A stretch of DNA of 64,000 nucleotides from Oceanicaulis sp. HLUCCA04 (GTDB lineage: Bacteria > Pseudomonadota > Alphaproteobacteria > Caulobacterales > Maricaulaceae). Of the stretch, positions 1 through 64,000 are shown piece by piece (position 1 is the stretch's first letter; the number at the start of each line of letters is the position of its first letter). The stretch is taken from positions 1 to 64,000 of the forward strand of contig LJSH01000001.1 in the NCBI GenBank assembly GCA_001314625.1, given 5' to 3'. Position numbers and translations under genes: made by a program. A model generated the notes under the pieces. The model made no database searches. It was not told the origin of the DNA and was given only the letters and a program-made list of their open reading frames with translations.

Positions 1-135
1 CAACAGCTCGCCGCGTGCATAGTCGCGCGCAGCCTGCGAGACCATGCGCTCTTCCTGCGTCAGCAGCGTGTCCAGACGCAAGGCGTCATCCCAGCGGAAA
101 TGAAGATCGGGGTTCGCGGTGTCTTTGGGGGCCAT
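1..135 (-). CDS. gcdH: Glutaryl-CoA dehydrogenase, N-terminal part (gene runs off the window)
   Basis: The first 45 codons of a minus-strand gene are present; the rest lies beyond base 1. The peptide begins MAPKDTANPDLHFRWDDALR and continues with LLTQEERMV and ARDYARGEL. The F-x-W-D-x-L followed by LTxEERMV pattern is typical of the N-terminus of glutaryl-CoA dehydrogenase, the flavoenzyme that oxidatively decarboxylates glutaryl-CoA to crotonyl-CoA in lysine and tryptophan breakdown. The start codon is the ATG read from 135. The catalytic part cannot be seen, so another acyl-CoA dehydrogenase of the same subfamily is possible. It is divergent from the amidohydrolase gene; the 190-bp gap should hold both promoters, but I could not pick out clear boxes. 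Confidence 0.75.
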   Translation of the reverse strand, partial: MAPKDTANPDLHFRWDDALRLDTLLTQEERMVSQAARDYARGELL

Positions 136-325
136 GATGTCGTGCTCCGGGCGTTGATCGCGGTCTTGTTCGGGTCTTGCTACTACCCTTGGGAGCGGAA
201 AGGCAGAGGCTTTTTCACTTTATCCGCAGACGCCGTGTCCGGCGTGGTGATGTGTGAACCTGTTTCACTTCGCTTCCGGCGTGGTAGCGTTCCTGTCAGG
301 AAATCAATGACCGGGGGTGAAAAAC

Positions 326-2416
326 ATGGCCAGATTGTTTGCGAAATTTATGGGGACGGCACTTCTTGGAGCAAGCCTTGCCGCCTGTGAGCCTTCGCCT
401 GAACAGCCCTCCGAACCGGCAAGCCCGGCAGCATCAAGCGCCGGCCCTGTGGCGCATGAGGCCGCCAGCTTCACAGTCCTGACGAGCGGCACTGCGATAG
501 GTGCGCTGGAGGTTACCCCTCGCGAGGATGGCTATGCGGTCTTCTACGAGTTCCGCAATAATGGCAGAGGCCCAACCTTCGACGAAGTCATCGTGCTGGA
601 CGAAAACGGATTGCCCGTGTCCTGGACCGTGGAAGGTGCAACAACGTTCGGCAACGCCGTCGACGAAGCGTTCAGACTGGAGGACGGCAGGGCGTATTGG
701 CGCGACACAACGGGAGAGAACGAGGCTGAAATCGCCGGGCCCGCCCTTTACGCGCCGCAAAATTCCAGCCCCTACAGCCTTGCCATCACCGCACGCGCCC
801 TGATGGCCGCGGATGACAATACGCTGGCCGCCATTCCCGGCGGCGCGTTGCGCATGGAAGAGATGGAGCGTCTGACGGTCTCCAACGGTTCGGACACACG
901 TGAAATCACCAGCTGGGCGCTGTCGGGCCTTGGCCTCAATCCCACCTATTTCCTGATGGACGATGATGCCTTCTTTGGCGTCATTTCGCCTTCTTTTACG
1001 GTGCTGGCCGAAGGCTTTGAGGGCGAGGACGAGCGCCTTCGCGAGCTGGCGGCAAGCTACGGTGCCAGCCGCTACGAGGCTATACAGGCGCGCGTCGCCC
1101 ACGCGCATGACGGCCCGGTGCGCGTCCGTAATGTGCGCGTGTTTGATCCCCTTTCGGAAAGTCTGGGGGAACCGGTATCGGTCGTCGTTGAGGGTAACCG
1201 GATCGCCGCCATAGACCCGCTGGACGCGCCCTCGCGCGCTGGCGAAGTGGAAATTGACGGGGCGGGCGGTTCGCTGCTGCCCGGCCTGTTCGAGATGCAC
1301 GCCCATATGGGCGAGGCCAGCGCGTTTTTGAATATCGCAGCAGGCATCACCAGCGCACGCGACATGGGCAATAATAACGAGGTGCTGGACCGGCTGATTG
1401 ATAATATCGAGGCTGGCCGCGTCGCCGGGCCGCGCCTGTATCGCAGTGCTTTCATCGAAGGACGCAGCCCGTTCAACTCCAATAGCGGCGTGGTGGTGGA
1501 GAGCGAGGAAGAGGCCGTTCAGGCCGTACATGACTATGCCGACCGGGGCGGGTTCCATCAGATCAAAATCTACAACTCCATGAGCCCGGAATGGATACCG
1601 GCGGTCATCGCCGCAGCGCGCGAGCGGGGCCTGCGCGTGACGGGCCATATTCCCGCTTTCACCAATGCCGATGCGATGATCGAGGCCGGTTATGACGAGA
1701 TCGTCCACATCAACCAGCTCATGCTCGGCTGGGTGCTGGAATCCGATGAGGACACGCGCACGCTGTTGCGGCTGACGGCCTTGCAGCGCCTTCCCGTTCT
1801 GGACCTCGAAAGTCCGAACGTGCAGCGCACGCTGGACGCCATGGTGGAGCGCGGAGTGGCTATCGATCCGACCTTTGCCATCCACGAGCAACTGCTGCTC
1901 TCACGCAATGGCGAAGTGTTCGCCGGCGCGGTGGATTATGTTGATCATCTGCCTGCAGGTGCCCAGCGTAGTGCCCGCTCGGCGATGTCAGCCATCGGCT
2001 CGCCGGAAGAGGACGCCGCATATCGCGGCGCGTTCGAGCAGATACGCCAGATGCTGCAGATGATGCGCGAGCGGGGCATTGCCATGGTGCCGGGCACGGA
2101 CCTTGGCGGCTCCTTTGCCTATCACCGCGAACTGGAACTCTATCAGCAAATCGGGATGGAGCCGGCTGAGATACTGGGCTGGGCCAGTTATGGGATGGCG
2201 GAATATCTCGGCGTTGAGGATGAGCTTGGCCGGATCGAACCGGGCTATCTGGCCGACTTCTTTCTGGTGCCAGGCGACCCGACACAGGACCTGAAAGAGA
2301 TCAAGACCATCGCCATGGTGGTGGCCGATGGCCGGGTCTATTTTCCCAGCGAGATATATCCTGAGTTCGGTATCCGGCCCTTCACCGACGTGCCCGACAT
2401 GCGGGTGGTGGAGTAG
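326..2416 (+). CDS. Amidohydrolase family lipoprotein
   Basis: A metal-dependent hydrolase of the amidohydrolase superfamily (imidazolonepropionase/prolidase-like group) of 696 residues. The N-terminus is a lipoprotein signal, with lipobox LAAC and the lipidated Cys at residue 21, so the enzyme should be membrane-anchored in the periplasm. Residues about 30-270 form an N-terminal extension with no motif I recognise. The amidohydrolase barrel follows: HAH metal motif near residue 325, the Lys of IKIYNS, His in GHIPAF and EIVHINQ, and the metal Asp in GTDLGG near residue 592. The C-terminus has the usual LGRIEPGYLADFFLV segment. A GTG at 317 is in frame, but ATG 326 is preferred because GGGGGTG lies at proper spacing before it. 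The substrate is unknown; dipeptides or cyclic amides are usual for the family. Confidence 0.88.
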   Translation: MARLFAKFMGTALLGASLAACEPSPEQPSEPASPAASSAGPVAHEAASFTVLTSGTAIGALEVTPREDGYAVFYEFRNNGRGPTFDEVIVLDENGLPVSWTVEGATTFGNAVDEAFRLEDGRAYWRDTTGENEAEIAGPALYAPQNSSPYSLAITARALMAADDNTLAAIPGGALRMEEMERLTVSNGSDTREITSWALSGLGLNPTYFLMDDDAFFGVISPSFTVLAEGFEGEDERLRELAASYGASRYEAIQARVAHAHDGPVRVRNVRVFDPLSESLGEPVSVVVEGNRIAAIDPLDAPSRAGEVEIDGAGGSLLPGLFEMHAHMGEASAFLNIAAGITSARDMGNNNEVLDRLIDNIEAGRVAGPRLYRSAFIEGRSPFNSNSGVVVESEEEAVQAVHDYADRGGFHQIKIYNSMSPEWIPAVIAAARERGLRVTGHIPAFTNADAMIEAGYDEIVHINQLMLGWVLESDEDTRTLLRLTALQRLPVLDLESPNVQRTLDAMVERGVAIDPTFAIHEQLLLSRNGEVFAGAVDYVDHLPAGAQRSARSAMSAIGSPEEDAAYRGAFEQIRQMLQMMRERGIAMVPGTDLGGSFAYHRELELYQQIGMEPAEILGWASYGMAEYLGVEDELGRIEPGYLADFFLVPGDPTQDLKEIKTIAMVVADGRVYFPSEIYPEFGIRPFTDVPDMRVVE

Positions 2417-2419
2417 GCC

Positions 2420-3724
2420 TCACCCGAACAGGACGAAGCTGGCGATGGTGAAGTAGATCACCACGCCGGTGGCGTCGGCGATGGAGGTGACCAGCGGCGC
2501 GCTGGCGGTGGCCGGGTCCAGTTTCAGACGCGACAGCACGAAGGGCAGGCTCATGCCGATCAGGCTGCCCACCAGCACGATGATGATCATGGAACTGGCC
2601 ACCACCATCGCGATGTCCGTGCCGCCCCGGAACACGCCGATGCCCGAAACGGCGAGCGCCATGGTGAGGCCCAGCGCAGCGGCGACCAGAAACTCGCGGC
2701 CCAGCATCCGCCCCCAGTCGCGCGAGCGCACCTCGCCGGTGGCCAGCGCCCGCACCATCAGCGTGGCCGCCTGCGCGCCCGCATTGCCGCCCGAGGCAAT
2801 CAGCAGGGGCAAAAAGAAGATGAGCGCGATATGCGCGGCGATAATGTCCTCGAAATAGGCAATGCCGAAGCCTGACAGCAGATTGCCGAATACCAGGAGG
2901 ACCAGCCAGACAATGCGCGCGCGATAGAGCGTGAAAATGCCCGCAGAGCGCACGCTCTCATCGATATCGCCGTGGGCACCGAGCCGGAGGAAGTCCTCGG
3001 TGGCTTCTTCCTCCAGCGCGTCCATGGCGTCGTCATGTGTGACGATGCCCAGAAGATGGTGCTGCGCATCGACTACCGGCACGGCCAGAATGTCATACTT
3101 GGCCACGGTGCGCGCGACATCTTCCTGGTCGTCATCGACATTCACATAGACCGGGTCATCATCCATCAGATCGGCGATCGTGCGCGAAGGCGGCGCCAGG
3201 ATCAGGTCTGTCAGGCGTACAGTGCCGATCAGCTCGCGGTCGTCCTTGAGCACATAGGTGCGGTAGATGGTTTCCTTGTCGGGCGCTTCGCGGCGCAGCT
3301 GGGCTATCGCTTCCTTTGCCGTCAGCTCGGGTTTGAGCGTCGCATAGTCCGACGTCATGATGGCCCCGGCCGTCCCCTCCTCATAGGCGGCCAGCCTGCG
3401 GATGTTTTCCCGTTCCACATGGGCAAGGGCCGGCAGGATCATCTCCTGCTGGTCTTCTGACAGGCGGTTATAGACGTCGGCCCGGTCGTCCGCGTCCATT
3501 TCGGTGATAAGCGCGGTCAGCTGCGGCCGCGTCATGTGCTCGATGGTTTCCGCCTGCAGTTCAGGCTCGATATAGCCGAACACATTGGCTTGCACGGTGA
3601 CCGGCAGCGCGCACAAAAGCTTCCACGCCTCGGCCGGATCTATCTCCGACAGGGCCGCCGCGATATCGGCCGGGTGGTCCTCTGGGTCGATCCCGGTCCG
3701 GGCGGCGTCCTCGTCAAAAGCCAT
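2420..3724 (-). CDS. mgtE: Magnesium transporter MgtE
   Basis: A 434-residue MgtE-type Mg2+ channel of the inner membrane. Order of parts: an acidic helical MgtE_N domain (about 20-125), two CBS domains (about 130-250) that sense cytosolic Mg2+, then five membrane helices from about residue 275. The pore region carries the conserved SGGNAGAQAATL and the TSIADATGV segment with the ion-binding Asp. The start at 3724 is chosen because AAGGAG sits five bases before ATG; a TTG farther upstream lacks a ribosome site. It is convergent with the amidohydrolase gene, with only three bases between stop codons. No Mg2+ riboswitch was seen in the leader. Confidence 0.95.
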   Translation of the reverse strand: MAFDEDAARTGIDPEDHPADIAAALSEIDPAEAWKLLCALPVTVQANVFGYIEPELQAETIEHMTRPQLTALITEMDADDRADVYNRLSEDQQEMILPALAHVERENIRRLAAYEEGTAGAIMTSDYATLKPELTAKEAIAQLRREAPDKETIYRTYVLKDDRELIGTVRLTDLILAPPSRTIADLMDDDPVYVNVDDDQEDVARTVAKYDILAVPVVDAQHHLLGIVTHDDAMDALEEEATEDFLRLGAHGDIDESVRSAGIFTLYRARIVWLVLLVFGNLLSGFGIAYFEDIIAAHIALIFFLPLLIASGGNAGAQAATLMVRALATGEVRSRDWGRMLGREFLVAAALGLTMALAVSGIGVFRGGTDIAMVVASSMIIIVLVGSLIGMSLPFVLSRLKLDPATASAPLVTSIADATGVVIYFTIASFVLFG

Positions 3725-3881
3725 GGGAGCTCCTTGCAACCATCATGAAAGTGCTGCGTTACCTGTGTTCTAGACCTGCAAGGCGGCAGATACCAAGGGC
3801 TTGCAGCGCGCTGATATGAAATGGTCGGGCGCGCGTGCCCCGTCAGCCTTGCCACACCGCTTGACCAAGGAAGGACAGTAT

Positions 3882-4229
3882 ATGAGCACCTCTGCTGCAC
3901 GCGCCGCCAAACAGGTTAAATCCGCCGTCAAAAGCGAGGCCGACGCAGAATCGCTGGCTGCTGAACTTGAGGAGCTCAAGCGCGAGTTCCGCGAGCTGGT
4001 TGAACAGGTCGGCAGGGTCGGCAAGGTCAGCGCACATGAAGCCTCCACCGCGGCCAAGGCGACTGCCAAACAGGGCAAGGATGCAGGCGAGCATCTGGTC
4101 GAGGAAGTTGTTGACCAGTGGAATTCGGTAGAAGGACGGATCGTCAGGGAAACACGTGACAATCCGTGGCAGGCGCTGGGCATCGCGGCAGCCGCCGGCC
4201 TCCTGATCGGCTTCCTGGCGCGCCGTTAA
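3882..4229 (+). CDS. DUF883 family protein, YqjD/ElaB-like
   Basis: A 115-residue tail-anchored protein. An Ala/Glu/Lys-rich coiled-coil region (about 20-85) is followed by RDNPWQALGIAAAAGLLIGF, the signature C-terminal membrane anchor of the YqjD/ElaB/DUF883 family, and ends in ARR. In E. coli YqjD is a stationary-phase inner-membrane protein that binds ribosomes; that role is known only there. The start is supported by AAGGAAGGA upstream; an in-frame extension to 3801 has no ribosome site. It is followed four bases later by a YqjE-like gene, the same order as in the enterobacterial yqjD-yqjE operon. Confidence 0.85.
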   Translation: MSTSAARAAKQVKSAVKSEADAESLAAELEELKREFRELVEQVGRVGKVSAHEASTAAKATAKQGKDAGEHLVEEVVDQWNSVEGRIVRETRDNPWQALGIAAAAGLLIGFLARR

Positions 4230-4233
4230 ATTG

Positions 4234-4662
4234 ATGCTGGGACCGTTAAAGGGCCTGTTGTCGCTGGCTGGCGGGCATGTCTCGCTGGTCAGTGATCACA
4301 TCAAGACCCGAATCTATCTGAAAATCCTGCTGGCCGTACTCGTTATCGGTGCGCTCACTTTCGCCTGCGTGCTGGCGAGCGTGCTGCTGGCAGAAGCCAT
4401 TGGCCTTGTGACAACGCTTGCCCTCATGTCCGCCATTTTTGTCGTGGCCGCACTCATCGTTCTGATCGTGATGATGGTGGAGCAGAAGCGTCATGACGCC
4501 AAAGAGCGCCGCCAGCGTCAGGAAGAGCAGCGCGTCATGCGCATCGCCCTGGTATCGGCTTTGCCCTTGCTCAAGAGCGGCGGCCTGATGGCTGCCGGCG
4601 CGGCTGCCATCGCCCTGATGGTCATGCTGGGCGGCAAGAGTGACGACGACGAGGATAGCTGA
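4234..4662 (+). CDS. YqjE-like / phage-holin-family membrane protein
   Basis: A 142-residue membrane protein with two adjacent hydrophobic segments (about 30-52 and 60-84), a strongly charged stretch EQKRHDAKERRQRQEEQR, a third hydrophobic segment near residues 118-132 and an acidic tail KSDDDEDS. The pattern fits the holin-superfamily III/YqjE group that accompanies DUF883 proteins. It is probably co-transcribed with the DUF883 gene. The name holin reflects family similarity only; no prophage genes are nearby, so a lytic role is not implied. TTG 4231 is an alternative start directly before ATG 4234. Confidence 0.75.
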   Translation: MLGPLKGLLSLAGGHVSLVSDHIKTRIYLKILLAVLVIGALTFACVLASVLLAEAIGLVTTLALMSAIFVVAALIVLIVMMVEQKRHDAKERRQRQEEQRVMRIALVSALPLLKSGGLMAAGAAAIALMVMLGGKSDDDEDS

Positions 4663-4732
4663 TGCGCGGCGCACACTTGCCCATTCGCCCGTAGCAGACC
4701 AGTCTCGATCCCTGCATTGAAGCGGGGCGGCG

Positions 4733-6028
4733 ATGACAGGCAACGAAAAGCTCGAACGGCAGATTACGGCTTGGGGAATCTGGCTTCTTGCCGTCAATGG
4801 CATGATCGGGGCCGGCATTTTTGCTGTGCCGGGCGGGGCAGCGGCGCTGGTGGGCGTATGGAGCCCACTGGTCTATGTGGCCTGCGCCCTCCTGCTGGGC
4901 CTGATTGTCGCCTGCTATGCAGAGCTTGCCAGCCGCTTCACCTCGACCGGCGGGCCAGTGCTCTACGTGCGCACGGCGTTCGGCCGGTTTGCGGGCTTTC
5001 AGACCGGGCTGGCCGTTTACGCCACACGCATCACCGCCTTTGCCGCCAATGTGAACCTGATGGTGGCGTCCATAGCGTTCTTCGTACCGGCCCTGAGCGA
5101 TGGTCCGCTGCGCATTCTGGTCATTGTCGCGATTATCGCCGTGCTGGCGGGTATCAATATCGCCGGGGCCAAACCGGCGATGCGGGCGATGGGCCTGCTC
5201 ACCGTTCTGAAATTCCTGCCGCTGCTGGCGATTGCGCTGGTGGGTCTGTTCCACATCAATCCTGAAATTTTCCCGGGCAACTCCCTCGGCTTTCCGCAAA
5301 GCGCACAGTGGAGCGCGGCGGTGCTGCTGGTCATTTACGCGTTTGTGGGCTGGGAGGCGGCGGTCATCCCGGCGGGCGAAACGCGCGAGCCTGGAACGGC
5401 CATGCCGCTTGGCCTGTTCTGGGCGCTCGGCGTGGTGGTGCTGCTTTATGTTGTCATCCAGATCGTCTGCGTGGCCGTTGTGCCGGACCTTGCCAGTTCA
5501 GAGCGCGCGCTGGTTGATGCCGGCGCAATTCTGTTCGGCCCGGCTGGAGCCTTGCTGCTGACGCTGGGCGTAATCGTGTCGGTGGGCGGCAATATCACCG
5601 GTACCGTCGTTACCACGCCGCGCCTGACTTATGCGCTGGCGCTGGAAAAAACCTTGCCCGCCTGGTTCGGCAAGGTGGATGAGCGCACCCATGTCCCGGC
5701 CAATTCCATTATCTTCTTTGCGGTGCTGGCCACCATTCTGGCGGTGGTGGGTGATTTCTTCGCGCTGGCCGCAATGAGCGCCTTTGTGCGTGTGCTGATC
5801 TATGTCGGCTGCATTGCCGCCATGCCGCGTGTGCGCGCCCTGCCTGCGGAGACGGAAACGCCGATGCGTCTGCCGCTGGGATGGACTATTCCGGTGCTGG
5901 CAGTGCTCGGCTCGCTGGTGCTTTTGAGCCAGGTGCCGCTGCGCTCGATGGCGATCACGGCAGCCTTTCTGGTAGCTGCGGCGCTGGTCTATGCCGTGAT
6001 GCAGTTTCTGAACGCCCGCCGGGCCTGA
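4733..6028 (+). CDS. Amino acid permease, APC superfamily
   Basis: A 431-residue inner-membrane transporter with about 12 predicted helices. The first helix carries NGMIGAGIFAVPGG, the conserved unwound glycine-rich substrate site of APC transporters, and helix 6 includes FVGWEAAVIPAGETREP. It therefore most likely imports an amino acid or amine with protons or by exchange. It heads a same-strand run with an SSS symporter (25-base gap) and an amine oxidase (8-base overlap), suggesting a module for uptake and oxidation of amines or amino acids. The ATG at 4733 follows GGGGCGGCG. Substrate not predictable from sequence. Confidence 0.88.
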   Translation: MTGNEKLERQITAWGIWLLAVNGMIGAGIFAVPGGAAALVGVWSPLVYVACALLLGLIVACYAELASRFTSTGGPVLYVRTAFGRFAGFQTGLAVYATRITAFAANVNLMVASIAFFVPALSDGPLRILVIVAIIAVLAGINIAGAKPAMRAMGLLTVLKFLPLLAIALVGLFHINPEIFPGNSLGFPQSAQWSAAVLLVIYAFVGWEAAVIPAGETREPGTAMPLGLFWALGVVVLLYVVIQIVCVAVVPDLASSERALVDAGAILFGPAGALLLTLGVIVSVGGNITGTVVTTPRLTYALALEKTLPAWFGKVDERTHVPANSIIFFAVLATILAVVGDFFALAAMSAFVRVLIYVGCIAAMPRVRALPAETETPMRLPLGWTIPVLAVLGSLVLLSQVPLRSMAITAAFLVAAALVYAVMQFLNARRA

Positions 6029-6052
6029 CCGGCAAAAAAAGACGGGGGAACC

Positions 6053-7504
6053 ATGATGAGCGCTGAGCTGGCCGTGCTGATCACGCTGATCGCCTACAAG
6101 GCCGTGCTGGTAGGGGTAGGCCTCTGGGCCTCACGGCTGAACCGCACCGAGACCGATTTCCTGCTCGGCGGGCGGGCTCTGGGGCCGTGGGTGGCGGGGC
6201 TGTCCTATGCGGCGTCCACCTCGTCTGCCTGGGTGCTTCTGGGCTTTTCCGGCTTTGTGTATGCGGTGGGCCTGTCGGCGCTGTGGATGGTGCCGGGAAT
6301 CCTGGGCGGCTATGTGGTCATGTGGGTCTGGTTCGGCCCGCGCATGCGTGCAGAGAGCGCGGCTGAAAACCAGGTGACGCTGGGCGATTTTCTGGCTGCG
6401 CGCGCGAAAGGACCGGGCCGCAGGGCGATATTGTGGGCGGCGGCTCTGCTCGTGCTTTTCTGCTTTATCTTCTACATCGCGGCCCAGTTCGGCGCGGCGG
6501 CGATTGCCTTTGAAAACCAGTTCCAGCTCGGGCGTCTTGAAAGCGTGCTGATCGGGGCAGGCATTATCCTGCTCTACTCCCTGCTGGGAGGCTTCTGGGC
6601 GGTGAGCGTGACCGACACGCTCCAGGGCGCGATCATGGCGCTCGTCGCCATCCTTCTGCCCGTGCTGGCGCTGATGGCTGCGGGCGGCCCGGCAGAGGTC
6701 TGGGCAACCCTGCAGGCGACCGCCCCGGAGGGTTATATGTCTTTCACTGGCGGGCGCGCCTTCTTCATCTTTATCGGCTTTGCGCTGGGTGTGGCCGGGA
6801 TCGGGCTGGGCACGCTCGGCCAGCCCCAGCTGATGAGCCGCCTGATGGCGGTGAAGGACGAGGCGGCGCGCAAGCGCGCTTTTGCCGTCTCGATGGGCTG
6901 GGGCGTTATCGTCTATGCCGGCATGGTGACGCTGGCGCTGTCTGGCCGGGCGCTGCTGGGGGCAGGGCAGGAGGGCGAGGCGCTGTTCTACACGCTAGCG
7001 GGCGAACTTCTGCCGCCGGTTCTGGCCGGGATCATTATTGCCGCCATCCTGTCGGCCGTCATGTCGACGGTGGATTCCCTGCTCATCGCCACGTCGGCGG
7101 CGGTCTCCCACGATATGGGCGTGTCGGCGCGCTTTCCCGGACGCGAAGTGCTGATCTCGCGCGTCGTGATGGCGGCCTTGTGCGCTGCGGCAGTAGTGAT
7201 GGCGCTGGCCATCCCGGCGACGATCTTTGACCGCGTGCTCTTCTCCTGGTCGGCGCTGGGCGCCGCCTTCGGGCCGATTGTGGTGGCGCGCGTCGCGCGC
7301 GTGGAGCCGGCCACCGGCGCTATCCTTGCCGCCATGGCGCTCGGCTTTGGCATGAGCGCGCTCTTCTTCCTCGTTCGTGGCATGGGGATGGAGGGCTTTC
7401 TGGCCGACCTCGCTGCCTTGCCGGGTTCGCCCTTCGAGCGTGTCGTGCCGTGGGTCTTGCCGCTTGTGATCGTGTTCGTCTGGAGACGGCCCGCCCATGC
7501 CTGA
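6053..7504 (+). CDS. Sodium:solute symporter, PutP-like (SSS family)
   Basis: A 483-residue protein with about 13 predicted membrane helices. Helix 2 has the GLSYAASTSSAWVLLGFSG pattern of the proline/solute:Na+ symporters, and the central region has AAILSAVMSTVDSLLIATSA, the family sodium-binding serine/threonine helix. It should couple Na+ entry to uptake of proline or a related solute. GGGGGAACC precedes two tandem ATG codons (6053 and 6056). The 3' end overlaps the start of the downstream amine oxidase, so the two are likely translationally coupled. Confidence 0.9.
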   Translation: MMSAELAVLITLIAYKAVLVGVGLWASRLNRTETDFLLGGRALGPWVAGLSYAASTSSAWVLLGFSGFVYAVGLSALWMVPGILGGYVVMWVWFGPRMRAESAAENQVTLGDFLAARAKGPGRRAILWAAALLVLFCFIFYIAAQFGAAAIAFENQFQLGRLESVLIGAGIILLYSLLGGFWAVSVTDTLQGAIMALVAILLPVLALMAAGGPAEVWATLQATAPEGYMSFTGGRAFFIFIGFALGVAGIGLGTLGQPQLMSRLMAVKDEAARKRAFAVSMGWGVIVYAGMVTLALSGRALLGAGQEGEALFYTLAGELLPPVLAGIIIAAILSAVMSTVDSLLIATSAAVSHDMGVSARFPGREVLISRVVMAALCAAAVVMALAIPATIFDRVLFSWSALGAAFGPIVVARVARVEPATGAILAAMALGFGMSALFFLVRGMGMEGFLADLAALPGSPFERVVPWVLPLVIVFVWRRPAHA

Positions 7505-8834
7505 TGTCATTGTCATCGGGGCAGGTTTTTCCGGTCTGGAGGCGGCGCGCCGTCTCGCAGGCGATCATGAGGTGGTGGTGCTGGAAGCGCGCGAGCGCGC
7601 GGGCGGGCGCACACTCACCCACAGCTTTGCCAATGGCGACGAGACCGATCTGGGCGGGCAGTGGGTTGGCCCCGGCCAGGACCGGCTCTACGCGCTGATA
7701 GCGGCGATGGGATTTGGGACATATCCGCTCTGGGATGACGGCGATCATCTGGTGCAGGCGGGAGGCCTGAAACGCTATCGCGGCACCATTCCCAATCTTT
7801 CCATCCCTGTCTTGCTCGATCTCAACCGCGCCCTTTCGCGCTTTGAGGCGATGGCCCGCCAGCTTGATCCGGCTGCGCCCTGGACACACCCGAAAGCGCA
7901 GGAATGGGACCGGATGACGGTCGCGGACTTTCTCAAACGTCACGCCTTCACGGCCCGCGCGCGAGAGATGTTCACTATCGGCATCGGGGCCGTTTTCTGC
8001 GCCGAGCCGCACGAGCTGTCGCTGCTCCATGCGCTGTTCTATGCGCGTTCGGGACGCTCGCTCGATGCGCTTTTGTCAGTCACCGGCGGTGCGCAGCAAG
8101 ACCGGGTGCATGGCGGCATGGGCGCTCTGGCGGGCGCTGTCGCGGCATCTCTGGGCGACAGGGTGCGCTATGGCGAGCCGGTGCAGGAAATCGGCTGGGA
8201 CCCTACAGGCGTCACCGTCACCACCCGCCGTCAGAGCTGGCGTGCGAAACGCGTGATCCTCGCCATTCCGCCAAGCCGGGCGCTCGGCATCAATTTCGAT
8301 CCTGCGCTGCCATCACGCCGTGACGCGCTCTGGCGGCGCATGCCTGCCGGGGCCTGCATCAAATGCGTGGCCCAGTATGACCGCCCGTTCTGGCGGGAGG
8401 CCGGGCTTTCCGGGCAGGCCGTAGGGGGCAAGCTTGCCGTGCGTGTCACCTTCGACAATACCGAGCAGGGCAAGGCGGCAGGCCAGCTTCTGGGCTTCAT
8501 CGAGGGCGAAGAGGCGCGCCGCTGGTCAGAGGTTCCAGCGGACACGCGCCGCGACGCGGTGCTCGATGCCTTTGCCGGCTTCTTCGGCGAGGAAGCCCGC
8601 ACGCCCATCGATTACGCTGACAAGGATTGGACGAGTGATCCGTGGACGCGTGGCTGCTACGCCTCCGTCCTTGGGACCGGCGTGTGGACGGCGCTGGGAC
8701 AGGATTTGCGCAAACCCCTCGGCCCGATCCATGTGGCCGGTACCGAGACGGCGATTCATGGCTTTGGCTATATCGAAGGCGCGCTGGAGGCCGGTGCGCG
8801 TGCGGCAGACGAGGTTCGGGCGGCGCTCGCCTAA
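7497..8834 (+). CDS. FAD-dependent amine oxidase (flavin monoamine oxidase family)
   Basis: A 445-residue flavoenzyme. The N-terminal Rossmann motif is VIVIGAGFSGLEAARRL, followed by LEARERAGGRT and GGQWVGP, all typical of the monoamine oxidase/polyamine oxidase family. The C-terminus has HVAGTETAIHGFGYIEGAL, the second FAD-contacting region. It oxidatively deaminates an amine with release of peroxide; the substrate is not clear. There is no export signal, so it is cytoplasmic. It overlaps the SSS symporter by eight bases, and its stop codon overlaps the stop of the convergent nitrilase-like gene by four. Confidence 0.88.
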   Translation: MPDVIVIGAGFSGLEAARRLAGDHEVVVLEARERAGGRTLTHSFANGDETDLGGQWVGPGQDRLYALIAAMGFGTYPLWDDGDHLVQAGGLKRYRGTIPNLSIPVLLDLNRALSRFEAMARQLDPAAPWTHPKAQEWDRMTVADFLKRHAFTARAREMFTIGIGAVFCAEPHELSLLHALFYARSGRSLDALLSVTGGAQQDRVHGGMGALAGAVAASLGDRVRYGEPVQEIGWDPTGVTVTTRRQSWRAKRVILAIPPSRALGINFDPALPSRRDALWRRMPAGACIKCVAQYDRPFWREAGLSGQAVGGKLAVRVTFDNTEQGKAAGQLLGFIEGEEARRWSEVPADTRRDAVLDAFAGFFGEEARTPIDYADKDWTSDPWTRGCYASVLGTGVWTALGQDLRKPLGPIHVAGTETAIHGFGYIEGALEAGARAADEVRAALA

Positions 8835-9952
8835 TCCTCCACCCACAGCACCGTTACCTGCCCGCCCGTGGTGCGCTGCGCGGTTTGAACATCACCGCCA
8901 TTTACCGCAATCGCCGCACCGTCCGATCCCATCCCCCAGAGCGAGCCGCCCAGGAAGGCGGTGATGCCGGCACGCGCAGAGCTGTCTTGCAAGCGGCCTG
9001 CGAGCGCATGGGTCAGCCAGGCCTCGCCCTCCGTGAGGCGGCCGGCATCTGCGCCCGGCACGTCATCAGGCCAGGGTGTGACGTACCCGCCCCAAGGCCG
9101 GTTCCATACGCCATCAGGCTGGAGGAAGGCGGGCACGGCCAGCAGCTCGGCATCGCCAAGCGCGCTGTAGACATCGGGGTGCCAGGAATCGGCGCAGATC
9201 AGCACGCCCAGCCGTCCGGCAGGGGTCTCGAAAACCGGATAGTCCTCAAGGTCCGCGGCGGCGGTAAATCCCGCCTCGGACGGAATGGGATAGACCTTGC
9301 GCACGAGTGAGGCGTGAACCGAGCCATCGGGCGCGAACACAGCGCTGACATTCTCCAGCGGACCGTCTGTGTCCGTCATGATCACACCGTCCTCGATACG
9401 GGCACCGGCCAGCACCACTGATCCGGCGACGATGGTGATATTGAACTCTTCGGCCAGCGCGCTGAAAGCCGACTGGTAGCGTTCGGCCATATCGGCGCTG
9501 CGCATGCGGAATACCGCCGCCGCAGCCCGGTCAATTTCAGGGCTGTTGAGAAACGATCCGGCAAAGGGCACGGGGTTGGCCGCGATCAGCGCTGTCATCG
9601 CGCCCTGTAGCGTTCTGGCCCTGTAGACGCCGCGCGGTGCATCCGCAGCGACCAGCCAGGTGCCGGTATGCTCGGGGAAGACGGCAATGCTTTGAGGGGT
9701 CTGTACGCCTGCCTCGCGCGCGGCCGCCAGATAGGCACTCAGCCGGGCGGTAAAGGCCTGTGTGCTGGCATAATCCTCGGCCCGCATCACAGGTTCCATG
9801 GCGATGAGGCTGGCGCTGGAGCGTTCGCCCGTCTCGCTGACCATGACCGGGTCGGCCACAGGCGCGTCCGGCGCAGGCAAGGCGCGCCAGAATGACCATC
9901 CAGCCACAGCGGCGATGACAAGACAGGCCAGGAATATGAGCCAGCGGGGCAT
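8831..9952 (-). CDS. Membrane-anchored carbon-nitrogen hydrolase (nitrilase superfamily)
   Basis: A 373-residue nitrilase-superfamily protein. All three catalytic residues are visible: Glu94 in VFPEHTG, Lys219 in LVRKVYP and Cys253 in GVLICADSWHP. The first 20 or so residues (LIFLACLVIAAVAGW) are an uncleaved-looking membrane anchor, so the catalytic domain should face the periplasm, which is uncommon for this mostly cytosolic superfamily. It would hydrolyse an amide or nitrile, or transfer an acyl group. It ends convergently on the amine oxidase gene. A stem-loop terminator at 10015-10044 separates it from the upstream minus-strand gene, so it should have its own promoter between about 9953 and 10010. 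Confidence 0.82.
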   Translation of the reverse strand: MPRWLIFLACLVIAAVAGWSFWRALPAPDAPVADPVMVSETGERSSASLIAMEPVMRAEDYASTQAFTARLSAYLAAAREAGVQTPQSIAVFPEHTGTWLVAADAPRGVYRARTLQGAMTALIAANPVPFAGSFLNSPEIDRAAAAVFRMRSADMAERYQSAFSALAEEFNITIVAGSVVLAGARIEDGVIMTDTDGPLENVSAVFAPDGSVHASLVRKVYPIPSEAGFTAAADLEDYPVFETPAGRLGVLICADSWHPDVYSALGDAELLAVPAFLQPDGVWNRPWGGYVTPWPDDVPGADAGRLTEGEAWLTHALAGRLQDSSARAGITAFLGGSLWGMGSDGAAIAVNGGDVQTAQRTTGGQVTVLWVED

Positions 9953-10014
9953 GTGAACCCTCTATTGCGCAAAGAGGATACGCATCATCATCGTGCCGGG
10001 TTTCCAGACAAGAA

Positions 10015-10044
10015 AAAAGGGCGCAGCCAGGGGGAGCTGCGCCC
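10015..10044 (-). terminator. Rho-independent terminator after the PhnA-like gene
   Basis: A perfect nine-base stem, GGGCGCAGC (10019-10027) with GCTGCGCCC (10036-10044), has an eight-base loop. Read on the minus strand it is followed by a run of six T, about 24 bases after the stop codon of the PhnA-like gene. A shorter T run on the other side gives weaker potential on the plus strand. Confidence 0.85.
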
Positions 10045-10067
10045 TTTCGCAGGACAGCCGGCTGCGC

Positions 10068-10925
10068 CTATGGCGATACCAGCCTGTCCTCCAGTCCGTC
10101 GCGCTCGCGGCCACCAAACACCGCTGCGCCGCAAGCCACGAACGCACCGATGAGCAGGGCAAGCGCCGTGGCGACGGCCAGCGTGGCACTGGCGGCGCGC
10201 GCGGTATCGACTTCTTCACGCGCTTCCGCGCGCACAGCGTCCATCTCGTTGAAAGCAGCCTGTACGCGCGTATCGGCGCCGTTGACGTCGATGGCCGTGC
10301 GCTCGGCGACATCTTCAACCAGCCAGGCGCGGTCTTCGGCCGTTACGGAGTCCGGATCGGTAATGGCCCTCACGACGAAGCGGTCGGCTTCCTCGCGGGC
10401 GCTTTCCAGTGTCTCGGGGTCCGCTCCCGGCGCGCGATAGAGCCGGTCGGTGATAATGGCCGACGGGGCGGGCGCCCCCTCTTCGGCCGCCACGGCAGCT
10501 GCTGTTACCGCCGTTGCGCCCAACGCGCCACCGCCAGCGGCAATGCCTGCAATCGCGAACATGAAGGCGCTGGCTACAGCCCAGGTGAGAAAGCCGTGCA
10601 CACTGTCGCGGAAGAAAACCTCGTCGGCGTGGATGGACCAGCGCAGCCGGGTACGCCCGGCGATATAACCGCCGGCGATGGACGCGAAAATCTGCGTGAA
10701 AATCAGCCATACAATGGTGACGATACCAATCGAGGTAAGGGTCAGCCCGTCTCCGGCGAAGGGCGACATCGAACCAAAGCCAAAGGCCGAACCCAGGATG
10801 ACGAGAACAATGGTCAGCCCGCCAGCGGCAAAGGCGCCGGCAAAGACAGCAGACCAGCTGATGGCCGGTCCGGTCCAGCGGGCGGTGACTGTGCCGGGGG
10901 GCGCGCTAATGGGTGCATCTGTCAT
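10068..10925 (-). CDS. PhnA-like membrane protein, probable stress-induced
   Basis: A 285-residue membrane protein of the group often labelled PhnA-like in Rhizobiales and relatives. It has helices near residues 22-48 (WSAVFAGAFAAGGLTIVLV), 65-88, 110-145 and a last one near 255-275, plus the family segment HADEVFFRDSVHGFL. The middle third is a soluble, acidic, Ala-rich region (about 160-250). The function is unknown; despite the label there is no phosphonate chemistry to read here. It lies 12 bases after a 24-codon microprotein gene whose stop codon leads straight into AGGAGG, so translation is likely coupled. The pair is preceded by an EcfG-type promoter and followed by a terminator. Confidence 0.8.
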   Translation of the reverse strand: MTDAPISAPPGTVTARWTGPAISWSAVFAGAFAAGGLTIVLVILGSAFGFGSMSPFAGDGLTLTSIGIVTIVWLIFTQIFASIAGGYIAGRTRLRWSIHADEVFFRDSVHGFLTWAVASAFMFAIAGIAAGGGALGATAVTAAAVAAEEGAPAPSAIITDRLYRAPGADPETLESAREEADRFVVRAITDPDSVTAEDRAWLVEDVAERTAIDVNGADTRVQAAFNEMDAVRAEAREEVDTARAASATLAVATALALLIGAFVACGAAVFGGRERDGLEDRLVSP

Positions 10926-10937
10926 GTCGTGGGCCTC

Positions 10938-11012
10938 CTAGAACAGGATAAGAATGAGAATGATGACGGGGATCGGAACCCCCAGGAACCAGAGAAGAAT
11001 GCCCTTGCCCAT
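10938..11012 (-). CDS. 24-residue hydrophobic membrane microprotein
   Basis: A 25-codon reading frame (ATG to TAG) encoding MGKGILLWFLG followed by VPIPVIILILILF. It is one short membrane helix with a central Pro-x-Pro kink and a positively charged N-terminus. The case for a real gene: a strong AAAGGAGA ribosome site at good spacing, a stop codon that abuts the AGGAGG of the next gene, and an EcfG-type promoter about 57 bases upstream. It is too short for most gene finders. Its function is unknown; it may partner the PhnA-like membrane protein. Conservation should be decisive. Confidence 0.72.
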   Translation of the reverse strand: MGKGILLWFLGVPIPVIILILILF

Positions 11013-11068
11013 TTTGGTGTCTCCTTTCGCGGATCATCCCGCGTCCTGCCAATCGTGATTGAAGGGGA

Positions 11069-11093
11069 AACGCCGAAGCGTGCCGCCGGTTCC
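11069..11093 (-). promoter_or_regulatory. EcfG-type general stress response promoter
   Basis: On the minus strand the sequence reads GGAAC, 16 bases, then CGTT, an exact match to the known EcfG/SigT/RpoE2 consensus of alphaproteobacteria (GGAAC-N16/17-CGTT). It points toward the 24-codon microprotein gene at 11012 and would give a leader of roughly 45-55 bases. The -35 half lies in a GC palindrome (11082-11099). Confidence 0.8.
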
Positions 11094-11172
11094 GGCGGCG
11101 GACCCGGATTAATTCCGGCCAGCGAGGTCAAAACCTTGATGGGCGCATCATTGCGCGCGGTAGACTGGCCCG

Positions 11173-12045
11173 TCAGCTGCGCACATGAGCCAGGTCGGAG
11201 AGGATCGCAGCTTTCAGGCGCTCGGCGGCTGGGCTCAATCCCGGTGCCTCGATCAGCGCCATTTCGGAATCTTCCAGCTCGGGAAGCCCGCTCTGTTCGG
11301 GATACAGCACTTCGAGATCTTCCGGCACCATCTCCTTGGGCAGTACGGTCACGCCCAACCCGGCCCGCACGGCGGCCAGCGTTCCCGCCAGCGAGGCGCA
11401 GGCATAGCTGACATGGGCAGGCCGGCGTGCCTGCGACAGTGCGTTCAGTGCCCGCTGGCGATAAATGCACGGAGCTGGGGAAACAGCCAGTTGCACAATG
11501 CTTGCACTCGGCAGGGCAAGGCCGGGCCGGGCAACCCAGACCAGCGGTTCGCGCCAGATGCTCAAGCCAAACCGGGCATGGGCGGGATCACGCTTGATCA
11601 GCACCAGATCCAGTCCGCCCGCATCAAACCGCTCCACCAGCTTCAAGGTCAGCTCGCAAGTGACTTCAAGCGCCACATTGGGATAGCTGCGGGCAAACTG
11701 GGCCAGAACGCCAGGCAGATGTACCGTTGCGAAGTCCTCAGGCGCGCCAAGGCGCACCGTGCCCGAAACTTCAGTGCCGAGGAATTCCGCATCCAGCGCT
11801 TCCAGCCCTGCCAGCACCCGGCGGGCGTGCTCCAGCGCACGTTCGCCCTGCACGGTCAGGCTGACGCGCCGTGACGTACGGTCAAACAGCCGGCAATCCA
11901 GCCGGTCCTCAAGCCTTTTGATCTGCAGGGATACCGCAGACTGGCCGCGCAGCAACCGCTCCGCAGCGGCGGAAAAACCGCCTGTTTCAGCTACGGCAAT
12001 GAAAGCCCGCAAGAGGTCGGGATGGATGGGGGCGCCTGCCGGCAT
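11173..12045 (-). CDS. LysR family transcriptional regulator
   Basis: A 290-residue LysR-type regulator. The winged helix-turn-helix occupies residues about 6-65 (LLRAFIAVAETGGFSAAAERL and SAVSLQIKRLEDRLDCRLFDR), followed by a linker helix and a periplasmic-binding-like effector domain. The start is ATG 12045, with AGGAA at good spacing; the in-frame TTG at 12063 is less likely. It is divergent from the isocitrate dehydrogenase gene and a palindrome lies between them, so control of that gene and of itself is the natural inference. The co-inducer is unknown. Confidence 0.9.
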   Translation of the reverse strand: MPAGAPIHPDLLRAFIAVAETGGFSAAAERLLRGQSAVSLQIKRLEDRLDCRLFDRTSRRVSLTVQGERALEHARRVLAGLEALDAEFLGTEVSGTVRLGAPEDFATVHLPGVLAQFARSYPNVALEVTCELTLKLVERFDAGGLDLVLIKRDPAHARFGLSIWREPLVWVARPGLALPSASIVQLAVSPAPCIYRQRALNALSQARRPAHVSYACASLAGTLAAVRAGLGVTVLPKEMVPEDLEVLYPEQSGLPELEDSEMALIEAPGLSPAAERLKAAILSDLAHVRS

Positions 12046-12066
12046 ATATATTTCCTGATACAATAT

Positions 12067-12082
12067 ATAGTTTAAAAACTAT
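12067..12082. promoter_or_regulatory. Palindromic operator between lysR-type gene and isocitrate dehydrogenase
   Basis: An exact inverted repeat, ATAGTTT-AA-AAACTAT, in an AT-rich 100-bp divergent gap inside an otherwise GC-rich region. It lies 22 bases before the LysR start codon and about 63 bases before the isocitrate dehydrogenase start. LysR proteins bind T-N11-A palindromes, which this can supply. Binding is inferred. Confidence 0.55.
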
Positions 12083-12144
12083 CAATTTCAGGCATTCATG
12101 GCAAGCTGCCATCATGGCCGGGTCTCAACAAGAAGGACCTCCCC

Positions 12145-13629
12145 ATGAACAAGCCCGTCAGCCGCTTCCACATGCAATCCGCCACGGCCTTGCCGTCCTC
12201 CATCCCTGTCAGCGTTGCCTGGGGCGATGGCATAGGCCCGGACATCATGGATGCCTGCCTGCGTATCATGCTGGCCGCCGGTGCGCCCTTGCAGGTTGAG
12301 CCGGTGGAGATTGGCGAACGCGTCTATCAGCGAGGGGTAAGCGCGGGTATCGAGCCGGCGGCCTGGGACAGCCTTCGCCGTACGCGCCTTTTCTTCAAGG
12401 CACCGATCACCACACCGCAGGGTGGAGGCTTCAAGAGCCTGAACGTGACCGTTCGCAAATCGTTGGGCCTGTTTGCCAATGTGCGGCCCTGCCGGGCCTA
12501 CACGCCCTTTGTGGAAAGCCGGCACCCGCGCATGGATGTCGTCATTATCCGGGAGAATGAGGAGGATCTGTACGCCGGGATCGAGCATCGCCAGAGCGAG
12601 GATGTCATCCAGTGCCTGAAGCTGATCTCGCGTCCGGGCTGTGAGCGCATTGCGCGCTATGCGTTCGAATATGCCCGCGCGAATGGCCGTTCCAAGGTGA
12701 GCTGCTTCACCAAAGACAATATCATGAAGATGACGGACGGCCTGTTCCGCAAGGTCTTTGAGGAAGTCGCCGCTGACTATCCAGACATTCGCGCCGAGCA
12801 CATGATTGTCGATATTGGCGCTGCACGACTGGCCGACACGCCGGAAATGTTTGATGTGGTTCTGCTGCCCAATCTCTATGGTGACATTCTGAGCGATGTC
12901 GCGGCGCAGATAGCCGGGTCGGTGGGCCTTGCCCCGTCGGCCAATATCGGTGCCGGCTTTGCGATGTTCGAAGCCATTCACGGCTCGGCGCCCGATCTGG
13001 CGGGCAAAGGTGTTGCCAACCCGTCTGGCCTGCTTCTGGCTGGTGCCATGATGCTGCAGCATGCAGGGCGGGGCGATATTGCCAGGATCATCACAAATGC
13101 CTGGCTGCGCACTCTGGAGGACGGCGTGGTGACCGCCGATATCTGCGCCGCAAACGGCAAGGCGGTGGGCACCGAAGCCTTTGCCGGCGCCGTGATCGAA
13201 CGGCTGGGCGAGGGCCCCCGTCATCTGAAGCCGGCCGTGCCTGCCGCACCGATGGATGCACGCGCACTGGTCCTGCCTCGCCGTCCCGCGCCGCAAACCA
13301 AAAAGCTTGTCGGCATTGATGTCTTCGTGTGCTCGCAGGAAAGCCCCGAAGAGATCGCGCGGCGGCTACAGGCGGCATCCAATCCGCTTTACGAGCTGGC
13401 CCTGATCACCAATCGCGGGGTGAAGGTGTGGCCGGGCGGGCTGCAGGAAACGTTCTGCACAGACCATTGGCGCTGCCGCTTCCTCGCCCTTCCGGACAAG
13501 CAGTTCAACAAGGCGATGATCGTGGAACTGCTGCGCAATCTGACCCATGCCGGTGTCGATTTCATAAAGACCGAGCATCTCTACGAGTTCGACGGCGTGC
13601 CGGGCTTCTCGATGGGGCAGGGCCAGTAG
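12145..13629 (+). CDS. icd: Isocitrate dehydrogenase, Thermus/Rickettsia type with C-terminal extension
   Basis: A 494-residue enzyme of the isocitrate/isopropylmalate dehydrogenase family that oxidises isocitrate to 2-oxoglutarate. Motifs: WGDGIGPDIMDA near residue 30, substrate segment SLNVTVRKSLGLFANVRPC, metal-binding NLYGDILSDVAAQ, and FEAIHGSAPDLAGKGVANP. A C-terminal domain of about 120 residues (VGIDVFVCSQESPEEIARRL onward) matches the extension of this type. In the cofactor loop residues 284-285 are Asp-Leu after HGSAP, where NADP enzymes have basic pairs such as Lys-Tyr or Arg-Arg; an Asp there is the known mark of NAD preference. So this one is probably NAD-dependent, by inference. 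The divergent LysR gene may control it. Confidence 0.88.
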   Translation: MNKPVSRFHMQSATALPSSIPVSVAWGDGIGPDIMDACLRIMLAAGAPLQVEPVEIGERVYQRGVSAGIEPAAWDSLRRTRLFFKAPITTPQGGGFKSLNVTVRKSLGLFANVRPCRAYTPFVESRHPRMDVVIIRENEEDLYAGIEHRQSEDVIQCLKLISRPGCERIARYAFEYARANGRSKVSCFTKDNIMKMTDGLFRKVFEEVAADYPDIRAEHMIVDIGAARLADTPEMFDVVLLPNLYGDILSDVAAQIAGSVGLAPSANIGAGFAMFEAIHGSAPDLAGKGVANPSGLLLAGAMMLQHAGRGDIARIITNAWLRTLEDGVVTADICAANGKAVGTEAFAGAVIERLGEGPRHLKPAVPAAPMDARALVLPRRPAPQTKKLVGIDVFVCSQESPEEIARRLQAASNPLYELALITNRGVKVWPGGLQETFCTDHWRCRFLALPDKQFNKAMIVELLRNLTHAGVDFIKTEHLYEFDGVPGFSMGQGQ

Positions 13630-13670
13630 CCGGAGCGGGCGTGTTTGCCCTTTTGGCCGCTCTGGCCTAA

Positions 13671-14672
13671 ATGGCGGCCATGAGCACGCCCGCACTTTCG
13701 CGCCGCTTTTGCGTTGCGCCGATGATGGACTGGACGGACCGGCATTGCCGCGCCTTCCATCGCCTGATGTCGCGCCGTGCGCTGCTGTATACCGAGATGG
13801 CGGTCGATCAGGCGGTCCTGCGCGGCGATGCGCAGCGCCTGATCGGCTTTGATGCGGCCGAACATCCGGTGGCGATCCAGCTAGGCGGCAGTGATCCCGA
13901 TTTGCTGGCGGGAGCCAGCCGGATTGCGCAAGGCTTTGGCTACGCGGAGATCAATCTGAATGTGGGCTGCCCGTCAGACCGCGTGCAGTCGGGCACGTTC
14001 GGTGCCTGCCTGATGCGCCAGCCAGAGCTGGTGGCCGAATGCCTCTCGGCCATGCGCGAGGCTGTGTCGGTGCCGGTGACGGTCAAGCACCGGCTGGGCG
14101 TCGACCAGCAGGACCCTGAAGAGACGCTTTTTTCCTTCGTGGAGACCGTGGCGCAAAGCGGCGTGACGACATTCATCGTCCATGCCCGCAAGGCGTGGCT
14201 CGACGGCCTGTCACCGAAGGAAAACCGCGATATCCCGCCGCTTGATTATGGCATCGTCCGCCGTTTGAAAGCGGCGCGCCCCGATCTGGAAATCATCCTC
14301 AATGGCGGGCTGGAAAGTCTGGAACACGCGCAGGCGCAGATGACCGGGCTGGACGGGGTGATGCTCGGCCGCGCGGCCTATCACACGCCTTTCATACTCT
14401 CGCGCGTGGACAGCGCCGTTTTCGGCGAGGCGGACCCGCATGATGATCCGTTCGCGGTGGTAGAGGCCTACCGCCCCTATGTTGAAGACCAGCTGGGCCA
14501 GGGCGTGCGTCTGCACTCCATCACCCGTCATATGCTCGGGCAGTTTGCCGGTCTGCCCGGTGCGCGGCGCTGGCGGCAGATACTCTCAACGCAGGCCAAC
14601 CGCGATGGCGCGGGCTGGAACGTGGTTGAACAGGCGCTGGACGCCGTAAGGGAGGCGCGCGCAGCGGCCTGA
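13671..14672 (+). CDS. dusA: tRNA-dihydrouridine synthase A
   Basis: A 333-residue FMN enzyme that reduces uridines in the tRNA D-loop (U20/U20a for DusA). The N-terminus has RRFCVAPMMDWTDRHCR, the DusA form of the family start. The catalytic Cys is in NLNVGCPSDRVQSGTFGACL, and HARKAWLDGLSPKENRDIPP is specific to DusA. The FMN phosphate site is LNGG and MLGRAAY. ATG 13671 and ATG 13680 are both possible starts; neither has a clear ribosome site. It overlaps the TauE gene by one base. An imperfect GC stem-loop (13629-13666) lies between the preceding stop codon and this gene. Confidence 0.95.
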   Translation: MAAMSTPALSRRFCVAPMMDWTDRHCRAFHRLMSRRALLYTEMAVDQAVLRGDAQRLIGFDAAEHPVAIQLGGSDPDLLAGASRIAQGFGYAEINLNVGCPSDRVQSGTFGACLMRQPELVAECLSAMREAVSVPVTVKHRLGVDQQDPEETLFSFVETVAQSGVTTFIVHARKAWLDGLSPKENRDIPPLDYGIVRRLKAARPDLEIILNGGLESLEHAQAQMTGLDGVMLGRAAYHTPFILSRVDSAVFGEADPHDDPFAVVEAYRPYVEDQLGQGVRLHSITRHMLGQFAGLPGARRWRQILSTQANRDGAGWNVVEQALDAVREARAAA

Positions 14673-15484
14673 TGGAAACCTATATTGTCTTCCTGCTCAC
14701 CCTGCTGGCGGTGGGCGCATTCGCTGGACTGATTGCGGGCCTGTTCGGCATTGGCGGCGGGGTCGTGATGGTCCCGGCCATGTATTACACGCTGGTTTTC
14801 CTCGGCTATCCAGAACACGCCATGCACGCGGCGGTGGGCACGTCTCTCGCTGTCATCGTCATCACCTCGGCGCGATCCGTCATGGCGCATGCCAAGCGCG
14901 GCGCAGTGGATTTTGCGGTGCTGCGCCAATGGTGCCCGTGGATTGTGCTCGGCGCACTGGCCGGTTCTGCGATCGCGGGCCTGATCCCCACGCAAGGTCT
15001 TGTCGTCATCTTTGCGCTGACCGCACTTGTGCTCTCATTGCAGTTCTTTTTCGGGCGCGCCGACTGGAAGCTGGGTGATGATCTGCCCGGACAGCCCTTT
15101 CGTGCCGCACTGGCAGGCCTGATCGGCATCATGTCCGCCCTGATGGGCATTGGCGGGGGCGTGTTCGGCGTCACCCTGCTGACCATTTTCGGCCGATCCA
15201 TCCATGTCGCCGTTGCAACGGCTGCGGGCTTCGGCGTGGCGATAGGCTTTCCGGCCGCTCTGGGTTTTGTCATCACAGGCTGGAGCGTGGCTGAGCGCGC
15301 GCCCTTCTCGCTGGGCTTTGTCTCCATGCCTGGATTTGCGCTACTGGCGATTACCGCCGTCTTCGTGGCCCCCATGGGCGCTGCACTCGCCCACCGCCTG
15401 AACGCCGCGCGCCTGCGTCAGGCATTTGCGGTCGGGCTCGTTGTGGTCGCCTTCAACATGCTGCGGTCAGCGGTGTGGGGGTAG
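14672..15484 (+). CDS. Sulfite exporter TauE/SafE family membrane protein
   Basis: A 270-residue protein with about eight predicted helices. It has two matching halves, each beginning with the family motif: AGLIAGLFGIGGGVVMVPA near residue 18 and AALAGLIGIMSALMGIGGGVFG near residue 145. Members export organosulfur anions such as sulfite or sulfoacetate; no substrate can be assigned here. Start and stop are shared with dusA (TGATG), so translation is coupled. Downstream, six bases separate it from the crotonase gene. Confidence 0.9.
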   Translation: METYIVFLLTLLAVGAFAGLIAGLFGIGGGVVMVPAMYYTLVFLGYPEHAMHAAVGTSLAVIVITSARSVMAHAKRGAVDFAVLRQWCPWIVLGALAGSAIAGLIPTQGLVVIFALTALVLSLQFFFGRADWKLGDDLPGQPFRAALAGLIGIMSALMGIGGGVFGVTLLTIFGRSIHVAVATAAGFGVAIGFPAALGFVITGWSVAERAPFSLGFVSMPGFALLAITAVFVAPMGAALAHRLNAARLRQAFAVGLVVVAFNMLRSAVWG

Positions 15485-15490
15485 CGCACC

Positions 15491-16267
15491 ATGACCATTT
15501 GCTACGAGACCACAGACCGCATTACGATCATCACCATTGACCGGCCCGAACGGCGCAATGCCGTGGACGGCCCGACGGCGCAGGCGCTGGCCGATGCGTT
15601 CGCGCGGTTCGAGGCCGATGATGGCGCGGACGTGGCTATCCTCACCGGCGCGGGCGGGATTTTCTGTGCAGGCGCGGATTTGAAAGCCATTGCGGACGGC
15701 ACGCCCAACCGGACCGAGCCAACCGGCGACGCGCCCATGGGGCCCAGCCGCATGCTTCTCTCCAAGCCCGTTATCGCAGCCGTGGAGGGTCACGCCGTCG
15801 CGGGCGGGCTGGAGCTCGCCTTGTGGTGCGATATGCGCGTGGCGGCGCGTGATGCCGTTTTCGGCGTGTTCTGCCGCCGCTTTGGTGTGCCGCTGATTGA
15901 CGGCGGCACGGTGCGCCTGCCGCGCCTGATCGGTCAGTCGCGTGCCATGGACATGATCCTGACCGGGCGCGCCGTCGGCGCACAGGAAGCGTTCTCTATT
16001 GGGCTTGCCAACCGGCTGGCAGAACCGGGCCGGACGCTGGAGGCCGCGCTCGAGCTCGCACGCGAGATCGCGGCGTTTCCGCAAACCTGCATGCGCCATG
16101 ACCGGATGAGTGCACTGACCCAGTGGAGTCTGACTGAAGAGCAGGCAATAGCCGCCGAATTCGCGCTCGGCCTGAAGACGCTCCAAAGCGGCGAGACGGT
16201 GGAGGGCGCGATCCGCTTCAGCCGGGGCGAGGGCCGGGGCGGGCGCTTCGACCATTCGAAAGAATGA
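15491..16267 (+). CDS. Crotonase / enoyl-CoA hydratase family protein
   Basis: A 258-residue member of the crotonase superfamily, acting on a CoA thioester. The oxyanion-hole segments are FCAGADLKAIA and EGHAVAGGLELALWCD. The first catalytic Glu (GGLELAL) is present, but where classical hydratases have the second Glu in FGxPE this protein has FGVFCRRFGVPLIDGG. That fits a well-populated crotonase branch whose reaction may not be simple hydration. The stop overlaps the start of the flavoprotein by four bases (ATGA), so they are probably co-expressed. Confidence 0.88.
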   Translation: MTICYETTDRITIITIDRPERRNAVDGPTAQALADAFARFEADDGADVAILTGAGGIFCAGADLKAIADGTPNRTEPTGDAPMGPSRMLLSKPVIAAVEGHAVAGGLELALWCDMRVAARDAVFGVFCRRFGVPLIDGGTVRLPRLIGQSRAMDMILTGRAVGAQEAFSIGLANRLAEPGRTLEAALELAREIAAFPQTCMRHDRMSALTQWSLTEEQAIAAEFALGLKTLQSGETVEGAIRFSRGEGRGGRFDHSKE

Positions 16268-17469
16268 GCCGCCGCGTGGCCATTATCGGCGCCGGGCCTG
16301 CCGGCCTGATCGCCGCTGAAAACCTCAGCAGCGAAGGCTTCGCCGTCGATATTTATGAGCGCATGCCCAGCGTGGGGCGCAAATTCCTGATGGCGGGCAG
16401 GGGCGGATTGAACCTGACGCATTCTGAAGCCCTGGAGGCGTTTCTGACCCGCTATGGCGAGGCCCAAGGCTGGCTGGAGCCGTCCATCCGAGCCTTGGCC
16501 CCTGCAGATCTGATCGCGTGGTGTGAAAGGCTGGGGCAGGAGGTTTTCACCGGTTCCAGCGGTCGGGTGTTTCCAGCGGCGATGAAAGCCTCGCCCCTGC
16601 TGCGCGCCTGGCTGGCCCGGCTGGACGGGCTTGGCGTGACCATCCACACGCGTCATGAATGGCGCGGCTTTGACGATGCCGCGCGTGTCCTGATAGCAGG
16701 ACCGGACGGTGTTGTGCGGGCCGTGGAGGCCGATGCCGTCGTGCTGGCGCTGGGCGGGGCAAGCTGGCCGCGTCTGGGCTCGACAGGGGAATGGACAGGC
16801 TGGCTGGAAGCGCGCGGGGTGCAGATTACGTCCTTTGCTCCCGCCAATGCCGGCTTCAATGCGAACTGGTCAGAAATATTTCGCGGGCGCTTCGCCGGGC
16901 AGCCGCTCAAACCGGCGCGCTTCACCCATGCGGGCCGTACGATACGCGGCGAGGCGATGATCACCGCTTATGGCATCGAAGGCGGTGCCATCTATGCCCT
17001 GAGCGCCTCGTTGCGCGATGCCATTGCGCGCGAGGGCCGGGCTGTCCTTACTGTCGATCTGGCGCCGGGCCTGACGCAAGCGGATCTCTCGGCGCGCCTT
17101 GCGTCTGCAAAGCCTGGCCAGTCGCTCTCCAACACGCTGCGCAAGAGTGCGCGCCTGTCACCGCTCGCCATCTCCCTGCTGCGCGAGGCAGGCGAATTGC
17201 CCCGTGATCCGGCAGAGCTCGCCGCGCGCATCAAGGCGTGTGCGTTGACCCTCACCGGCATGCAGGGGCTGGAGCGCGCCATCTCCAGCGCGGGCGGTGT
17301 GGCGCGCGAGGCGGTCGATGAGCGCTTCATGCTCAAAGCCCTGCCCGGCGTGTTTGTGGCAGGCGAAATGCTCGACTGGGAAGCGCCCACGGGCGGCTAT
17401 CTGTTGCAGGCTTGCTTTGCCACCGGCGTGGCGGCGGCGAGGGGCGTGGCAGGGTGGCTGGCGCGCTGA
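16264..17469 (+). CDS. TIGR03862 family flavoprotein
   Basis: A 401-residue FAD protein. The N-terminus has VAIIGAGPAGLIAAENL and then SVGRKFLMAGRGGLNLTHSE, typical of the BaiN/HI0933-like flavoproteins. The C-terminus has GVFVAGEMLDWEAPTGGYLL, the signature of TIGR03862. The physiological substrate is unknown. It is the last gene in the run dusA-tauE-crotonase-flavoprotein and is followed by a palindromic element, then a convergent SDR gene. Confidence 0.88.
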   Translation: MSRRVAIIGAGPAGLIAAENLSSEGFAVDIYERMPSVGRKFLMAGRGGLNLTHSEALEAFLTRYGEAQGWLEPSIRALAPADLIAWCERLGQEVFTGSSGRVFPAAMKASPLLRAWLARLDGLGVTIHTRHEWRGFDDAARVLIAGPDGVVRAVEADAVVLALGGASWPRLGSTGEWTGWLEARGVQITSFAPANAGFNANWSEIFRGRFAGQPLKPARFTHAGRTIRGEAMITAYGIEGGAIYALSASLRDAIAREGRAVLTVDLAPGLTQADLSARLASAKPGQSLSNTLRKSARLSPLAISLLREAGELPRDPAELAARIKACALTLTGMQGLERAISSAGGVAREAVDERFMLKALPGVFVAGEMLDWEAPTGGYLLQACFATGVAAARGVAGWLAR

Positions 17470-17488
17470 GGGGCGGTCAAACCCGAAG

Positions 17489-17585
17489 CTGAAACCCCGG
17501 AAGCGCGCAGCGCTGTCCGGGGCCTGTTGCCCGGCTATCCTGCACGAAGGTCCCGGCTCAGCGCTTCGCTTGGCCGGGAGTTCAG
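17489..17585 (+). repeat. Dispersed palindromic element, family A, copy 1
   Basis: A 97-bp element starting CTGAA and ending TTCAG, with two stem-loops: CCCCGGA (17495-17501) with TCCGGGG (17516-17522), and TCCCGGC (17551-17557) with GCCGGGA (17573-17579). The same layout recurs at 25154-25241, 44982-45086 and 50622-50708. This copy lies between convergent stop codons and could also end transcription, though no T run follows. Confidence 0.8.
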
Positions 17586-17597
17586 GAGTACCCAAAC

Positions 17598-18470
17598 CTA
17601 ATGCCCCAGGGGGATGTCCATGATCTTGACGCCCGGCGGGGCAGGGGGATCATCCGGCACGAAGAAGTCAGGCAGCAGTTCTACACCCGGCTCCACCGAA
17701 TATTGGTCCAGATCGGTAATGCCTTCGGAGACCAGGAAGCTGTCATCGATCAGGAAATTGCCGGTGAAGTCCGCGGCCGGCTTTACCAGTACGCGATAGG
17801 CGGTCTCGGCCAGTATTTCCGGCGTGCGGCAGTTTTTGAACGCCTCTTCGCCCGCCAGCACATTGGCGATGGCCGCGGTGGCGATGGCGGTACGCGGCCA
17901 GATGGCATTGGCGGCGATCTTGCCCTGAAACTCCTGCGACCAGCCCAGAATGCAAAGGCTCATGCCATATTTCGCGGAGGTATAGGCCACGTGCGGGCCG
18001 AACCATTTGGCGCGCATGTCCAGCGGCGGCGACAGCGCCAGAATGTGCGGGTTCTCGGCCTTTTCGAGGTAGGGCAGGCAGGTGCGCGTGACGATATAGG
18101 TGCCGCGCGCATTGACCTGATGCATCAGATCCCAGCGCTTGGCGGGCGTGTCCTTTGTCGGCATCGGGAAAATGGCCGAGGCATTGTTGATGACAATGTC
18201 GATGCCGCCAAACGTGTCGGCCGTCTTCTTCACGGCTGCCTCGACGCTCGCCTCATCGCGGATGTCACACTGGATGGGCAGCGCCTTGCCGCCTGCGGCC
18301 TCTATGGCGGCGGCAGCGGTGTGGATCGTGCCTTCCAGTTTGGGATGGGGATCAGCGGTTTTGGCGGCGATGGCGATATTGGCCCCGTCGCGCGCGCAGC
18401 GCTCGGCGATGGCCAGGCCAATGCCCCGGCTGGCGCCGGTAATGAAGATGGTCTTGCCGCGTAAGCTCAT
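17598..18470 (-). CDS. SDR family oxidoreductase, HSDL2-like
   Basis: A 290-residue short-chain dehydrogenase/reductase. The cofactor site is ITGASRGIGLAIAERCARDG, the structural motif is INNASAIF, and the catalytic pair is Tyr and Lys in AYTSAKYG. The catalytic Ser lies in ILALSPPLDM, the pattern of the HSDL2-like branch, as is the C-terminal SGNFLIDDSF-type segment (here TGNFLIDDSFLV). It is probably an NADP-dependent reductase of a lipid or acyl substrate, substrate unknown. It is followed downstream by family A repeat copy 1. Confidence 0.88.
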   Translation of the reverse strand: MSLRGKTIFITGASRGIGLAIAERCARDGANIAIAAKTADPHPKLEGTIHTAAAAIEAAGGKALPIQCDIRDEASVEAAVKKTADTFGGIDIVINNASAIFPMPTKDTPAKRWDLMHQVNARGTYIVTRTCLPYLEKAENPHILALSPPLDMRAKWFGPHVAYTSAKYGMSLCILGWSQEFQGKIAANAIWPRTAIATAAIANVLAGEEAFKNCRTPEILAETAYRVLVKPAADFTGNFLIDDSFLVSEGITDLDQYSVEPGVELLPDFFVPDDPPAPPGVKIMDIPLGH

Positions 18471-18512
18471 CGGTCTTTCCTCCCGTTTCAGGAAGGAGAG
18501 ACTAGAGCCGTA

Positions 18513-19304
18513 TCAAAGCCCGCGAAAGACCCGCCATGGCGGGCAGGTCAGCCCTTCCTCATTGCGGCAATTGGCGAAGGTGAACAGCACGGTGAAGGCG
18601 CGTCCGACAATATTGTCGCGATGGACATAGCCCAGCTGGGTCGCGACCCGGCTGTCGGCAGAGGCATCCCGATTGTCACCCATCAGGAAATAGCTGTCAT
18701 TTGGCACACGGAAAGGACCGGCATTGTCCAGCATCGCACTGTCGGTGCGTTCATAGATCGTATGGCTGGCCCCGCCGGGCAGCGTCTCGTCATAGGCGGT
18801 TACGGCTACGATCTGGCCCTCGCGCGTGCGATAGCGGATGACGTCCTGCTCGGTGCGTTCAACGACATCGCCATTGATAATCAGGCGTCCGCCGCGCACC
18901 TCGATCATGTCGCCCGGCAGGCCGATAACGCGCTTGATCAGATTGATGCCCTGCCGGGGATCGCGCACGACGACCACTTCACCGCGTGACGGGCCGCCGA
19001 AATTGAGGATGCGCCCGCTCCAGCTTTCCGGCAGCGCATAGCCTAGCCCCAGCGGCAGCGAATGGCGCGAATAGCCGTAAGAGAATTTCGATACCAGAAC
19101 CCGGTCGCCGACCTGCAAGGATGGCTGCATGCTTTCCGACGGGATGTGGAAGGCGGCAAAACCAAACGTGACGAGCGCAAACCAGACAGCGGCGACGCCG
19201 GCAAAAAACCTGATGGTTTCGCCAAACTCCGACATAACCCGGCGGAAAAAGGCGGTGAGCATGTTCGTTGAGCGAACGTCGCCCTCGCCGGAATGATCGG
19301 TCAT
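18513..19304 (-). CDS. lepB: Signal peptidase I
   Basis: A 263-residue inner-membrane serine peptidase that removes Sec signal peptides on the periplasmic side. One membrane helix (about 31-52) is followed by the catalytic Ser58 in IPSESMQPSL and the catalytic Lys124 in NLIKRVIGLPGD. The third conserved box is MGDNRDASADSR. A Cys pair near the C-terminus (FANCRNEEGLTCPP) is unusual and may form a disulfide. Its start codon overlaps the stop of the YbjQ-like gene (ATGA), so it is the third gene of a small operon. Confidence 0.96.
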   Translation of the reverse strand: MTDHSGEGDVRSTNMLTAFFRRVMSEFGETIRFFAGVAAVWFALVTFGFAAFHIPSESMQPSLQVGDRVLVSKFSYGYSRHSLPLGLGYALPESWSGRILNFGGPSRGEVVVVRDPRQGINLIKRVIGLPGDMIEVRGGRLIINGDVVERTEQDVIRYRTREGQIVAVTAYDETLPGGASHTIYERTDSAMLDNAGPFRVPNDSYFLMGDNRDASADSRVATQLGYVHRDNIVGRAFTVLFTFANCRNEEGLTCPPWRVFRGL

Positions 19305-19630
19305 GTCAGTTTCACTGCTGTCCCGTAGGCCAGGATCTCGGCAGCGCCTTCAGTAATGGTGGATGTTGAAAACCGGAAAGTAACAATGGCGTCGGCGCCC
19401 AGCTCGGTGCCATGGGCAATCATGCGGGCCAGGGCCTGTTCGCGTGCCTGTGCCATCAACTCGGTATATTCCGTCACCTCGCCGCCGACCAGATTGCGCA
19501 GACCGGCGACAAAGTCCCGGCCGAAAAAGCGCGCACGCACCACGCTGCCACGGGCAATGCCCAGTACTTCGCCCGTCTGGCGGCCCGGTACGGTGTCGGA
19601 CATCGTCACAATAACGGCAGGTCGGGTCAT
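19301..19630 (-). CDS. YbjQ/UPF0145 family protein
   Basis: A 109-residue protein with a strong match in outline to YbjQ (heavy-metal-binding domain/UPF0145): TxEVLGIARGSVVRARFFGR, then GLRNLVGGEVTEYTEL, AREQALARMIAHGTELGADA and a final IVTFRFSTST. Family members form small ring-like assemblies of unclear function. The start ATG 19630 has AAGGAAG upstream; a longer in-frame extension to 19714 is not needed. It overlaps both neighbours by four bases. Confidence 0.88.
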   Translation of the reverse strand: MTRPAVIVTMSDTVPGRQTGEVLGIARGSVVRARFFGRDFVAGLRNLVGGEVTEYTELMAQAREQALARMIAHGTELGADAIVTFRFSTSTITEGAAEILAYGTAVKLT

Positions 19631-19902
19631 GTCGGCTTCCTTGCCTGAGAATGCGGCATTCGTGTGGTGAGACGCCAGTAGAGCAGCGCGCATCCTGCTG
19701 CAAGTGCGGTGCATGCGCCCACCCAGAGCATGGATTGCGGAAAGGCGAGCCCAGAGCCGGACGCAATCCGCATAGCGCCCAACATCAGTATGCCAAGGCC
19801 GCCAAGGGCGAAAAATCCCCGCTCCAGCCAGTGCAGGGCCTTCGTTCGAGCTTGATTATCAGCACCAATCATGGACGGAATATTGTCTGCACCGGAACGC
19901 AT
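19627..19902 (-). CDS. Small two-helix membrane protein, hypothetical
   Basis: A reading frame of about 91 residues whose stop overlaps the YbjQ start (ATGA). Two hydrophobic segments, FFALGGLGILMLGAMRIASG and MLWVGACTALAAGCALLYW, flank a short loop, and the tail is basic. I do not recognise the family. The start is uncertain: ATG 19902, ATG 19872 and ATG 19932 are all in frame and none has a good ribosome site. The tight overlap with ybjQ-lepB suggests it is the first gene of that operon. Confidence 0.55.
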   Translation of the reverse strand: MRSGADNIPSMIGADNQARTKALHWLERGFFALGGLGILMLGAMRIASGSGLAFPQSMLWVGACTALAAGCALLYWRLTTRMPHSQARKPT

Positions 19903-19992
19903 TACCAAGGTGAAAGGCCTTCCGGCCTGCATTAATTTTGTGACAGTGTCGTTTGCGCGCCGCACCATGATTGCAAGAAAGGAATTTTTCAG

Positions 19993-20376
19993 ATGACTGA
20001 CGAGCAGACCACACCCTCGGCGCCGCCTCCGGCATCCGGTCCCGCCGACAGCGACCGCACTTATGCGCTGGTATGCTATATCCTGCAAATACTCTCGGTG
20101 GTGACGGGTCTGACGGCGATCGTCGCCGTGATCCTGGCCTATGTGCGCATGACCGAAGCGCCCGAATGGATCAAGAACCACTACACCTACCAGATCCGCA
20201 CCTTCTGGTACGGTCTGGCGGGGATGGTGATCGGCGTTCTCACCATCTGGCTGCTGGGCCTGGGCCTCCTGATCATGCTGGCAACGGGCATCTGGTTCAT
20301 CGTGCGCGCGGTAGTGGGGCTGATCCGTCTGTCCGAAGGACGCAGCCACACCGATCCGCGCGGTTTCTGGGTTTAG
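19993..20376 (+). CDS. DUF4870/Tic20-like membrane protein
   Basis: A 127-residue protein with a Pro-rich soluble N-terminus (about 1-20) and three helices: LVCYILQILSVVTGLTAIVA, FWYGLAGMVIGVLTIWLLG and a third ending IVRAVVGLIRL. The layout, including the loop EWIKNHYTYQIRTFWY, fits the DUF4870 family of small inner-membrane proteins. AAAGGA sits eight bases before ATG. The function is unknown. It is divergent from the lepB operon and convergent with the next gene, with a four-base stop overlap. Confidence 0.75.
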   Translation: MTDEQTTPSAPPPASGPADSDRTYALVCYILQILSVVTGLTAIVAVILAYVRMTEAPEWIKNHYTYQIRTFWYGLAGMVIGVLTIWLLGLGLLIMLATGIWFIVRAVVGLIRLSEGRSHTDPRGFWV

Positions 20377-20975
20377 GCCGCGGGCGCGACGCCTTTGGCG
20401 TCAGACATCAGGCCGAGGCGGCGCGCCGCCATCGCGGAATCGATGAACACAATGATGGCGGTCACGCCATAACAGGCGGCGACCGCCAGCGGGATCAGCA
20501 GCATGCGCTGATCCGGGTAGGCATGGAATATCCACAATACCAGCATGGCGCGCGCGATGGCGTGGCCGCAGTACAGGGCCGTGCGGCCATAGGTCCAGCC
20601 GATCACCGGCCAGTGCAGCGACAGGCCGATGGCCAGAATGCTCATCACGACACCCGGGCTCGCCTCGGCGGCGGCGATTAGCAGCATCGGCCAGAACAGC
20701 AGCATCGCGATGAAGGTCGGCAGCAGGACCGGGCTCAGCGCCGTGCGGTCTTTCATGAAGCTGTTGCGCGTTATCCAGGCCAGCACGAGCGCCAGCGGGA
20801 AAATCGCGCCTGATAGCGGGAAGGCCGCCTGCAATAGGGCGATGGGCTCCATGAACGGGCTCAGGGCGGCCAGCGCCAGCCAGTAGATCATCCCTGCAAG
20901 TATCACCGGATAGCCGCCACGCAGGCGGGCATAGGTGGCGCGGCGCACATCCAGAAGTTCGGTCGTCATGTCCAT
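20373..20975 (-). CDS. Membrane protein, possibly DUF7010
   Basis: A 200-residue protein with about six hydrophobic segments, beginning LRGGYPVILAGMIYWLALAAL and ending with CYGVTAIIVFIDSAMAARRLG. The arrangement and the N-terminal RRATYARLRGGYPV resemble DUF7010 proteins, which I offer with moderate confidence. No catalytic motif is visible. It is a single gene; a perfect palindrome 67 bases upstream of the start may be its operator. Confidence 0.6.
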   Translation of the reverse strand: MDMTTELLDVRRATYARLRGGYPVILAGMIYWLALAALSPFMEPIALLQAAFPLSGAIFPLALVLAWITRNSFMKDRTALSPVLLPTFIAMLLFWPMLLIAAAEASPGVVMSILAIGLSLHWPVIGWTYGRTALYCGHAIARAMLVLWIFHAYPDQRMLLIPLAVAACYGVTAIIVFIDSAMAARRLGLMSDAKGVAPAA

Positions 20976-21042
20976 GGTTCAGGTCTCTCCAGCCCGGGGT
21001 TGATGGCTGAGTCCTATGTCAAAGTATCTTCCATGTCAAAAG

Positions 21043-21061
21043 AACTTTGAAATTCAAAGTT
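21043..21061. promoter_or_regulatory. Palindromic operator candidate upstream of the DUF7010-like gene
   Basis: An exact inverted repeat, AACTTTGAA-A-TTCAAAGTT, in a short AT-rich stretch (about 21015-21065) upstream of the minus-strand membrane protein gene. A half-site-like GTCAAAG lies nearby at about 21019. No regulator gene is adjacent, so the binding protein is unknown. Confidence 0.5.
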
Positions 21062-21130
21062 TGTGATGAAAGTCAGGAGGACGAGAAGAGGTGCGGGGGA
21101 AGGTGAGGGGGATAAGCGGGGTTTAGCAAA

Positions 21131-21260
21131 CGGGGTTTCTCCCCCCGTTCACGGGGGGAGGGCCGCGAAGCGGCGAGGGGGGGATTCTGGGCAAAAACGT
21201 CCCCCCTCCGCTTCGCTAGGGCTCAGCACCTCCTCCGCAAGCGGGGGAGGAAATCTGGCA
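21131..21260. repeat. Composite of GC-rich palindromes, including family B
   Basis: This gene-free stretch holds several stem-loops: CTCCCCCCGT-TC-ACGGGGGGAG at 21139-21160 (perfect ten-base arms), a CGAAGCG-rich hairpin region at 21160-21215, and CCTCCTCCGC-AA-GCGGGGGAGG at 21229-21250. The last lies 22 bases after the acyl-CoA dehydrogenase stop codon and may end its transcript. The first type is shared with a palindrome inside the coding sequence at 32105-32132. From 20976 to 21271 I see no gene. Confidence 0.7.
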
Positions 21261-21271
21261 GCAGACTTTCG

Positions 21272-23056
21272 CTAAGCGCTCTCCAGCATCTCAAGGCCGG
21301 GGTCGAACAGTGCGTCGGCGCCCATGCGGATTTCACCCAGCAGGCCTGGCGCGGCGGCCAGCACTGTCCCGGCATAGATTCCCGCCAGCGCGATGCGGTT
21401 TTCGGCAAATACCGCGTCGCCTTCCGCGTCCTTCAGACGGCGCTGGGCCGCGACCGCGCCGATGCACAAAAGCCAGCCGCCGGTGACATCGCCGGTCAGT
21501 TTCAGGAATGCGGTGGAGCCGGCCAGCCGGTCTTCCATATCGGCGCTTGCCATGAACTGGACCGCCTCTTCCAGCGCGTCAGCCGCCGGGCCAAGCCGCG
21601 CGGCCAGCTCCGGCAGGTCCGGGTTGGAAGAGGTGGCGCAATCTTCCACCGTCTGGCGGACATCCTCGATCAGCTCGGCAAAGGCGCGCCCGCCCTCCAT
21701 GGACAGCTTGCGGCCCGACAGATCGATCGCCTGAATGCCGTTCGTGCCTTCATAGATCGGGGCGATACGCGCATCGCGGTAATGCTGGGCGGCGCCTGTT
21801 TCCTCGATAAAGCCCATCCCGCCATGGATCTGCACGCCCTGGGACGCCACTTCCACGCCCAGATCGGTCGACCAGGCCTTGGCAACCGGGATCAGCAATT
21901 CCTCGCGGCGGCGAGACCAGGCCGCTTCGTCCTCATCGCTCTGGTGCTCAGCCAGATCGCCTTCGACCGCCGCGTGGAAGCAGATCGCGCGCGCTGCTTC
22001 GATTTTGGCTTTCATAAGCGCCAGCGAGCGGCGCACATCCGGGTGCTCGATAATGGCGTGCGGGGCAGGGCCCTCCGCGCCCGGCGCGCGGCCCTGACGG
22101 CGCTCCTGCGCGAAGGCGAACGCCTGCTGGTAGGCGCGCTCGGCAATGCCGACGCCCTGTACCCCGACATTCAGCCGCGCCGAGTTCATCATCGTGAACA
22201 TGGCGGCCATGCCCTTGTTCTCCGCGCCGATCAGCCAGCCGGTGGCACCATCATATTCCATCGTGCAGGTGGGCGAGCCGTGAATGCCCATCTTGTGCTC
22301 CAGCCCGATGGCCTTCACGCCATTGCGCTTGCCCGGATTGCCTTGTCCGTCGGGCAGAAATTTGGGCACCAGGAAGAGCGAGATGCCCTTGGTGCCGGCC
22401 GGGCTGTCAGGCGTGCGCGCCAGCACCAGATGGATGATATTGTCCGCGCAGTCATGCTCGCCCCAGGTGATGTAGATTTTCTGCCCTGACACCGCCCAGC
22501 TGCCATCGCTATTCGGTTCGGCCTTGGTGCGCAGCGCGCCGACATCGGAGCCCGCCTGCGGCTCGGTCAGGTTCATCGTCGCGGTCCACTCGCCGGAAAT
22601 GATTTTCGGCAAATAAAGCGCGCGCTGCTCGTCAGAGCCATGGGCGATCAGTGCCTCGATGGCACCAAAGGAGAGCATCGGCCCCAGGCCAAAGCTCATG
22701 GAGGCGCTCTGCAGCATTTCCATAAGCGCGCAGCCCAGCGCACGTGGAAGGCCCATGCCGCCATGCTCGGTGCCAAATTGCAGGCCCTGCCAGCCGCCTT
22801 CGACGAATTTGGCATAGGCCGCGGGGAAGCCGTCGGGGGTTTTCACCTCGCCGTCCTTCAAGGTGCAGCCCTGCTGGTCTGACGGCCAGTTTAAGGGCGC
22901 GATCACGTCATTGCACAGCTTTGCCGCTTCTTCGAGGATGGCGCCTGTCAGATCGCCGGAAAACTCCGGAAACGCGCCGGTGGCGCGCACGCTGTCGAGC
23001 GAGGCGATCTCCTCAAGGCTGAAACGGATGTCGCGGACGGGCGCGCGATAGCTCAT
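21272..23056 (-). CDS. Acyl-CoA dehydrogenase, long DmdC/FadE-like type
   Basis: A 594-residue flavoenzyme of the long acyl-CoA dehydrogenase type with a C-terminal extension, the group that includes methylthiopropanoyl-CoA dehydrogenase (DmdC). It has an N-terminal helical domain, the FAD segment MNLTEPQAGSDVGALRT, and ITWGEHD. The catalytic Glu is in APIYEGTNGIQAIDL. The last 120 residues form the extra domain. It forms an enoyl-CoA from a fatty or sulfur-containing acyl-CoA and passes electrons to ETF, and so to the ETF-ubiquinone oxidoreductase encoded at 33413. The start has GGGGAGAG upstream. DMSP use cannot be claimed without dmdA/B/D. Confidence 0.92.
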   Translation of the reverse strand: MSYRAPVRDIRFSLEEIASLDSVRATGAFPEFSGDLTGAILEEAAKLCNDVIAPLNWPSDQQGCTLKDGEVKTPDGFPAAYAKFVEGGWQGLQFGTEHGGMGLPRALGCALMEMLQSASMSFGLGPMLSFGAIEALIAHGSDEQRALYLPKIISGEWTATMNLTEPQAGSDVGALRTKAEPNSDGSWAVSGQKIYITWGEHDCADNIIHLVLARTPDSPAGTKGISLFLVPKFLPDGQGNPGKRNGVKAIGLEHKMGIHGSPTCTMEYDGATGWLIGAENKGMAAMFTMMNSARLNVGVQGVGIAERAYQQAFAFAQERRQGRAPGAEGPAPHAIIEHPDVRRSLALMKAKIEAARAICFHAAVEGDLAEHQSDEDEAAWSRRREELLIPVAKAWSTDLGVEVASQGVQIHGGMGFIEETGAAQHYRDARIAPIYEGTNGIQAIDLSGRKLSMEGGRAFAELIEDVRQTVEDCATSSNPDLPELAARLGPAADALEEAVQFMASADMEDRLAGSTAFLKLTGDVTGGWLLCIGAVAAQRRLKDAEGDAVFAENRIALAGIYAGTVLAAAPGLLGEIRMGADALFDPGLEMLESA

Positions 23057-23200
23057 GAACGGTCTCTCCCCGGTGTCAGGCGTGGCAGGAAACGGAACAT
23101 AGCGCGCTCAGCGCCGAACGCGAGGGCGAAGGTGTGCGGCAGATCGGTGCAGCGGGCGCGTCTTTTCCAGCCACTCACAGGCGTTGGCTTTTGCTACCCC

Positions 23201-23297
23201 TCAATCGTCATTCCCGGGCAGGCGGGAATCCAGAGATCAAAGCGCCCGGACGGTGAGAGCGGGTCTGGGTTCCCGCCTGCGCGGGAAGGACGATGAA
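23201..23297. repeat. Long inverted repeat, family C
   Basis: Two arms of about 30 bases, each itself a hairpin, face each other: ATCGTCATTCCCGGGCAGGC onward at 23204 and the mirrored CCCGCCTGCGCGGGAAGGAC ending at 23292, separated by about 30 bases. Such CGTCATTCCCGCGCAGGCGG units are common dispersed repeats in proteobacteria. From 23057 to 23371 there is no gene; the rest of the gap should hold the promoters for the dehydrogenase and the yceI operon, which I could not place. Confidence 0.7.
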
Positions 23298-23371
23298 ACG
23301 AAAAGAGAATTCCGGGAAATCCACCTTTTCTGCCTTAGTTCTCGATAAGGCCTTTGAGGAGACCTGCCACC

Positions 23372-23968
23372 ATGCGCCTTGCCCTTGCCGCCTTGACCCT
23401 TCTTCTTGGCGCGTGCGTGTCCGCGCCCGTTACCGATCCGGCCCGTCTGCCTGCAGGCGCGTGGGAGCTGGACGGCGAGCATACGAGCGTCACCTGGCAG
23501 GTTCGCCATCTTGGCCTGTCCTGGTACACGGCGCGCTTTGACGATGTGCGCGCAAGCCTCGATTTTGATCCTGCACGTCCGCAGGCGGCCAGCCTCACCG
23601 CCATCGTGGACGCTGCCTCGGTCTCTACGGGCGATGCGGATTTTGACAGGGTATTGCGGGGGAATGGCTGGCTGAACGCCGCAGAGCATCCCGAAATCGT
23701 GTTTGTTTCAAACCGGATAGTTGTGACGGGCGACAATAGGGGTGAAGTCCATGGCAACCTGACGCTCAATGGCGTAACGCAACCCGTTGTCATGGAAACA
23801 GAGTTTTACGGCGGCGTCTTCAATCCGTTGATCAGGCGTAACATGCTGGGGTTTCGAGGATATTTTGAAATCGACCGGACAGATTTTGGTGTTGGCCGCT
23901 TGCCGCGCAATTTCATTGGGGACATGATGCGGCTATCTATCGAAGCTGAGTTTGTCGCAAGGGAATGA
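23372..23968 (+). CDS. YceI family lipoprotein
   Basis: A 198-residue lipoprotein. The signal is MRLALAALTLLLGAC, with the lipidated Cys at residue 15. The mature part is a YceI lipocalin-like barrel: WELDGEHTSVTWQVRHLGLS, then FDPARPQAASLTAIVDA, FVSNRIVVTGD and DRTDFGVGRL. YceI proteins bind polyprenoid-like lipids in the periplasm. The start ATG 23372 follows TTTGAGGAGA. The stop overlaps the cytochrome b561 start by four bases, giving the operon yceI-cytb561-yceI. Confidence 0.9.
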   Translation: MRLALAALTLLLGACVSAPVTDPARLPAGAWELDGEHTSVTWQVRHLGLSWYTARFDDVRASLDFDPARPQAASLTAIVDAASVSTGDADFDRVLRGNGWLNAAEHPEIVFVSNRIVVTGDNRGEVHGNLTLNGVTQPVVMETEFYGGVFNPLIRRNMLGFRGYFEIDRTDFGVGRLPRNFIGDMMRLSIEAEFVARE

Positions 23969-24558
23969 ACGCCATGCCAGCCAGTGCCGAAAAACCCCGC
24001 TACACCACAGTAGCCATCGTCCTGCACTGGCTGATGGCGCTCATGCTGGTAGGCATGATCTTGATGGGCTGGCGCATGGAAGACATGCGCGAGATGGCGC
24101 TGTCGGGCGAGCTGACCTTTGCCGAGGTTCAGACCTATTATAACTGGCACAAGACGATCGGGATCAGCCTGCTGGTGCTGGCGCTGGCCCGGCTCGGCTG
24201 GCGGCTGACCCACAAGGTTCCGCCGCTGCCCGAAGGCATGAAGCCTTGGGAAAGCATCGCGGCGCGCGGCACGCATATAGCCTTTTACGTGGTGATGATC
24301 GCCATGCCGGTCGGCGGCTGGCTGACGGCGTCCGCGACGAATTTCCCCAGCTATATTGCCAATAATCCAGCGCTTGAGCTGCCGCACCTGCCGGTGCCGG
24401 ACAATCTCTATGAGACGTTCGGCAGTATGCACAGCGCCGGTGCCTGGGCGATCATCGCCCTGTTGGCGCTGCATGTCGGCGCGGCGCTCAAACACCATTT
24501 CGTCAACCGGGATGATGTTCTCACCCGTATGATCCCTTTCCTCAAACCGCGCGTATAA
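23965..24558 (+). CDS. Cytochrome b561
   Basis: A 197-residue di-haem inner-membrane cytochrome with four helices. Candidate haem ligands are His in IVLHWLMALML, His in YYNWHKTIGISLL, His in RGTHIAFYVVMIAMP and His in LALHVGAALKHHF. It would carry electrons between quinol and a periplasmic acceptor. The pairing with YceI mirrors the E. coli yceJ-yceI operon. It overlaps the upstream yceI gene by four bases and lies 36 bases before the second yceI gene. Confidence 0.93.
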   Translation: MNAMPASAEKPRYTTVAIVLHWLMALMLVGMILMGWRMEDMREMALSGELTFAEVQTYYNWHKTIGISLLVLALARLGWRLTHKVPPLPEGMKPWESIAARGTHIAFYVVMIAMPVGGWLTASATNFPSYIANNPALELPHLPVPDNLYETFGSMHSAGAWAIIALLALHVGAALKHHFVNRDDVLTRMIPFLKPRV

Positions 24559-24594
24559 ATATCGGCAAATCAATTCGTTACCGGAGTTCTCCCC

Positions 24595-25140
24595 ATGATC
24601 CGTGCATCCATTGCTGCTCTTGCTCTTGCCCTGACGGCCACGTCTTCCCTTTCCGCGCAGGAATGGGTGATCGACAGCGAAGCGTCTGAAGTCATTGCTG
24701 AAACCCGGTCCTTCGGGCAGGCGGTGACAGCGGAATTCTCTGAATATTCTGCCGAGATCAGTTTTGACCCCGACGATCTGGAGAACGCCTCGATTTCGGC
24801 GCGCGTCTCCACGGGCTCCGGCACGGTTGCCAACCGGGAATACCAGTCTGCGCTGGTCAGCCGGGACGGGCTGAACCCTGATGAGCACGCCGAAGCGGTG
24901 TTTGTCTCCGACGAGGTGGTAGCCACCGGCGAGGGCTATGAGGCCCGCGGCACGCTGACCATCAAGGGCGAAAGCCGCGACGCCGTGCTGCCCTTCACGG
25001 TCGAGATCAGCGATGGCCGCGCGGTGGCGCAAGGCAGCCTAGAGATCGTGCGCGCGGACTTTGGCGTCGGCAGTTCCAGCTGGGCCGAAGTCGCGCCGTC
25101 CGTCACCGTGCGCCTGCATATCGAGGCGGATGCGGGGTAG
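24595..25140 (+). CDS. YceI family periplasmic protein
   Basis: A 181-residue protein with a cleavable signal peptide (ASIAALALALTATSSLSAQ, cut before about residue 21), so it is soluble in the periplasm, unlike the lipoprotein copy two genes upstream. The barrel runs EWVIDSEASEVIAETRSFGQ to SVTVRLHIEAD and includes AVFVSDEVVATGEGYEARGT. It is third in the yceI-cytb561-yceI operon. Possible roles are binding of quinone or an isoprenoid lipid. It is followed by a family A palindromic element. Confidence 0.9.
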   Translation: MIRASIAALALALTATSSLSAQEWVIDSEASEVIAETRSFGQAVTAEFSEYSAEISFDPDDLENASISARVSTGSGTVANREYQSALVSRDGLNPDEHAEAVFVSDEVVATGEGYEARGTLTIKGESRDAVLPFTVEISDGRAVAQGSLEIVRADFGVGSSSWAEVAPSVTVRLHIEADAG

Positions 25141-25153
25141 ACAGTCCAGCCCT

Positions 25154-25241
25154 TTGAAATCCCGGCCGCGCATAGTGCGAGCCGGGACCGGATGCAGACC
25201 TGGCGAGAGAGGCCCCGGATCGCTGCGCGTCCGGGGTTTCA
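25154..25241 (-). repeat. Dispersed palindromic element, family A, copy 2
   Basis: An 88-bp copy in reverse orientation relative to copy 1: TTGAA at the left end, stem-loop CCCGGC...GCCGGG, spacer with TGCAGACC, then GCCCCGGA...TCCGGGGT-like stem (GGCCCCGGA with TCCGGGGTT) and TTTCA at the right end. It lies between the convergent stop codons of yceI and dciA. Confidence 0.78.
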
Positions 25242-25272
25242 TTATGGTAAACTGAACTACGGCAATCTCCAG

Positions 25273-25839
25273 CTACCCGCCCTCGCGCTCTTTCACCGCT
25301 GCAGCGAAATCGGCCAGTGCCGCCGCCAGACGTTCTGCCGGATCGCTGGGCGGCGGAGGCAGTGGGTCGGCGCGTTTGACCACGCGCGTTGAAGCCCGCC
25401 GCACCGGCCCGGCAGGCGCGGCGAGTGATCCCTGCACGATGCGCAGGCGTTTGGGCGCCTTGCCGGCATATTGGGCCACGCGCTCAAGGATTATGCCTGA
25501 TTGCGCCTCGATCAGCGCGGCGGCTGGTCCGCGTGCCCGCACCACCAGCGTACCCGCCTGCAGTTTCTCCGGGCTGGACCAGCGTGCCAGTGCCTCACCC
25601 ACAATCGCCGCCCAGTGTTCGTCCAGCTCCGAGACGCCTGGCCCAAAGGCGCGCGCCAGCGGACGCAGCACCCCTGCCATGGCGCGTCCGGCAGGCGGCG
25701 GGGGCTTGATGGCGGGCCGTCCGCGATGATTGACGGCCCATGCATCGGCCTCGCGCTGCGCCTCGCCATCGCTTTTTGAGCGTATGCGTCTGCGCTGCGT
25801 GATTGCCTTTTGGCGGTCGTGTTTCCAGCTTTCATCCAT
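25273..25839 (-). CDS. dciA: DciA family (DUF721) replication protein
   Basis: A 188-residue protein with a DUF721/DciA domain at about residues 50-140: MAGVLRPLARAFGPGVSEL, WAAIVGEALARWSSPEKL, then GTLVVRARGPAAALIEAQ. DciA is the ancestral loader of the DnaB replicative helicase in most bacteria. The C-terminal third is Pro- and basic-rich and probably disordered. Its ATG (25839-25837) overlaps the ATG of the divergent mutY gene, and no ribosome site is visible, so the true start may lie a little inside. mutY is the usual neighbour of this gene in alphaproteobacteria. Confidence 0.85.
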   Translation of the reverse strand: MDESWKHDRQKAITQRRRIRSKSDGEAQREADAWAVNHRGRPAIKPPPPAGRAMAGVLRPLARAFGPGVSELDEHWAAIVGEALARWSSPEKLQAGTLVVRARGPAAALIEAQSGIILERVAQYAGKAPKRLRIVQGSLAAPAGPVRRASTRVVKRADPLPPPPSDPAERLAAALADFAAAVKEREGG

Positions 25840-26953
25840 GAGCACAGTGTCGGCACTTCCACACAACGCAGCAAGCCCGCGAGGCCGTGAAATCGCCGCG
25901 ATGCGGCGCAGCCTGCTGGCCTGGTATGACCGGCAAGGGCGCGAACTGCCCTGGCGCATCCGCCCTGAAGCGCGCGCGGCGGGCCGCGTGGCAGACCCGT
26001 ATGCGGTGTGGTTGTCTGAAATCATGCTGCAGCAGACAACCGTGGCCCATGCCGCGCCCTATTATGCGAGATTCCTCATCCTCTGGCCGACGGTTCACGA
26101 CCTCGCGAAAGCTCCGCGCGAGGACGTGATGGCTGAGTGGGCAGGGCTTGGATACTACGCCCGCGCGCGCAATCTGCACGCCTGCGCGAAAGTGGTATCT
26201 GAAACGCTGAATGGCACTTTCCCGTCCAGCCTGGAGGGGCTTCGCGCTTTGCCGGGCATTGGCGAATACACCGCCCACGCCATCCGTGCTGCGGCCTTCG
26301 ATCTGCCCGCCAGCGTGGTCGATGCCAATGTGGAGCGGGTGATCACGCGGATTTTCCGCTTCAACGCGCCCCTGCCAGCGGCCAAACCGGATATTCGCAA
26401 GCACGCTTCCACGCTGGCTGATCCGGATCGGTCCGGCGACTATGCGCAGGCCATCATGGATCTGGGCGCGGTTATCTGCACGCCGCGCGCGCCATCGTGC
26501 GGTTCCTGCCCGTGGCAGACGCATTGCGCGGCGCGCGAAGCTGGTGATCAGGAAATCTATCCGGTGAAGGCCGCGAAGAAAGCAAAGCCGGTGCGTCATG
26601 GCCTCGCCTTTGTGGTCCTGCGCGGTGAGGGGGAGGGCCGTGAGGTGCTGGTGCGCACTCGCCCCGACAAGGGGCTGCTGGGCGGTATGCTGGAAGTGCC
26701 CGGGACGGACTGGCTGGACGACGCACAGGCACTGCCCTCAATGGCTGAAGCCGCGCCGCTGGCGCTGGACTGGCGCAAGACAGGCCCGATCAGCCATGTG
26801 TTCACCCATTTTGAATTGCGCCTGACCGTGTTTGCCGCGCCGTTCACGAAACAGGCAAAGCTGCCCGATGGCACGCGCTGGGTGGCCGTGCATCCGATAA
26901 GGGCTGCAGGCCTGCCGACAGTCATGAAGAAGGCGGTGCAGGCGGGGCTTTAG
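25838..26953 (+). CDS. mutY: A/G-specific adenine glycosylase
   Basis: A 371-residue base-excision enzyme that removes adenine paired with 8-oxoguanine. Motifs: LPWRIRPE, SEIMLQQTTVAHAAPYY, the helix-hairpin-helix LPGIGEYTAHAIRAAAF with catalytic Asp in VVDANVERVITRIF, and the 4Fe-4S ligands Cys-x6-Cys-x2-Cys-x5-Cys in ICTPRAPSCGSCPWQTHC. The C-terminal NUDIX-like domain (about 245-365) recognises oxoG. ATG 25838 is the usual choice but lacks a ribosome site; ATG 25901 would still keep the catalytic core. Confidence 0.95.
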   Translation: MSTVSALPHNAASPRGREIAAMRRSLLAWYDRQGRELPWRIRPEARAAGRVADPYAVWLSEIMLQQTTVAHAAPYYARFLILWPTVHDLAKAPREDVMAEWAGLGYYARARNLHACAKVVSETLNGTFPSSLEGLRALPGIGEYTAHAIRAAAFDLPASVVDANVERVITRIFRFNAPLPAAKPDIRKHASTLADPDRSGDYAQAIMDLGAVICTPRAPSCGSCPWQTHCAAREAGDQEIYPVKAAKKAKPVRHGLAFVVLRGEGEGREVLVRTRPDKGLLGGMLEVPGTDWLDDAQALPSMAEAAPLALDWRKTGPISHVFTHFELRLTVFAAPFTKQAKLPDGTRWVAVHPIRAAGLPTVMKKAVQAGL

Positions 26954-26981
26954 GCAGTGACTTCCGGCCCTCGTCCTTCTT

Positions 26982-28138
<1,157 letters not shown>

Positions 28139-28140
<2 letters not shown>

Positions 28141-28726
28141 ACCCGTGTGCAGTTTTTTCTGCGGCAAGCTTCACCGGGCGGTAGCTGAGGCGGTGGACCG
28201 GGCAGGGCCCCAGCCTTTGCAGGGCATCGAGATGCGTGGCCGCGCCATAGCCTTTATGGCCCTCAAATCCGTATCCGGGCCAGCGCAGTGCGGCACGCAC
28301 CATCAACGCATCGCGCACGGTTTTTGCGATGATGGAGGCGGCGGAAATCACCGGCTCGCTGCCATCGCCGCCGATAATTGCCTTTGCGGGGCAGTCCAGG
28401 TCCGGCAGCCGGTTGCCGTCTACCACGACCAGTTCCGGCACCACAGGCAAGTTGCGGCAGGCGCGTGACATCGCCCGCATGGTGGCTTCCAGCACATTGA
28501 CACGGTCGATCTCGGCCGGCTCGGCAATGCCTACCCCGACCAGTGCTTCGGCGCGGATAATGGCAGCCAGTTGATCGCGGCGTTTCGCGGTGAGTTTTTT
28601 GGAGTCTGCCAGTAGCGACAGGGCAGAGAAGTTTGCCGGCAGGATCACGGCCGCGGCCACAACCGGCCCGGCCAGCGGCCCGCGCCCGGCCTCGTCAATG
28701 CCTGCGATAATCTGTGTTGCCCGCAT
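28139..28726 (-). CDS. rnhB: Ribonuclease HII
   Basis: A 195-residue enzyme that cuts RNA in RNA-DNA hybrids and at misincorporated ribonucleotides. The metal-binding residues are in GIDEAGRGPLAGPVVAAAV (Asp, Glu) and VVVDGN (Asp), with the DSKKLTAKRRDQL loop and the SIIAKTVRDALM helix that define type HII. The C-terminus has GYGFEGHKGYGAATH. It is the first gene of the rnhB-ccrM pair, and the ccrM control region begins inside its last codons. Confidence 0.96.
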
Positions 28727-28786
28727 GGTGCCTTGCTAGGGCGGTGCGGGTGAACGGTAAAGGGGGACGAGCCTTCTGGAATTGGA

Positions 28787-28978
28787 TCCCCGGTCAAGCC
28801 GGGGAACCCGGTGTTCTGCCACGGCGATAGCTTGGGCAAACCATCCGCTGCCCCCCCACTCTGGGTCCCCGCCCCCGAGCGGGGACCCAGAGGAATGTTC
28901 AGCCTGCGTGCCGGTGTCGATCATCCATGAAAAACTGACTCCCGTCTGGGCGGGGGACCCCGGTTGATAGATCCGGGA
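28787..28978. repeat. Cluster of GC-rich stem-loops (family D)
   Basis: The 250-base gap between the radical SAM gene and rnhB holds no gene but four hairpins: CCCCGG-TCAAG-CCGGGG near 28788-28804, a perfect twelve-base stem CTGGGTCCCCGC (28861-28872) with GCGGGGACCCAG (28879-28890), CCCG...CGGG near 28941-28954, and CCCGG...CCGGG near 28958-28976. None carries a T run; they look like intergenic repeat units. Confidence 0.7.
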
Positions 28979-30082
28979 TCAAAACAAACTCAGCTGACCG
29001 TTTTCCTTTTCCGGGACCGTGAAAATATCCGTGCGCAGGGCCGGGACCTTGCGCGAAAGCCCGTTCGCCCGGCAGGCGCGTTCAAAGCGGGCGCGGATAA
29101 GCTCCGCGACGGGGCCTTCACCCTTCATGCGGGCATGAAAGCGGCTGTCATAGGCCTTGCCGCCGCGCGTGCTCTCGATCAGCCCCATGATCTTTTTGGC
29201 AGACAGGGGGCGCTCGGCAGCGAGCCATTGCCTGAACAATGGCTCCACCTCCAGCGGCAGGCGAAGCAGCACATAGCTGGCATGGCTGGCTCCCGATTTT
29301 GCACCCGCAGAAAGCAAGTTTTCCAGCTCGTGATCATTCAGGCCGGGGATCATCGGCGAGGTGAAAATGCTGACCGGCACCCCCGCTTCGCTTAACGCCG
29401 TGATCGCCGAGAGCCGGCGCGTGGGCGTGGAGGCACGCGGCTCCATTGTGCGTGCCAGCTTCGCATCGAGCGTGGTCACCGATATGGCCACATGCGCCAG
29501 GTTTTGCCGTGCCAGCTCCTCAAGCAGGTCGATATCGCGCAAGACCCCGGCTGATTTGGTGATGATGCTGACCGGGTGGCGGAAGGCCAGGCAGGTTTCG
29601 AGTATGGTGCGTGTGATACGCAGATCACGCTCAACCGGCTGGTAGGGGTCAGTATTGCTGCCGAGCGCAATAACTTTCGGCGTATAGCCCCGCTTTGAAA
29701 ACGCCTTGCGCAAGAGTTCCGCCGCGCCGGGCTTGAAGAAGATGACGCTTTCAAAGTCCAGCCCTGCCGAATAGCCCCAATAGGCGTGGGTGGGACGGGC
29801 AAAGCAGTAGATGCAGCCATGTTCGCAGCCCCGGTACGGGTTCACCGACTGGTCAAAGCTGATATCCGGGCTGTCATTGGTCGTGATGATGGAGCGTGCC
29901 GCATCCCGCACCAGACTGGTTCTGATCTGACGCGGCGGCGCTTCGTTGTGCCAGCCATCATCGACCGGCTCGGCCGTTGTGCGCTCAAACCGGCCCGACG
30001 CATTGGATTTTGCGCCCCGTCCGGCAGGACGGAAGGGTTCGGGCAGGGCGTCAGACTGGCGGGCTGGGGTGTGGGCGTTCAT
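28979..30082 (-). CDS. PA0069 family radical SAM protein, SOS-box controlled
   Basis: A 367-residue radical SAM enzyme. The 4Fe-4S motif Cys-x3-Cys-x2-Cys is in YRGCEHGCIYCFARPTH near residue 85, followed by the LGSNTDPYQPVERDL and ITKSAGVLRDIDLL segments of the PA0069/Rv2578c group, relatives of spore photoproduct lyase. A role in DNA lesion repair is often suspected for this group but not shown. Supporting that idea, an exact SOS box lies 25 bases before the start codon ATG 30082. The in-frame extension to 30487 crosses that box and is not coding. Confidence 0.88.
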   Translation of the reverse strand: MNAHTPARQSDALPEPFRPAGRGAKSNASGRFERTTAEPVDDGWHNEAPPRQIRTSLVRDAARSIITTNDSPDISFDQSVNPYRGCEHGCIYCFARPTHAYWGYSAGLDFESVIFFKPGAAELLRKAFSKRGYTPKVIALGSNTDPYQPVERDLRITRTILETCLAFRHPVSIITKSAGVLRDIDLLEELARQNLAHVAISVTTLDAKLARTMEPRASTPTRRLSAITALSEAGVPVSIFTSPMIPGLNDHELENLLSAGAKSGASHASYVLLRLPLEVEPLFRQWLAAERPLSAKKIMGLIESTRGGKAYDSRFHARMKGEGPVAELIRARFERACRANGLSRKVPALRTDIFTVPEKENGQLSLF

Positions 30083-30106
30083 GCCTGAAAGCTGACTCGA
30101 TATTGA

Positions 30107-30121
30107 GAACATTTCAAGAAC
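30107..30121. promoter_or_regulatory. LexA (SOS) box, GAAC-N7-GAAC
   Basis: GAAC, seven bases, GAAC is an exact match to the known LexA operator of alphaproteobacteria (GTTC-N7-GTTC on the other strand). It lies 25 bases upstream of the radical SAM gene and about 47 bases upstream of the divergent glycosyltransferase gene, so LexA could control either or both. Confidence 0.75.
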
Positions 30122-30167
30122 AAATTCACGTTGACGGCGCGCATTTCCCGTGCGCGATATGACGGCC

Positions 30168-30932
30168 ATGAGCCGTCTCATCGTCATCATTCCCGCCCTG
30201 AACGCGGCCGCGTCGCTGGCAGACACATTCGCCAGCCTGGAGCCGGCCATTGCGTGCGGGCTTGTTTCGGGCTGGGTGCTGGCCGATGGCGGATCACATG
30301 ACGCGACGGTGAAGCTCGCCCGCGCGCGTGGCTTTGATGTCGTCAAATCCCTGCCCGGACGCGGCGTGCAGCTCGCCGCCGGGGCGGACCGGGCGCTGGC
30401 CGGGGCAGGCGAAGAAGACTGGCTGTTATTCCTGCATGCCGACACGCGCCTGGAGCCGGGCTGGGCAAGGGCGGTGAAGGATTTCATCGCCCACGAAGGC
30501 GCGCAAATGGCGGGTTATTTCCGCTTTGCACTTGATGATGCCAGCGCGCCCGCGCGCCGTCTGGAGCGGTTTGTGGCGTGGCGCTGCGCCGCGTTCGGCC
30601 TGCCCTATGGCGATCAGGGCCTGCTGATCCCGGCGCGGTTCTACGCGGCGCTCGGCGGTTACCGGCTGATGCGCTTGTTTGAAGATGTCGATATCGCCCG
30701 GCGCATTGGCAAAAGGCGTTTGAAGCCGATCCCGGCGCGTGCCATCACCAGCGCCGCGCGCTTCCGCGAGGAAGGCTATCTCAAACGGTCGGCGGCAAAT
30801 CTTCTTCTGTTGACCCGGTACTTCCTTGGCGCAGATCCGGAAAAGCTGGCGCGGGCCTATCACCCTCGACGCGGGGGTGGTGCCGCCCTAGCTTCGCACG
30901 CATCTGCCGACAAAAAGGACGAGATGCGATGA
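30168..30932 (+). CDS. TIGR04283 family glycosyltransferase (arsenosugar-type)
   Basis: A family 2 glycosyltransferase of 254 residues. The N-terminus is LIVIIPALNAAASLADTF, followed by VLADGGSHDATVKLARARG and the nucleotide-sugar/metal site LLFLHADTRLEPGW. The segment LPYGDQGLLIPARFYAALGGY and the LFEDVDIARRI acidic box are diagnostic of TIGR04283. The family is named for arsenosugar clusters, but many members lie outside them and arsM/arsS are not seen here. Start is uncertain among GTG 30150, ATG 30159 and ATG 30168; none has a clear ribosome site. It overlaps the dienelactone hydrolase gene by four bases. Confidence 0.85.
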   Translation: MSRLIVIIPALNAAASLADTFASLEPAIACGLVSGWVLADGGSHDATVKLARARGFDVVKSLPGRGVQLAAGADRALAGAGEEDWLLFLHADTRLEPGWARAVKDFIAHEGAQMAGYFRFALDDASAPARRLERFVAWRCAAFGLPYGDQGLLIPARFYAALGGYRLMRLFEDVDIARRIGKRRLKPIPARAITSAARFREEGYLKRSAANLLLLTRYFLGADPEKLARAYHPRRGGGAALASHASADKKDEMR

Positions 30933-31813
30933 CCCGCCACAATAAGCCCGACGTGCCTCAGGCCGCTATCGATCTTTATGACGCCTACGCTCACAAGACG
31001 CTGGACCGGCGCGCCTTTCTGGAGCGCCTTGCCGCCCTGACGGGCAGTGTGGCTGCGGCTGCTGCCTTGCTGCCCCTTATTGAGCCGGGTTCGGCGCAGG
31101 CGCAGACCATTGGCGAGGATGATGCCCGCATCACCACGCAGCGGGTGGCCGTGCCCGGCGGGCAGCCGGGCCTTGAAGGCTATCTGGCCGTTCCGCGTGG
31201 CGAGGGGTCTTTCGGGGCGGTGCTGGTCGTCCATGAGAACCGGGGCCTGAACCCGCATATCGAGGATATCGCCCGCCGTTTGGCGTCCGAGGGCTTCATG
31301 GCGCTGTCGCTCGATTTTCTCAGCCCCGCTGGCGGCACCCCGGATGATCCTGATGCAGCGCGCGAGATGATCGGCACGCTGGCCGCAGATGACACTCGGG
31401 CCAACGCGCTGGCAGCGCTTGAATGGCTGCGCACCCATTCGCAAGGCAATGGCCGTACCGGCGTGATCGGCTTTTGCTGGGGCGGCTCCATGGTCAATCG
31501 TGTTGCGGTCGCCGATCCGCGCCTTGATGCCGGATCCATGTTCTATGGCTCGGCGCCGGATGCCTCCGGGGCCGCACAGATCCGCGCGCGTCTCCTGTTG
31601 AACTATGGCGAGCTGGATGAGCGCATCAATGCCGGCATGCCCGAATGGACAGCCGCTCTGGAAGCTGCCGGTGTTGATTTCGAGGCTTATGTCTATCCGG
31701 GCACCCAGCACGCCTTTTTCAATGACACGTCGCCGGCCCGCTATGATGAAGAAGCCGCCGCCCTTGCCTGGCAGCGCACGCTGGACTTGTTCCGGTCAGC
31801 CCTTGCCAGCTAG
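30929..31813 (+). CDS. Dienelactone hydrolase family protein with Tat-type signal
   Basis: A 294-residue alpha/beta hydrolase. The N-terminal region holds a twin-arginine segment, LDRRAFLERLAALTGSVAAA, with a hydrophobic stretch ending GSAQAQ, implying folded export to the periplasm. The catalytic Cys is in GVIGFCWGGSMVNR near residue 190 and the His in YPGTQHAFFND. It would hydrolyse an ester or lactone. It sits between two glycosyltransferase genes with overlaps on both sides (4 and 11 bases), so the three are almost surely one transcript. Confidence 0.88.
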   Translation: MTRHNKPDVPQAAIDLYDAYAHKTLDRRAFLERLAALTGSVAAAAALLPLIEPGSAQAQTIGEDDARITTQRVAVPGGQPGLEGYLAVPRGEGSFGAVLVVHENRGLNPHIEDIARRLASEGFMALSLDFLSPAGGTPDDPDAAREMIGTLAADDTRANALAALEWLRTHSQGNGRTGVIGFCWGGSMVNRVAVADPRLDAGSMFYGSAPDASGAAQIRARLLLNYGELDERINAGMPEWTAALEAAGVDFEAYVYPGTQHAFFNDTSPARYDEEAAALAWQRTLDLFRSALAS

Positions 31814-32423
31814 GCCGCGTCTCGTCGTCTTTGTCCGCGCGCCGGTAATCGGCGGCGCCAAGACGCGCCTGGCCGCCGGGATCGGCAAGGTGATGGCGTG
31901 GCGCGCCTACCGGGCAATGACGGCAAAGACGCTTCGCCGCGTGCGCGATGATACGCGTTGGCTCAGCGTGCTGGCGGTCAGTCCCGACAACGCCGTTACC
32001 CGCGATTTCGGCCCTGCCTGGCCCGGTGATCTGCAGCGCTGGCCACAAGGGCAGGGCGATCTGGGGACAAGGCAGGCGAGGGCATTTGAAGGCGTGAAAC
32101 ATCTTTTCTCCTCCCGTGAACGGGGGGAGAAAAAGGGACGGCGGTGGCCCGTCACCGTCATTGGCAGTGATGCGCCTGACATTACCAGACGAGACGTGGC
32201 CCAAGCCTTCACCCTGCTCAAACGCCATGACGCCGTGATCGGCCCGGCAAAAGATGGCGGCTACTGGCTGCTGGCGCTGAAACGTCCAGCGCCGCGCGGG
32301 CTTTTCGATGGGATACGCTGGTCAAGTGCGCAGACGCGTAGCGATCTTGAGGTCCGCCTGCGTGGGCATGGGCTTTCGCGTATCGCTTACTTGCGCGAGC
32401 TGGCCGATGTGGATGAGGTTTAG
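31803..32423 (+). CDS. TIGR04282 family glycosyltransferase (arsenosugar-type), with palindrome-coded insert
   Basis: A 206-residue nucleotidyl/glycosyltransferase-fold protein of the TIGR04282 (cofC-like) group: LVVFVRAPVIGGAKTRLA at the N-terminus, VTVIGSDAPDITRRDVAQAF, and GPAKDGGYWLLALKRP. TIGR04282 and TIGR04283 proteins are known to occur as neighbours. The start is probably TTG 31803, since the conserved N-terminus begins five codons later; it overlaps the hydrolase gene by 11 bases. Between ARAFEGVK and WPVTVIGSD there is an extra segment of about 12 residues (HLFSSRERGEKKGRR) encoded by a 28-base palindrome, so it looks inserted. Confidence 0.83.
   Translation: MPARPRLVVFVRAPVIGGAKTRLAAGIGKVMAWRAYRAMTAKTLRRVRDDTRWLSVLAVSPDNAVTRDFGPAWPGDLQRWPQGQGDLGTRQARAFEGVKHLFSSRERGEKKGRRWPVTVIGSDAPDITRRDVAQAFTLLKRHDAVIGPAKDGGYWLLALKRPAPRGLFDGIRWSSAQTRSDLEVRLRGHGLSRIAYLRELADVDEV
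32105..32132. repeat. Family B palindrome inside a coding sequence
   Basis: A 28-base palindrome with thirteen-base arms, TTTCTCCTCCCGT-GA-ACGGGGGGAGAAA, one pair being G-T. It is nearly the same as the intergenic palindrome at 21136-21160. Here it is read in frame within the TIGR04282 gene, around codons 101-110. Confidence 0.78.
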
Positions 32424-33229
32424 GAAAGCTCTTCCAGCTTTTCCTGCAAACTCAGCAAATCTGCCCACGCCTTTGCCTTTTCCTGCGGACGGCGCAGCAG
32501 GAAGGCCGGGTGGAAGGTGGGCAGGGCCGGAGCGCAATGGCCCTCAATCGTGATCTGCGACCAATGCCCGCGCAAACCCATGATGCCGTTACTGGTTTTC
32601 AGCATGGCCTGCGTGGAGATGCCGCCCGCCAGCAGGATGAGGCGCGGTTTTGCCAGCGCGATATGGCGCTCGACGAAGGGGCGGCAAATCTCGATTTCCT
32701 CTGAGGACGGTTTGCGGTTTCCCGGCGGACGCCAGAACACGACATTGGTGATATAGGCGCTGGTTTCATCCAGCCCGATAGCGGCCAGCATACGGTCCAG
32801 AAGCTGGCCAGAGCGGCCCACGAAGGGCAGGCCCTCGCGGTCCTCATCCTGTCCGGGGCCTTCACCGATGACCATTAGCGGCGCGGCCGGGTTGCCGCGC
32901 GCAAACACCGTGTTGCGCGCGGTGCGTTTGAGATCACACCCGTCAAAGCTCTCCACAGCGGCTTTCAGCGCGGCGACATCATGGGCGGCGCGGGCGAGCA
33001 CGGCGGCGTCCTGCGCAGGCTTTTCCGGCGCTGCGGGCGCAGGCTTCACAACCGGTGGTGCGGGTCTGGCTTTGCGTTCCGTCGCGCCCGCCACCGGCGC
33101 GCTCCGGCGCAGCGCCGCGGGCGTGGCAGGGGGCAGATCCACCGTGATTCCGGCATCCTCCCACCAGCCTGTCAGGCTGCGCAGGGCCGATATCGCGCCG
33201 CGGGTTGAGGAAGGGTCTGGCAAGCTCAC
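32420..33229 (-). CDS. Uracil-DNA glycosylase, family 4 type
   Basis: A 269-residue protein. The first 90 residues are Pro/Ala-rich and likely disordered. The glycosylase domain follows: LMVIGEGPGQDEDREGLPFV, GRSGQLLDRML, then RPPGNRKPSSEEIEICRPF and the C-terminal LPTFHPAFLLRRP. It removes uracil from DNA. Classical family 4 enzymes hold a 4Fe-4S cluster with four Cys; here I see one in FDGCDLKRT and one in EICRPF, while the Cys before RPPGNR is Trp. This may be the usual alphaproteobacterial variant. It is convergent with the TIGR04282 gene, overlapping by four bases. Confidence 0.88.
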   Translation of the reverse strand: MSLPDPSSTRGAISALRSLTGWWEDAGITVDLPPATPAALRRSAPVAGATERKARPAPPVVKPAPAAPEKPAQDAAVLARAAHDVAALKAAVESFDGCDLKRTARNTVFARGNPAAPLMVIGEGPGQDEDREGLPFVGRSGQLLDRMLAAIGLDETSAYITNVVFWRPPGNRKPSSEEIEICRPFVERHIALAKPRLILLAGGISTQAMLKTSNGIMGLRGHWSQITIEGHCAPALPTFHPAFLLRRPQEKAKAWADLLSLQEKLEELS

Positions 33230-33412
33230 GCGCTCTGGTCCGATCGGGCTGAAGGCAAATTGTCCGCGCTCTGCGCTTTTTGCTGGCGTAGCCGGGCTGA
33301 CGCCCTAGCTCATTTCCAAGTGGTAAGCTAAGACGGGACAGGGCCTCGCGCAAATCCCGGCGTCACGCCGGAGCTTTTGTCAGCGCGAGAAGAATAACCG
33401 ACGGGAGGCGAC

Positions 33413-35083
33413 ATGGCTGACGGCGAGATCGAACGCGACGCAATGGAATACGATGTGGTGATTGCCGGGGGCGGGCCTGCGGGGCTGGCCGCCGCCATCC
33501 GCATCCGGCAGCTCGCCGAGGACGAAGGCCGGGAGGTCTCCGTCGCCGTGATCGAGAAGGGTTCCGAGATCGGCGCCCATATTCTATCCGGCGTTGTGTT
33601 TGATCCCAAAGCGCTCGACGAGCTGTTCCCGGACTGGCGCGATGACCCGAACCAGCCTTTCGACACCGAGGTGACGGACGACAAGTTCGTGGCGCTGGGC
33701 GAATCCGGCTCCATGACCTTCCCCGGCTTTGCCATGCCGGGCTTCATGCACAATCATGGCTGCTATATCGGCTCTCTGGGCAATCTGTGCCGCTGGCTGG
33801 CCGAGAAAGCCGAAGGCATGGGCGTCGAGATTTATCCCGGCTTCCCGGCAGCCTCCCTGATCGAGGAAGACGGCGCCATCAAGGGCGTCATTACCGGCGA
33901 TATGGGCGTGGCGCGCGATGGCAGCCACAAGGATATGTACCAGCCGGGCATGGAGCTTCGCGCCAAATACACGCTCTTTGCCGAAGGCGCGCGCGGGAAC
34001 CTCTCCAAGCAGCTGATCAGGCGCTTTGACCTCGATGAGGGCCGCGAACCGCAAAAATACGGTATCGGCATGAAGGAGCTCTGGCGCGTGAAGCCGGAGA
34101 ATTTCCGAAAGGGCCTGGCCCAGCACACGATGGGCTGGCCGCTATCCAATGATACGGGCGGCGGCTCGTTCATGTATCATTTCGGCGATAATCTGGTGTC
34201 GATCGGCTTTGTCGTTCACCTCAATTACAAGAACCCGAACCTGTTCCCGTTCGGCGAGTTCCAGCGGCTGAAAACCCACCCCGAAATCGCGTCGGTCCTT
34301 GAGGGCGGCGAGCGCCTGTCCTATGGCGCGCGCGCGATCACCGAGGGCGGGTATCAGTCCGTGCCCAAGCTGGCCTTCCCCGGCGGCGCGCTCATCGGCT
34401 GCTCGGCCGGTTTTGTGAATGTGCCGCGCATCAAGGGCAGCCATAATGCCATGAAGACGGGCATGATGGCCGCAGAGGCCGCCTTCGCCGCGCTGGGCGA
34501 AAGCCGCCAGCATGACGTTCTGGAGGCGTATGAGGCGGCTTACGATAAATCCTGGGTCAAGGCGGAGCTGAAAAAGGTCCGCAATGTCAAACCGCTCTGG
34601 ACCAAATGGGGCACGGCTATCGGCATCATGCTGGGCGGCATGGAGATGTGGACCAACGAGCTGTTCGGCTTCTCCATCTTCGGCACGATGGGCCATGGCG
34701 GGCCGGACTATGCGGCCACCAAACCGGCAGACCAGTGCAAGAAGATCAATTATCCCAAGCCTGATGGCGTGCTGACCTTTGACCGGCTCTCCTCGGTGTT
34801 CATCTCCAACACCAATCATGAGGAAGACCAGCCGGTTCACCTGAAAGTCGCCGATATGGCGCTGCAGAAATCCAGCGAATACGACGTGTATGGCGGGCCC
34901 TCGGCGCGCTATTGCCCGGCTGCCGTCTATGAATGGGTTGAAGAAGGCAATGGCGAGCCCAAATTCGTGATCAACGCGCAAAATTGCGTCCATTGCAAAA
35001 CGTGCGACATCAAGGACCCCAACCAGAATATCAACTGGACAACGCCCGAGGGAGCCGGTGGCCCGAACTACCCGAACATGTAA
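33413..35083 (+). CDS. Electron transfer flavoprotein-ubiquinone oxidoreductase
   Basis: A 556-residue inner-membrane-associated flavo-iron-sulfur protein that passes electrons from reduced ETF to ubiquinone, completing acyl-CoA dehydrogenase reactions. FAD binding: EYDVVIAGGGPAGLAAAI near residue 12. The middle has the quinone-binding hydrophobic region (GGALIGCSAGFVNVPRIKG). The C-terminal 4Fe-4S ligands are Cys in RYCPAAVYEW and in NAQNCVHCKTCDIKDP. GGGAGGCG precedes the start. Length and motifs match the family fully. It functionally links to the acyl-CoA and glutaryl-CoA dehydrogenase genes in the window. Confidence 0.96.
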   Translation: MADGEIERDAMEYDVVIAGGGPAGLAAAIRIRQLAEDEGREVSVAVIEKGSEIGAHILSGVVFDPKALDELFPDWRDDPNQPFDTEVTDDKFVALGESGSMTFPGFAMPGFMHNHGCYIGSLGNLCRWLAEKAEGMGVEIYPGFPAASLIEEDGAIKGVITGDMGVARDGSHKDMYQPGMELRAKYTLFAEGARGNLSKQLIRRFDLDEGREPQKYGIGMKELWRVKPENFRKGLAQHTMGWPLSNDTGGGSFMYHFGDNLVSIGFVVHLNYKNPNLFPFGEFQRLKTHPEIASVLEGGERLSYGARAITEGGYQSVPKLAFPGGALIGCSAGFVNVPRIKGSHNAMKTGMMAAEAAFAALGESRQHDVLEAYEAAYDKSWVKAELKKVRNVKPLWTKWGTAIGIMLGGMEMWTNELFGFSIFGTMGHGGPDYAATKPADQCKKINYPKPDGVLTFDRLSSVFISNTNHEEDQPVHLKVADMALQKSSEYDVYGGPSARYCPAAVYEWVEEGNGEPKFVINAQNCVHCKTCDIKDPNQNINWTTPEGAGGPNYPNM

Positions 35084-35090
35084 GCCGGCA

Positions 35091-36785
35091 GTGCCGCAGG
35101 GGCTCTCGCCGTTGGCAGGGTTGTTGCGCGTGGCAGTGTGTCTGCCCGTGCTGGCGGTATCGTGCGCGCTGCCGGCCGACTTCCTGCAGGAAGACGAGCC
35201 GAGCGCCTATGGCGCGTTCCTGGCGGCGCGCTATGCCGGCTCCTCGCGGGACACGGTCGATTCGTCGCGGCTCTATGCCGAGGCGCTGAGCTATGAGCCC
35301 GGCTCCGAATTATTGTCCGAGCGGGCGTTCTACTCGGCGCTGCTGGCGGGCGAGTTCGACCGCGCCGATGAACCGGCGCGTCTGGCGGGCGATCACCCTG
35401 ACGGGCTGCAACTGGCGCATATCTATCTCACGGGCGGTGAGCTGGCCGGGCGTATGCGCGGGCCTTCAGTGGAGCTGGAAGACCCGTTCGGGCCGTTCGG
35501 CGCCATGGTGTCCTCCATGCTGGATGACTGGCGTCTGGTGCGCGCCGGGCGGGCGTCCGAAGCGGCTGACCGGCCCGTTACGGCGTCTGCCGGGCTGACG
35601 GGCCACATCATGCTGCACCGCGGGATGATCCTTGAGGCAGCCGGGCGCATGGACGCCGCTGACGAGGCGTACCGGGCGGCCTATTCCGGGCTCGACATGG
35701 AGGGCTTCACCACCATCGTGCGCGGCGGGTTTTTCGAGCGTCAGGGCCGCCGCGATGATGCCCGCCGCCTGTACCAGACCCATCTGGACCGGCGCAGTGA
35801 TGAACGCGATCCGGAAGTGGAAGAGGCGCTGGCGCGTCTGGACGCCGACGGACCGCCCCCGGCGCGGTTTACGCCAGCGCAAGGCGCCGCGCGGTCCATG
35901 TTCGCGCCCGCAGCCATGCTCAATGCTTCTGCCCCGGCTGAATATGCGGCGCTATACCTGCGCATCGTCCAGAGCATTGATCCCGGCTTTCACCGCAACA
36001 CCATGCTATTGGCCACCATCCTCGACCGGCTGGGATTGGAAGAGGATGCCATCGCCGCCTTTGACGCCGTAGATGGCGGGCCGCTTCTGGAACAGGCGCG
36101 GGTGGACGCGGCCTGGACCCTGTTCAGGCGCGGCGAGGAAACAGACGCGCTGGCGCGCGCGCGCGCCTTGGCTTCTGACGATCTGGGCGAGCAGCCCCGC
36201 CTGCTTCTGGCCGATATTTACCGCCTGACGGGACATTGCGGCGATGCGGTCGCGCTTTACGATACCGTGATTGCCGACCGCGCAGCGCAAAGCCGCGAAC
36301 CGGACTGGCGCCATTTATTCTATCGCTCCATCTGCCTGCAGATTGCCGGTGACTGGGCCGGCGCCGAGGAAGGCTTCCTGCAGGCGCTGGTGCTGGAGCC
36401 GGACGAGCCCCGCGTTCTCAACCATCTGGGATATAACTGGATTGTGCTGGGAGAGCGGGTCAATGAGGGATTTGCCCTCGTTGAGCGCGCCGCCGAACTG
36501 GCCCCTGAGAATGGTGCCATTCTGGACAGTCTTGGCTGGGGCCATTTCAAGCTCGGCCGCTATGAAACGGCTGTCGAATGGCTGGAGCGGGCAGTGGAGC
36601 TGTCACCGGCCAATTCGACGATCCACTGGCATCTGGGCGACGCCTATGCCCGCATGGGCCGCACGCTCGAAGCGGGCTTTCAATGGGAGCGAGCGCTGGA
36701 CCTGACCGCCGATCCGCGTGAGGAAGCGCTGCTGGAAGCGCGCCTTGAAAGCGGTATTGAAGACGCGCCCGAGGATATCGAATGA
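35091..36785 (+). CDS. Tetratricopeptide repeat lipoprotein
   Basis: A protein of about 564 residues made mostly of TPR-like helical repeats, clearest in the last third (FLQALVLEPDEPRVLNHLGY, LAPENGAILDSLGWGHFKLG, LSPANSTIHWHLGDAYARMG). The N-terminal segment VAVCLPVLAVSC is a lipoprotein signal with lipobox LAVSC, so it should be tethered in the envelope; an acidic Asp/Glu-rich tail ends the protein. The start is taken as GTG 35091, eight bases after the ETF-QO stop; GTG 35058 would overlap that gene and TTG 35118 is possible. Its stop overlaps ispE by four bases. The function is unknown, likely scaffold-like. Confidence 0.8.
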   Translation: MPQGLSPLAGLLRVAVCLPVLAVSCALPADFLQEDEPSAYGAFLAARYAGSSRDTVDSSRLYAEALSYEPGSELLSERAFYSALLAGEFDRADEPARLAGDHPDGLQLAHIYLTGGELAGRMRGPSVELEDPFGPFGAMVSSMLDDWRLVRAGRASEAADRPVTASAGLTGHIMLHRGMILEAAGRMDAADEAYRAAYSGLDMEGFTTIVRGGFFERQGRRDDARRLYQTHLDRRSDERDPEVEEALARLDADGPPPARFTPAQGAARSMFAPAAMLNASAPAEYAALYLRIVQSIDPGFHRNTMLLATILDRLGLEEDAIAAFDAVDGGPLLEQARVDAAWTLFRRGEETDALARARALASDDLGEQPRLLLADIYRLTGHCGDAVALYDTVIADRAAQSREPDWRHLFYRSICLQIAGDWAGAEEGFLQALVLEPDEPRVLNHLGYNWIVLGERVNEGFALVERAAELAPENGAILDSLGWGHFKLGRYETAVEWLERAVELSPANSTIHWHLGDAYARMGRTLEAGFQWERALDLTADPREEALLEARLESGIEDAPEDIE

Positions 36786-37678
36786 GCGCGGAGCAGGCGG
36801 TTGGCCTGACGGCCTTCGCTCCTGCCAAGATAAATCTGACGCTACGGGCCGGACCGCCCCGTGCAGACGGCTATCATCCCGTGCAAAGCCTCGTCGTGTT
36901 CGCCGACTGGGGCGATACGCTTCACGCAGCGCCAGCAGACGAACTGTCCTTGCGGCTGGAAGGCCCGCACGCGGCAGCGCTGGCGGACGACACGCATAAT
37001 CTGGTGCTGAAAGCGGCCTGGGCCCTGAGAGCGGCAGCAGACCAGCCCGGCCTTGGCGCCAGCCTGATCCTTGAAAAGCATTTGCCAGTGGCCTCCGGCA
37101 TTGGCGGCGGATCGGCGGATGCTGCCGCTGCGCTGCGTGTGCTCAACACCCTTTGGGATTTGAACTTTTCGATAAAGGAGCTGGCAGAGATCGGCAGCGT
37201 TGTCGGCGCAGATGTGCCCGCTTGCGTATGGTCCCGCCCGCTCCTGATGGAAGGGGTTGGCGAGCAGATACGCCTCTTGCCGGCCTGGCCGGAACTCGAT
37301 GCGATTATCGTCAATCCCGGCACGGCGCTCTCTACCGCTGACGTGTTCCGCGCGCTTGACGCCGCAGGTGGGCATGGGCCCATACCGGCGCTCGCACGCG
37401 TGCCTGTGGCCGGGGACAATGCCGTTGCCTTCGCGCTTGCTGCAGCGGGCCGCAACGACCTTGAGGACGCGGCGATAGCGCTCGAGCCGGCTATCAACGA
37501 GGTGCTGGGTGAACTGAACGGGCTGGAGGATGTGCGTCTGGCGCGCATGTCCGGTTCGGGTGCCAGCTGCTTTGCGCTGACAGACAGCGCCGATGCCGCC
37601 CGCGCGAGCGCGGTGGAGCTGGCGCGGCGTCATCCGGGCTGGACCATCCAGCCAGTCAAGCTTGGCGGGGTGGTGTGA
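36782..37678 (+). CDS. ispE: 4-diphosphocytidyl-2-C-methyl-D-erythritol kinase
   Basis: A 298-residue GHMP kinase of the non-mevalonate isoprenoid pathway that phosphorylates CDP-methylerythritol. The N-terminus has FAPAKINLTLRAGPPRADGY with the catalytic-region Lys, the ATP loop is PVASGIGGGSADAAAALR, and the C-terminal glycine loop is LARMSGSGASCFAL. The start overlaps the TPR gene (ATGA) and the stop overlaps the next gene (TGATG). It supplies precursors for the polyprenyl synthase encoded at 38700 and for the lipid carrier used by the neighbouring transferase. Confidence 0.96.
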   Translation: MSAEQAVGLTAFAPAKINLTLRAGPPRADGYHPVQSLVVFADWGDTLHAAPADELSLRLEGPHAAALADDTHNLVLKAAWALRAAADQPGLGASLILEKHLPVASGIGGGSADAAAALRVLNTLWDLNFSIKELAEIGSVVGADVPACVWSRPLLMEGVGEQIRLLPAWPELDAIIVNPGTALSTADVFRALDAAGGHGPIPALARVPVAGDNAVAFALAAAGRNDLEDAAIALEPAINEVLGELNGLEDVRLARMSGSGASCFALTDSADAARASAVELARRHPGWTIQPVKLGGVV

Positions 37679-38703
37679 TGGGCATGCTGCTTGTGCTTTG
37701 CGCCGCGCTTTGCGCCGTTGTCAGCCTGACGGTGGCAACGCTGATATGGAAGGCCGGTGTGCTGGACATGCCCGGCCATCGCTCCTTGCACGACAATCCC
37801 ACTCCGCGCGGCGGCGCGATCGGCATTCTGGCCGGTGCGGGCGCGGCCTGTGTACTGCTGGCCTTCTTGCCGGTGCCGCAGGGCAGCGCGCTGGCGCTTC
37901 TGGCACTGGTTGCGGCCATGGCGGCGCTGGGCGCGGCTGATGACGTGTTCGGCCTGGCCGCGAAGGTGAAATTCGCCATCATGGCCGCGACAGCTCTGGT
38001 CCTCGGCTGGTTTATCGGCGTCCCGGCGTTCCTCGCGGTTACGGCAACCCTCTATATCGCCCTGCCGGTGTGGCTGGGCCTTGCCGGTGCGGCCCTGTTC
38101 CTGTTCGTCGTCATCAATGCCGTCAATTTCATGGACGGATCCGACGGGATGCTGGCCGCCGGCCTGATCCCTGGCGGCGCAGGGCTGGCGGTTGCGGGCC
38201 TTGCCACCGGCCATCTGGATGCCAGCTTTGCCGGAGCAGCGCTGGCGGGGGGCTTGTGCGGCTTTCTGGTCCTCAATCGCCCGCCTGCACGCGTGTTTGC
38301 CGGAGATGGGGGGTCTTTGAGCGCAGGCGCGCTCTATGCGGGCGGTGCGCTGGCGATGGCAGGATCGGGCTTTTCCGGCGCGCTTTGGCTGGCGCCTCTG
38401 TTTGTCCTGCCCTTCCTGGCTGACGTCCTGCTGACGATGGCGCGCCGCGCGGCGGGCGGGCGGCTGGACCTGGAGGCGCACCGGGAGCATCTCTATCAGC
38501 GCCTGATTGCGGGCGGGTGGAGCCATTCGCGCGTTGCGTGGGCCTATGCAGGCGCGAGCGCGGTATGCGTGCTGGCAGGCTTGCTGGCCCTGCAAGGGCC
38601 GCAAGGGATTGCCGCTCTGGTGTTTGGTTTGATGGTGTGCGCGCTCAGCGGGTTGTATCTGCTGGGCGGACGGTATGCAGACCGTCTCGCCAGCCAGCCC
38701 TAA
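37678..38703 (+). CDS. MraY/WecA-like glycosyltransferase family 4 protein
   Basis: A 341-residue membrane enzyme with about ten helices that transfers a sugar-1-phosphate from a UDP-sugar to undecaprenyl phosphate. Family motifs: AALGAADDVFGLAAK (first Asp pair), NAVNFMDGSDGMLAAG, and FAGDGGSLSAGALYAGG. The cytosolic loop HREHLYQRLIAGGWSHSRVA is typical of WecA-like enzymes for surface polysaccharide start, rather than MraY itself. It overlaps ispE (TGATG; an adjacent GTG 37675 is an alternative start) and is convergent with the polyprenyl synthase gene, stop codons overlapping. Confidence 0.9.
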   Translation: MGMLLVLCAALCAVVSLTVATLIWKAGVLDMPGHRSLHDNPTPRGGAIGILAGAGAACVLLAFLPVPQGSALALLALVAAMAALGAADDVFGLAAKVKFAIMAATALVLGWFIGVPAFLAVTATLYIALPVWLGLAGAALFLFVVINAVNFMDGSDGMLAAGLIPGGAGLAVAGLATGHLDASFAGAALAGGLCGFLVLNRPPARVFAGDGGSLSAGALYAGGALAMAGSGFSGALWLAPLFVLPFLADVLLTMARRAAGGRLDLEAHREHLYQRLIAGGWSHSRVAWAYAGASAVCVLAGLLALQGPQGIAALVFGLMVCALSGLYLLGGRYADRLASQP

Positions 38704-39716
38704 TAGGCGCGGTCGACGACAAATTCCGCCAGCGCCGAGAGGGCCTCTGTCCATTCATTGCGCTCGAACACGCTCAAGGCTGACTGGGCATTGGCGGCAT
38801 GGGCGCGTGCCTGTGTCAGCGTGGCATCCAGCGCGTCATGGCCTTTCAATATGGCAATCGCGGCGTCCAGATCACCGGTCTTCTGATCCTTGCCGCCCAA
38901 CGTGCGCTGCCAGAAGCCCCGCTCGTCATCACTGGCGGATTCCAGCGCAATCGTGACCGGCAGGGTGATCTTGCCTTCGCGGAAGTCATCGCCGGTATTC
39001 TTGCCCAGCAGGGCGGCCAGCCCGCCATAGTCCAGCGCATCATCGACAAGCTGGAAAGCCAGGCCCAGCTCGCGGCCATAGGTGTAGAGCGCGTCCTGCT
39101 CGGCTTTGGGCCGTTCGGCCAGAATGGGAGAGACCTGCGCGGCGGCGGCAAAAAGCGCCGCCGTCTTGGCATCAATCACGTCCATATAGCTTTGCCGGGA
39201 CGTGTCGACATTGCCGACCATGGCCAGCTGGCGCACCTCACCCTCGGCGATGATGGCGGCTGCGCGCGACAATACGTGCAGCGCATCCAGCGATCCGGAA
39301 TCCACCATCAGCATGAAGGCCTGGGCGAACAGGAAATCGCCGACCAGAACACTTTGCGGATTGCCCCAGATATGGTTCGCCGATGCCTTGCCGCGCCGCA
39401 GCGCGCTCTCATCGACCACATCATCGTGCAGCAGGGTGGCGGTGTGGATCAGCTCCACTGCGCCAGCGAGCGCCAGATGGCCTTCGCCCTCATAGCCCAC
39501 CATGCGGGCGCTGGCGATGGTGATCAGGGGCCGGATGCGCTTGCCACCGGCCTTCACCAGCCAGGCGGCAAGCTCCGGGATCAGCTCCACAGGGCTGGCC
39601 ATGCGCCCGTTCAGCAAGGTCTCGACGCGCACCATGTCGCCGCCCGCCAGCGCCATCAGCGTGGTCACAGGGTCCGGTATTGCCTGCGGCGTGTCTTTCA
39701 GGGGCAGTCCGTTCAC
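38700..39716 (-). CDS. Polyprenyl diphosphate synthase (ubiquinone side chain type)
   Basis: A trans-prenyltransferase of about 338 residues. Both Asp-rich motifs are present: HTATLLHDDVVDESALRRG and AFQLVDDALDYGG, with GGKRIRPLI before the first. It lengthens farnesyl diphosphate with isopentenyl diphosphate; the likely product is the C40-C50 tail of ubiquinone (IspB type). The start is taken as GTG 39716 because family members begin near here; TTG 39788 is the upstream limit. Divergent from the DUF2007 gene. Confidence 0.9.
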   Translation of the reverse strand: MNGLPLKDTPQAIPDPVTTLMALAGGDMVRVETLLNGRMASPVELIPELAAWLVKAGGKRIRPLITIASARMVGYEGEGHLALAGAVELIHTATLLHDDVVDESALRRGKASANHIWGNPQSVLVGDFLFAQAFMLMVDSGSLDALHVLSRAAAIIAEGEVRQLAMVGNVDTSRQSYMDVIDAKTAALFAAAAQVSPILAERPKAEQDALYTYGRELGLAFQLVDDALDYGGLAALLGKNTGDDFREGKITLPVTIALESASDDERGFWQRTLGGKDQKTGDLDAAIAILKGHDALDATLTQARAHAANAQSALSVFERNEWTEALSALAEFVVDRAY

Positions 39717-39831
39717 GGTGGGCGATACTCTTGCTAAGCGCGGGTTTGAACCGGCACAATAGAAACGCGGCGCGGTGTCAGCAAGCACAGCACGCTGCGG
39801 CCAATGCGCCCGTCATGTCAGGAGATAGCGC

Positions 39832-40053
39832 GTGATCGAGATAGAAACTACCAACGATCCGGTAAAGCTGTCTTTCATTCAGGCGGTTCTTAAAGATGCC
39901 GGCATCAAGGCCATTGTGCTGGACGCCGAGACCGCCGGCATGTTCGGCGGCGCTCTGCCTTGGGTGAAACGCCGGGTGCTGGTGCCTGACGAGCAGGCCG
40001 AAAAGGCACGCCGCGCGCTGGCCGATGCGCTGGGCGACACCGACAAGCCATGA
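39832..40053 (+). CDS. DUF2007 domain protein
   Basis: A 73-residue protein that is one DUF2007 domain: IEIETTNDPVKLSFIQAVLK, then AGIKAIVLDAETAGMFGGAL and RVLVPDEQAEKARRALADAL. The fold resembles a small signal-transducing, PII-like unit; its function is unknown. GTG is the start, with AGGAGA six bases before it. The stop overlaps the next gene (ATGA). Often found next to the TrmN6-like methyltransferase in alphaproteobacteria, as here. Confidence 0.88.
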   Translation: MIEIETTNDPVKLSFIQAVLKDAGIKAIVLDAETAGMFGGALPWVKRRVLVPDEQAEKARRALADALGDTDKP

Positions 40054-40838
40054 GCATGGCCGCGACAAGCGGGCCGGAAGCAGGCATGGAGACCAGCCGC
40101 TCTACCCTGCATGACGGCCGCGTGGCTATTGATCAGCCCGTGCGCGGCTACAGGGCCGGGCTGGACGCCGTCCTGCTGGCCGCTGCGCTGGACCTTCGCG
40201 CGGGCGCACATGCGTGCGAGTTTGGCTGCGGGGCAGGGGCGGCGCTCCTGTGCGCCGCGCGCCTCAACCCGGACACCCGTTTCACCGCTTTTGAACTGGA
40301 TGGCGCGATGGCCGCGCTCGCCGCGCAGAATGCGGCCCTGAACGCAATTCAGGATAGGTGCGATATTCACACCGGCGACGCGCTGGCGATGGCGGGCCGG
40401 GACAGGTTCGACGCGGTCTTCTTCAATCCACCCTTTTTCGACGATGAGAGCGCCTTGCGCGCGCCGTCGGCGGAAAAGCGCGGTGCCTGGATCAGCGACG
40501 CCCCGCTGGCCGGCTGGATCAAGGCCGCGCTCGATGCGCTGCGGGCCAAGGGCCAGCTTGTGCTGATTCAGCGGACAGACCGGCTGGGTGACATCGTGAC
40601 CGCGCTGCAGGGCCGGGCCGGTGATATCTCGGTCCTGCCGGTCCATCCGCGCGCAGGCGAGCCGGCAAAGCGTGTCATCGTGCGGGCCGTAAAGGGCAGC
40701 CGTGCGCCGCTGCGCCTGCTGTCAGGGCTGGTCGTTCATGGCAGCGATGGCGAACGCTTTACCGCTGAATCTTCAGCCATTTTCTGCGGTGAGACCCGCT
40801 TTGACATGATGCGGGCCGTCCAAGGCAGGCGCCCATGA
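40050..40838 (+). CDS. TrmN6-like tRNA (adenine-N6) methyltransferase
   Basis: A 262-residue class I methyltransferase. It has VRGYRAGLDAVLLAAAL at the front, the S-adenosylmethionine loop ACEFGCGAGAALLCAARL, and the catalytic Asn-Pro-Pro-Phe in FDAVFFNPPFFDDESA, the pattern of tRNA1(Val) A37 N6-methyltransferases (YfiC/TrmN6). The exact tRNA target is inferred. It overlaps the DUF2007 gene at its start and a 46-codon gene at its stop, four bases each. ATG 40056 is an alternative start. Confidence 0.87.
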   Translation: MSMAATSGPEAGMETSRSTLHDGRVAIDQPVRGYRAGLDAVLLAAALDLRAGAHACEFGCGAGAALLCAARLNPDTRFTAFELDGAMAALAAQNAALNAIQDRCDIHTGDALAMAGRDRFDAVFFNPPFFDDESALRAPSAEKRGAWISDAPLAGWIKAALDALRAKGQLVLIQRTDRLGDIVTALQGRAGDISVLPVHPRAGEPAKRVIVRAVKGSRAPLRLLSGLVVHGSDGERFTAESSAIFCGETRFDMMRAVQGRRP

Positions 40839-40975
40839 TCGAGCTGACGATCGGCCTGCTCGTGCTGGCGATCATCTTTGCGGTGATATTCGGCCGCAAC
40901 GCCCGCCAGAAACGCGAACGGGCCGCCGAAGCGGCCCGCAAAGCGGTTGAAGCCAGACTGAATCGCCCGGACTAG
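40835..40975 (+). CDS. 46-residue single-helix membrane protein
   Basis: A 47-codon frame starting on the ATGA overlap with the methyltransferase stop. It encodes one membrane helix, LTIGLLVLAIIFAVIFG, then a strongly charged amphipathic tail (RNARQKRERAAEAARKAV). The coupled start, full helix and clean stop argue for a real small gene. The family is not recognised. Its stop overlaps that of the convergent SleB-like gene by four bases. Confidence 0.6.
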   Translation: MIELTIGLLVLAIIFAVIFGRNARQKRERAAEAARKAVEARLNRPD

Positions 40976-41727
40976 ACGCCGCGATCACCCAGCAGGTCGC
41001 GCTCGGCGCGGTTCGGGATGCGGTAGAAGATGTGATAGCCGATGCGGCGCGTCTGCACGAGGCTGGACGACCAGCGCGGATTGACGCTCGCGGTGTGGAA
41101 ATGGGTGGCAGAGCGCGTCACCTGCGGGGCAAAGCCCAGCATGGCATGTTTGGCCACCAGCTGTGACTGACGCCATGCCCGCCCGCGCGGAGCGCGTCCA
41201 GTAGAACCGTCACAGGCAAAGCTGAACTGGCACCCGGTGGCGCGCTCGGAACCCTGATAGACCACGCCACAAATATCGTCGGGATAGGCCCGGTGGCGCA
41301 CACGATTGAGCACCACTTCGGCCACGGCCATCTGGCCGCTCAAATTCTCGCCGCGCGCTTCATAATAGACAGCCTCGGCCAGGCAGTTCTGTTGACGTCG
41401 TGCATCGCGCGCCAGCGACAGATGGCCAAGATCGAATGTCTGCAAATCGTCCAGCGAGCGCCCGCTCACTTCGGGAACGAAATCACCCTCTGGCGCGTCG
41501 ATGGTGAAGGAAGCGGTCTGGAACAGGGCTTCGCCTTCTTCCCAGCTGCCTTCCAGAGTGCTGTCGATATAGCGCTCTGCGATGGACGCCCAATGGGCAT
41601 TGTCGGCCCGAACCGACAGCTCGCCGCTCAAAAGCGGCAGGGCACTCATCATGCCAAGCGCGGCTGCCACGCCTGAAAGACGCGCAAACCCTGACAACGC
41701 TGAACGCATTCGCGTCGCGAAAGCCAT
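40972..41727 (-). CDS. SleB-like cell wall hydrolase
   Basis: A 251-residue exported protein with an N-terminal hydrophobic segment (about 13-38). The catalytic domain of the Hydrolase_2/SleB family begins at NCLAEAVYYEARGENLSGQM, whose Glu is the likely acid, and continues through AVAEVVLNRVRHRAYPDDIC, GCQFSFACDG and ATHFHT. It should cleave peptidoglycan glycan strands. The start ATG 41727 follows AGAGG; the longer frame to 41781 is not needed. A sigma-70-like promoter with an overlapping palindrome lies upstream. Confidence 0.9.
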   Translation of the reverse strand: MAFATRMRSALSGFARLSGVAAALGMMSALPLLSGELSVRADNAHWASIAERYIDSTLEGSWEEGEALFQTASFTIDAPEGDFVPEVSGRSLDDLQTFDLGHLSLARDARRQQNCLAEAVYYEARGENLSGQMAVAEVVLNRVRHRAYPDDICGVVYQGSERATGCQFSFACDGSTGRAPRGRAWRQSQLVAKHAMLGFAPQVTRSATHFHTASVNPRWSSSLVQTRRIGYHIFYRIPNRAERDLLGDRGV

Positions 41728-41867
41728 GCATACCTCTTCTTCCGCCTTGCCGTTCGGATGCTGCGTCCCGCATGTCCCCATGCAACTCGCGCACCAGACC
41801 GAGCGTTAGAGATGGCACAGATAAGGTGCCCGCTTCGGTTAGCAAGGTATGAACGAAATCTGACGAA

Positions 41868-41902
41868 TGCATACTCAAGTGTGCAGGCACGGTCAACCGT
41901 GC
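41868..41902 (-). promoter_or_regulatory. Promoter and palindrome upstream of the SleB-like gene
   Basis: On the minus strand TTGACC (41896-41891), 17 bases, then TATGCA (41873-41868) makes a good housekeeping promoter. The -35 box sits inside an exact palindrome, GCACGGT-CA-ACCGTGC (41887-41902), as an operator would. The rest of the 250-base gap (41728-41979) is AT-rich and has no gene; no ppdK terminator is obvious. Confidence 0.55.
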
Positions 41903-41979
41903 TGCATTGCACATTAACTATAGCCACATTTCGGCCATACTCGAGTAAATGACAAGTCGAGATATAGTACAGATATGCC

Positions 41980-44646
41980 TTATTTGGATTTCAGGGCCGC
42001 CTGCGCCGCAGCAAGCCGGGCAATCGGTACACGATAAGGTGAACACGAGACGTAATCGAGGCCGACCGACTCGCAGAATCGAATCGAGGCCGGATCACCG
42101 CCATGTTCCCCGCAAATTCCGAGCTTTAGCTCCGGCCGGGCGGCCCGCCCGCGCTCCACGGCGATGCGGATCAGGTCGCCCACGCCGTCCTGGTCGATGG
42201 TGACGAAGGGATCGCGCTCAAAAATCTGTGCTTCCAGATATGCCCCCAGAAACTTGCCGGCATCGTCGCGCGACAGGCCGAACGTGGTCTGGGTCAAGTC
42301 ATTCGTGCCGAAGGAAAAGAATTCAGCGAACTCGGCAATATCGCCCGCGCGCAGGGCCGCGCGCGGAAGTTCGATCATGGTGCCGATAAGATACACTGGC
42401 GCGACGCCGGATTCGCGCTCTACATCGCGGGCTATCGCCGCGACGCGCACTTTGAGGATTTCCAGCTCCTTGGCGGTGGCCACCAGCGGGATCATCACTT
42501 CGGCCACGGGTTTAAAGCCGGTTTCCTTCTCCACCAGCGCCTGCGCCTCGAAAATGGCGCGCGCCTGCATCTCGTAGATTTCAGGGTAGGTGATACCCAG
42601 CCGGCAGCCGCGATGGCCCAGCATCGGGTTGGTTTCATGCAGGGCCCTGGCGCGTTCCATCAGCGCGTCGGCGGGCAGGCCGGTCGCTTCCGACACCGCT
42701 TTCACGTCTTCCTCGCTATGGGGCAGGAATTCGTGCAAGGGCGGGTCCAGAAGGCGGATGGTGCAAGGCCGCTCCTCCATGATGCGGAAGATTTCCGCAA
42801 AATCATCGCGCTGCATGGGCAGGATTTTGGCCAGCGCGTGAATGCGCCCGTCCTGGTCTTCCGACAGGATCATCTCGCGGACCGCTGCGATGCGGTTAGC
42901 ATCAAAGAACATGTGCTCGGTGCGGCAAAGCCCGATGCCTTCGGCGCCAAACTCCTTGGCCGTCTGCACGTCGGCGGGCGTTTCGGCGTTGGTGCGCACC
43001 TTCATGCGGCGCGCCCTGTCAGCCCAGATCATCAGCTTGGCAAAATCGCCGGTCAGTTCCGGCTTGATCATCCTGGCTTCGCCGAACAGGACTTCGCCGG
43101 TCGAGCCGTCCACCGTGATCATGTCGCCATCGGTGATCGTGCGTCCGCGCGCGGTGAACTGTTTCTTCGCGGCATCAATGCGGATTTCGCCCGCACCTGA
43201 CACACACGGCCGGCCCATGCCGCGCGCTACAACGGCGGCGTGACTGGTCATGCCGCCTCTGGCGGTCACGATGGCCTGTGCGGCGTGCATGCCGTGAATG
43301 TCTTCCGGGCTGGTTTCGACGCGTACCAGAATGACCTTCTCGCCCAGGCTCGCGCGGTGTTCGGCCTCATCGGAATCAAACACGGCCCGGCCAGAGGCGG
43401 CGCCCGGAGAGGCGGGCAGGCCCTTGGCGATCACATCGCGCGTGTAATCCTCGGCGATGGTCGGGTGGAGCAGCTGGTCAAGCGCGGACGGGTCCACGCG
43501 CAGCACGGCTTCGTCCTCGGTGATCAGCCCGTCATCGACCATGTCGCAGGCGATTTTCAGCGCCGCGCGCGCCGTGCGCTTGCCATTGCGGGTTTGCAGC
43601 ATCCACAGGCGGCCCATTTCCACCGTGAACTCGATATCCTGCATGTCGCGGTAATGGCGCTCCAGCGAATCGAAGACCTCCGCCAGCTCGCGATAGACAA
43701 CCGGCAGGGCCTCCTCCATGGAGGGCTGGCTGTCGCCCATCTTCTCGCGCATGGTTTTGGTCAGGCATTGCGGCGTGCGGATGCCCGCCACCACGTCTTC
43801 GCCCTGAGCATTGATCAGGAACTCGCCGTAATAGCCGCGCTCGCCGGTGGACGGATCGCGCGTGAACGCGACGCCCGTGGCCGAGCTGTCGCCCATATTG
43901 CCAAACACCATGGCCTGCACATTGACCGCGGTGCCCCAGCTGGCGGGGATGTCATACATGCGCCGGTAGGTGATGGCCCGGTCATTCATCCATGATCCGA
44001 ATACCGCGCCGACCGCGCCCCAGAGCTGGTCGCGCGGATCGCTGGGGAAGGGCTCGCCCAGAGCTGATTTCACGGCTCGCTTGTAATCGGCGATGATGGT
44101 TTCCCAGCCATCGGCATCGATCTCGGTGTCGAGCTGGAAGTCATGCTCTTCCTTGTAGCGCTCCAGGATTTCCTCGAACTCGCTATGGGGCACGCCCAGC
44201 ACAACGTCCGAATACATGGTGATGAAGCGCCGGTAGCTGTCGAGCGCGAAGCGCCGGTCACCGGACAGTTTGGCAAGGCCTTCTGCCGTCTCGTCATTGA
44301 GGCCAAGGTTCAGCACCGTATCCATCATGCCGGGCATGGAGGCGCGCGCGCCCGAGCGCACCGAGACCAGCAGCGGATTGGCCGGATCGCCGAATTTCTT
44401 CTCCACCTTGGCTTCCAGCGCCGCGAGCGCCTCTTCAACCTGCGCTTCAAGCTCGGCCGGATAGGCGCGGTCATTGGCGTAGAAGGCGGTGCACACTTCC
44501 GTGGTCAGGGTAAAGCCGGGCGGTACCGGCAGGCCCAGACGCGCCATCTCGGCAAGGTTTGCGCCCTTGCCACCCAGCAGATCACGCGCTTCGCCGGTCA
44601 GGCTGTCGGCTGCGCCGCCGCCAAAGGCATAAACCCATTTCGTCAT
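41980..44646 (-). CDS. ppdK: Pyruvate, phosphate dikinase
   Basis: An 888-residue enzyme interconverting pyruvate, ATP and phosphate with phosphoenolpyruvate, AMP and diphosphate. The N-terminal ATP-grasp domain starts at GGKGANLAEMARLGLPVPPG. The central phospho-His lies in ARGGMTSHAAVVARGMGRPC near residue 470. The C-terminal PEP barrel ends with GICGEHGGDPASIRFCESVG and the YVSCSPYRVPIARLAAAQA signature. Length matches the bacterial family. It is the last gene of the glyQ-GST-GST-glyS-ppdK run, 51 bases after glyS. Three GANTC sites cluster at 42068-42085 near its 3' end. Confidence 0.97.
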   Translation of the reverse strand: MTKWVYAFGGGAADSLTGEARDLLGGKGANLAEMARLGLPVPPGFTLTTEVCTAFYANDRAYPAELEAQVEEALAALEAKVEKKFGDPANPLLVSVRSGARASMPGMMDTVLNLGLNDETAEGLAKLSGDRRFALDSYRRFITMYSDVVLGVPHSEFEEILERYKEEHDFQLDTEIDADGWETIIADYKRAVKSALGEPFPSDPRDQLWGAVGAVFGSWMNDRAITYRRMYDIPASWGTAVNVQAMVFGNMGDSSATGVAFTRDPSTGERGYYGEFLINAQGEDVVAGIRTPQCLTKTMREKMGDSQPSMEEALPVVYRELAEVFDSLERHYRDMQDIEFTVEMGRLWMLQTRNGKRTARAALKIACDMVDDGLITEDEAVLRVDPSALDQLLHPTIAEDYTRDVIAKGLPASPGAASGRAVFDSDEAEHRASLGEKVILVRVETSPEDIHGMHAAQAIVTARGGMTSHAAVVARGMGRPCVSGAGEIRIDAAKKQFTARGRTITDGDMITVDGSTGEVLFGEARMIKPELTGDFAKLMIWADRARRMKVRTNAETPADVQTAKEFGAEGIGLCRTEHMFFDANRIAAVREMILSEDQDGRIHALAKILPMQRDDFAEIFRIMEERPCTIRLLDPPLHEFLPHSEEDVKAVSEATGLPADALMERARALHETNPMLGHRGCRLGITYPEIYEMQARAIFEAQALVEKETGFKPVAEVMIPLVATAKELEILKVRVAAIARDVERESGVAPVYLIGTMIELPRAALRAGDIAEFAEFFSFGTNDLTQTTFGLSRDDAGKFLGAYLEAQIFERDPFVTIDQDGVGDLIRIAVERGRAARPELKLGICGEHGGDPASIRFCESVGLDYVSCSPYRVPIARLAAAQAALKSK

Positions 44647-44666
44647 GCTTCACTCGCTTCTGTGTT

Positions 44667-44684
44667 CGCCCGCGCGCGCGGGCG
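44667..44684 (-). terminator. GC-rich stem-loop between glyS and ppdK
   Basis: A perfect palindrome, CGCCCGCG-CG-CGCGGGCG, 14 bases after the glyS stop codon on the minus strand. There is no T run after it, so it may attenuate rather than end transcription, or simply stabilise the 3' end of the glyS message. Confidence 0.35.
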
Positions 44685-44697
44685 TCTATCTTCGTAA

Positions 44698-47082
44698 CTA
44701 GCCTTCCAGCCGGTCAAAGTCAGCTACGGCCCGTACCGCTTCGCGGATGCGCGACAATAGAACAAGTCTGTTGCGCCGCAACACGCGGTCGTCTGCGTTG
44801 ACTGTCACACGCTCAAAGAACGCATCCACCGGCCCGCGAAGGCTCGCCAGAGCCCGCATCGCGCTTTCAAAGTTTTCCGCGTCCAGCGCGGCCTGCGCAT
44901 CCTGGCTCGCGTTTTTCAGCGCGGCGATGAGGCCGGCTTCTTCCGGCTCGGTCGCGGCTGTGGCGAGGGCCTTCAACAGATCTGAACTCCCGGACGCGCC
45001 GGAGGCGCGAGCCGGGACCTGTTGCCCGTCGGAATCAAGGCCCCGGCTCTCCCCCGGATCATGACCAGGGCCGGCCGGGGTTTCAGGGGAGGGGGCGGAG
45101 GGGGGAGCGGACGAAGGATCAAGCTCTGTCAGAGCCGCCGCCACGTCAAAGCCCTTGCCTTCCTCGGCTTTCAATATGTTCGCCGCGCGCCGGTATCCGG
45201 CCAGCAGCGCCGCGCCATCCTCTGTGTTGAGGAAAGCCTGCAGCGCGCGCGATTTTGCGGTCACACGCACCAGATCATCATCACCCAGAGCAAACACGGC
45301 ATCGATCACGTCGTGGCGGATGCCCTCATCGCGGAGGTGGACCTTGAGGCGGTCTGCGAAGAAGGCGAGGAGGTCCTCATGCAGAGCTTCTAATGCTATC
45401 AGATTCTCCGGCGCCTGCTTGGCGCGCTCAAGTTGGGCGTCGATGTCTCGAATAACTTGGGACTTTGGACTATCTGTACCGGACGCTAGGGCTTCAATAA
45501 ACCCCATTTTATATGGTGCTGTTCTGTCATTGCGAAGTCGTCGAAAATAATCATTTAGAACATGCTCAGTTGTGGCGTAGAAAGTCAACTGCAAATTGAC
45601 CCGAATATTGTTTTTTAGCATAATAATAAGTGCTGAAATTGCCGCCCGCCTGACTGCAAAAGGGTCTTTGCTGCCAGTGGGTCGCTGGTTCGCCATAAAC
45701 ATTACAACAATATTATCGAGCTTGTCGGCGAGCGCGACGGCCGCGCTGACCGGGGCGGTGGGCACCGCGTCTGACGGCCCTTGCGGCTTGTAGTGATCGC
45801 GGATGGCATCGGCGATTTCCGCCGGTTCCCCGGCGGCGAGCGCATAATAGCGCCCCATCACGCCCTGAAGCTCGGGGAATTCATAGACCATCTGGCTGAC
45901 GAGATCGGCCTTGGCGAGCTTGGCCGCACGGTAGGCCAGTTCCGGGTCTGCGCCGACGGCAGGGGCGAGTTCGCGCGCGAGCGCGGCCACCCGCTCCACC
46001 TTGTCGGCCAGCGTGCCGAGCTTTTCGTGGAAGGTGACCTTGTTCAGTTCTCCTGCCATCGCCTCTAGCCCGCGCTTGCGGTCGAGATCCCAGAAATGGC
46101 GGGCATCGGACAGGCGCGCGGAGACGACGCGGCCCGCGCCGTGGGCAATTGCCTTGCCGCCATCTGTGGCGTCCTGATTGGCTATCTTGACGAATTTCGA
46201 GGCGATGGCGCCGGTCTTCGGGTCACGCACCGCGAAGTATTTCTGGTGCACCTTCATGGTCAGCGCGATGACTTCGGCCGGCAGGTCGAGGAAGGCCGGG
46301 TCGATCTCGCCCAGCACCGCGACCGGCCATTCGGCGAGGCCCGTCACCTCGGCCAGCAGGCCTTCATCCTCGATCAGTTCCAGCCCGGCATCCGCGCAGA
46401 CACGCTTTGCGCCTTCAAGGATGATCTTCGTGCGTTCGGCGCGGGTGAGGATGACACCGTTGTCGCGCAGCTTGCTCGCGTAATCGGCATAGTCCTTGAC
46501 CGCGAAAACGCGGTCGCCTTTCGAATGGATGCGGTGACCCTCGGTGAGGTTTGCCGCCTCGATACCGAAAACGCTCACCGGCACGGTCTTGCCATCGAGC
46601 AGGCAGATAATGCGGTGAAGCGGCCGCACCCAGCGCTGGGCCTTTTCGCCCTCGCCAAACTTCATGGATTTGGGCCAGGGGAAATTGCGGATCGTGCTTT
46701 CCAGCGCCTCGGCAATGACCTCGCCCGCATCGCGGCCCGGCTTCTCGATGACGGCAACGTAGAAATCACCCTTCGGCGTTGAGTCCACGCGGCACTGATC
46801 GAGGCTCGAAAGCCCCGCCCCGCGCAGGAAGCCTTCCACCGCCTTGTCGGGAGAGCCAACGCGCGGGCCTTTGCGCTCCTCGCTTATGTCTGCGGTGCGG
46901 GCAGGAACCCCTTCGGCGACCAGGCCGATACGGCGCGGGCCGGAGAAGGTTTCAAGGCTTTCCACGTTCAGGCCAGCCGACTTGAACGCCTCGCCCATCA
47001 GCCGGGCGAGATCATCCTCGGCGCGCGCCTGCATGCGGGCCGGAATTTCCTCGCAGAAAAGTTCGATCAGAAGCTGGGCCAA
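44698..47082 (-). CDS. glyS: Glycine-tRNA ligase, beta subunit (with unusual insertions)
   Basis: A 794-residue beta subunit of the tetrameric glycyl-tRNA synthetase. The start is TTG 47082, giving MAQLLIELFCEEIPARMQAR, the conserved family N-terminus. Later motifs include SMKFGEGEKAQRWVRPLHRI, LPAEVIALTMKVHQKYFAV and ADKLDNIVVMFMANQRPTGS-KDPFAVRRAA, with a C-terminal tRNA-binding DALR-like region. Two oddities: codons read from about 45720 to 45421 are AT-rich (about 45% G+C by hand count against roughly 65% around it), and a 105-base palindromic element (44982-45086) adds about 35 Pro/Gly/Ser/Asp-rich residues before SDLLKALATAA. Both keep the frame open, so the protein is probably functional. 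Confidence 0.95.
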   Translation of the reverse strand: MAQLLIELFCEEIPARMQARAEDDLARLMGEAFKSAGLNVESLETFSGPRRIGLVAEGVPARTADISEERKGPRVGSPDKAVEGFLRGAGLSSLDQCRVDSTPKGDFYVAVIEKPGRDAGEVIAEALESTIRNFPWPKSMKFGEGEKAQRWVRPLHRIICLLDGKTVPVSVFGIEAANLTEGHRIHSKGDRVFAVKDYADYASKLRDNGVILTRAERTKIILEGAKRVCADAGLELIEDEGLLAEVTGLAEWPVAVLGEIDPAFLDLPAEVIALTMKVHQKYFAVRDPKTGAIASKFVKIANQDATDGGKAIAHGAGRVVSARLSDARHFWDLDRKRGLEAMAGELNKVTFHEKLGTLADKVERVAALARELAPAVGADPELAYRAAKLAKADLVSQMVYEFPELQGVMGRYYALAAGEPAEIADAIRDHYKPQGPSDAVPTAPVSAAVALADKLDNIVVMFMANQRPTGSKDPFAVRRAAISALIIMLKNNIRVNLQLTFYATTEHVLNDYFRRLRNDRTAPYKMGFIEALASGTDSPKSQVIRDIDAQLERAKQAPENLIALEALHEDLLAFFADRLKVHLRDEGIRHDVIDAVFALGDDDLVRVTAKSRALQAFLNTEDGAALLAGYRRAANILKAEEGKGFDVAAALTELDPSSAPPSAPSPETPAGPGHDPGESRGLDSDGQQVPARASGASGSSDLLKALATAATEPEEAGLIAALKNASQDAQAALDAENFESAMRALASLRGPVDAFFERVTVNADDRVLRRNRLVLLSRIREAVRAVADFDRLEG
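44982..45086 (-). repeat. Dispersed palindromic element, family A, copy 3, inside glyS
   Basis: An element with the same ends (CTGAA...TTCAG) and the same two stem-loop layout as the three intergenic copies: TCCCGG...GCCGGGA at 44988-45017 and GGCCCCGG...CCGGGGTTTC at 45039-45084. It is exactly 105 bases, or 35 codons, and is read in frame as a low-complexity insert starting ETPAGPGHDPGESRG and ending RASGASGSS. Other copies are 97, 88 and 87 bases. Confidence 0.8.
45421..45720. other. AT-rich patch within glyS
   Basis: My count gives 134 G+C in 300 bases (about 45%), falling to about 38% at 45541-45660, while flanking glyS sequence is near 65% or higher. The patch encodes the stretch from about IVVMFMANQRPTG through AALIIMLKNN-type helices to RDIDAQLERAKQ, and uses codons such as ATA, TTA, AAT and TTT that are otherwise rare here. 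It suggests recombination with a foreign glyS or relaxed codon selection. Confidence 0.7.
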
Positions 47083-47101
47083 GAGAGGTGCGTTCCGGTT
47101 C

Positions 47102-47707
47102 TTACTGGTTGCTGGCCTGCATGCGGGCATAGGCGGGCCGCGCGTGCAGGCGGGTGATGTAGTCGTCAATGCGCGGATTGTCCGGCATCAGCTTGAAATG
47201 TTTGAGCCAGCCGAGCGCGCCGCCGATGAGGATATCGGCCGCCGAGAAGCGCTCGCCCAGAAGGAAAGGGCTGTCTTCCAGCGCGGTTTCGATGAGGCCG
47301 ATCACGGTTTCCCAATCGCCCCAGCCGACCGTGCGCGGATCGACATCGAGGTTTTGCGCCTTGGTGACAATGGCCGGCTCCAGCACGCCGGGGCGGAACA
47401 CGCTCCAGTAAAGATAGTCCGCGCGCAGCCGATCATTGATGGCAGGCGCGAGACCGGCATCGGGAAATTCATCGCACAGATAGAGCGAGATCGCGGCCAT
47501 CTCCGTCAGCATCTTGCCGTGATGGCGGATGGCCGGGACCTTCCCGGCCGGGTTGATTTTCAGAAATTCCGCCTCGCGCGTCTCGCCGCCGAACACATCG
47601 ACCTTACGCAGGTCATAGGGCACGCCCAGTTCCTCCACCAGCCAGACCGTGCCGGTGGAGCGGGTATTGGGGCCATGCCAGACGATGAGGTCTTTCGCGT
47701 CACTCAC
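47102..47707 (-). CDS. Glutathione S-transferase family protein
   Basis: A 201-residue protein with an N-terminal thioredoxin-like domain (about 1-80; NTRSTGTVWLVEELGVPYDL, NPAGKVPAIRHHGKMLTEMA) and an all-helical C-terminal domain. The GKVPAI cis-Pro and (T)EMAAISLYL segments form the glutathione site. GTG is the start. It closely resembles the next gene upstream along its length, for example LLGERFSAADILIGGALGW against LLGDKFSAADVVLGGSLSW, so the two are tandem duplicates. The stop lies 19 bases before the glyS start. Confidence 0.9.
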   Translation of the reverse strand: MSDAKDLIVWHGPNTRSTGTVWLVEELGVPYDLRKVDVFGGETREAEFLKINPAGKVPAIRHHGKMLTEMAAISLYLCDEFPDAGLAPAINDRLRADYLYWSVFRPGVLEPAIVTKAQNLDVDPRTVGWGDWETVIGLIETALEDSPFLLGERFSAADILIGGALGWLKHFKLMPDNPRIDDYITRLHARPAYARMQASNQ

Positions 47708-47722
47708 GAGGGTTGAGGCTTT

Positions 47723-48319
47723 CTACTGGTTTTCAAAAACACGTTTGTAGGCGGGGCGTTCGGCAAGGCGCTCAAGATAGGCGGCAAATCCGGGCCGCGC
47801 CGGGAAGAGCTTCCAACCCACCGCCCAGCTCAGCGATCCGCCCAGCACCACGTCTGCAGCGGAGAATTTGTCGCCCAGCAGCCACGGGCTCGCCTTTGAA
47901 ATGCGCTGCTCCAACACGTCCACGACCAGCTCGGCAGAGCCCCAGCCAGCCGTTTCGCGCTTGGCCTCGAACTTCGAGCCCGCCTGCATCATGGCCGGTT
48001 CCACCGCGCCGGACTGGAAGGCGATCCAGCGCAGATAATCGCCGCGCATGGCGTCATCAATGGCAGGAGCGAGATCGTTCGGTGTCTTGAACTTGTCGGC
48101 GAGATAGAGCGCAATCGCGACCGTTTCGGTGACCACGGTATCGCCATCCACCAGTACCGGGATCTTTCCCATCGGGTTGAGCTTCAAAAAGGATTCCGAG
48201 CGCATCGACCCATCATCATACTGGACGGGTACCAGCTCGTACGGGCAGCCGATCTCTGCCAGCAGCCAGTGCATCATGACGGCGCGCGATTGCGGGTTGT
48301 GGTAAAGTTTCACACTCAT
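47723..48319 (-). CDS. Glutathione S-transferase family protein (tandem paralogue)
   Basis: A 198-residue glutathione transferase: [20 protein letters not shown], then NPMGKIPVLVDGDTVVTETV (cis-Pro loop and glutathione-contacting Glu-Thr), and the helical C-terminal domain with SPWLLGDKFSAADVVLGGSL. The substrate is unknown; detoxification is likely. The start overlaps the glyQ stop (TGATG), so it is translated with glyQ. Its paralogue follows 15 bases downstream. Confidence 0.92.
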   Translation of the reverse strand: MSVKLYHNPQSRAVMMHWLLAEIGCPYELVPVQYDDGSMRSESFLKLNPMGKIPVLVDGDTVVTETVAIALYLADKFKTPNDLAPAIDDAMRGDYLRWIAFQSGAVEPAMMQAGSKFEAKRETAGWGSAELVVDVLEQRISKASPWLLGDKFSAADVVLGGSLSWAVGWKLFPARPGFAAYLERLAERPAYKRVFENQ

Positions 48320-49200
48320 CACGCAGCATCCTTTTTCTGTTGTTCCACCCAGGCGTTCGCGCAGCCCTTGGCGAGCTCTCGCACCCGCGCGATCCAGCTG
48401 GCGCGCTCGGCCACCGAAATCGCGCCGCGCGCATCAACGAGATTAAAGAGGTGGGAGGCTTTCAGGCACCAGTCATAGGCGGGCAGGGGCAGGGGCGTGG
48501 GCAGGTTCAGCAGCGCCATGCACTGCTTCTCCGCGCCCTTGAACCATTCGATCAGCATGTCGATATCGGCATGTTCAAAATTGAAGGCTGATTGCTGGCG
48601 CTCATTCTCCAGGAACACATCGCCGTAAGAAAGCCCGGCCCCGTTGAAATCGAGATCGTAGACATTCTCCACGCCCTGCACATACATGGCGAGGCGTTCC
48701 AGCCCGTAGGTCAGCTCGCCGGAGACCGGATCCACATCCATCCCGCCGACCTGCTGGAAGTAAGTGAACTGGCTCACCTCCATGCCGTCGCACCAGACCT
48801 CCCAGCCCAGCCCCCATGCGCCCACGGTGGGGTTCTCCCAGTCATCTTCCACAAAGCGGACATCGTGCAGGCGCCGGTCGATGCCCAGCGCATCAAGCGA
48901 GCCGAGATACAGATCCTGCAGATCGGCCGGGCAGGGCTTCAAGAGCACCTGGAACTGGTAATAGTGCTGCAGCCGGTTGGGGTTCTCGCCATAGCGCCCG
49001 TCGCCCGGACGGCGCGAGGGCTGCACATAGGCGGCGCGCCACGGCTTTGGCCCCAGCGAGCGCAGCGTTGTCGCCGGGTGCAAGGTGCCTGCGCCCACTT
49101 CGGTGTCATAAGGCTGGAGAATGGCGCAGCCCTGCTTTGCCCAATAGTGCTGGAGCGTCAGGATCAGCTCCTGAAAGGACGGGGCTTTTGGCTCTGCCAT
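48319..49200 (-). CDS. glyQ: Glycine-tRNA ligase, alpha subunit
   Basis: A 293-residue catalytic subunit that activates glycine and, with GlyS, charges tRNA-Gly. The N-terminus reads [20 protein letters not shown], followed by [20 protein letters not shown], the [20 protein letters not shown] motif and [20 protein letters not shown]. Length and motifs match the class II alpha subunit throughout. ATG 49200 is the start; the longer frame to 49260 adds a segment without family likeness. It is the first gene of glyQ-GST-GST-glyS-ppdK. Confidence 0.97.
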
Positions 49201-49443
49201 GGCGCGGGTTCCGGCGGGGTTGGAAATTGCGCGCGAACCTAGGCGCGCCCGCGCCCGCAATCAAGCCGCAGATCAGGGGGTGTCAGGCGCTCTGCGTGCG
49301 GGTCTGCCCATGCCTCGCGAGGGGGTGTAAGAAATCTGTCTTGCATCCCCCCTTGTCCGGGCGTAGAAACACCCCACCTTAGGCTCACAACGAGCATAAC
49401 GGCGAGACCTGCAACGGCCCGCCGATTTTCTGGCCCCACCAAA

Positions 49444-49458
49444 TGCTCACTTTGAGCA
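49444..49458. promoter_or_regulatory. Palindromic operator upstream of nadA
   Basis: An exact inverted repeat, TGCTCA-CTT-TGAGCA, 26 bases before the nadA start codon, in the glyQ/nadA divergent gap (49201-49484, no gene otherwise). A looser GCTC-ACAAC-GAGC lies at 49384. Alphaproteobacterial NAD operons are known to be under a local repressor (NadQ or NrtR); a NadQ-type site is my guess and needs comparison with known motifs. Confidence 0.6.
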
Positions 49459-49484
49459 AAAGGGTGCAACGGAGGACGGAGACG

Positions 49485-50612
49485 ATGGACCGCCACGACC
49501 CGACCCGCCACCAAAGCCTTGATGTGCAATGGCCTTCCGCTGACGCGCTGGTCTATGATGCCGGGGTGAAGGCGCGCACGGATCACCTCTATGAGAAGGT
49601 GAAGGACGTGGTTACGCCCATGGAGTGGCCGCTGCATGCGCCGCTGATCGATGCGATCAACCGGCTGAAAGCCGAGCGCGGCGCGGTCATTCTGGCGCAC
49701 AATTACATGACCGCCGACATTTTCCACACGGTCGGCGATATCATGGGCGACTCCCTCAAGCTCGCCCAGGAAGCGGCCAAGACCGAAGCGGGCGTGATCG
49801 TGCAGGCGGGCGTCCATTTCATGGCCGAGACGGCGAAAATCCTGTCGCCGGAAAAGACCGTGCTGATCCCTGATGAGCGCGCGGGCTGTTCACTGGCCGC
49901 CTCGATCAATGGCGCGAATGTACGCGCGATCCGCGAGGCCTATCCCGATTATCCTATCGTCACCTATGTAAACACGTCTGCCGAGGTGAAGGCGTATTCG
50001 GATATTTGCTGCACCTCATCGAACGCTGTGCAGGTGGTGGAATCCATCGCGGCAGAATGGAATACCGATACGGTCATTCTTATCCCGGACGAATATCTGG
50101 CCAAGAATGTCGCCAGTCAGACCGATATCCGCATCCTGACCTGGAAAGGCTCTTGCGAGGTGCATGAGCAGTTCACGGTGGAGGATATCGAGGCCCTGCG
50201 TGCTGCCCACCCCGAAGCCATGATCATCACCCACCCGGAATGCCCGCCCGATGTGCTCAAAGCCGCCGATTTTGCCGGTTCCACTGGCGCGATGGCGGCC
50301 TTTGTGAAGGATCACCAGCCGCAAACGGCCATCCTCATCACCGAATGCTCGATGAGCGATAATGTGGCGGTGGAAAATCCCGGCGTGAAATTCGTCAAGC
50401 CGTGCAATCTGTGCCCGCACATGAAGCGCATCACGCTGAAAGGCATTTACGAGGCCTTGCGCGACATGAAGCACGAGGTGCATGTCGATCCGGTCATCGC
50501 CGCGCGCGCCAAGGCGAGCGTGGACGCCATGCTGGCTCTGCCATCGCTGGGCAAGCCGCCTGCGTTCGATACCAGCAAGCCTGCCGTCTCGATCCCCTAT
50601 GTGAGTGTTTAG
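49485..50612 (+). CDS. nadA: Quinolinate synthase A
   Basis: A 375-residue 4Fe-4S enzyme that condenses iminoaspartate with dihydroxyacetone phosphate to quinolinate. Key segments: [40 protein letters not shown], the cluster Cys in [12 protein letters not shown], in CCTSSNAV and in [25 protein letters not shown] before ATG 49485 fixes the start; the frame open back to 49443 would run across the operator. First gene of nadABC; a palindromic element follows its stop before nadB. Confidence 0.96.
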
Positions 50613-50621
50613 CCGCTTTTG

Positions 50622-50708
50622 CTGAAACCCCGGACGCGCAAGCGATCCGGGGCCTCGTGCCAGCCCTGCACCAGATCCCGGCTCTCGCAAGCTCGGCCGG
50701 GACTTCAA
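50622..50708 (+). repeat. Dispersed palindromic element, family A, copy 4
   Basis: An 87-bp copy in the same orientation as copy 1, CTGAA at the left and TTCAA at the right. Stem-loops: CCCCGGA...TCCGGGG at 50628-50652, and TCCCGGC...GCCGGGA at about 50676-50702. It lies inside the nad operon, between nadA and nadB, and fills most of that gap. Confidence 0.8.
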
Positions 50709-50725
50709 GAACAGGTCCGCCCCCA

Positions 50726-52255
50726 GTGACCCACCCGCTCATCATCGTTGGCGCCGGTATAGCGGGTCTGTGGACCGCGCTGCATGCTGCGCCGCGCCGC
50801 GTGATCGTGTTGACGGGTGCACCGCTGGGCACGGGCAGTTCCACCGGCTGGGCGCAAGGCGGCGTGGCGGCGGCTCTGGGAGACGATGACAGCCCGGCCT
50901 TGCATGCGCGCGATACGATTGCTGCCGGAGCCGGACTGGTGGATGAAGCTGCTGCGCACCTGCTCGCCGAAGCCGGGCCTGCCGAGATCGAGGCGCTCTA
51001 TGGCTTTAGCGCGCCGTTCGAGCGCGAGGCCGATGGCAGCTGGTCCCTGTCGCGTGAAGCGGCCCATTCCACCGCCCGCGTGGCGCGCGTGAAGGGTGAT
51101 CAGGCGGGCGCAGGCATACTGGCTGCCTTGATCCGCGCTGTCCGGGCTACGCCCCATATCGAGATACGTGAGGGCTGGCGCGCAGCCGGGCTGATCCCCG
51201 ATCTGGCAGGCGGCTGCGCGGGTGTGATCGCCTTTGATGCGGACGGCTTGCGCCATGATCTTCTCGCCAGCGATGTGGTTCTCGCTACAGGCAGTCTGTG
51301 CGGGCTGTTTGGGGTGACGACCACGCCTGCCTCCAGCCAGGGGCAGGCGCTGGCCTGGGCAGCGCGTCTGGGCGCGGTGATCCAGGACCCCGAATTTGTC
51401 CAGTTTCACCCCACTGCCATTGATGTGGGGCGCGATCCCGCACCGCTGGCGACCGAGGCCCTGCGCGGCGAGGGCGCGCTGCTGATCGATCGTTCAGGCC
51501 ATCGCTTTATGCGCGGTGTACATGCTGATGCAGAACTGGCCCCGCGCGATGTCGTGGCGCGCGCTGTCCACCGGCAGGTGAAGACCGGACGCGGCGCCTT
51601 TCTTGATGCCCGCGCGGCGGTGGGCGCAGAGTTTCCCGAGCGCTTCCCGGCCGTGTTTGCCGCCTGCATGGCCGCCGGCATTGATCCGCGAGCGCAGCCC
51701 ATCCCCGTCGCACCGGCTGCGCACTATCATATGGGCGGTATCGCGACAGACCTTGATGGCTATACCGGCGTGCCCGGCCTGTGGGCCGCCGGTGAATGTG
51801 CCTCAACCGGTGTCCACGGCGCGAACCGCCTCGCGTCAAATTCGCTGCTGGAAGGGCTGGTGTTCGGGCGGCGTGCCGCGGAAGCGCTCAAACTGACGTC
51901 AGCGCGCCCGATTACCCCGCTGCCCGCCGAACCCGCGCCAGCATTGCCGGCAGACGCCTTGCACGAATTGCGCGGTGCCATGGCGCTGTATGCAGGCGTG
52001 GAGCGCGATGGCGCAGGGCTGTCCCGGCTCCTCACGCTGATTGACGCGCTGGATGACCTGCATGGCCAGACCGATGCGCTTGTGGCCGCACGATTTGTGG
52101 CTGCGGGTGGCTTGCTGCGCGAGGAGAGCCGGGGCGGACATTTCCGCGCCGACCACCCGGCCACGGATATTGCCGCTGTCCACACGCGCCTGACGCTGGC
52201 GGGCGCGAATGCTGTGGCGCCTATGACCATCCCGCTTGCGGAGCCTGCCGAATGA
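50726..52255 (+). CDS. nadB: L-aspartate oxidase
   Basis: A 509-residue FAD enzyme that oxidises L-aspartate to iminoaspartate, the substrate of NadA. Motifs: LIIVGAGIAGLWTALHA, TGWAQGGVAAALGDDDSPAL, DPEFVQFHPTAIDVG, the active-site APAAHYHMGGIATDLDGY, and HGANRLASNSLLEGLVFGRR. The start is GTG 50726; the reading frame stays open upstream through the repeat, but family members begin at the FAD loop. The stop overlaps nadC (ATGA). Confidence 0.95.
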   Translation: MTHPLIIVGAGIAGLWTALHAAPRRVIVLTGAPLGTGSSTGWAQGGVAAALGDDDSPALHARDTIAAGAGLVDEAAAHLLAEAGPAEIEALYGFSAPFEREADGSWSLSREAAHSTARVARVKGDQAGAGILAALIRAVRATPHIEIREGWRAAGLIPDLAGGCAGVIAFDADGLRHDLLASDVVLATGSLCGLFGVTTTPASSQGQALAWAARLGAVIQDPEFVQFHPTAIDVGRDPAPLATEALRGEGALLIDRSGHRFMRGVHADAELAPRDVVARAVHRQVKTGRGAFLDARAAVGAEFPERFPAVFAACMAAGIDPRAQPIPVAPAAHYHMGGIATDLDGYTGVPGLWAAGECASTGVHGANRLASNSLLEGLVFGRRAAEALKLTSARPITPLPAEPAPALPADALHELRGAMALYAGVERDGAGLSRLLTLIDALDDLHGQTDALVAARFVAAGGLLREESRGGHFRADHPATDIAAVHTRLTLAGANAVAPMTIPLAEPAE

Positions 52256-53085
52256 ATGCTGCCTATCTTAAGGACATCGTGGCGCGCGCGCTGGCCGAGG
52301 ATCTGGGCGGTCGCGGCGATGTGACCAGCGAAGCGGTTATCCCAGCCCATGCCCAGGTCAGCTTTGTGATTGCGGCGCGGTCAGAGGGCGTGCTGGCCGG
52401 GCAGGCAGTGGCGCAAGAGGTCTTCGGCCAGTGTGGCCCTGCCTTGAAAACCTATTGGCGTGCCCATGATGGTGACCGGGTGAATGCCGGTGATGTGGTG
52501 CTGGCCGTGGAAGGCTCTGCCCGCGCCATTCTGGTAGCCGAGCGTACGGCGCTGAATTTCCTCGGACGTCTGAGCGGTATCGCCACGCTGACACGGGCCT
52601 ATGTGGATGCCGTGCAGGGCACTGGCGCCAGAATCGCCCATACCCGCAAGACGACGCCGGCATTGCGCGCTTTGGAGCTGGCAGCCGTGCGCGCCGGCGG
52701 CGGGGCCAGCCATCGCTTCGGGCTCGATGACGCGATCCTTATCAAGGACAATCATGTGGCGGTGGCCGGAAGCGTGGGCGAGGCGGTCAGCCGGGCGCGC
52801 AGCTTTGCCGGGCACATGACCCGTATTGCCGTCGAGATCGACCGGCTGGACCAGCTGGACGAGGCCATTAAGGCCGGCGCTGAGAGCGTGCTTCTGGATA
52901 ATTTTCCGCTTGATGACCTGAAAAGCGCGGTGAAAGCCGCCAAAGGCAAGCTGATCCTGGAGGCCTCGGGCGGGGTAGACCTGACGACCGTCCGCGCCAT
53001 CGCGCAAACCGGCGTTGACGTGATTTCGGTCGGCGCACTGACCCATTCTGCGCCCAATTTTGATTTCGGCATGGATGCAAGGTAG
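52252..53085 (+). CDS. nadC: Nicotinate-nucleotide diphosphorylase (quinolinate phosphoribosyltransferase)
   Basis: A 277-residue enzyme that converts quinolinate and PRPP to nicotinate mononucleotide, the last step encoded by this operon. The N-terminus has ALAEDLGGRGDVTSEAVIPA. Active-site segments include ERTALNFLGRLSGIATLTRA, HTRKTTPALRALELAAVRAG and HRFGLDDAILIKDNHV. The C-terminus has LEASGGVDLTTVRAIAQTGV and DVISVGALTHSA. The start overlaps the nadB stop by four bases. Confidence 0.97.
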   Translation: MNAAYLKDIVARALAEDLGGRGDVTSEAVIPAHAQVSFVIAARSEGVLAGQAVAQEVFGQCGPALKTYWRAHDGDRVNAGDVVLAVEGSARAILVAERTALNFLGRLSGIATLTRAYVDAVQGTGARIAHTRKTTPALRALELAAVRAGGGASHRFGLDDAILIKDNHVAVAGSVGEAVSRARSFAGHMTRIAVEIDRLDQLDEAIKAGAESVLLDNFPLDDLKSAVKAAKGKLILEASGGVDLTTVRAIAQTGVDVISVGALTHSAPNFDFGMDAR

Positions 53086-53148
53086 GGGTTCTGACGGGCG
53101 GTGGCCCGGACTGATCCGGTGAGGCATCAGGGCTGAAAGAGGCGTGAC

Positions 53149-54507
53149 ATGGACAAGAGCCTGATGAACGCCGCAACCGCGCGCCATCGCCAGGGCGACT
53201 TTCACGGCGCGATCGCAGACTACCGCCAGCTGCTCCAGCGCTTTCCCGGCCATCCCGGAACGCATCTTCATATGGGTCTGGTGCTGATGGAAACCGGCAG
53301 GCCGGTCGAGGCTGCCCGCCACTTCAGGCAGGAGCTCGACATCGCGCCGGCCAATGTAAGCGTGCTCGATCATCTGGGCGATGCGTACAAGGCTGCTGGT
53401 GATATGGCGGCAGCCCATGAGGCCTATCGCGAGCTGGTCGGACGCAATGAGGAGCACTGGCTCGGCCACTACAAGCTGGCGCAGGTGCGCCGCTATCAGG
53501 AGGGCTGTGAGCATATCGCGCAGATGAAGGCGCTGATAGCGCGCGCGGCGCAGAAGCTGCCCGCCGCGATGGCACCGCTGGCCTTCGCGCTCGGTCTGGC
53601 GCATGAGCGTCTGGGCCGGATCGATGAGGCTTTCACATGGTATGCAAAGGGCAATCAGGCCCACCGCGCCGGCTTCGCCTATGATCATGCCCTCACCCGG
53701 ATTCAGTTTGCTTATCTGAAAAACGTCTTCACACTCGAACTGATGGCGCGTCACGCCGCATCAGGCGCGCGCAGCGACCGTCCGGTCTTCGTGGTCGGGC
53801 TGCCGCGAAGCGGCACAACTCTGGTGGAGCAGATACTGTCCAGCCATCCTGCCATCGAGGGCCTGGGCGAGCTGCAGGTGTTGCCGGCGGTGCTTCAGTA
53901 CAGCGAGCGCCTTGCTGGCGGCCTGCGCCTGACCGGCCTTGCCGAGGCGAGCCCTGCCGCCTACGCACAGGCGGGTGAGGCATACCTGCGCGGAGTGGAT
54001 GCCTACGCCTCCGGCCGGGGCCGTTTCACCGACAAGCTGCCCGGCAATATCATGTATGCGGGACTTATCCGGCTTCTGCTTCCGCACGCGCGCATTGTAT
54101 TGTGCCGGCGCGGGGCGCTGGACACCGGATGGTCGATCTATCGCCAGTATTTCCTGTCTCACAACCCTTTCGCCTACGAGCTCGAAGAGCTTGGTGGATA
54201 TATGGCGCTGTCAGATGATCTTGCCGATCACTGGCAGGACCTGCTGGGCGATAGTCTGCACGTCGTGGAATATGAAAAGCTGGTGAGCGATTTTGCCTGT
54301 GAAGCCCGCCGCCTCGTGGCCGCTTGCGGGCTGGAATGGACTGACGATTGCCTGCGTTTTGAGGACAATCGCCGCGCGGTCGTCACCGCCAGCGCGACGC
54401 AGGTGCGCCAGCCCCTTTATACAAGCTCGGTCGGATCGGCTGAGCCGGTAAGCCAGCAACTTGAACCCATGCGTCAGGCCTATGACAGCGAGAAGGCTGC
54501 GCTTTAG
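53149..54507 (+). CDS. Tetratricopeptide repeat-sulfotransferase protein
   Basis: A 452-residue two-part protein. Residues about 1-180 form TPR helices (MNAATARHRQGDFHGAIADY, LDIAPANVSVLDHLGDAYKA). Residues about 205-440 form a sulfotransferase domain: the 5'-phosphosulfate loop VFVVGLPRSGTTLVEQILSS with HPAIEGLGEL, and the 3'-phosphate site RIVLCRRGALDTGWSIYRQY. It would transfer sulfate from PAPS to an unknown acceptor, with the TPR part as a docking surface. The family is common in marine alphaproteobacteria. AAGAGG precedes ATG. It lies 63 bases after nadC but seems unrelated in function. Confidence 0.88.
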   Translation: MDKSLMNAATARHRQGDFHGAIADYRQLLQRFPGHPGTHLHMGLVLMETGRPVEAARHFRQELDIAPANVSVLDHLGDAYKAAGDMAAAHEAYRELVGRNEEHWLGHYKLAQVRRYQEGCEHIAQMKALIARAAQKLPAAMAPLAFALGLAHERLGRIDEAFTWYAKGNQAHRAGFAYDHALTRIQFAYLKNVFTLELMARHAASGARSDRPVFVVGLPRSGTTLVEQILSSHPAIEGLGELQVLPAVLQYSERLAGGLRLTGLAEASPAAYAQAGEAYLRGVDAYASGRGRFTDKLPGNIMYAGLIRLLLPHARIVLCRRGALDTGWSIYRQYFLSHNPFAYELEELGGYMALSDDLADHWQDLLGDSLHVVEYEKLVSDFACEARRLVAACGLEWTDDCLRFEDNRRAVVTASATQVRQPLYTSSVGSAEPVSQQLEPMRQAYDSEKAAL

Positions 54508-54515
54508 TGGCAGAG

Positions 54516-56201
54516 CTATTCCACGGGCAGGGAAAACTGGCGCAGATGGTCAACCGCCTCGGCCAGTTTCGGGCGCGCGCCGGGGCATGGCGACAAGACG
54601 CAGGCGCGTGCCGCTGCCTCATCCAGCAGCGCCCTGAACAGGCCAGACCGGTCATTTTCGCGCTCGCCCTTGAGCGCCTCGCGAGGATCGGCGCGATGCG
54701 TGCCGCGCCAGCTCCACGCTCCGGTGGCGACATCAAAGCGGTAGAGGTCGAGGAATTTCCAGCCCTCGCGTGAGAGGAAGGCAATGGCATCCACCAGGTA
54801 GCCGATCTCGTCTGCATCCATGGCCCAATGCAGGCTCACCCGGCTCCAGCCCGGACGCAGACCTGCATGGCCCGACAGCACCGCGTCGCGATAGGCCAGT
54901 GTCTCGTCGTGTCCCAGCCCCAGAAGATCATGCGCATAAGGCCCGGCGCAGGCGCAGCCTGCCCGTGCCTGAATGCCGAACAGATCGCTTAAAAGCGTTG
55001 TCACGAAGCGCGGATGCAGCCAGCCGCCGCGGGGATCACGCACATTGAACGAGACAATGCCAAGACGGCGCGCAGGGTCTTTCGGCCCCAGTATCTCGAT
55101 GCCGGGACACTTCGCCCATACCGCGAAGGCGCGCTCCAGATAGTCTTGCTCAATCGCGTGCAGCTGATCCAGGCCCAGCGCATCGCGCAGCTTCAGGGCG
55201 AGCGCGGCGCGCACCAGCTGGGGCAGGCCCGGCGTGCCAGCTTTTTCGCGCGCTTCCACATCATCAAGGAAGTCATGCCCGCCATCCCAGACATAGCGCA
55301 CCGTGCCGCCCGCGCAGCAGGTCGGAGGCAGGTCCTGCCGGTAGAGCGCGGTGTTGAACACCAGCACACCGCACGAACCCGGACCGCCGACAAATTTGTG
55401 CGGCGAGAAGGAGACCGTGTCGATGGAGGCGTCCGGGTCGCCTTCGGGGTGCATGTCGATGGTGAGATAGGGGGCGGAGGCCGCGCAATCGAGCGCCAGA
55501 ATGGCGTCATGCGCGTGCAGGAGTTTTGCCAGCCGGCGTATATCGGTGATGATGCCGGTGACGTTGGAGGCTGCCGAGAACGCGCCAATGCGCATCCGGC
55601 CCAGCCATTGCGGGGATTTCAGCAGGGTTTCCAGCGCGGCGAAGTCTATCCCGCCATCGCGGCAGAGCTTGACCCGGACTACTTCGGCCATGCTTTCACG
55701 CCAGCTCAGCTCGTTGGAATGGTGCTCATACGGGCCGACGAAGACGACCGGGCGTGTCGCGGCCAGATGGGCGTCCAGAGCCGCTTTTGCCTCTGCCCCC
55801 AGCGCGGCGCTGACAGCATCGCTCATGCGGGCCAGGCTGGCAGGCGGACAGGCAATCCCGAAGATTTCCTGCAGCTTGTGAATGGCCGCCGTCGCGCCGG
55901 TGCCACACGGGATCATGGCGTCGTCATCTGACGCGTTGACGGCGCGCTTGATCGTGGCTTCGGCGTCTTTCAGCCACGCATTGGAGGCCCGGCCCGTGGC
56001 GCTGTCTTCGGTATGCGGATTGGCGAGGAGGGTGTGGAGCGCAGCGATTTCATTTTCGACCGCGGCATGCGCGCGGCCGGAGGCGGTGTAGTCGGCATAG
56101 ACAAGCGGGCGCGCTCCAAACACCGTATCGATCACGCCATAGCGGGCGATCACGCCTTTGCGTAACGATTCCAGAGTGCTGGCGCTTGTCATGTCTGGCA
56201 C
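54516..56201 (-). CDS. Class V aminotransferase / cysteine desulfurase-like PLP enzyme
   Basis: A 561-residue PLP enzyme of fold type I, class V. The PLP Lys lies in DTVSFSPHKFVGGPGSCGVL near residue 268. Other segments are YADYTASGRAHAAVENEI, PCGTGATAAIHKLQEI, VGPYEHHSNELSWRESM and AGCACAGPYAHDLLGLG, whose Cys-rich loop is typical of desulfurase-like members. It is longer than SufS (about 400 residues); an extra C-terminal region of about 100 residues has no motif I know. The start GTG 56201 is preferred, with AGGAGG ten bases ahead; ATG 56192 is an alternative. Divergent from an Lrp gene that likely controls it, suggesting an amino-acid catabolic role. Confidence 0.83.
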   Translation of the reverse strand: MPDMTSASTLESLRKGVIARYGVIDTVFGARPLVYADYTASGRAHAAVENEIAALHTLLANPHTEDSATGRASNAWLKDAEATIKRAVNASDDDAMIPCGTGATAAIHKLQEIFGIACPPASLARMSDAVSAALGAEAKAALDAHLAATRPVVFVGPYEHHSNELSWRESMAEVVRVKLCRDGGIDFAALETLLKSPQWLGRMRIGAFSAASNVTGIITDIRRLAKLLHAHDAILALDCAASAPYLTIDMHPEGDPDASIDTVSFSPHKFVGGPGSCGVLVFNTALYRQDLPPTCCAGGTVRYVWDGGHDFLDDVEAREKAGTPGLPQLVRAALALKLRDALGLDQLHAIEQDYLERAFAVWAKCPGIEILGPKDPARRLGIVSFNVRDPRGGWLHPRFVTTLLSDLFGIQARAGCACAGPYAHDLLGLGHDETLAYRDAVLSGHAGLRPGWSRVSLHWAMDADEIGYLVDAIAFLSREGWKFLDLYRFDVATGAWSWRGTHRADPREALKGERENDRSGLFRALLDEAAARACVLSPCPGARPKLAEAVDHLRQFSLPVE

Positions 56202-56285
56202 GGGTGTGCGGCCTCCTATTGATCTTCAGGAGACCATGTTTCGGGAAGTTTTTCTGACCTGTTTCATCGCGAAATTGGCGGTATA

Positions 56286-56302
56286 GTGGTGAAAATCACC
56301 AC
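56286..56302. promoter_or_regulatory. Lrp-type palindromic operator
   Basis: An exact palindrome, GTGGTGA-AAA-TCACCAC, ends 14 bases before the Lrp start codon, inside the 115-base gap between the divergent lrp-like and aminotransferase genes. Lrp/AsnC proteins usually repress themselves from such sites and act on the neighbouring gene. Binding is inferred. Confidence 0.7.
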
Positions 56303-56316
56303 GAAAGGCCAGTTTC

Positions 56317-56772
56317 ATGGATCTGGACGACCACGACCGGAAGATATTGCGCCTGTTACAAGCCAATGCGGCCCAGACCGTGCAGGAAATCGCCGACAGG
56401 GTGGGCCTGAGTGCCACGCCGGTGAACCGGCGTATCAAACGTATGGAGGAGGCGGGGCTGATCCGCGCCCGCGTCGCCCTGATCGACCAGGAAGGGCTGG
56501 GCTTGCGCGCCACGCTCTTCATTTTCGTGAAAACCAGCCGTCACGATGCAGACTGGCTGGAGCGCTTCTCGGAGGGCGTCGCGCGCCTGCCCGAAGTGAT
56601 CGAGTTCTACCGGATGAGCGGCGAGGTCGATTACCTGATCAAGGTGGCACTGCCCGAAATCGCCGACTACGATGCCTTCTACAAGAAGCTCATCGCGATA
56701 GCCCCGTTGTCTGATGTCAGCGCCAGCTTCGCCATGGAAGCGATCAAGAACACCACTGAATTGCCGGTGTGA
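56317..56772 (+). CDS. Lrp/AsnC family transcriptional regulator
   Basis: A 151-residue regulator. The N-terminal helix-turn-helix is DLDDHDRKILRLLQANAAQT and VQEIADRVGLSATPVNRRIK; the C-terminal RAM effector domain includes PEVIEFYRMSGEVDYLIKVA and SASFAMEAIKNTTELPV. Lrp/AsnC proteins sense amino acids and assemble as octamers. Its neighbours, a class V PLP enzyme (divergent) and, 860 bases on, phhA, suggest control of amino-acid breakdown, possibly phenylalanine or tyrosine. A palindromic operator precedes it and a hairpin follows its stop. Confidence 0.92.
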   Translation: MDLDDHDRKILRLLQANAAQTVQEIADRVGLSATPVNRRIKRMEEAGLIRARVALIDQEGLGLRATLFIFVKTSRHDADWLERFSEGVARLPEVIEFYRMSGEVDYLIKVALPEIADYDAFYKKLIAIAPLSDVSASFAMEAIKNTTELPV

Positions 56773-56851
56773 GGGGGGTATTTATCCCCTCGTCGTTTTC
56801 CCGGTGCAGGCCGGGATCCAGAAAAGGGCTGGGCACCGGCTTGCGCCGGTG
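56771..56851. repeat. Hairpin and REP-like repeat after the lrp gene (family E)
   Basis: GAGGGG (56771-56776) with CCCCTC (56786-56791) forms a stem at the lrp stop codon, followed shortly by GTCGTTTT, so it may end that transcript. Then CCCGG-TGCAGG-CCGGG (about 56800-56815) and CACCGGC-TTGC-GCCGGTG (56834-56851) form a two-hairpin unit of REP-like design. From 56773 to 57013 there is no gene. Confidence 0.6.
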
Positions 56852-56919
56852 AAATGCGGGTTCAGAGCATTGTAGCCTGCCAAGCCCGGCCTGCCACACC
56901 ATCCCAAAAATCAGCCAAC

Positions 56920-56949
56920 CCTGACGTTATGTCAGGTTTAGTTGACATA
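56920..56949. promoter_or_regulatory. Nested palindromes upstream of the membrane protein/HTH pair
   Basis: Two overlapping inverted repeats: CCTGAC-GTTAT-GTCAGG (56920-56936) and TATGTCA-N8-TGACATA (56928-56949). TTGACA at 56942-56947, a good -35 box, lies within the second. This is the layout of an autoregulated operon, and the HTH protein encoded two genes on is the obvious candidate. Confidence 0.6.
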
Positions 56950-57013
56950 TGTGCCGTACGGTGTCAGCTTAGCCTTACATATTGACCACTACACCTTCCA
57001 TAAGAGGTTTCAA

Positions 57014-57418
57014 ATGACGTCGTCCCCCAATCCCCATGCCCGCCGCTACATGCTGCACATGTTTCTCGCCATGGCGGGTTATTGCGCCGTGCTGTTCGCC
57101 TCGCTCACTCTCATCCGGGGCGATGCCGTGGATGCTGACTGGCTGCGTATCATCATCGCGATTTCGCCCGTCATACCCGCGCTCTACGGGTTGCACGCCA
57201 TGATCGTGTTCGTCCGGTCGATGGACGAGTTCAACCGGGCTGTCATCGCCGAAGCCACCATGATTTCTGCCGGGGCGGTCGCTTTCTTGAGCTTTGCCTA
57301 TGCCTTTGCCCAGCAGGCGAGTGATCTGTTGCCGGAAATCGGCCTGATCTGGGTTCTGCCAGCCATTGTTGGCGGGCAGGGGCTTGCCGCCTGCTTTGTG
57401 CGCCGGCGGTACGCCTAG
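57014..57418 (+). CDS. Four-helix membrane protein paired with an HTH regulator
   Basis: A 134-residue inner-membrane protein with four hydrophobic segments: MLHMFLAMAGYCAVLFASLT, IIIAISPVIPALYGLHAMIV, MISAGAVAFLSFAYAFA and IGLIWVLPAIVGGQGLAACF. The loop FVRSMDEFNRAVIAEA is acidic. I do not know its function; such genes commonly precede a very small Xre-type regulator. The start ATG 57014 follows AGAGG; the open frame back to 56942 crosses the operator. Its stop, TAGGAGG, doubles as the ribosome site of the HTH gene. Confidence 0.75.
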   Translation: MTSSPNPHARRYMLHMFLAMAGYCAVLFASLTLIRGDAVDADWLRIIIAISPVIPALYGLHAMIVFVRSMDEFNRAVIAEATMISAGAVAFLSFAYAFAQQASDLLPEIGLIWVLPAIVGGQGLAACFVRRRYA

Positions 57419-57431
57419 GAGGCGCGAAACG

Positions 57432-57626
57432 ATGAAAAACCGGCTGAAAGTGTTGCGCGCCGAGCGTAACTGGAGTCAGGCCGAGCTGGCCGAGCGCGCG
57501 GGCGTGTCCCGCCAGGCCATCAACGCGGTGGAGACGGGCAAGTTTGACCCGTCCTTGCCGCTCGCCTTTACCCTGTCGGAGGTGTTTGGCCTCAAAATCG
57601 AGGATATTTTTGACCCGAAGGGATGA
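57432..57626 (+). CDS. Small Xre-family HTH regulator
   Basis: A 64-residue protein that is essentially one helix-turn-helix domain: MKNRLKVLRAERNWSQAELA, then ERAGVSRQAINAVETGKFDP and FTLSEVFGLKIEDIFDPKG. It matches the short Xre group (YozG-like) often coupled to an integral membrane protein gene. AGGAGG overlapping the upstream stop codon sets the start and implies coupled translation. It probably binds the palindromes upstream of the pair. It is convergent with phhA, three bases apart. Confidence 0.9.
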   Translation: MKNRLKVLRAERNWSQAELAERAGVSRQAINAVETGKFDPSLPLAFTLSEVFGLKIEDIFDPKG

Positions 57627-57629
57627 GCC

Positions 57630-58514
57630 TCAGACCCATTTCGCGCCTTTGGCCAGCCCGCCAGCTTTCGCGTATTCCTGCGTGCCTTTGGTGTAGACCG
57701 TATCGCTTTCCGTGATGTCGCTGGCCTTGAAGTCCGGCAGGCCTTTCAGCCGGGCATAGATCGGGTCGAAATCCTGACGGTCGGTCGCCTCCATCAGCTG
57801 CTCATAGCTGTCGATGACGAAATAGGTCTGCTGGAAATCGTCATAGCGGTAATCGGTGCGCATCACGCGTTCCAGGTCGAAATGGATCCGGTTGGGGGAA
57901 CGTCCCTCCAGCGCGAAGACTGATTCCGACTGGCTGGAAACGATGCCTGCACCATAGATGCGCTGGCCTTCGGGCGTGTTGATCAGTCCAAATTCCACCG
58001 TGTACCAGTAGAGCCGGGTCAAATTCTCGATCATGTCGTGCCGGGCGGCCTTTGCGCCGCCCTTGCCATAGGCCTGCATATAGTCGGCGAAGACGGGCTG
58101 GGTCAGCAGCGGCACATGGCCGAACACGTCATGGAAAATGTCCGGCTCAGGCAGGTAGTCCAGCTTGTCGGCATCGCGGATAAAGCGCCCCGCCACAAAG
58201 CGGCGATTGGCCAGATGATCGAAAAACACATCATTGGGGATGAGACCGTGGACGGGCACGACCGTCCAGCCGGTGAGCTTTTCCAGCTTCTCGTTCATCC
58301 GCCGGAAATCGGGAATGCCGCCATCATCCAGCTTGAGCAGTTCCAGCCCCTTGAAGTGCTCGGGCGCGGCACGCCCTTGCAGCACCTTCATCTGGCGGGC
58401 GTAGAGCGTGTCCCACACGCCATGCTCTTCTGCGGTGTAGCGCTCCCAGCACTGGTCGATCGTGTGATCGGCGGCCGGTGTTTGTTCAGAGACGACGGGA
58501 TCCTGGACTGGCAT
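57630..58514 (-). CDS. phhA: Phenylalanine 4-monooxygenase
   Basis: A 294-residue non-haem iron enzyme that hydroxylates phenylalanine to tyrosine using tetrahydropterin and oxygen. The iron ligands are the two His in PDIFHDVFGHVPLLTQP and the Glu in YWYTVEFGLI. Other family segments are TGWTVVPVHGLIPNDVFFDH, RRFVAGRFIR and YGAGIVSSQSESVFAL. It is a monomeric bacterial type without a regulatory ACT domain, of normal length. No clear Lrp-like site was found upstream. A GC hairpin at 58558-58583 separates it from the crystallin gene. Confidence 0.96.
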   Translation of the reverse strand: MPVQDPVVSEQTPAADHTIDQCWERYTAEEHGVWDTLYARQMKVLQGRAAPEHFKGLELLKLDDGGIPDFRRMNEKLEKLTGWTVVPVHGLIPNDVFFDHLANRRFVAGRFIRDADKLDYLPEPDIFHDVFGHVPLLTQPVFADYMQAYGKGGAKAARHDMIENLTRLYWYTVEFGLINTPEGQRIYGAGIVSSQSESVFALEGRSPNRIHFDLERVMRTDYRYDDFQQTYFVIDSYEQLMEATDRQDFDPIYARLKGLPDFKASDITESDTVYTKGTQEYAKAGGLAKGAKWV

Positions 58515-58557
58515 GGCTTGCTCCGGATTCGACAGATGGAGCCGGCAAGATAAAGCA

Positions 58558-58583
58558 CGGCCCCCCGCTTGCGCGAGGGGCCG
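58558..58583 (-). terminator. GC-rich stem-loop after the crystallin-like gene
   Basis: CGGCCCC (58558-58564) pairs with GGGGCCG (58577-58583) across a twelve-base loop, 28 bases after the minus-strand crystallin gene's stop. Only a weak T-rich stretch (GTGCTTTATCTT) follows, so termination is plausible but not certain. Confidence 0.5.
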
Positions 58584-58610
58584 AACTGCAAGGCGTCGAT
58601 TTTTATCTGC

Positions 58611-59582
58611 TTATCTGACGCACAGAACGTCGGACAAGGCGCCATTGGACGGGGCCGTGCGGCCCTGACCAATGAAGTAGTGATTGCTGCGCCCCTGATC
58701 AGTGACGACATAATAGGCCGCACCGCGGAAGCCTTCGCCCCGGCACATGGCATCGGCCGTGACCTGGTCGCAGGCGCGCTGGTCAAAACCGCTCATGCAG
58801 CGGGCAATCGGGGCGCCGCTGATACGCGGATTGGCGAAATAGGCGCTTTGCGCACCGCGCGTGCCGCCAAACACCATGCCCGGCCGCAGGTTTGATCCGG
58901 GGTTGTAGCCAGGATTGGGGTTATAGCCGGGGTTGGGATTAGCCGGAGCCGGTGGATTGTACTGCGAGGCCGGCGAGGCGGAACTGATCGCGCTGTCGAG
59001 CCCCAGCCGGCGCAGATCGGAGACGTCACGCTCCAGCGTTTCGCAATTTCCACCCAGGTTTGCGTGCTCGCACACGATCCATTCGCCGCCCAGCACACGC
59101 AAGGAGCGGGTGCGGTCATTCATCTGGATCGAGGCGAAATTGTCAGTCCGGGCGGCAATCAGGCGGGCCTCGCCGCCGAAATTCGGCTCGGAGAACACCA
59201 TCAGGCCCTCACGGCCACCGCGGCGGAAATTGACCGGCCGGGCCGAGCTGATCTGGCGGTTCCAGCCGCCTGAAAGCTGCGCCGCATCCTCCCAGAAAAT
59301 CAGGCAGGTGCTGCGATAATTGATGTCCTGACAGACCTCCCAGTAGCCGCGCTCGATACGAAAGGAGCTTGGCGCATCATTGAAGTTGATGCGGCGGAAA
59401 TCCGGGGCTTCGCCATCAATGCGCACTGACCGGCCGGTGAAGTTGGGGCCTTCAAAGAATTCGATGACAGGTGGCCCGCCGCCACCGGGGCGGCCACGCT
59501 GGGCTTCGGCGTCCATCGGCACGGCGATAAAGGCAACAGCCGCCGCTCCCAGAATGGCAAGCGATTGAACCAGATTTTTCAT
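58611..59582 (-). CDS. Secreted beta/gamma-crystallin-like protein
   Basis: A 323-residue exported protein with a signal peptide cut near MDAEAQ (about residue 27). Residues about 38-205 hold two or more Greek-key units of the beta/gamma-crystallin type: VIEFFEGPNFTGRSVRIDGE, YWEVCQDINYRSTCLIF, LMVFSEPNFGGEARLIA and EWIVCEHANLGGNCETLERD. A Pro/Asn/Gly/Tyr linker with repeated NPNPGYNPG follows, then a C-terminal Cys-containing region of about 75 residues (ARCMSGFDQRACDQ). Microbial members often bind calcium; the consensus N/D-N/D-x-x-S/T-S is not obvious here. The function is unknown. GGGAG precedes ATG. Confidence 0.85.
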   Translation of the reverse strand: MKNLVQSLAILGAAAVAFIAVPMDAEAQRGRPGGGGPPVIEFFEGPNFTGRSVRIDGEAPDFRRINFNDAPSSFRIERGYWEVCQDINYRSTCLIFWEDAAQLSGGWNRQISSARPVNFRRGGREGLMVFSEPNFGGEARLIAARTDNFASIQMNDRTRSLRVLGGEWIVCEHANLGGNCETLERDVSDLRRLGLDSAISSASPASQYNPPAPANPNPGYNPNPGYNPGSNLRPGMVFGGTRGAQSAYFANPRISGAPIARCMSGFDQRACDQVTADAMCRGEGFRGAAYYVVTDQGRSNHYFIGQGRTAPSNGALSDVLCVR

Positions 59583-59605
59583 GGCGGATTCTCCCTTTCC
59601 AGCCT

Positions 59606-59670
59606 GTTCACGGCGCCAAGACTGAACGGCGCGCCGTGAACCCCCGATGAAGGCAGGCGACTGCCTTCAT
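59606..59670. repeat. Two perfect inverted repeats between ggt and the crystallin-like gene
   Basis: GTTCACGGCGC (59606-59616) pairs with GCGCCGTGAAC (59631-59641), and ATGAAGGCAG (59647-59656) pairs with CTGCCTTCAT (59661-59670). They fill most of the gap between two minus-strand genes. The second may end the ggt transcript; the first sits directly before the crystallin ribosome site and could fold in its leader. Confidence 0.6.
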
Positions 59671-59687
59671 TCACCTTTTCTCCTTGC

Positions 59688-61460
59688 CTAATAGCCTTGC
59701 GCAGCGCCGTCGGTGCGCATTTCCGACGCCGCCGAGAGCACACCGGTCTCCGGGTCGCGCCGGATCGCCTGATAGCCGCCAAATCCGCCATCACTGGCAC
59801 CCAGCACATGGCCGCGCCGTTCCAGCTCGTCGCGCACATCCTGCGGCACGCCGCCTTCCAGATGGACCACGCCCATGCCGGCCGGCGTGCCAAGCCCGTC
59901 TGTGGGCTCGGTCGAGCCTTCGTGACGCCAGCGCGCGCCGTCACCGGCCTGCTGAATGTTCAGGCCGAAATCGATCATGTTGGTCAGCACCTGGACATGA
60001 CCTTGCGGCTGCATGCCGCCGCCCATCACACCAAAGCTCAAATAGCCCTGTCCCTCATAGGTCACCATGCCCGGAATGATGGTGTGGAAGGGGCGCTTGC
60101 CCGGCTCGAACACGTTGGGGTGGTCCTCATCCAGCGAGAACATTTCGCCCCGGTTCTGGAACATGAAGCCCAGCCCGTCCGGGACAATGCCTGCGCCCAT
60201 GCCGCGATAGTTCGACTGGATCAGCGACACCATCATGCCGCTGGAATCGGCCGTTGTCAGATAGGTCGTGTCGCTATGCTCCAGCGGGGCCGGATCACCG
60301 GGACCAACCTGTCCCATCGCCTGTTCCATCGAGATGAGGGCGCGGCGCTCGTCAGCATATTCCTCCGACAACAGCCAATCGACGGGCGCAGGCTGATAGG
60401 CCGGATCGGCGTAGAAGCGCGCCCGGTCCTCGAAGGCGAGGCGCTTGGCCTCGATCATCACGTGCAGCGCGTCGGCGCTCATATAGCCCATCGAGGCCAG
60501 ATCGTATTCTTCAAGGATGTTGAGCATTTGCAGGACGCTCATGCCCTGTCCTTGCGGCGGTATCTGCCAGACATCATAGCCCCGGTAATTGACCGTCACC
60601 GGGTCCACCCATTCAGAGGTGTGCGCCGCGAGGTCCTCATAGCGCAGCCAGCCGCCGATCCGGCGCATATAGGCGTCGATCGTGCGGGCAATCTCGCCTT
60701 CGTAATAGACATCGCGGCCCTGTTCGGCCAGCAGGCGGTAGGTGCGGGCCAGGTCGGGATTGCGGAAAATCTCGCCTTCGGCGGGGGCATTGCCCTCTGC
60801 ATTCAGATAGGTGGCGCGCGCATTGTCGAATTCGTTGAACGCGCCCGCATCATAGCGCGCCTGAAGGATGCGCATATTGCGGTCCCAGTAATAGGCAATC
60901 GTCTGGCTGACGGGGAAGCCTTCTTCCGCGTACCGGATGGCCGGTGCCAGCACCTCCTCCATCGGCAGGCGGCCAAAGCGCTCATGCAGGGTGAACCAGC
61001 CATCGACCGTTCCGGGCACCGAGACAGGAAGGGGGCCGACCGGCGGGATGGTGCCTTCAGGCGTCAGGTTGGCGCGCACCGTCTCGATATCGAGCCCCAT
61101 CGGCGAGCGGCCCGCACCGTTGAGCCCGTAGACCTGCTCGGTTTCCGGGTCGTAGACGAGGACGAAAATATCGCCGCCAATCCCGTTACCCGTAGGCTCC
61201 ATAAGGCCGAGAACCGCGTTCATAGCGATGGCCGCGTCGACCGCATTACCGCCGGCTTTCAGAATATCGATCCCCACCATGCTGGCCAGCGGCTGGGCCG
61301 AGGCTGCCGCCCCATTGACGGCCTGTATCGGCGAGCGGCCGGCATAATGGTCGCCCGTGATCCGGTCACCGGGGTGGAATGTCTGGGCGGTTGCGGCCGG
61401 GAAAAGCTGGGTAAAGGCCATGGCGGCTCCTGCGGCCAGCAGTGATTTGATCAGTTTCAT
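59688..61460 (-). CDS. ggt: Gamma-glutamyltransferase
   Basis: A 590-residue periplasmic enzyme that cleaves glutathione and transfers its gamma-glutamyl group. The signal peptide is MKLIKSLLAAGAAMAFTQ... cut near ATAQ (about residue 26). The precursor self-cleaves before the nucleophilic Thr in LEHSDTTYLTTADSSG. Other segments are NAVDAAIAMNAVLGLMEPTG, GIGGDIFVLVYD, and SNYRGMGAGIVPDGLGFMFQ. ATG 61460 has GGGGAGC ahead; the frame open to 61541 lacks a signal peptide. It could work with the glutathione transferases elsewhere in the window in glutathione turnover. Confidence 0.95.
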   Translation of the reverse strand: MKLIKSLLAAGAAMAFTQLFPAATAQTFHPGDRITGDHYAGRSPIQAVNGAAASAQPLASMVGIDILKAGGNAVDAAIAMNAVLGLMEPTGNGIGGDIFVLVYDPETEQVYGLNGAGRSPMGLDIETVRANLTPEGTIPPVGPLPVSVPGTVDGWFTLHERFGRLPMEEVLAPAIRYAEEGFPVSQTIAYYWDRNMRILQARYDAGAFNEFDNARATYLNAEGNAPAEGEIFRNPDLARTYRLLAEQGRDVYYEGEIARTIDAYMRRIGGWLRYEDLAAHTSEWVDPVTVNYRGYDVWQIPPQGQGMSVLQMLNILEEYDLASMGYMSADALHVMIEAKRLAFEDRARFYADPAYQPAPVDWLLSEEYADERRALISMEQAMGQVGPGDPAPLEHSDTTYLTTADSSGMMVSLIQSNYRGMGAGIVPDGLGFMFQNRGEMFSLDEDHPNVFEPGKRPFHTIIPGMVTYEGQGYLSFGVMGGGMQPQGHVQVLTNMIDFGLNIQQAGDGARWRHEGSTEPTDGLGTPAGMGVVHLEGGVPQDVRDELERRGHVLGASDGGFGGYQAIRRDPETGVLSAASEMRTDGAAQGY

Positions 61461-61570
61461 GATGCTCCCCTTCGCCCCGATTGCTGATACTGGGGCATTT
61501 TTCGAACACATCATGGCCCGGACCGGCGCAAGCGCAAGCAAAACCCTGCGTGCCTCACAGGGGTGTGAGG

Positions 61571-63574
61571 TCAGTTGCCGCCATCATCGCCGCCACTGCG
61601 CCGCTGGCGGTCCAGCAGGCCGCGCAAGAGGTCAGCGGGCGTGGGTTCGGCCTCTTCTTCTGTATCCCCGCCGGTTTCATCGCTGTTCGGGCGTTGCCCG
61701 CTCAGCAGGCCTTCCAGCAGGCCGCGCGCCTGTCCTGTCGCCAGTTCACGCGCCACGGCTTCGAAATCGATGCTGAAGGACGGGTCGTTGAACGTGCCGC
61801 GCAGGCGAACCGGCACCGCGATACCGTTCAGCTCCGGCGTGCCGCCCTGTCCGGCCAGTGACGCCACCGCGCGCGGCGAGATCCGGTAGTCCATCGACTG
61901 TTCAGCCAGATTGAATTCGCCCGCACCAGCGACCCGCAAGAGTGGGCTGAGCATGGACAGGTCATTGTTGGACAGGACGCCATTGCGAACGGTGAATGTG
62001 CCCCCCAGCTCGCTGAAATCGGTTTCTTCCTCGGGGCCGAAGCCCTGCGGCAGCTGGCGCGTGGTAATGGCGGTCTGAACACCGCGCAGGATGCGCGCCA
62101 GATTCAGGCCTTCAATCGCCCCGTCGCTGAGGCGCAAATTGCCGTTGCCCGACAGCGAGTTCATGATGGCCGCCGTGCTCGCCCCGGAGCTGGACAGATC
62201 AACCGCGAAATTGCCCAGGCCCCGCAGAGCGGAAAAATCAGCTGCCGCACCGAGGAAGGGCTGGGTCTGCAAACCTTCCAGCTGCGCATTGAGCGTATAG
62301 CTCGGCGTCGCACTGCGGGCATTGACGACCAGCTGGCCCGAGCCATTGCCGCCATAGAGCGTGAAGCGCGACAGATCAGCCACCAGCCGGCCATTGGTCA
62401 GCCGCGCCCGGACATCGGCCTCGCTAACCTCGATCTCGCCGAAGATGAGCCGTCCGGCGGTCAGGCGCAGATCGGCGTCGACAAGACGCAGCGCGGCAAG
62501 GTCGATCTCCTCGCTGCTCCACTCTGTCTGCCCGCCAGAGGTCGTGCCCGACTGTTCTTCGGGCATGTAGGGATTAAGGTCCAGCACCGGGATGGCCAGC
62601 TGGCCGGTCAGGACGGGCCGCTCACCCCCCGTATTGGCGGTGATCGAGCCGGTGGCGGAAATCTCGTCCAGGCTGAGGCGGGCATCTTCAAAGCGGATTT
62701 CACCGGGCACGCTGGTAAAGCGGCCCTCGGCCGAGGCGCTGCGCAGCGCCGATCCCGGCGGCAGCGGCTCACCGGCCAGCCGGGCGAGCCCGACCAGATC
62801 GGCGTCCATGCTGGCATCTCCGGCCAGTTCAAGTTCGGCGCTTTCCAGTGCCTCGCCATCGAAATTCAGGTCCAGCGGGTCTGAGGAGATATTCAGCACC
62901 AGCGCCGTGCGCTGCCCTTCCATGAACGGGCGGAACCCGCCAAGGCGCGCGTCCAGCATGATTGTTTCGCCGCGCAGGGCGAAATCGCCGTGAAGGCGCG
63001 CTTCGCTGTCGAGATCAATCGCGTCGAGGCTGAGATTGAGCTGCGAGGCATCCCAGGTCTCGCTGCCATCGGAATAGCTGAGCGTGCCGTTTTCAATGCG
63101 GATGCCGGAGAAGGTGGCGTCAAAGCCCGGCGCGCCGGGCTGGCGGAACCCGCCTCCATCATTGGCCGGCGGCTGGTCAGACGCTCCGGCCCCTGCAAAC
63201 GTCCAGTTATTGCCGCTGGCGTTCTGACGCAGGCGGATGACCGGCTCCACCAGCACAAACTCGCTGACCTCCACCCGGTTGGAAAAGAGCGGCCATAGCG
63301 CCAGGCCCAGGCGCAGGCTGGAAAGCTCTGCAAACGGTTCCTCGCCAAAGCCCTGCGCATTGCCGATAGCCACATCGCTGGCGGTGATCTGCACGGCGGG
63401 CAGGATGGTCAGGCCGATATCGCCGCCAATCGTCACCTCGCGGCCGAGCTGTTCGCTTGCGCGCCGCTCTATCTCGCCGCGCCAGTTTTCCGGGCTGACG
63501 AGCATTGGCACGATCAGCGCGGCGGCTACGCCCAGTCCGGCAAGAACGACGAGGATGAGGAGTAGGCGGCGCAT
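61571..63574 (-). CDS. AsmA family protein
   Basis: A 667-residue envelope protein. One N-terminal membrane helix (LLLILVVLAGLGVAAALIVP) is followed by the AsmA start region VTIGGDIGLTILPAVQITAS and a long beta-rich body. The C-terminal AsmA_2 domain includes GNGNLRLSDGAIEGLNLARI, FSELGGTFTVRNGVLSNNDL and LRVAGAGEFNLAEQSMDYRI. AsmA-like proteins are thought to bridge inner and outer membranes and to affect lipid transport. The C-terminal tail is acidic and low-complexity. It lies upstream of ggt on the same strand (110-base gap). Confidence 0.93.
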   Translation of the reverse strand: MRRLLLILVVLAGLGVAAALIVPMLVSPENWRGEIERRASEQLGREVTIGGDIGLTILPAVQITASDVAIGNAQGFGEEPFAELSSLRLGLALWPLFSNRVEVSEFVLVEPVIRLRQNASGNNWTFAGAGASDQPPANDGGGFRQPGAPGFDATFSGIRIENGTLSYSDGSETWDASQLNLSLDAIDLDSEARLHGDFALRGETIMLDARLGGFRPFMEGQRTALVLNISSDPLDLNFDGEALESAELELAGDASMDADLVGLARLAGEPLPPGSALRSASAEGRFTSVPGEIRFEDARLSLDEISATGSITANTGGERPVLTGQLAIPVLDLNPYMPEEQSGTTSGGQTEWSSEEIDLAALRLVDADLRLTAGRLIFGEIEVSEADVRARLTNGRLVADLSRFTLYGGNGSGQLVVNARSATPSYTLNAQLEGLQTQPFLGAAADFSALRGLGNFAVDLSSSGASTAAIMNSLSGNGNLRLSDGAIEGLNLARILRGVQTAITTRQLPQGFGPEEETDFSELGGTFTVRNGVLSNNDLSMLSPLLRVAGAGEFNLAEQSMDYRISPRAVASLAGQGGTPELNGIAVPVRLRGTFNDPSFSIDFEAVARELATGQARGLLEGLLSGQRPNSDETGGDTEEEAEPTPADLLRGLLDRQRRSGGDDGGN

Positions 63575-63735
63575 GATGTGTTAGCTCCCGTTTTTGCGGC
63601 AGGGCCGGGTAAGACAGCAGTTCCGCTGCCCCCGGCATTATGTTTAACTCCTTCGGGTAACGGTTTCCATCGCCCGCGCGTTCAATTTCGTGACGGGCGG
63701 GAAAACACCGGATTTTTTCAAGGGGAGGGCCTGAC

Positions 63736-64000
63736 ATGTCTGATTTCGTCGATACGCCTGCGGGCCGCCTGCCATTGGTCAAAATGGACCGGCGCGAGAT
63801 ACTCCTCGGGCTGGCCGCTGGCAGCGTGGTGCCTCTGGTGGCGGGCTGCACCGCGCACAATGAAGCGTTGGGCCGCAGCCAGCTGATGATGGTCTCGGAC
63901 GCGCAGATCGCCCAGCTTTCCCAGCAGACCTGGCAGCAATCGCTGGCGCAGGAGCGCGTCAGCCGCGATGCCGGCAAGCGCCGGCGGGTGGAGCGCGTAG
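63736..64000 (+). CDS. M48 family metalloprotease, N-terminal part (runs off the window)
   Basis: The first 88 codons of a plus-strand gene. An N-terminal RREILLGLAAGSVVPLVAGC is a Tat-like or lipoprotein signal, with the likely lipidated Cys near residue 38. The following SDAQIAQLSQQTWQQSLAQE and RVSRDAGKRRRVERV match the region before the HExxH domain of periplasmic M48 peptidases (BepA/LoiP-like). The catalytic motif lies beyond the window, so the call rests on this region only. AGGGGAGG gives a strong ribosome site. It is divergent from the AsmA gene. Confidence 0.72.
   Translation, partial: MSDFVDTPAGRLPLVKMDRREILLGLAAGSVVPLVAGCTAHNEALGRSQLMMVSDAQIAQLSQQTWQQSLAQERVSRDAGKRRRVERV

Follow-up and report, generated by a model that had tools for sequence, protein, structure and literature searches.

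The glyS locus and the repeat

In the window analysed here, the whole stretch of 64,000 nucleotides, the minus strand at 44698..47169 carries glyS, encoding the beta subunit of glycyl-tRNA synthetase (PF02092, E 9.4e-178; DALR_1, E 5.4e-6; PDB 7yse, E 5e-100). The TTG at 47169 is the candidate start taken from the ORF list, and the search query starts at 47088. The frame spans 829 codons with no stop and runs through a copy of a palindromic repeat at 44982..45086 (plus strand), 105 bp or 35 codons that are read from the minus strand, open throughout and scoring 76.4 bits with the covariance model of the repeat, R1. This copy consists of a first hairpin unit at 44983..45019 (plus strand; TGAACTCCCGG...CCGGGACC) and a second, inverted unit at 45039..45085 (minus strand; TGAAACCCCGG...CCGGGGCC when read on that strand); its higher-scoring orientation is the strand opposite to the one that glyS reads. 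Two non-genic copies, of 97 bp at 17489..17585 (minus strand) and 89 bp at 25154..25242 (plus strand), are each flanked by the 3′ ends of two convergent ORFs, ending at 17469 and 17598 and at 25140 and 25273, respectively. A third, of 87 bp at 50622..50708 (minus strand), lies 9 bp past the end (50612) of a plus-strand ORF that we take to be nadA-like, ahead of a gene-like plus-strand frame. For the three copies outside glyS, the distance to the closest stop codon of a long ORF is 9-13 bp, these being ORFs rather than gene calls.

The repeat, about 86-108 bp long, comprises two hairpins joined head to head as a dimer, with near-symmetric ends of the form (C)TGAA...TTCA(G). The order of elements is TGAA, 2 bases, CCCGG, a variable inner stem, CCGGG and a tail of approximately CCT, after which some 20 linker bases lead to the unit's mirror image, although for some copies folding predicts a single long hairpin instead. 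When 12 copies are aligned, the cores of the outer stems are nearly constant and the inner pairs covary, with 96.8% of the cells paired and 6 of the 18 pairs changed on both sides; these values were reached by 0 or 1 of 500 shuffles and were far lower in slid alignments. The TGAA is present in all 12 copies, partly by construction, given that the copies were chosen by a TGAA pattern with two mismatches allowed. A blastn search with just the glyS copy as query retrieved 7 further places in the genome (E <= 3.5e-4), and R1 recovers the four window copies at E 6e-18 to 6e-21, values that are not independent because the same four are among the sequences from which the model was built. Rfam gave no match in the window at gathering scores. 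The preliminary description had listed four copies of a two-stem-loop element, of 97, 88, 105 and 87 bp, the 105-bp one adding 35 codons to glyS in frame. With the second length corrected to 89 bp, all four are upheld as alike beyond chance by blastn, R1 and covariation, and the stop-free frame of 829 codons confirms the in-frame position.

Distribution of the repeat

The R1 repeat is dispersed across its own genus and some sister genera. In its own genome (G000), the model yields 106 matches at E <= 0.01 with both strands counted; manual merging reduces these to at least 57 places, some neighbouring or partial, 48 of which are full-length (at least 83 bp); the number of places is a lower bound because 150 of the 4960 first-look candidates were scored. 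The per-genome counts in the family and class sets are likewise lower bounds, with 72 and 17 candidates scored, respectively. Within the family sample, R1 matches 31 of the 59 genomes, from 13 of the 19 genera (E <= 0.001), including all 5 sampled members of the genus, our own genome counted. In the class sample, at least 11 of 240 genomes match at 1e-5, again with our own included, the other matching genomes doing so weakly under strict filters. Among the 80 named loci kept for GlyS, from which very near records are possibly absent, the best match, with 58% over its top-scoring segment, comes from a Maricaulis sp. MAG, which points to a family near Maricaulaceae. What had been described as a dispersed palindromic family on the basis of four copies is accordingly a genome-wide one, present in at least 57 places that include in-frame copies in pdhB and pdhC.

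Copies within genes

The own genome has three in-gene copies, in glyS, pdhB and pdhC, all in frame, so that the in-frame occurrence of the element in an essential gene, initially described for glyS, extends to all three. The pdhB and pdhC copies separate the lipoyl domain from the domain that follows it. Among relatives, pdhC carries R1 in G014, G029 and G049, pdhB in G014, and glyS in G013, G052 and, with two copies, G049. Together, these make 11 in-gene copies, all in glyS, pdhB or pdhC, which are also the genes examined. The R1 scan covered 30 GlyS and 30 PdhC loci (58 genomes have a PdhC match; 4 of the 30 PdhC loci carry R1) as well as pdhB in the five genus members and G004, with the later GlyS loci L153-L182 and other genes lying outside it, and was accompanied by a search of 59 genomes with the in-gene peptide profile.

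All 11 in-gene copies comprise whole codons, eight being 93 bp long and the others 105, 108 and 108 bp; the 48 full-length copies of the own genome, the 3 in-gene ones included, distribute 17/14/17 over the three length classes. The encoded peptides resemble one another (ETPA..ESRG....VPDRA.GASGSS), that of G052 being the most diverged, and hence a single frame is used. Of the six frames, four lack stops in 30-38 of the 48 own full-length copies, and the two others in 4-5. Over four species, the pdhC insert shows zero indels and, in each of the 6 pairs, a dN lower than dS (0.043-0.089 vs 0.048-0.214; 31 codons).

Comparison with 65 non-coding copies, 45 from the own genome and 20 from G049 (which has more), indicates closer relationships among some of the in-gene copies. 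The two pdhB copies are 0.77-0.89 alike to the pdhC copies and at best 0.76 to the non-coding ones, and the two copies in glyS of G049 have a likeness of 0.90 to each other and of at most 0.81 to the non-coding ones. Judging from these values, the pdhB and pdhC copies, as well as both glyS copies of G049, look as if they had been copied from one another, so that insertion events were probably fewer than the in-gene copies. The glyS copies of G013 and G052 are no closer to the in-gene copies than to some non-coding ones, and the likeness of the three own in-gene copies is not significantly greater than that of random triples (p 0.12).

Several candidates were set aside. In G013, 52 peptide matches were listed, many in long open frames, and the GlyS copy alone was accepted as in-gene: for 18 further translated matches, codon-position composition and flanks point to antisense or upstream frames. 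The in-gene count leaves out the remaining 33 G013 matches and a few weak long-frame matches elsewhere (e.g., in G049, G041 and G014). In the own genome, 20 frames at 17 of the 57 places are open for at least 40 codons past both copy ends, a criterion that does not extend to copies less than 40 codons from a gene end; judged by composition and similarity rather than by gene prediction, only those of glyS, pdhB and pdhC are gene-like. A weak R1 match at L148:2459-2549 (25.4 bits) extends beyond the end of GlyS and was not counted. Separately, a partial copy in the own genome (C8:133146-133231; L079:1501-1586) seems to supply the basic N-terminal part of the signal peptide of a lipoprotein, LKPRKRAALSGALRLLLLAPALLLAGC, and may thus form the start of that protein; its frame is unlike that of the other in-gene copies.

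The inserted segment of GlyS

GlyS was matched in 57 of the 59 family genomes (all but G022 and G050), and the 53 aligned rows exclude G031 (an 85-codon fragment), a further piece of G053, and the fragments of G020, G033 and G054. Site B, as we call the stretch from AANILK to the C-terminal region, measures 35-41 residues in 39 of the 53 rows and 91 residues in the own GlyS. Neither of the two observations that the preliminary description named as contradicting it was thus made: the inserted segment is not common to all GlyS proteins, and close relatives were not found to keep the 35 residues without element-like DNA. The own insert segment is rich in Pro, Ser and Gly and precedes the DALR domain match at residues 710-785. 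In the AlphaFold2 model of GlyS (mean pLDDT 84.4), pLDDT falls below 50 at residues 664-684 and 686-699, the insert being placed by arithmetic at about 668-702; the blocks flanking it average 80-81 and those farther out 88-92. This low confidence may be partly due to the fact that few of the 32 aligned rows have the insert, and low values also occur at 470-473, 526-530 and 540-542.

The site B copies of G000 (44982-45086) and G049 (L122:2243-2335) share one hairpin and the middle almost identically, whereas the second hairpin has a different inner part, with 12 bp more in G000, which looks like an exchange of one half of the repeat. The middle segment of GlyS past KDPFA-RRAA (window approximately 45440-45700), by eye richer in A+T, differs strongly in length and sequence among the family genomes.

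Linkers shared by unrelated repeat families

A second site of length variation in GlyS, site A, is empty in the own gene, where it consists of 27 bp (45814..45840, minus strand) between the GVMGRYYA and ADAIRDHY codons; we take it to be a loop of the GlyS HD domain. Between fixed anchors, site A measures exactly 32 residues in 36 of the 53 rows and 58-105 residues in 16, from ten genera, with none intermediate; the solved GlyS beta subunit 7yse aligns without gaps there. The one remaining row, the glyS of G011 (L165), is cut at its empty site A by an in-frame TAG that could be an assembly error. On a GlyS tree of 52 rows, built by a quick method with the site A columns removed, the filled/empty label changes at least 12 times, 10 of the changes being forced by starred branches, and the shuffled mean is 14.0. 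The site A insert DNA folds better than same-gene controls (mean z -3.9 vs -1.0; Wilcoxon p 0.006; 16 pairs, with one control stretch and 60 shuffles per insert), the exceptions being G034, G036 and G053, whose inserts fold no better than the control.

The linkers of GlyS and pyruvate dehydrogenase are common to several unrelated repeat families. R1 occupies site A in G049 and G052. A second family, for which the G049 pdhB linker served as the source, matches all 12 genomes searched, with 80 matches in G049 and 34 in the own genome, on both strands; by coordinates, it lies at site A of G007 and at both site B and the pdhB linker of G044, and it also occurs in the site B region of G034, where the gene is split over contigs. 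Palindromes of the CTCCCCCGTTCACGGGGGAG type at 21136-21160, 21201-21256 and 32108-32132 of the window belong to this second family. A third family, defined from site A of G045, has matches in 8 of 10 genomes, including at site A of G023 and G053, and recurs in the pdhB linker of G029 (E 1.5e-4). Within the genus, therefore, G000 and G014 have R1 in the pdhB linker, G049 has the second family there and G029 the third; in that of G041 no repeat was recognised. Altogether, a dispersed-repeat insert was demonstrated for 6 of the 16 long site A sequences, from three families, the rest being repeat-like by peptide or hairpins only. The insert peptides of different families at site A are unlike one another. 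The insert of G017 starts with CGTCATCC and ends with GGATGACG, and that of G016 (L174) contains three tandem copies of a PHPEDGVAVDSK-like peptide, so that an insert may grow by tandem duplication.

Outside the family, 77 of the 80 named loci for alphaproteobacterial GlyS have a site A of 32 residues; the longer ones belong to Brevundimonas halotolerans, Brevundimonas lutea and a Caulobacteraceae MAG, and in all three cases their DNA folds into long hairpins, as assessed without a shuffle control. Site B exceeds 50 residues in 2 of the 80 loci: a Citromicrobium MAG, in which no repeat was recognised there, and Sphingomonas mucosissima, where it contains CGTCATCCCCGCGCAGGCGGGGAT and ends with AATGACG, like a CGTC REP dimer. 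With at least two other families in the same linkers and a CGTC-type repeat at the GlyS linker of Sphingomonas, the initial picture of one peculiar element has to be abandoned.

Relationship to known repeats

Palindromic repeats in working proteins are best known from Rickettsia and have often been taken as a feature of degenerating intracellular genomes. The Rickettsia palindromic elements (RPE) comprise several families and are reported to occur in frame within genes that likely encode functional proteins (PMC3733652, PMC2635572). The parallel with RPE drawn in the preliminary description is borne out, in that R1 occurs in frame in conserved genes and in further non-genic copies of the same genome. 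Unlike RPE, which we compared by description rather than by sequence, R1 resides in an alphaproteobacterium near Maricaulis and has different ends.

Similarities are also apparent with the CGTC REPs, alphaproteobacterial hairpins that form mostly head-to-head dimers and are mostly intergenic near 3′ ends, with which RPE-4 and RPE-6 have been equated; for these repeats, no transposase was reported to be found, and REPs are described inside ORFs, including those of tRNA synthetases (PMC3733652, Di Nocera et al. 2013). The same source describes different REPs at about the same place in recB of X. campestris and X. oryzae (PMC3733652). Like the CGTC REPs, R1 forms head-to-head hairpin dimers, has no dedicated transposase as far as the Y1_Tnp search shows and has some copies in ORFs, including that of a tRNA synthetase; it also resembles REPs in being mostly intergenic near 3′ ends, as examined for the 3 window copies outside glyS. 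By contrast, its end tag is TGAA rather than that of the GTAG or CGTC REPs, its stem core is CCCGG/CCGGG with a variable inner stem, and, unlike in the CGTC case, the linkers of GlyS and pyruvate dehydrogenase are each occupied by unrelated families in several genera. Unlike REPs with a RAYT, R1 resides in a genome without a Y1_Tnp match. Bacterial MITEs are short, non-coding, dispersed elements with inverted-repeat ends. R1 is similarly short and dispersed and has inverted-repeat ends, but differs from MITEs in that no target-site duplication is found and no related transposase was identified. In-protein palindromic repeats are thus of a known kind, represented by RPE and by REPs inside ORFs. 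In the literature searched, with its partial coverage, we found no account of the TGAA-ended family or of the use of GlyS and pyruvate dehydrogenase linkers by multiple families, nor a related account of the peptide SESRGQ or of Maricaulis palindromic repeats.

Origin and maintenance of the in-gene copies

Dispersal and patchy presence suggest that R1 is mobile. A flank consensus or target duplication was ruled out by analysis of the flanks of the 48 full-length copies, 45 of which lack an abutting direct repeat, as against 44 expected from shuffled flanks. The transposase search, which covered the Y1_Tnp family alone, found Y1_Tnp (RAYT) in 12 of the 59 family genomes but not in the own genome, in any of the five genus members, or in G013, G052, G010 and G030, and mobilisation by RAYT was rejected because element-rich genomes are without a Y1_Tnp match. 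At site A, where the surroundings are 93-95% identical, G029 has 27 bp and G049 has 150 bp, of which 93 are the repeat, so that the difference is a local replacement rather than a clean insertion. Furthermore, filled site A alleles of different genera have common residues beside the insert (GGxLxGLS...), suggesting old, exchanged alleles. Hence, of the earlier proposal that a mobile repeat enters coding sequence, the presence of in-frame genic copies stands, whereas transposition finds no support in the target sites, in the Y1/RAYT search or in the local replacement at site A.

Taken together, we consider it probable that these are REP-like, non-autonomous palindromic repeats that persist in tolerant linkers and are copied and exchanged by recombination, the encoded peptide serving as a spacer. 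The process would consist of the rare arrival of a repeat copy followed by recombination between alleles and between linkers, a scenario favoured by the missing target duplication and Y1 match, the replacement between G029 and G049, and the common flanking residues. A copy arriving in a rigid or frame-sensitive place would be lost by selection, whereas one in a surface linker would survive, given that four of the six frames are usually open and that the peptide is disordered. From there, homologous recombination could carry the resident copy into other linkers and swap it between alleles. It would be the linkers that are special, more so than the repeat: they would accept any arriving palindromic repeat, and unrelated families would therefore reach the same sites. 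The insert peptide is most likely a harmless spacer with no further function.

Alternatively, an actively transposing MITE- or REP-like element, mobilised by an enzyme in trans, could enter coding sequence directly, each in-gene copy representing an independent insertion. We regard this scenario as unlikely: it would account for the abundance of copies in some genomes of the family and the failure to find any in others, for the difference in site A occupancy between near relatives and for the sharing of one site by different families, but it is at odds with ends that carry no direct repeats, with the missing Y1_Tnp matches in the five genus members, G013, G052, G010 and G030, and with the near likeness of the pdhB and pdhC copies. 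Somewhat less plausible still is selection on the repeat-encoded peptides for a function, such as solubility, a protein contact or variation of the GlyS surface against an outside attacker, which would lead to the refilling of the linkers. The filling of the same linkers in several genera, the one related peptide in one frame given by the in-gene R1 copies and the retention of the pdhC insert in four species would all fit; however, site A has 32 residues in 36 of the 53 family rows and 77 of the 80 named alphaproteobacterial GlyS, the peptides of different families are dissimilar, and the common frame may stem from gene-to-gene copying. Finally, that an ordinary low-complexity linker, as the Pro/Ser/Gly-rich segment and the 3 poorly folding site A inserts might be taken to imply, resembles the repeat by chance or composition is highly improbable in the face of the 76.4-bit R1 score, the blastn matches to seven dispersed copies, the hairpin covariation and the folding of the 16 site A inserts relative to their controls.

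A broader generalisation can be offered tentatively: the GlyS HD loop, the linker preceding the GlyS anticodon-binding domain and the lipoyl linkers of PdhB and PdhC, all disordered linkers of essential enzymes, might be general landing and exchange sites. Unrelated palindromic families would displace each other there within short evolutionary times, and selfish DNA would in this way rebuild parts of core proteins. In addition, the surface of GlyS may be under pressure to vary, given that the middle segment of the protein is also highly variable. The setting is one of ordinary-sized, Maricaulis-related genomes and highly conserved enzymes, with near relatives that carry filled and empty alleles and several repeat families per site. 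Comparison of such genomes allows direct tests of how repeat-derived protein segments are born and turned over.
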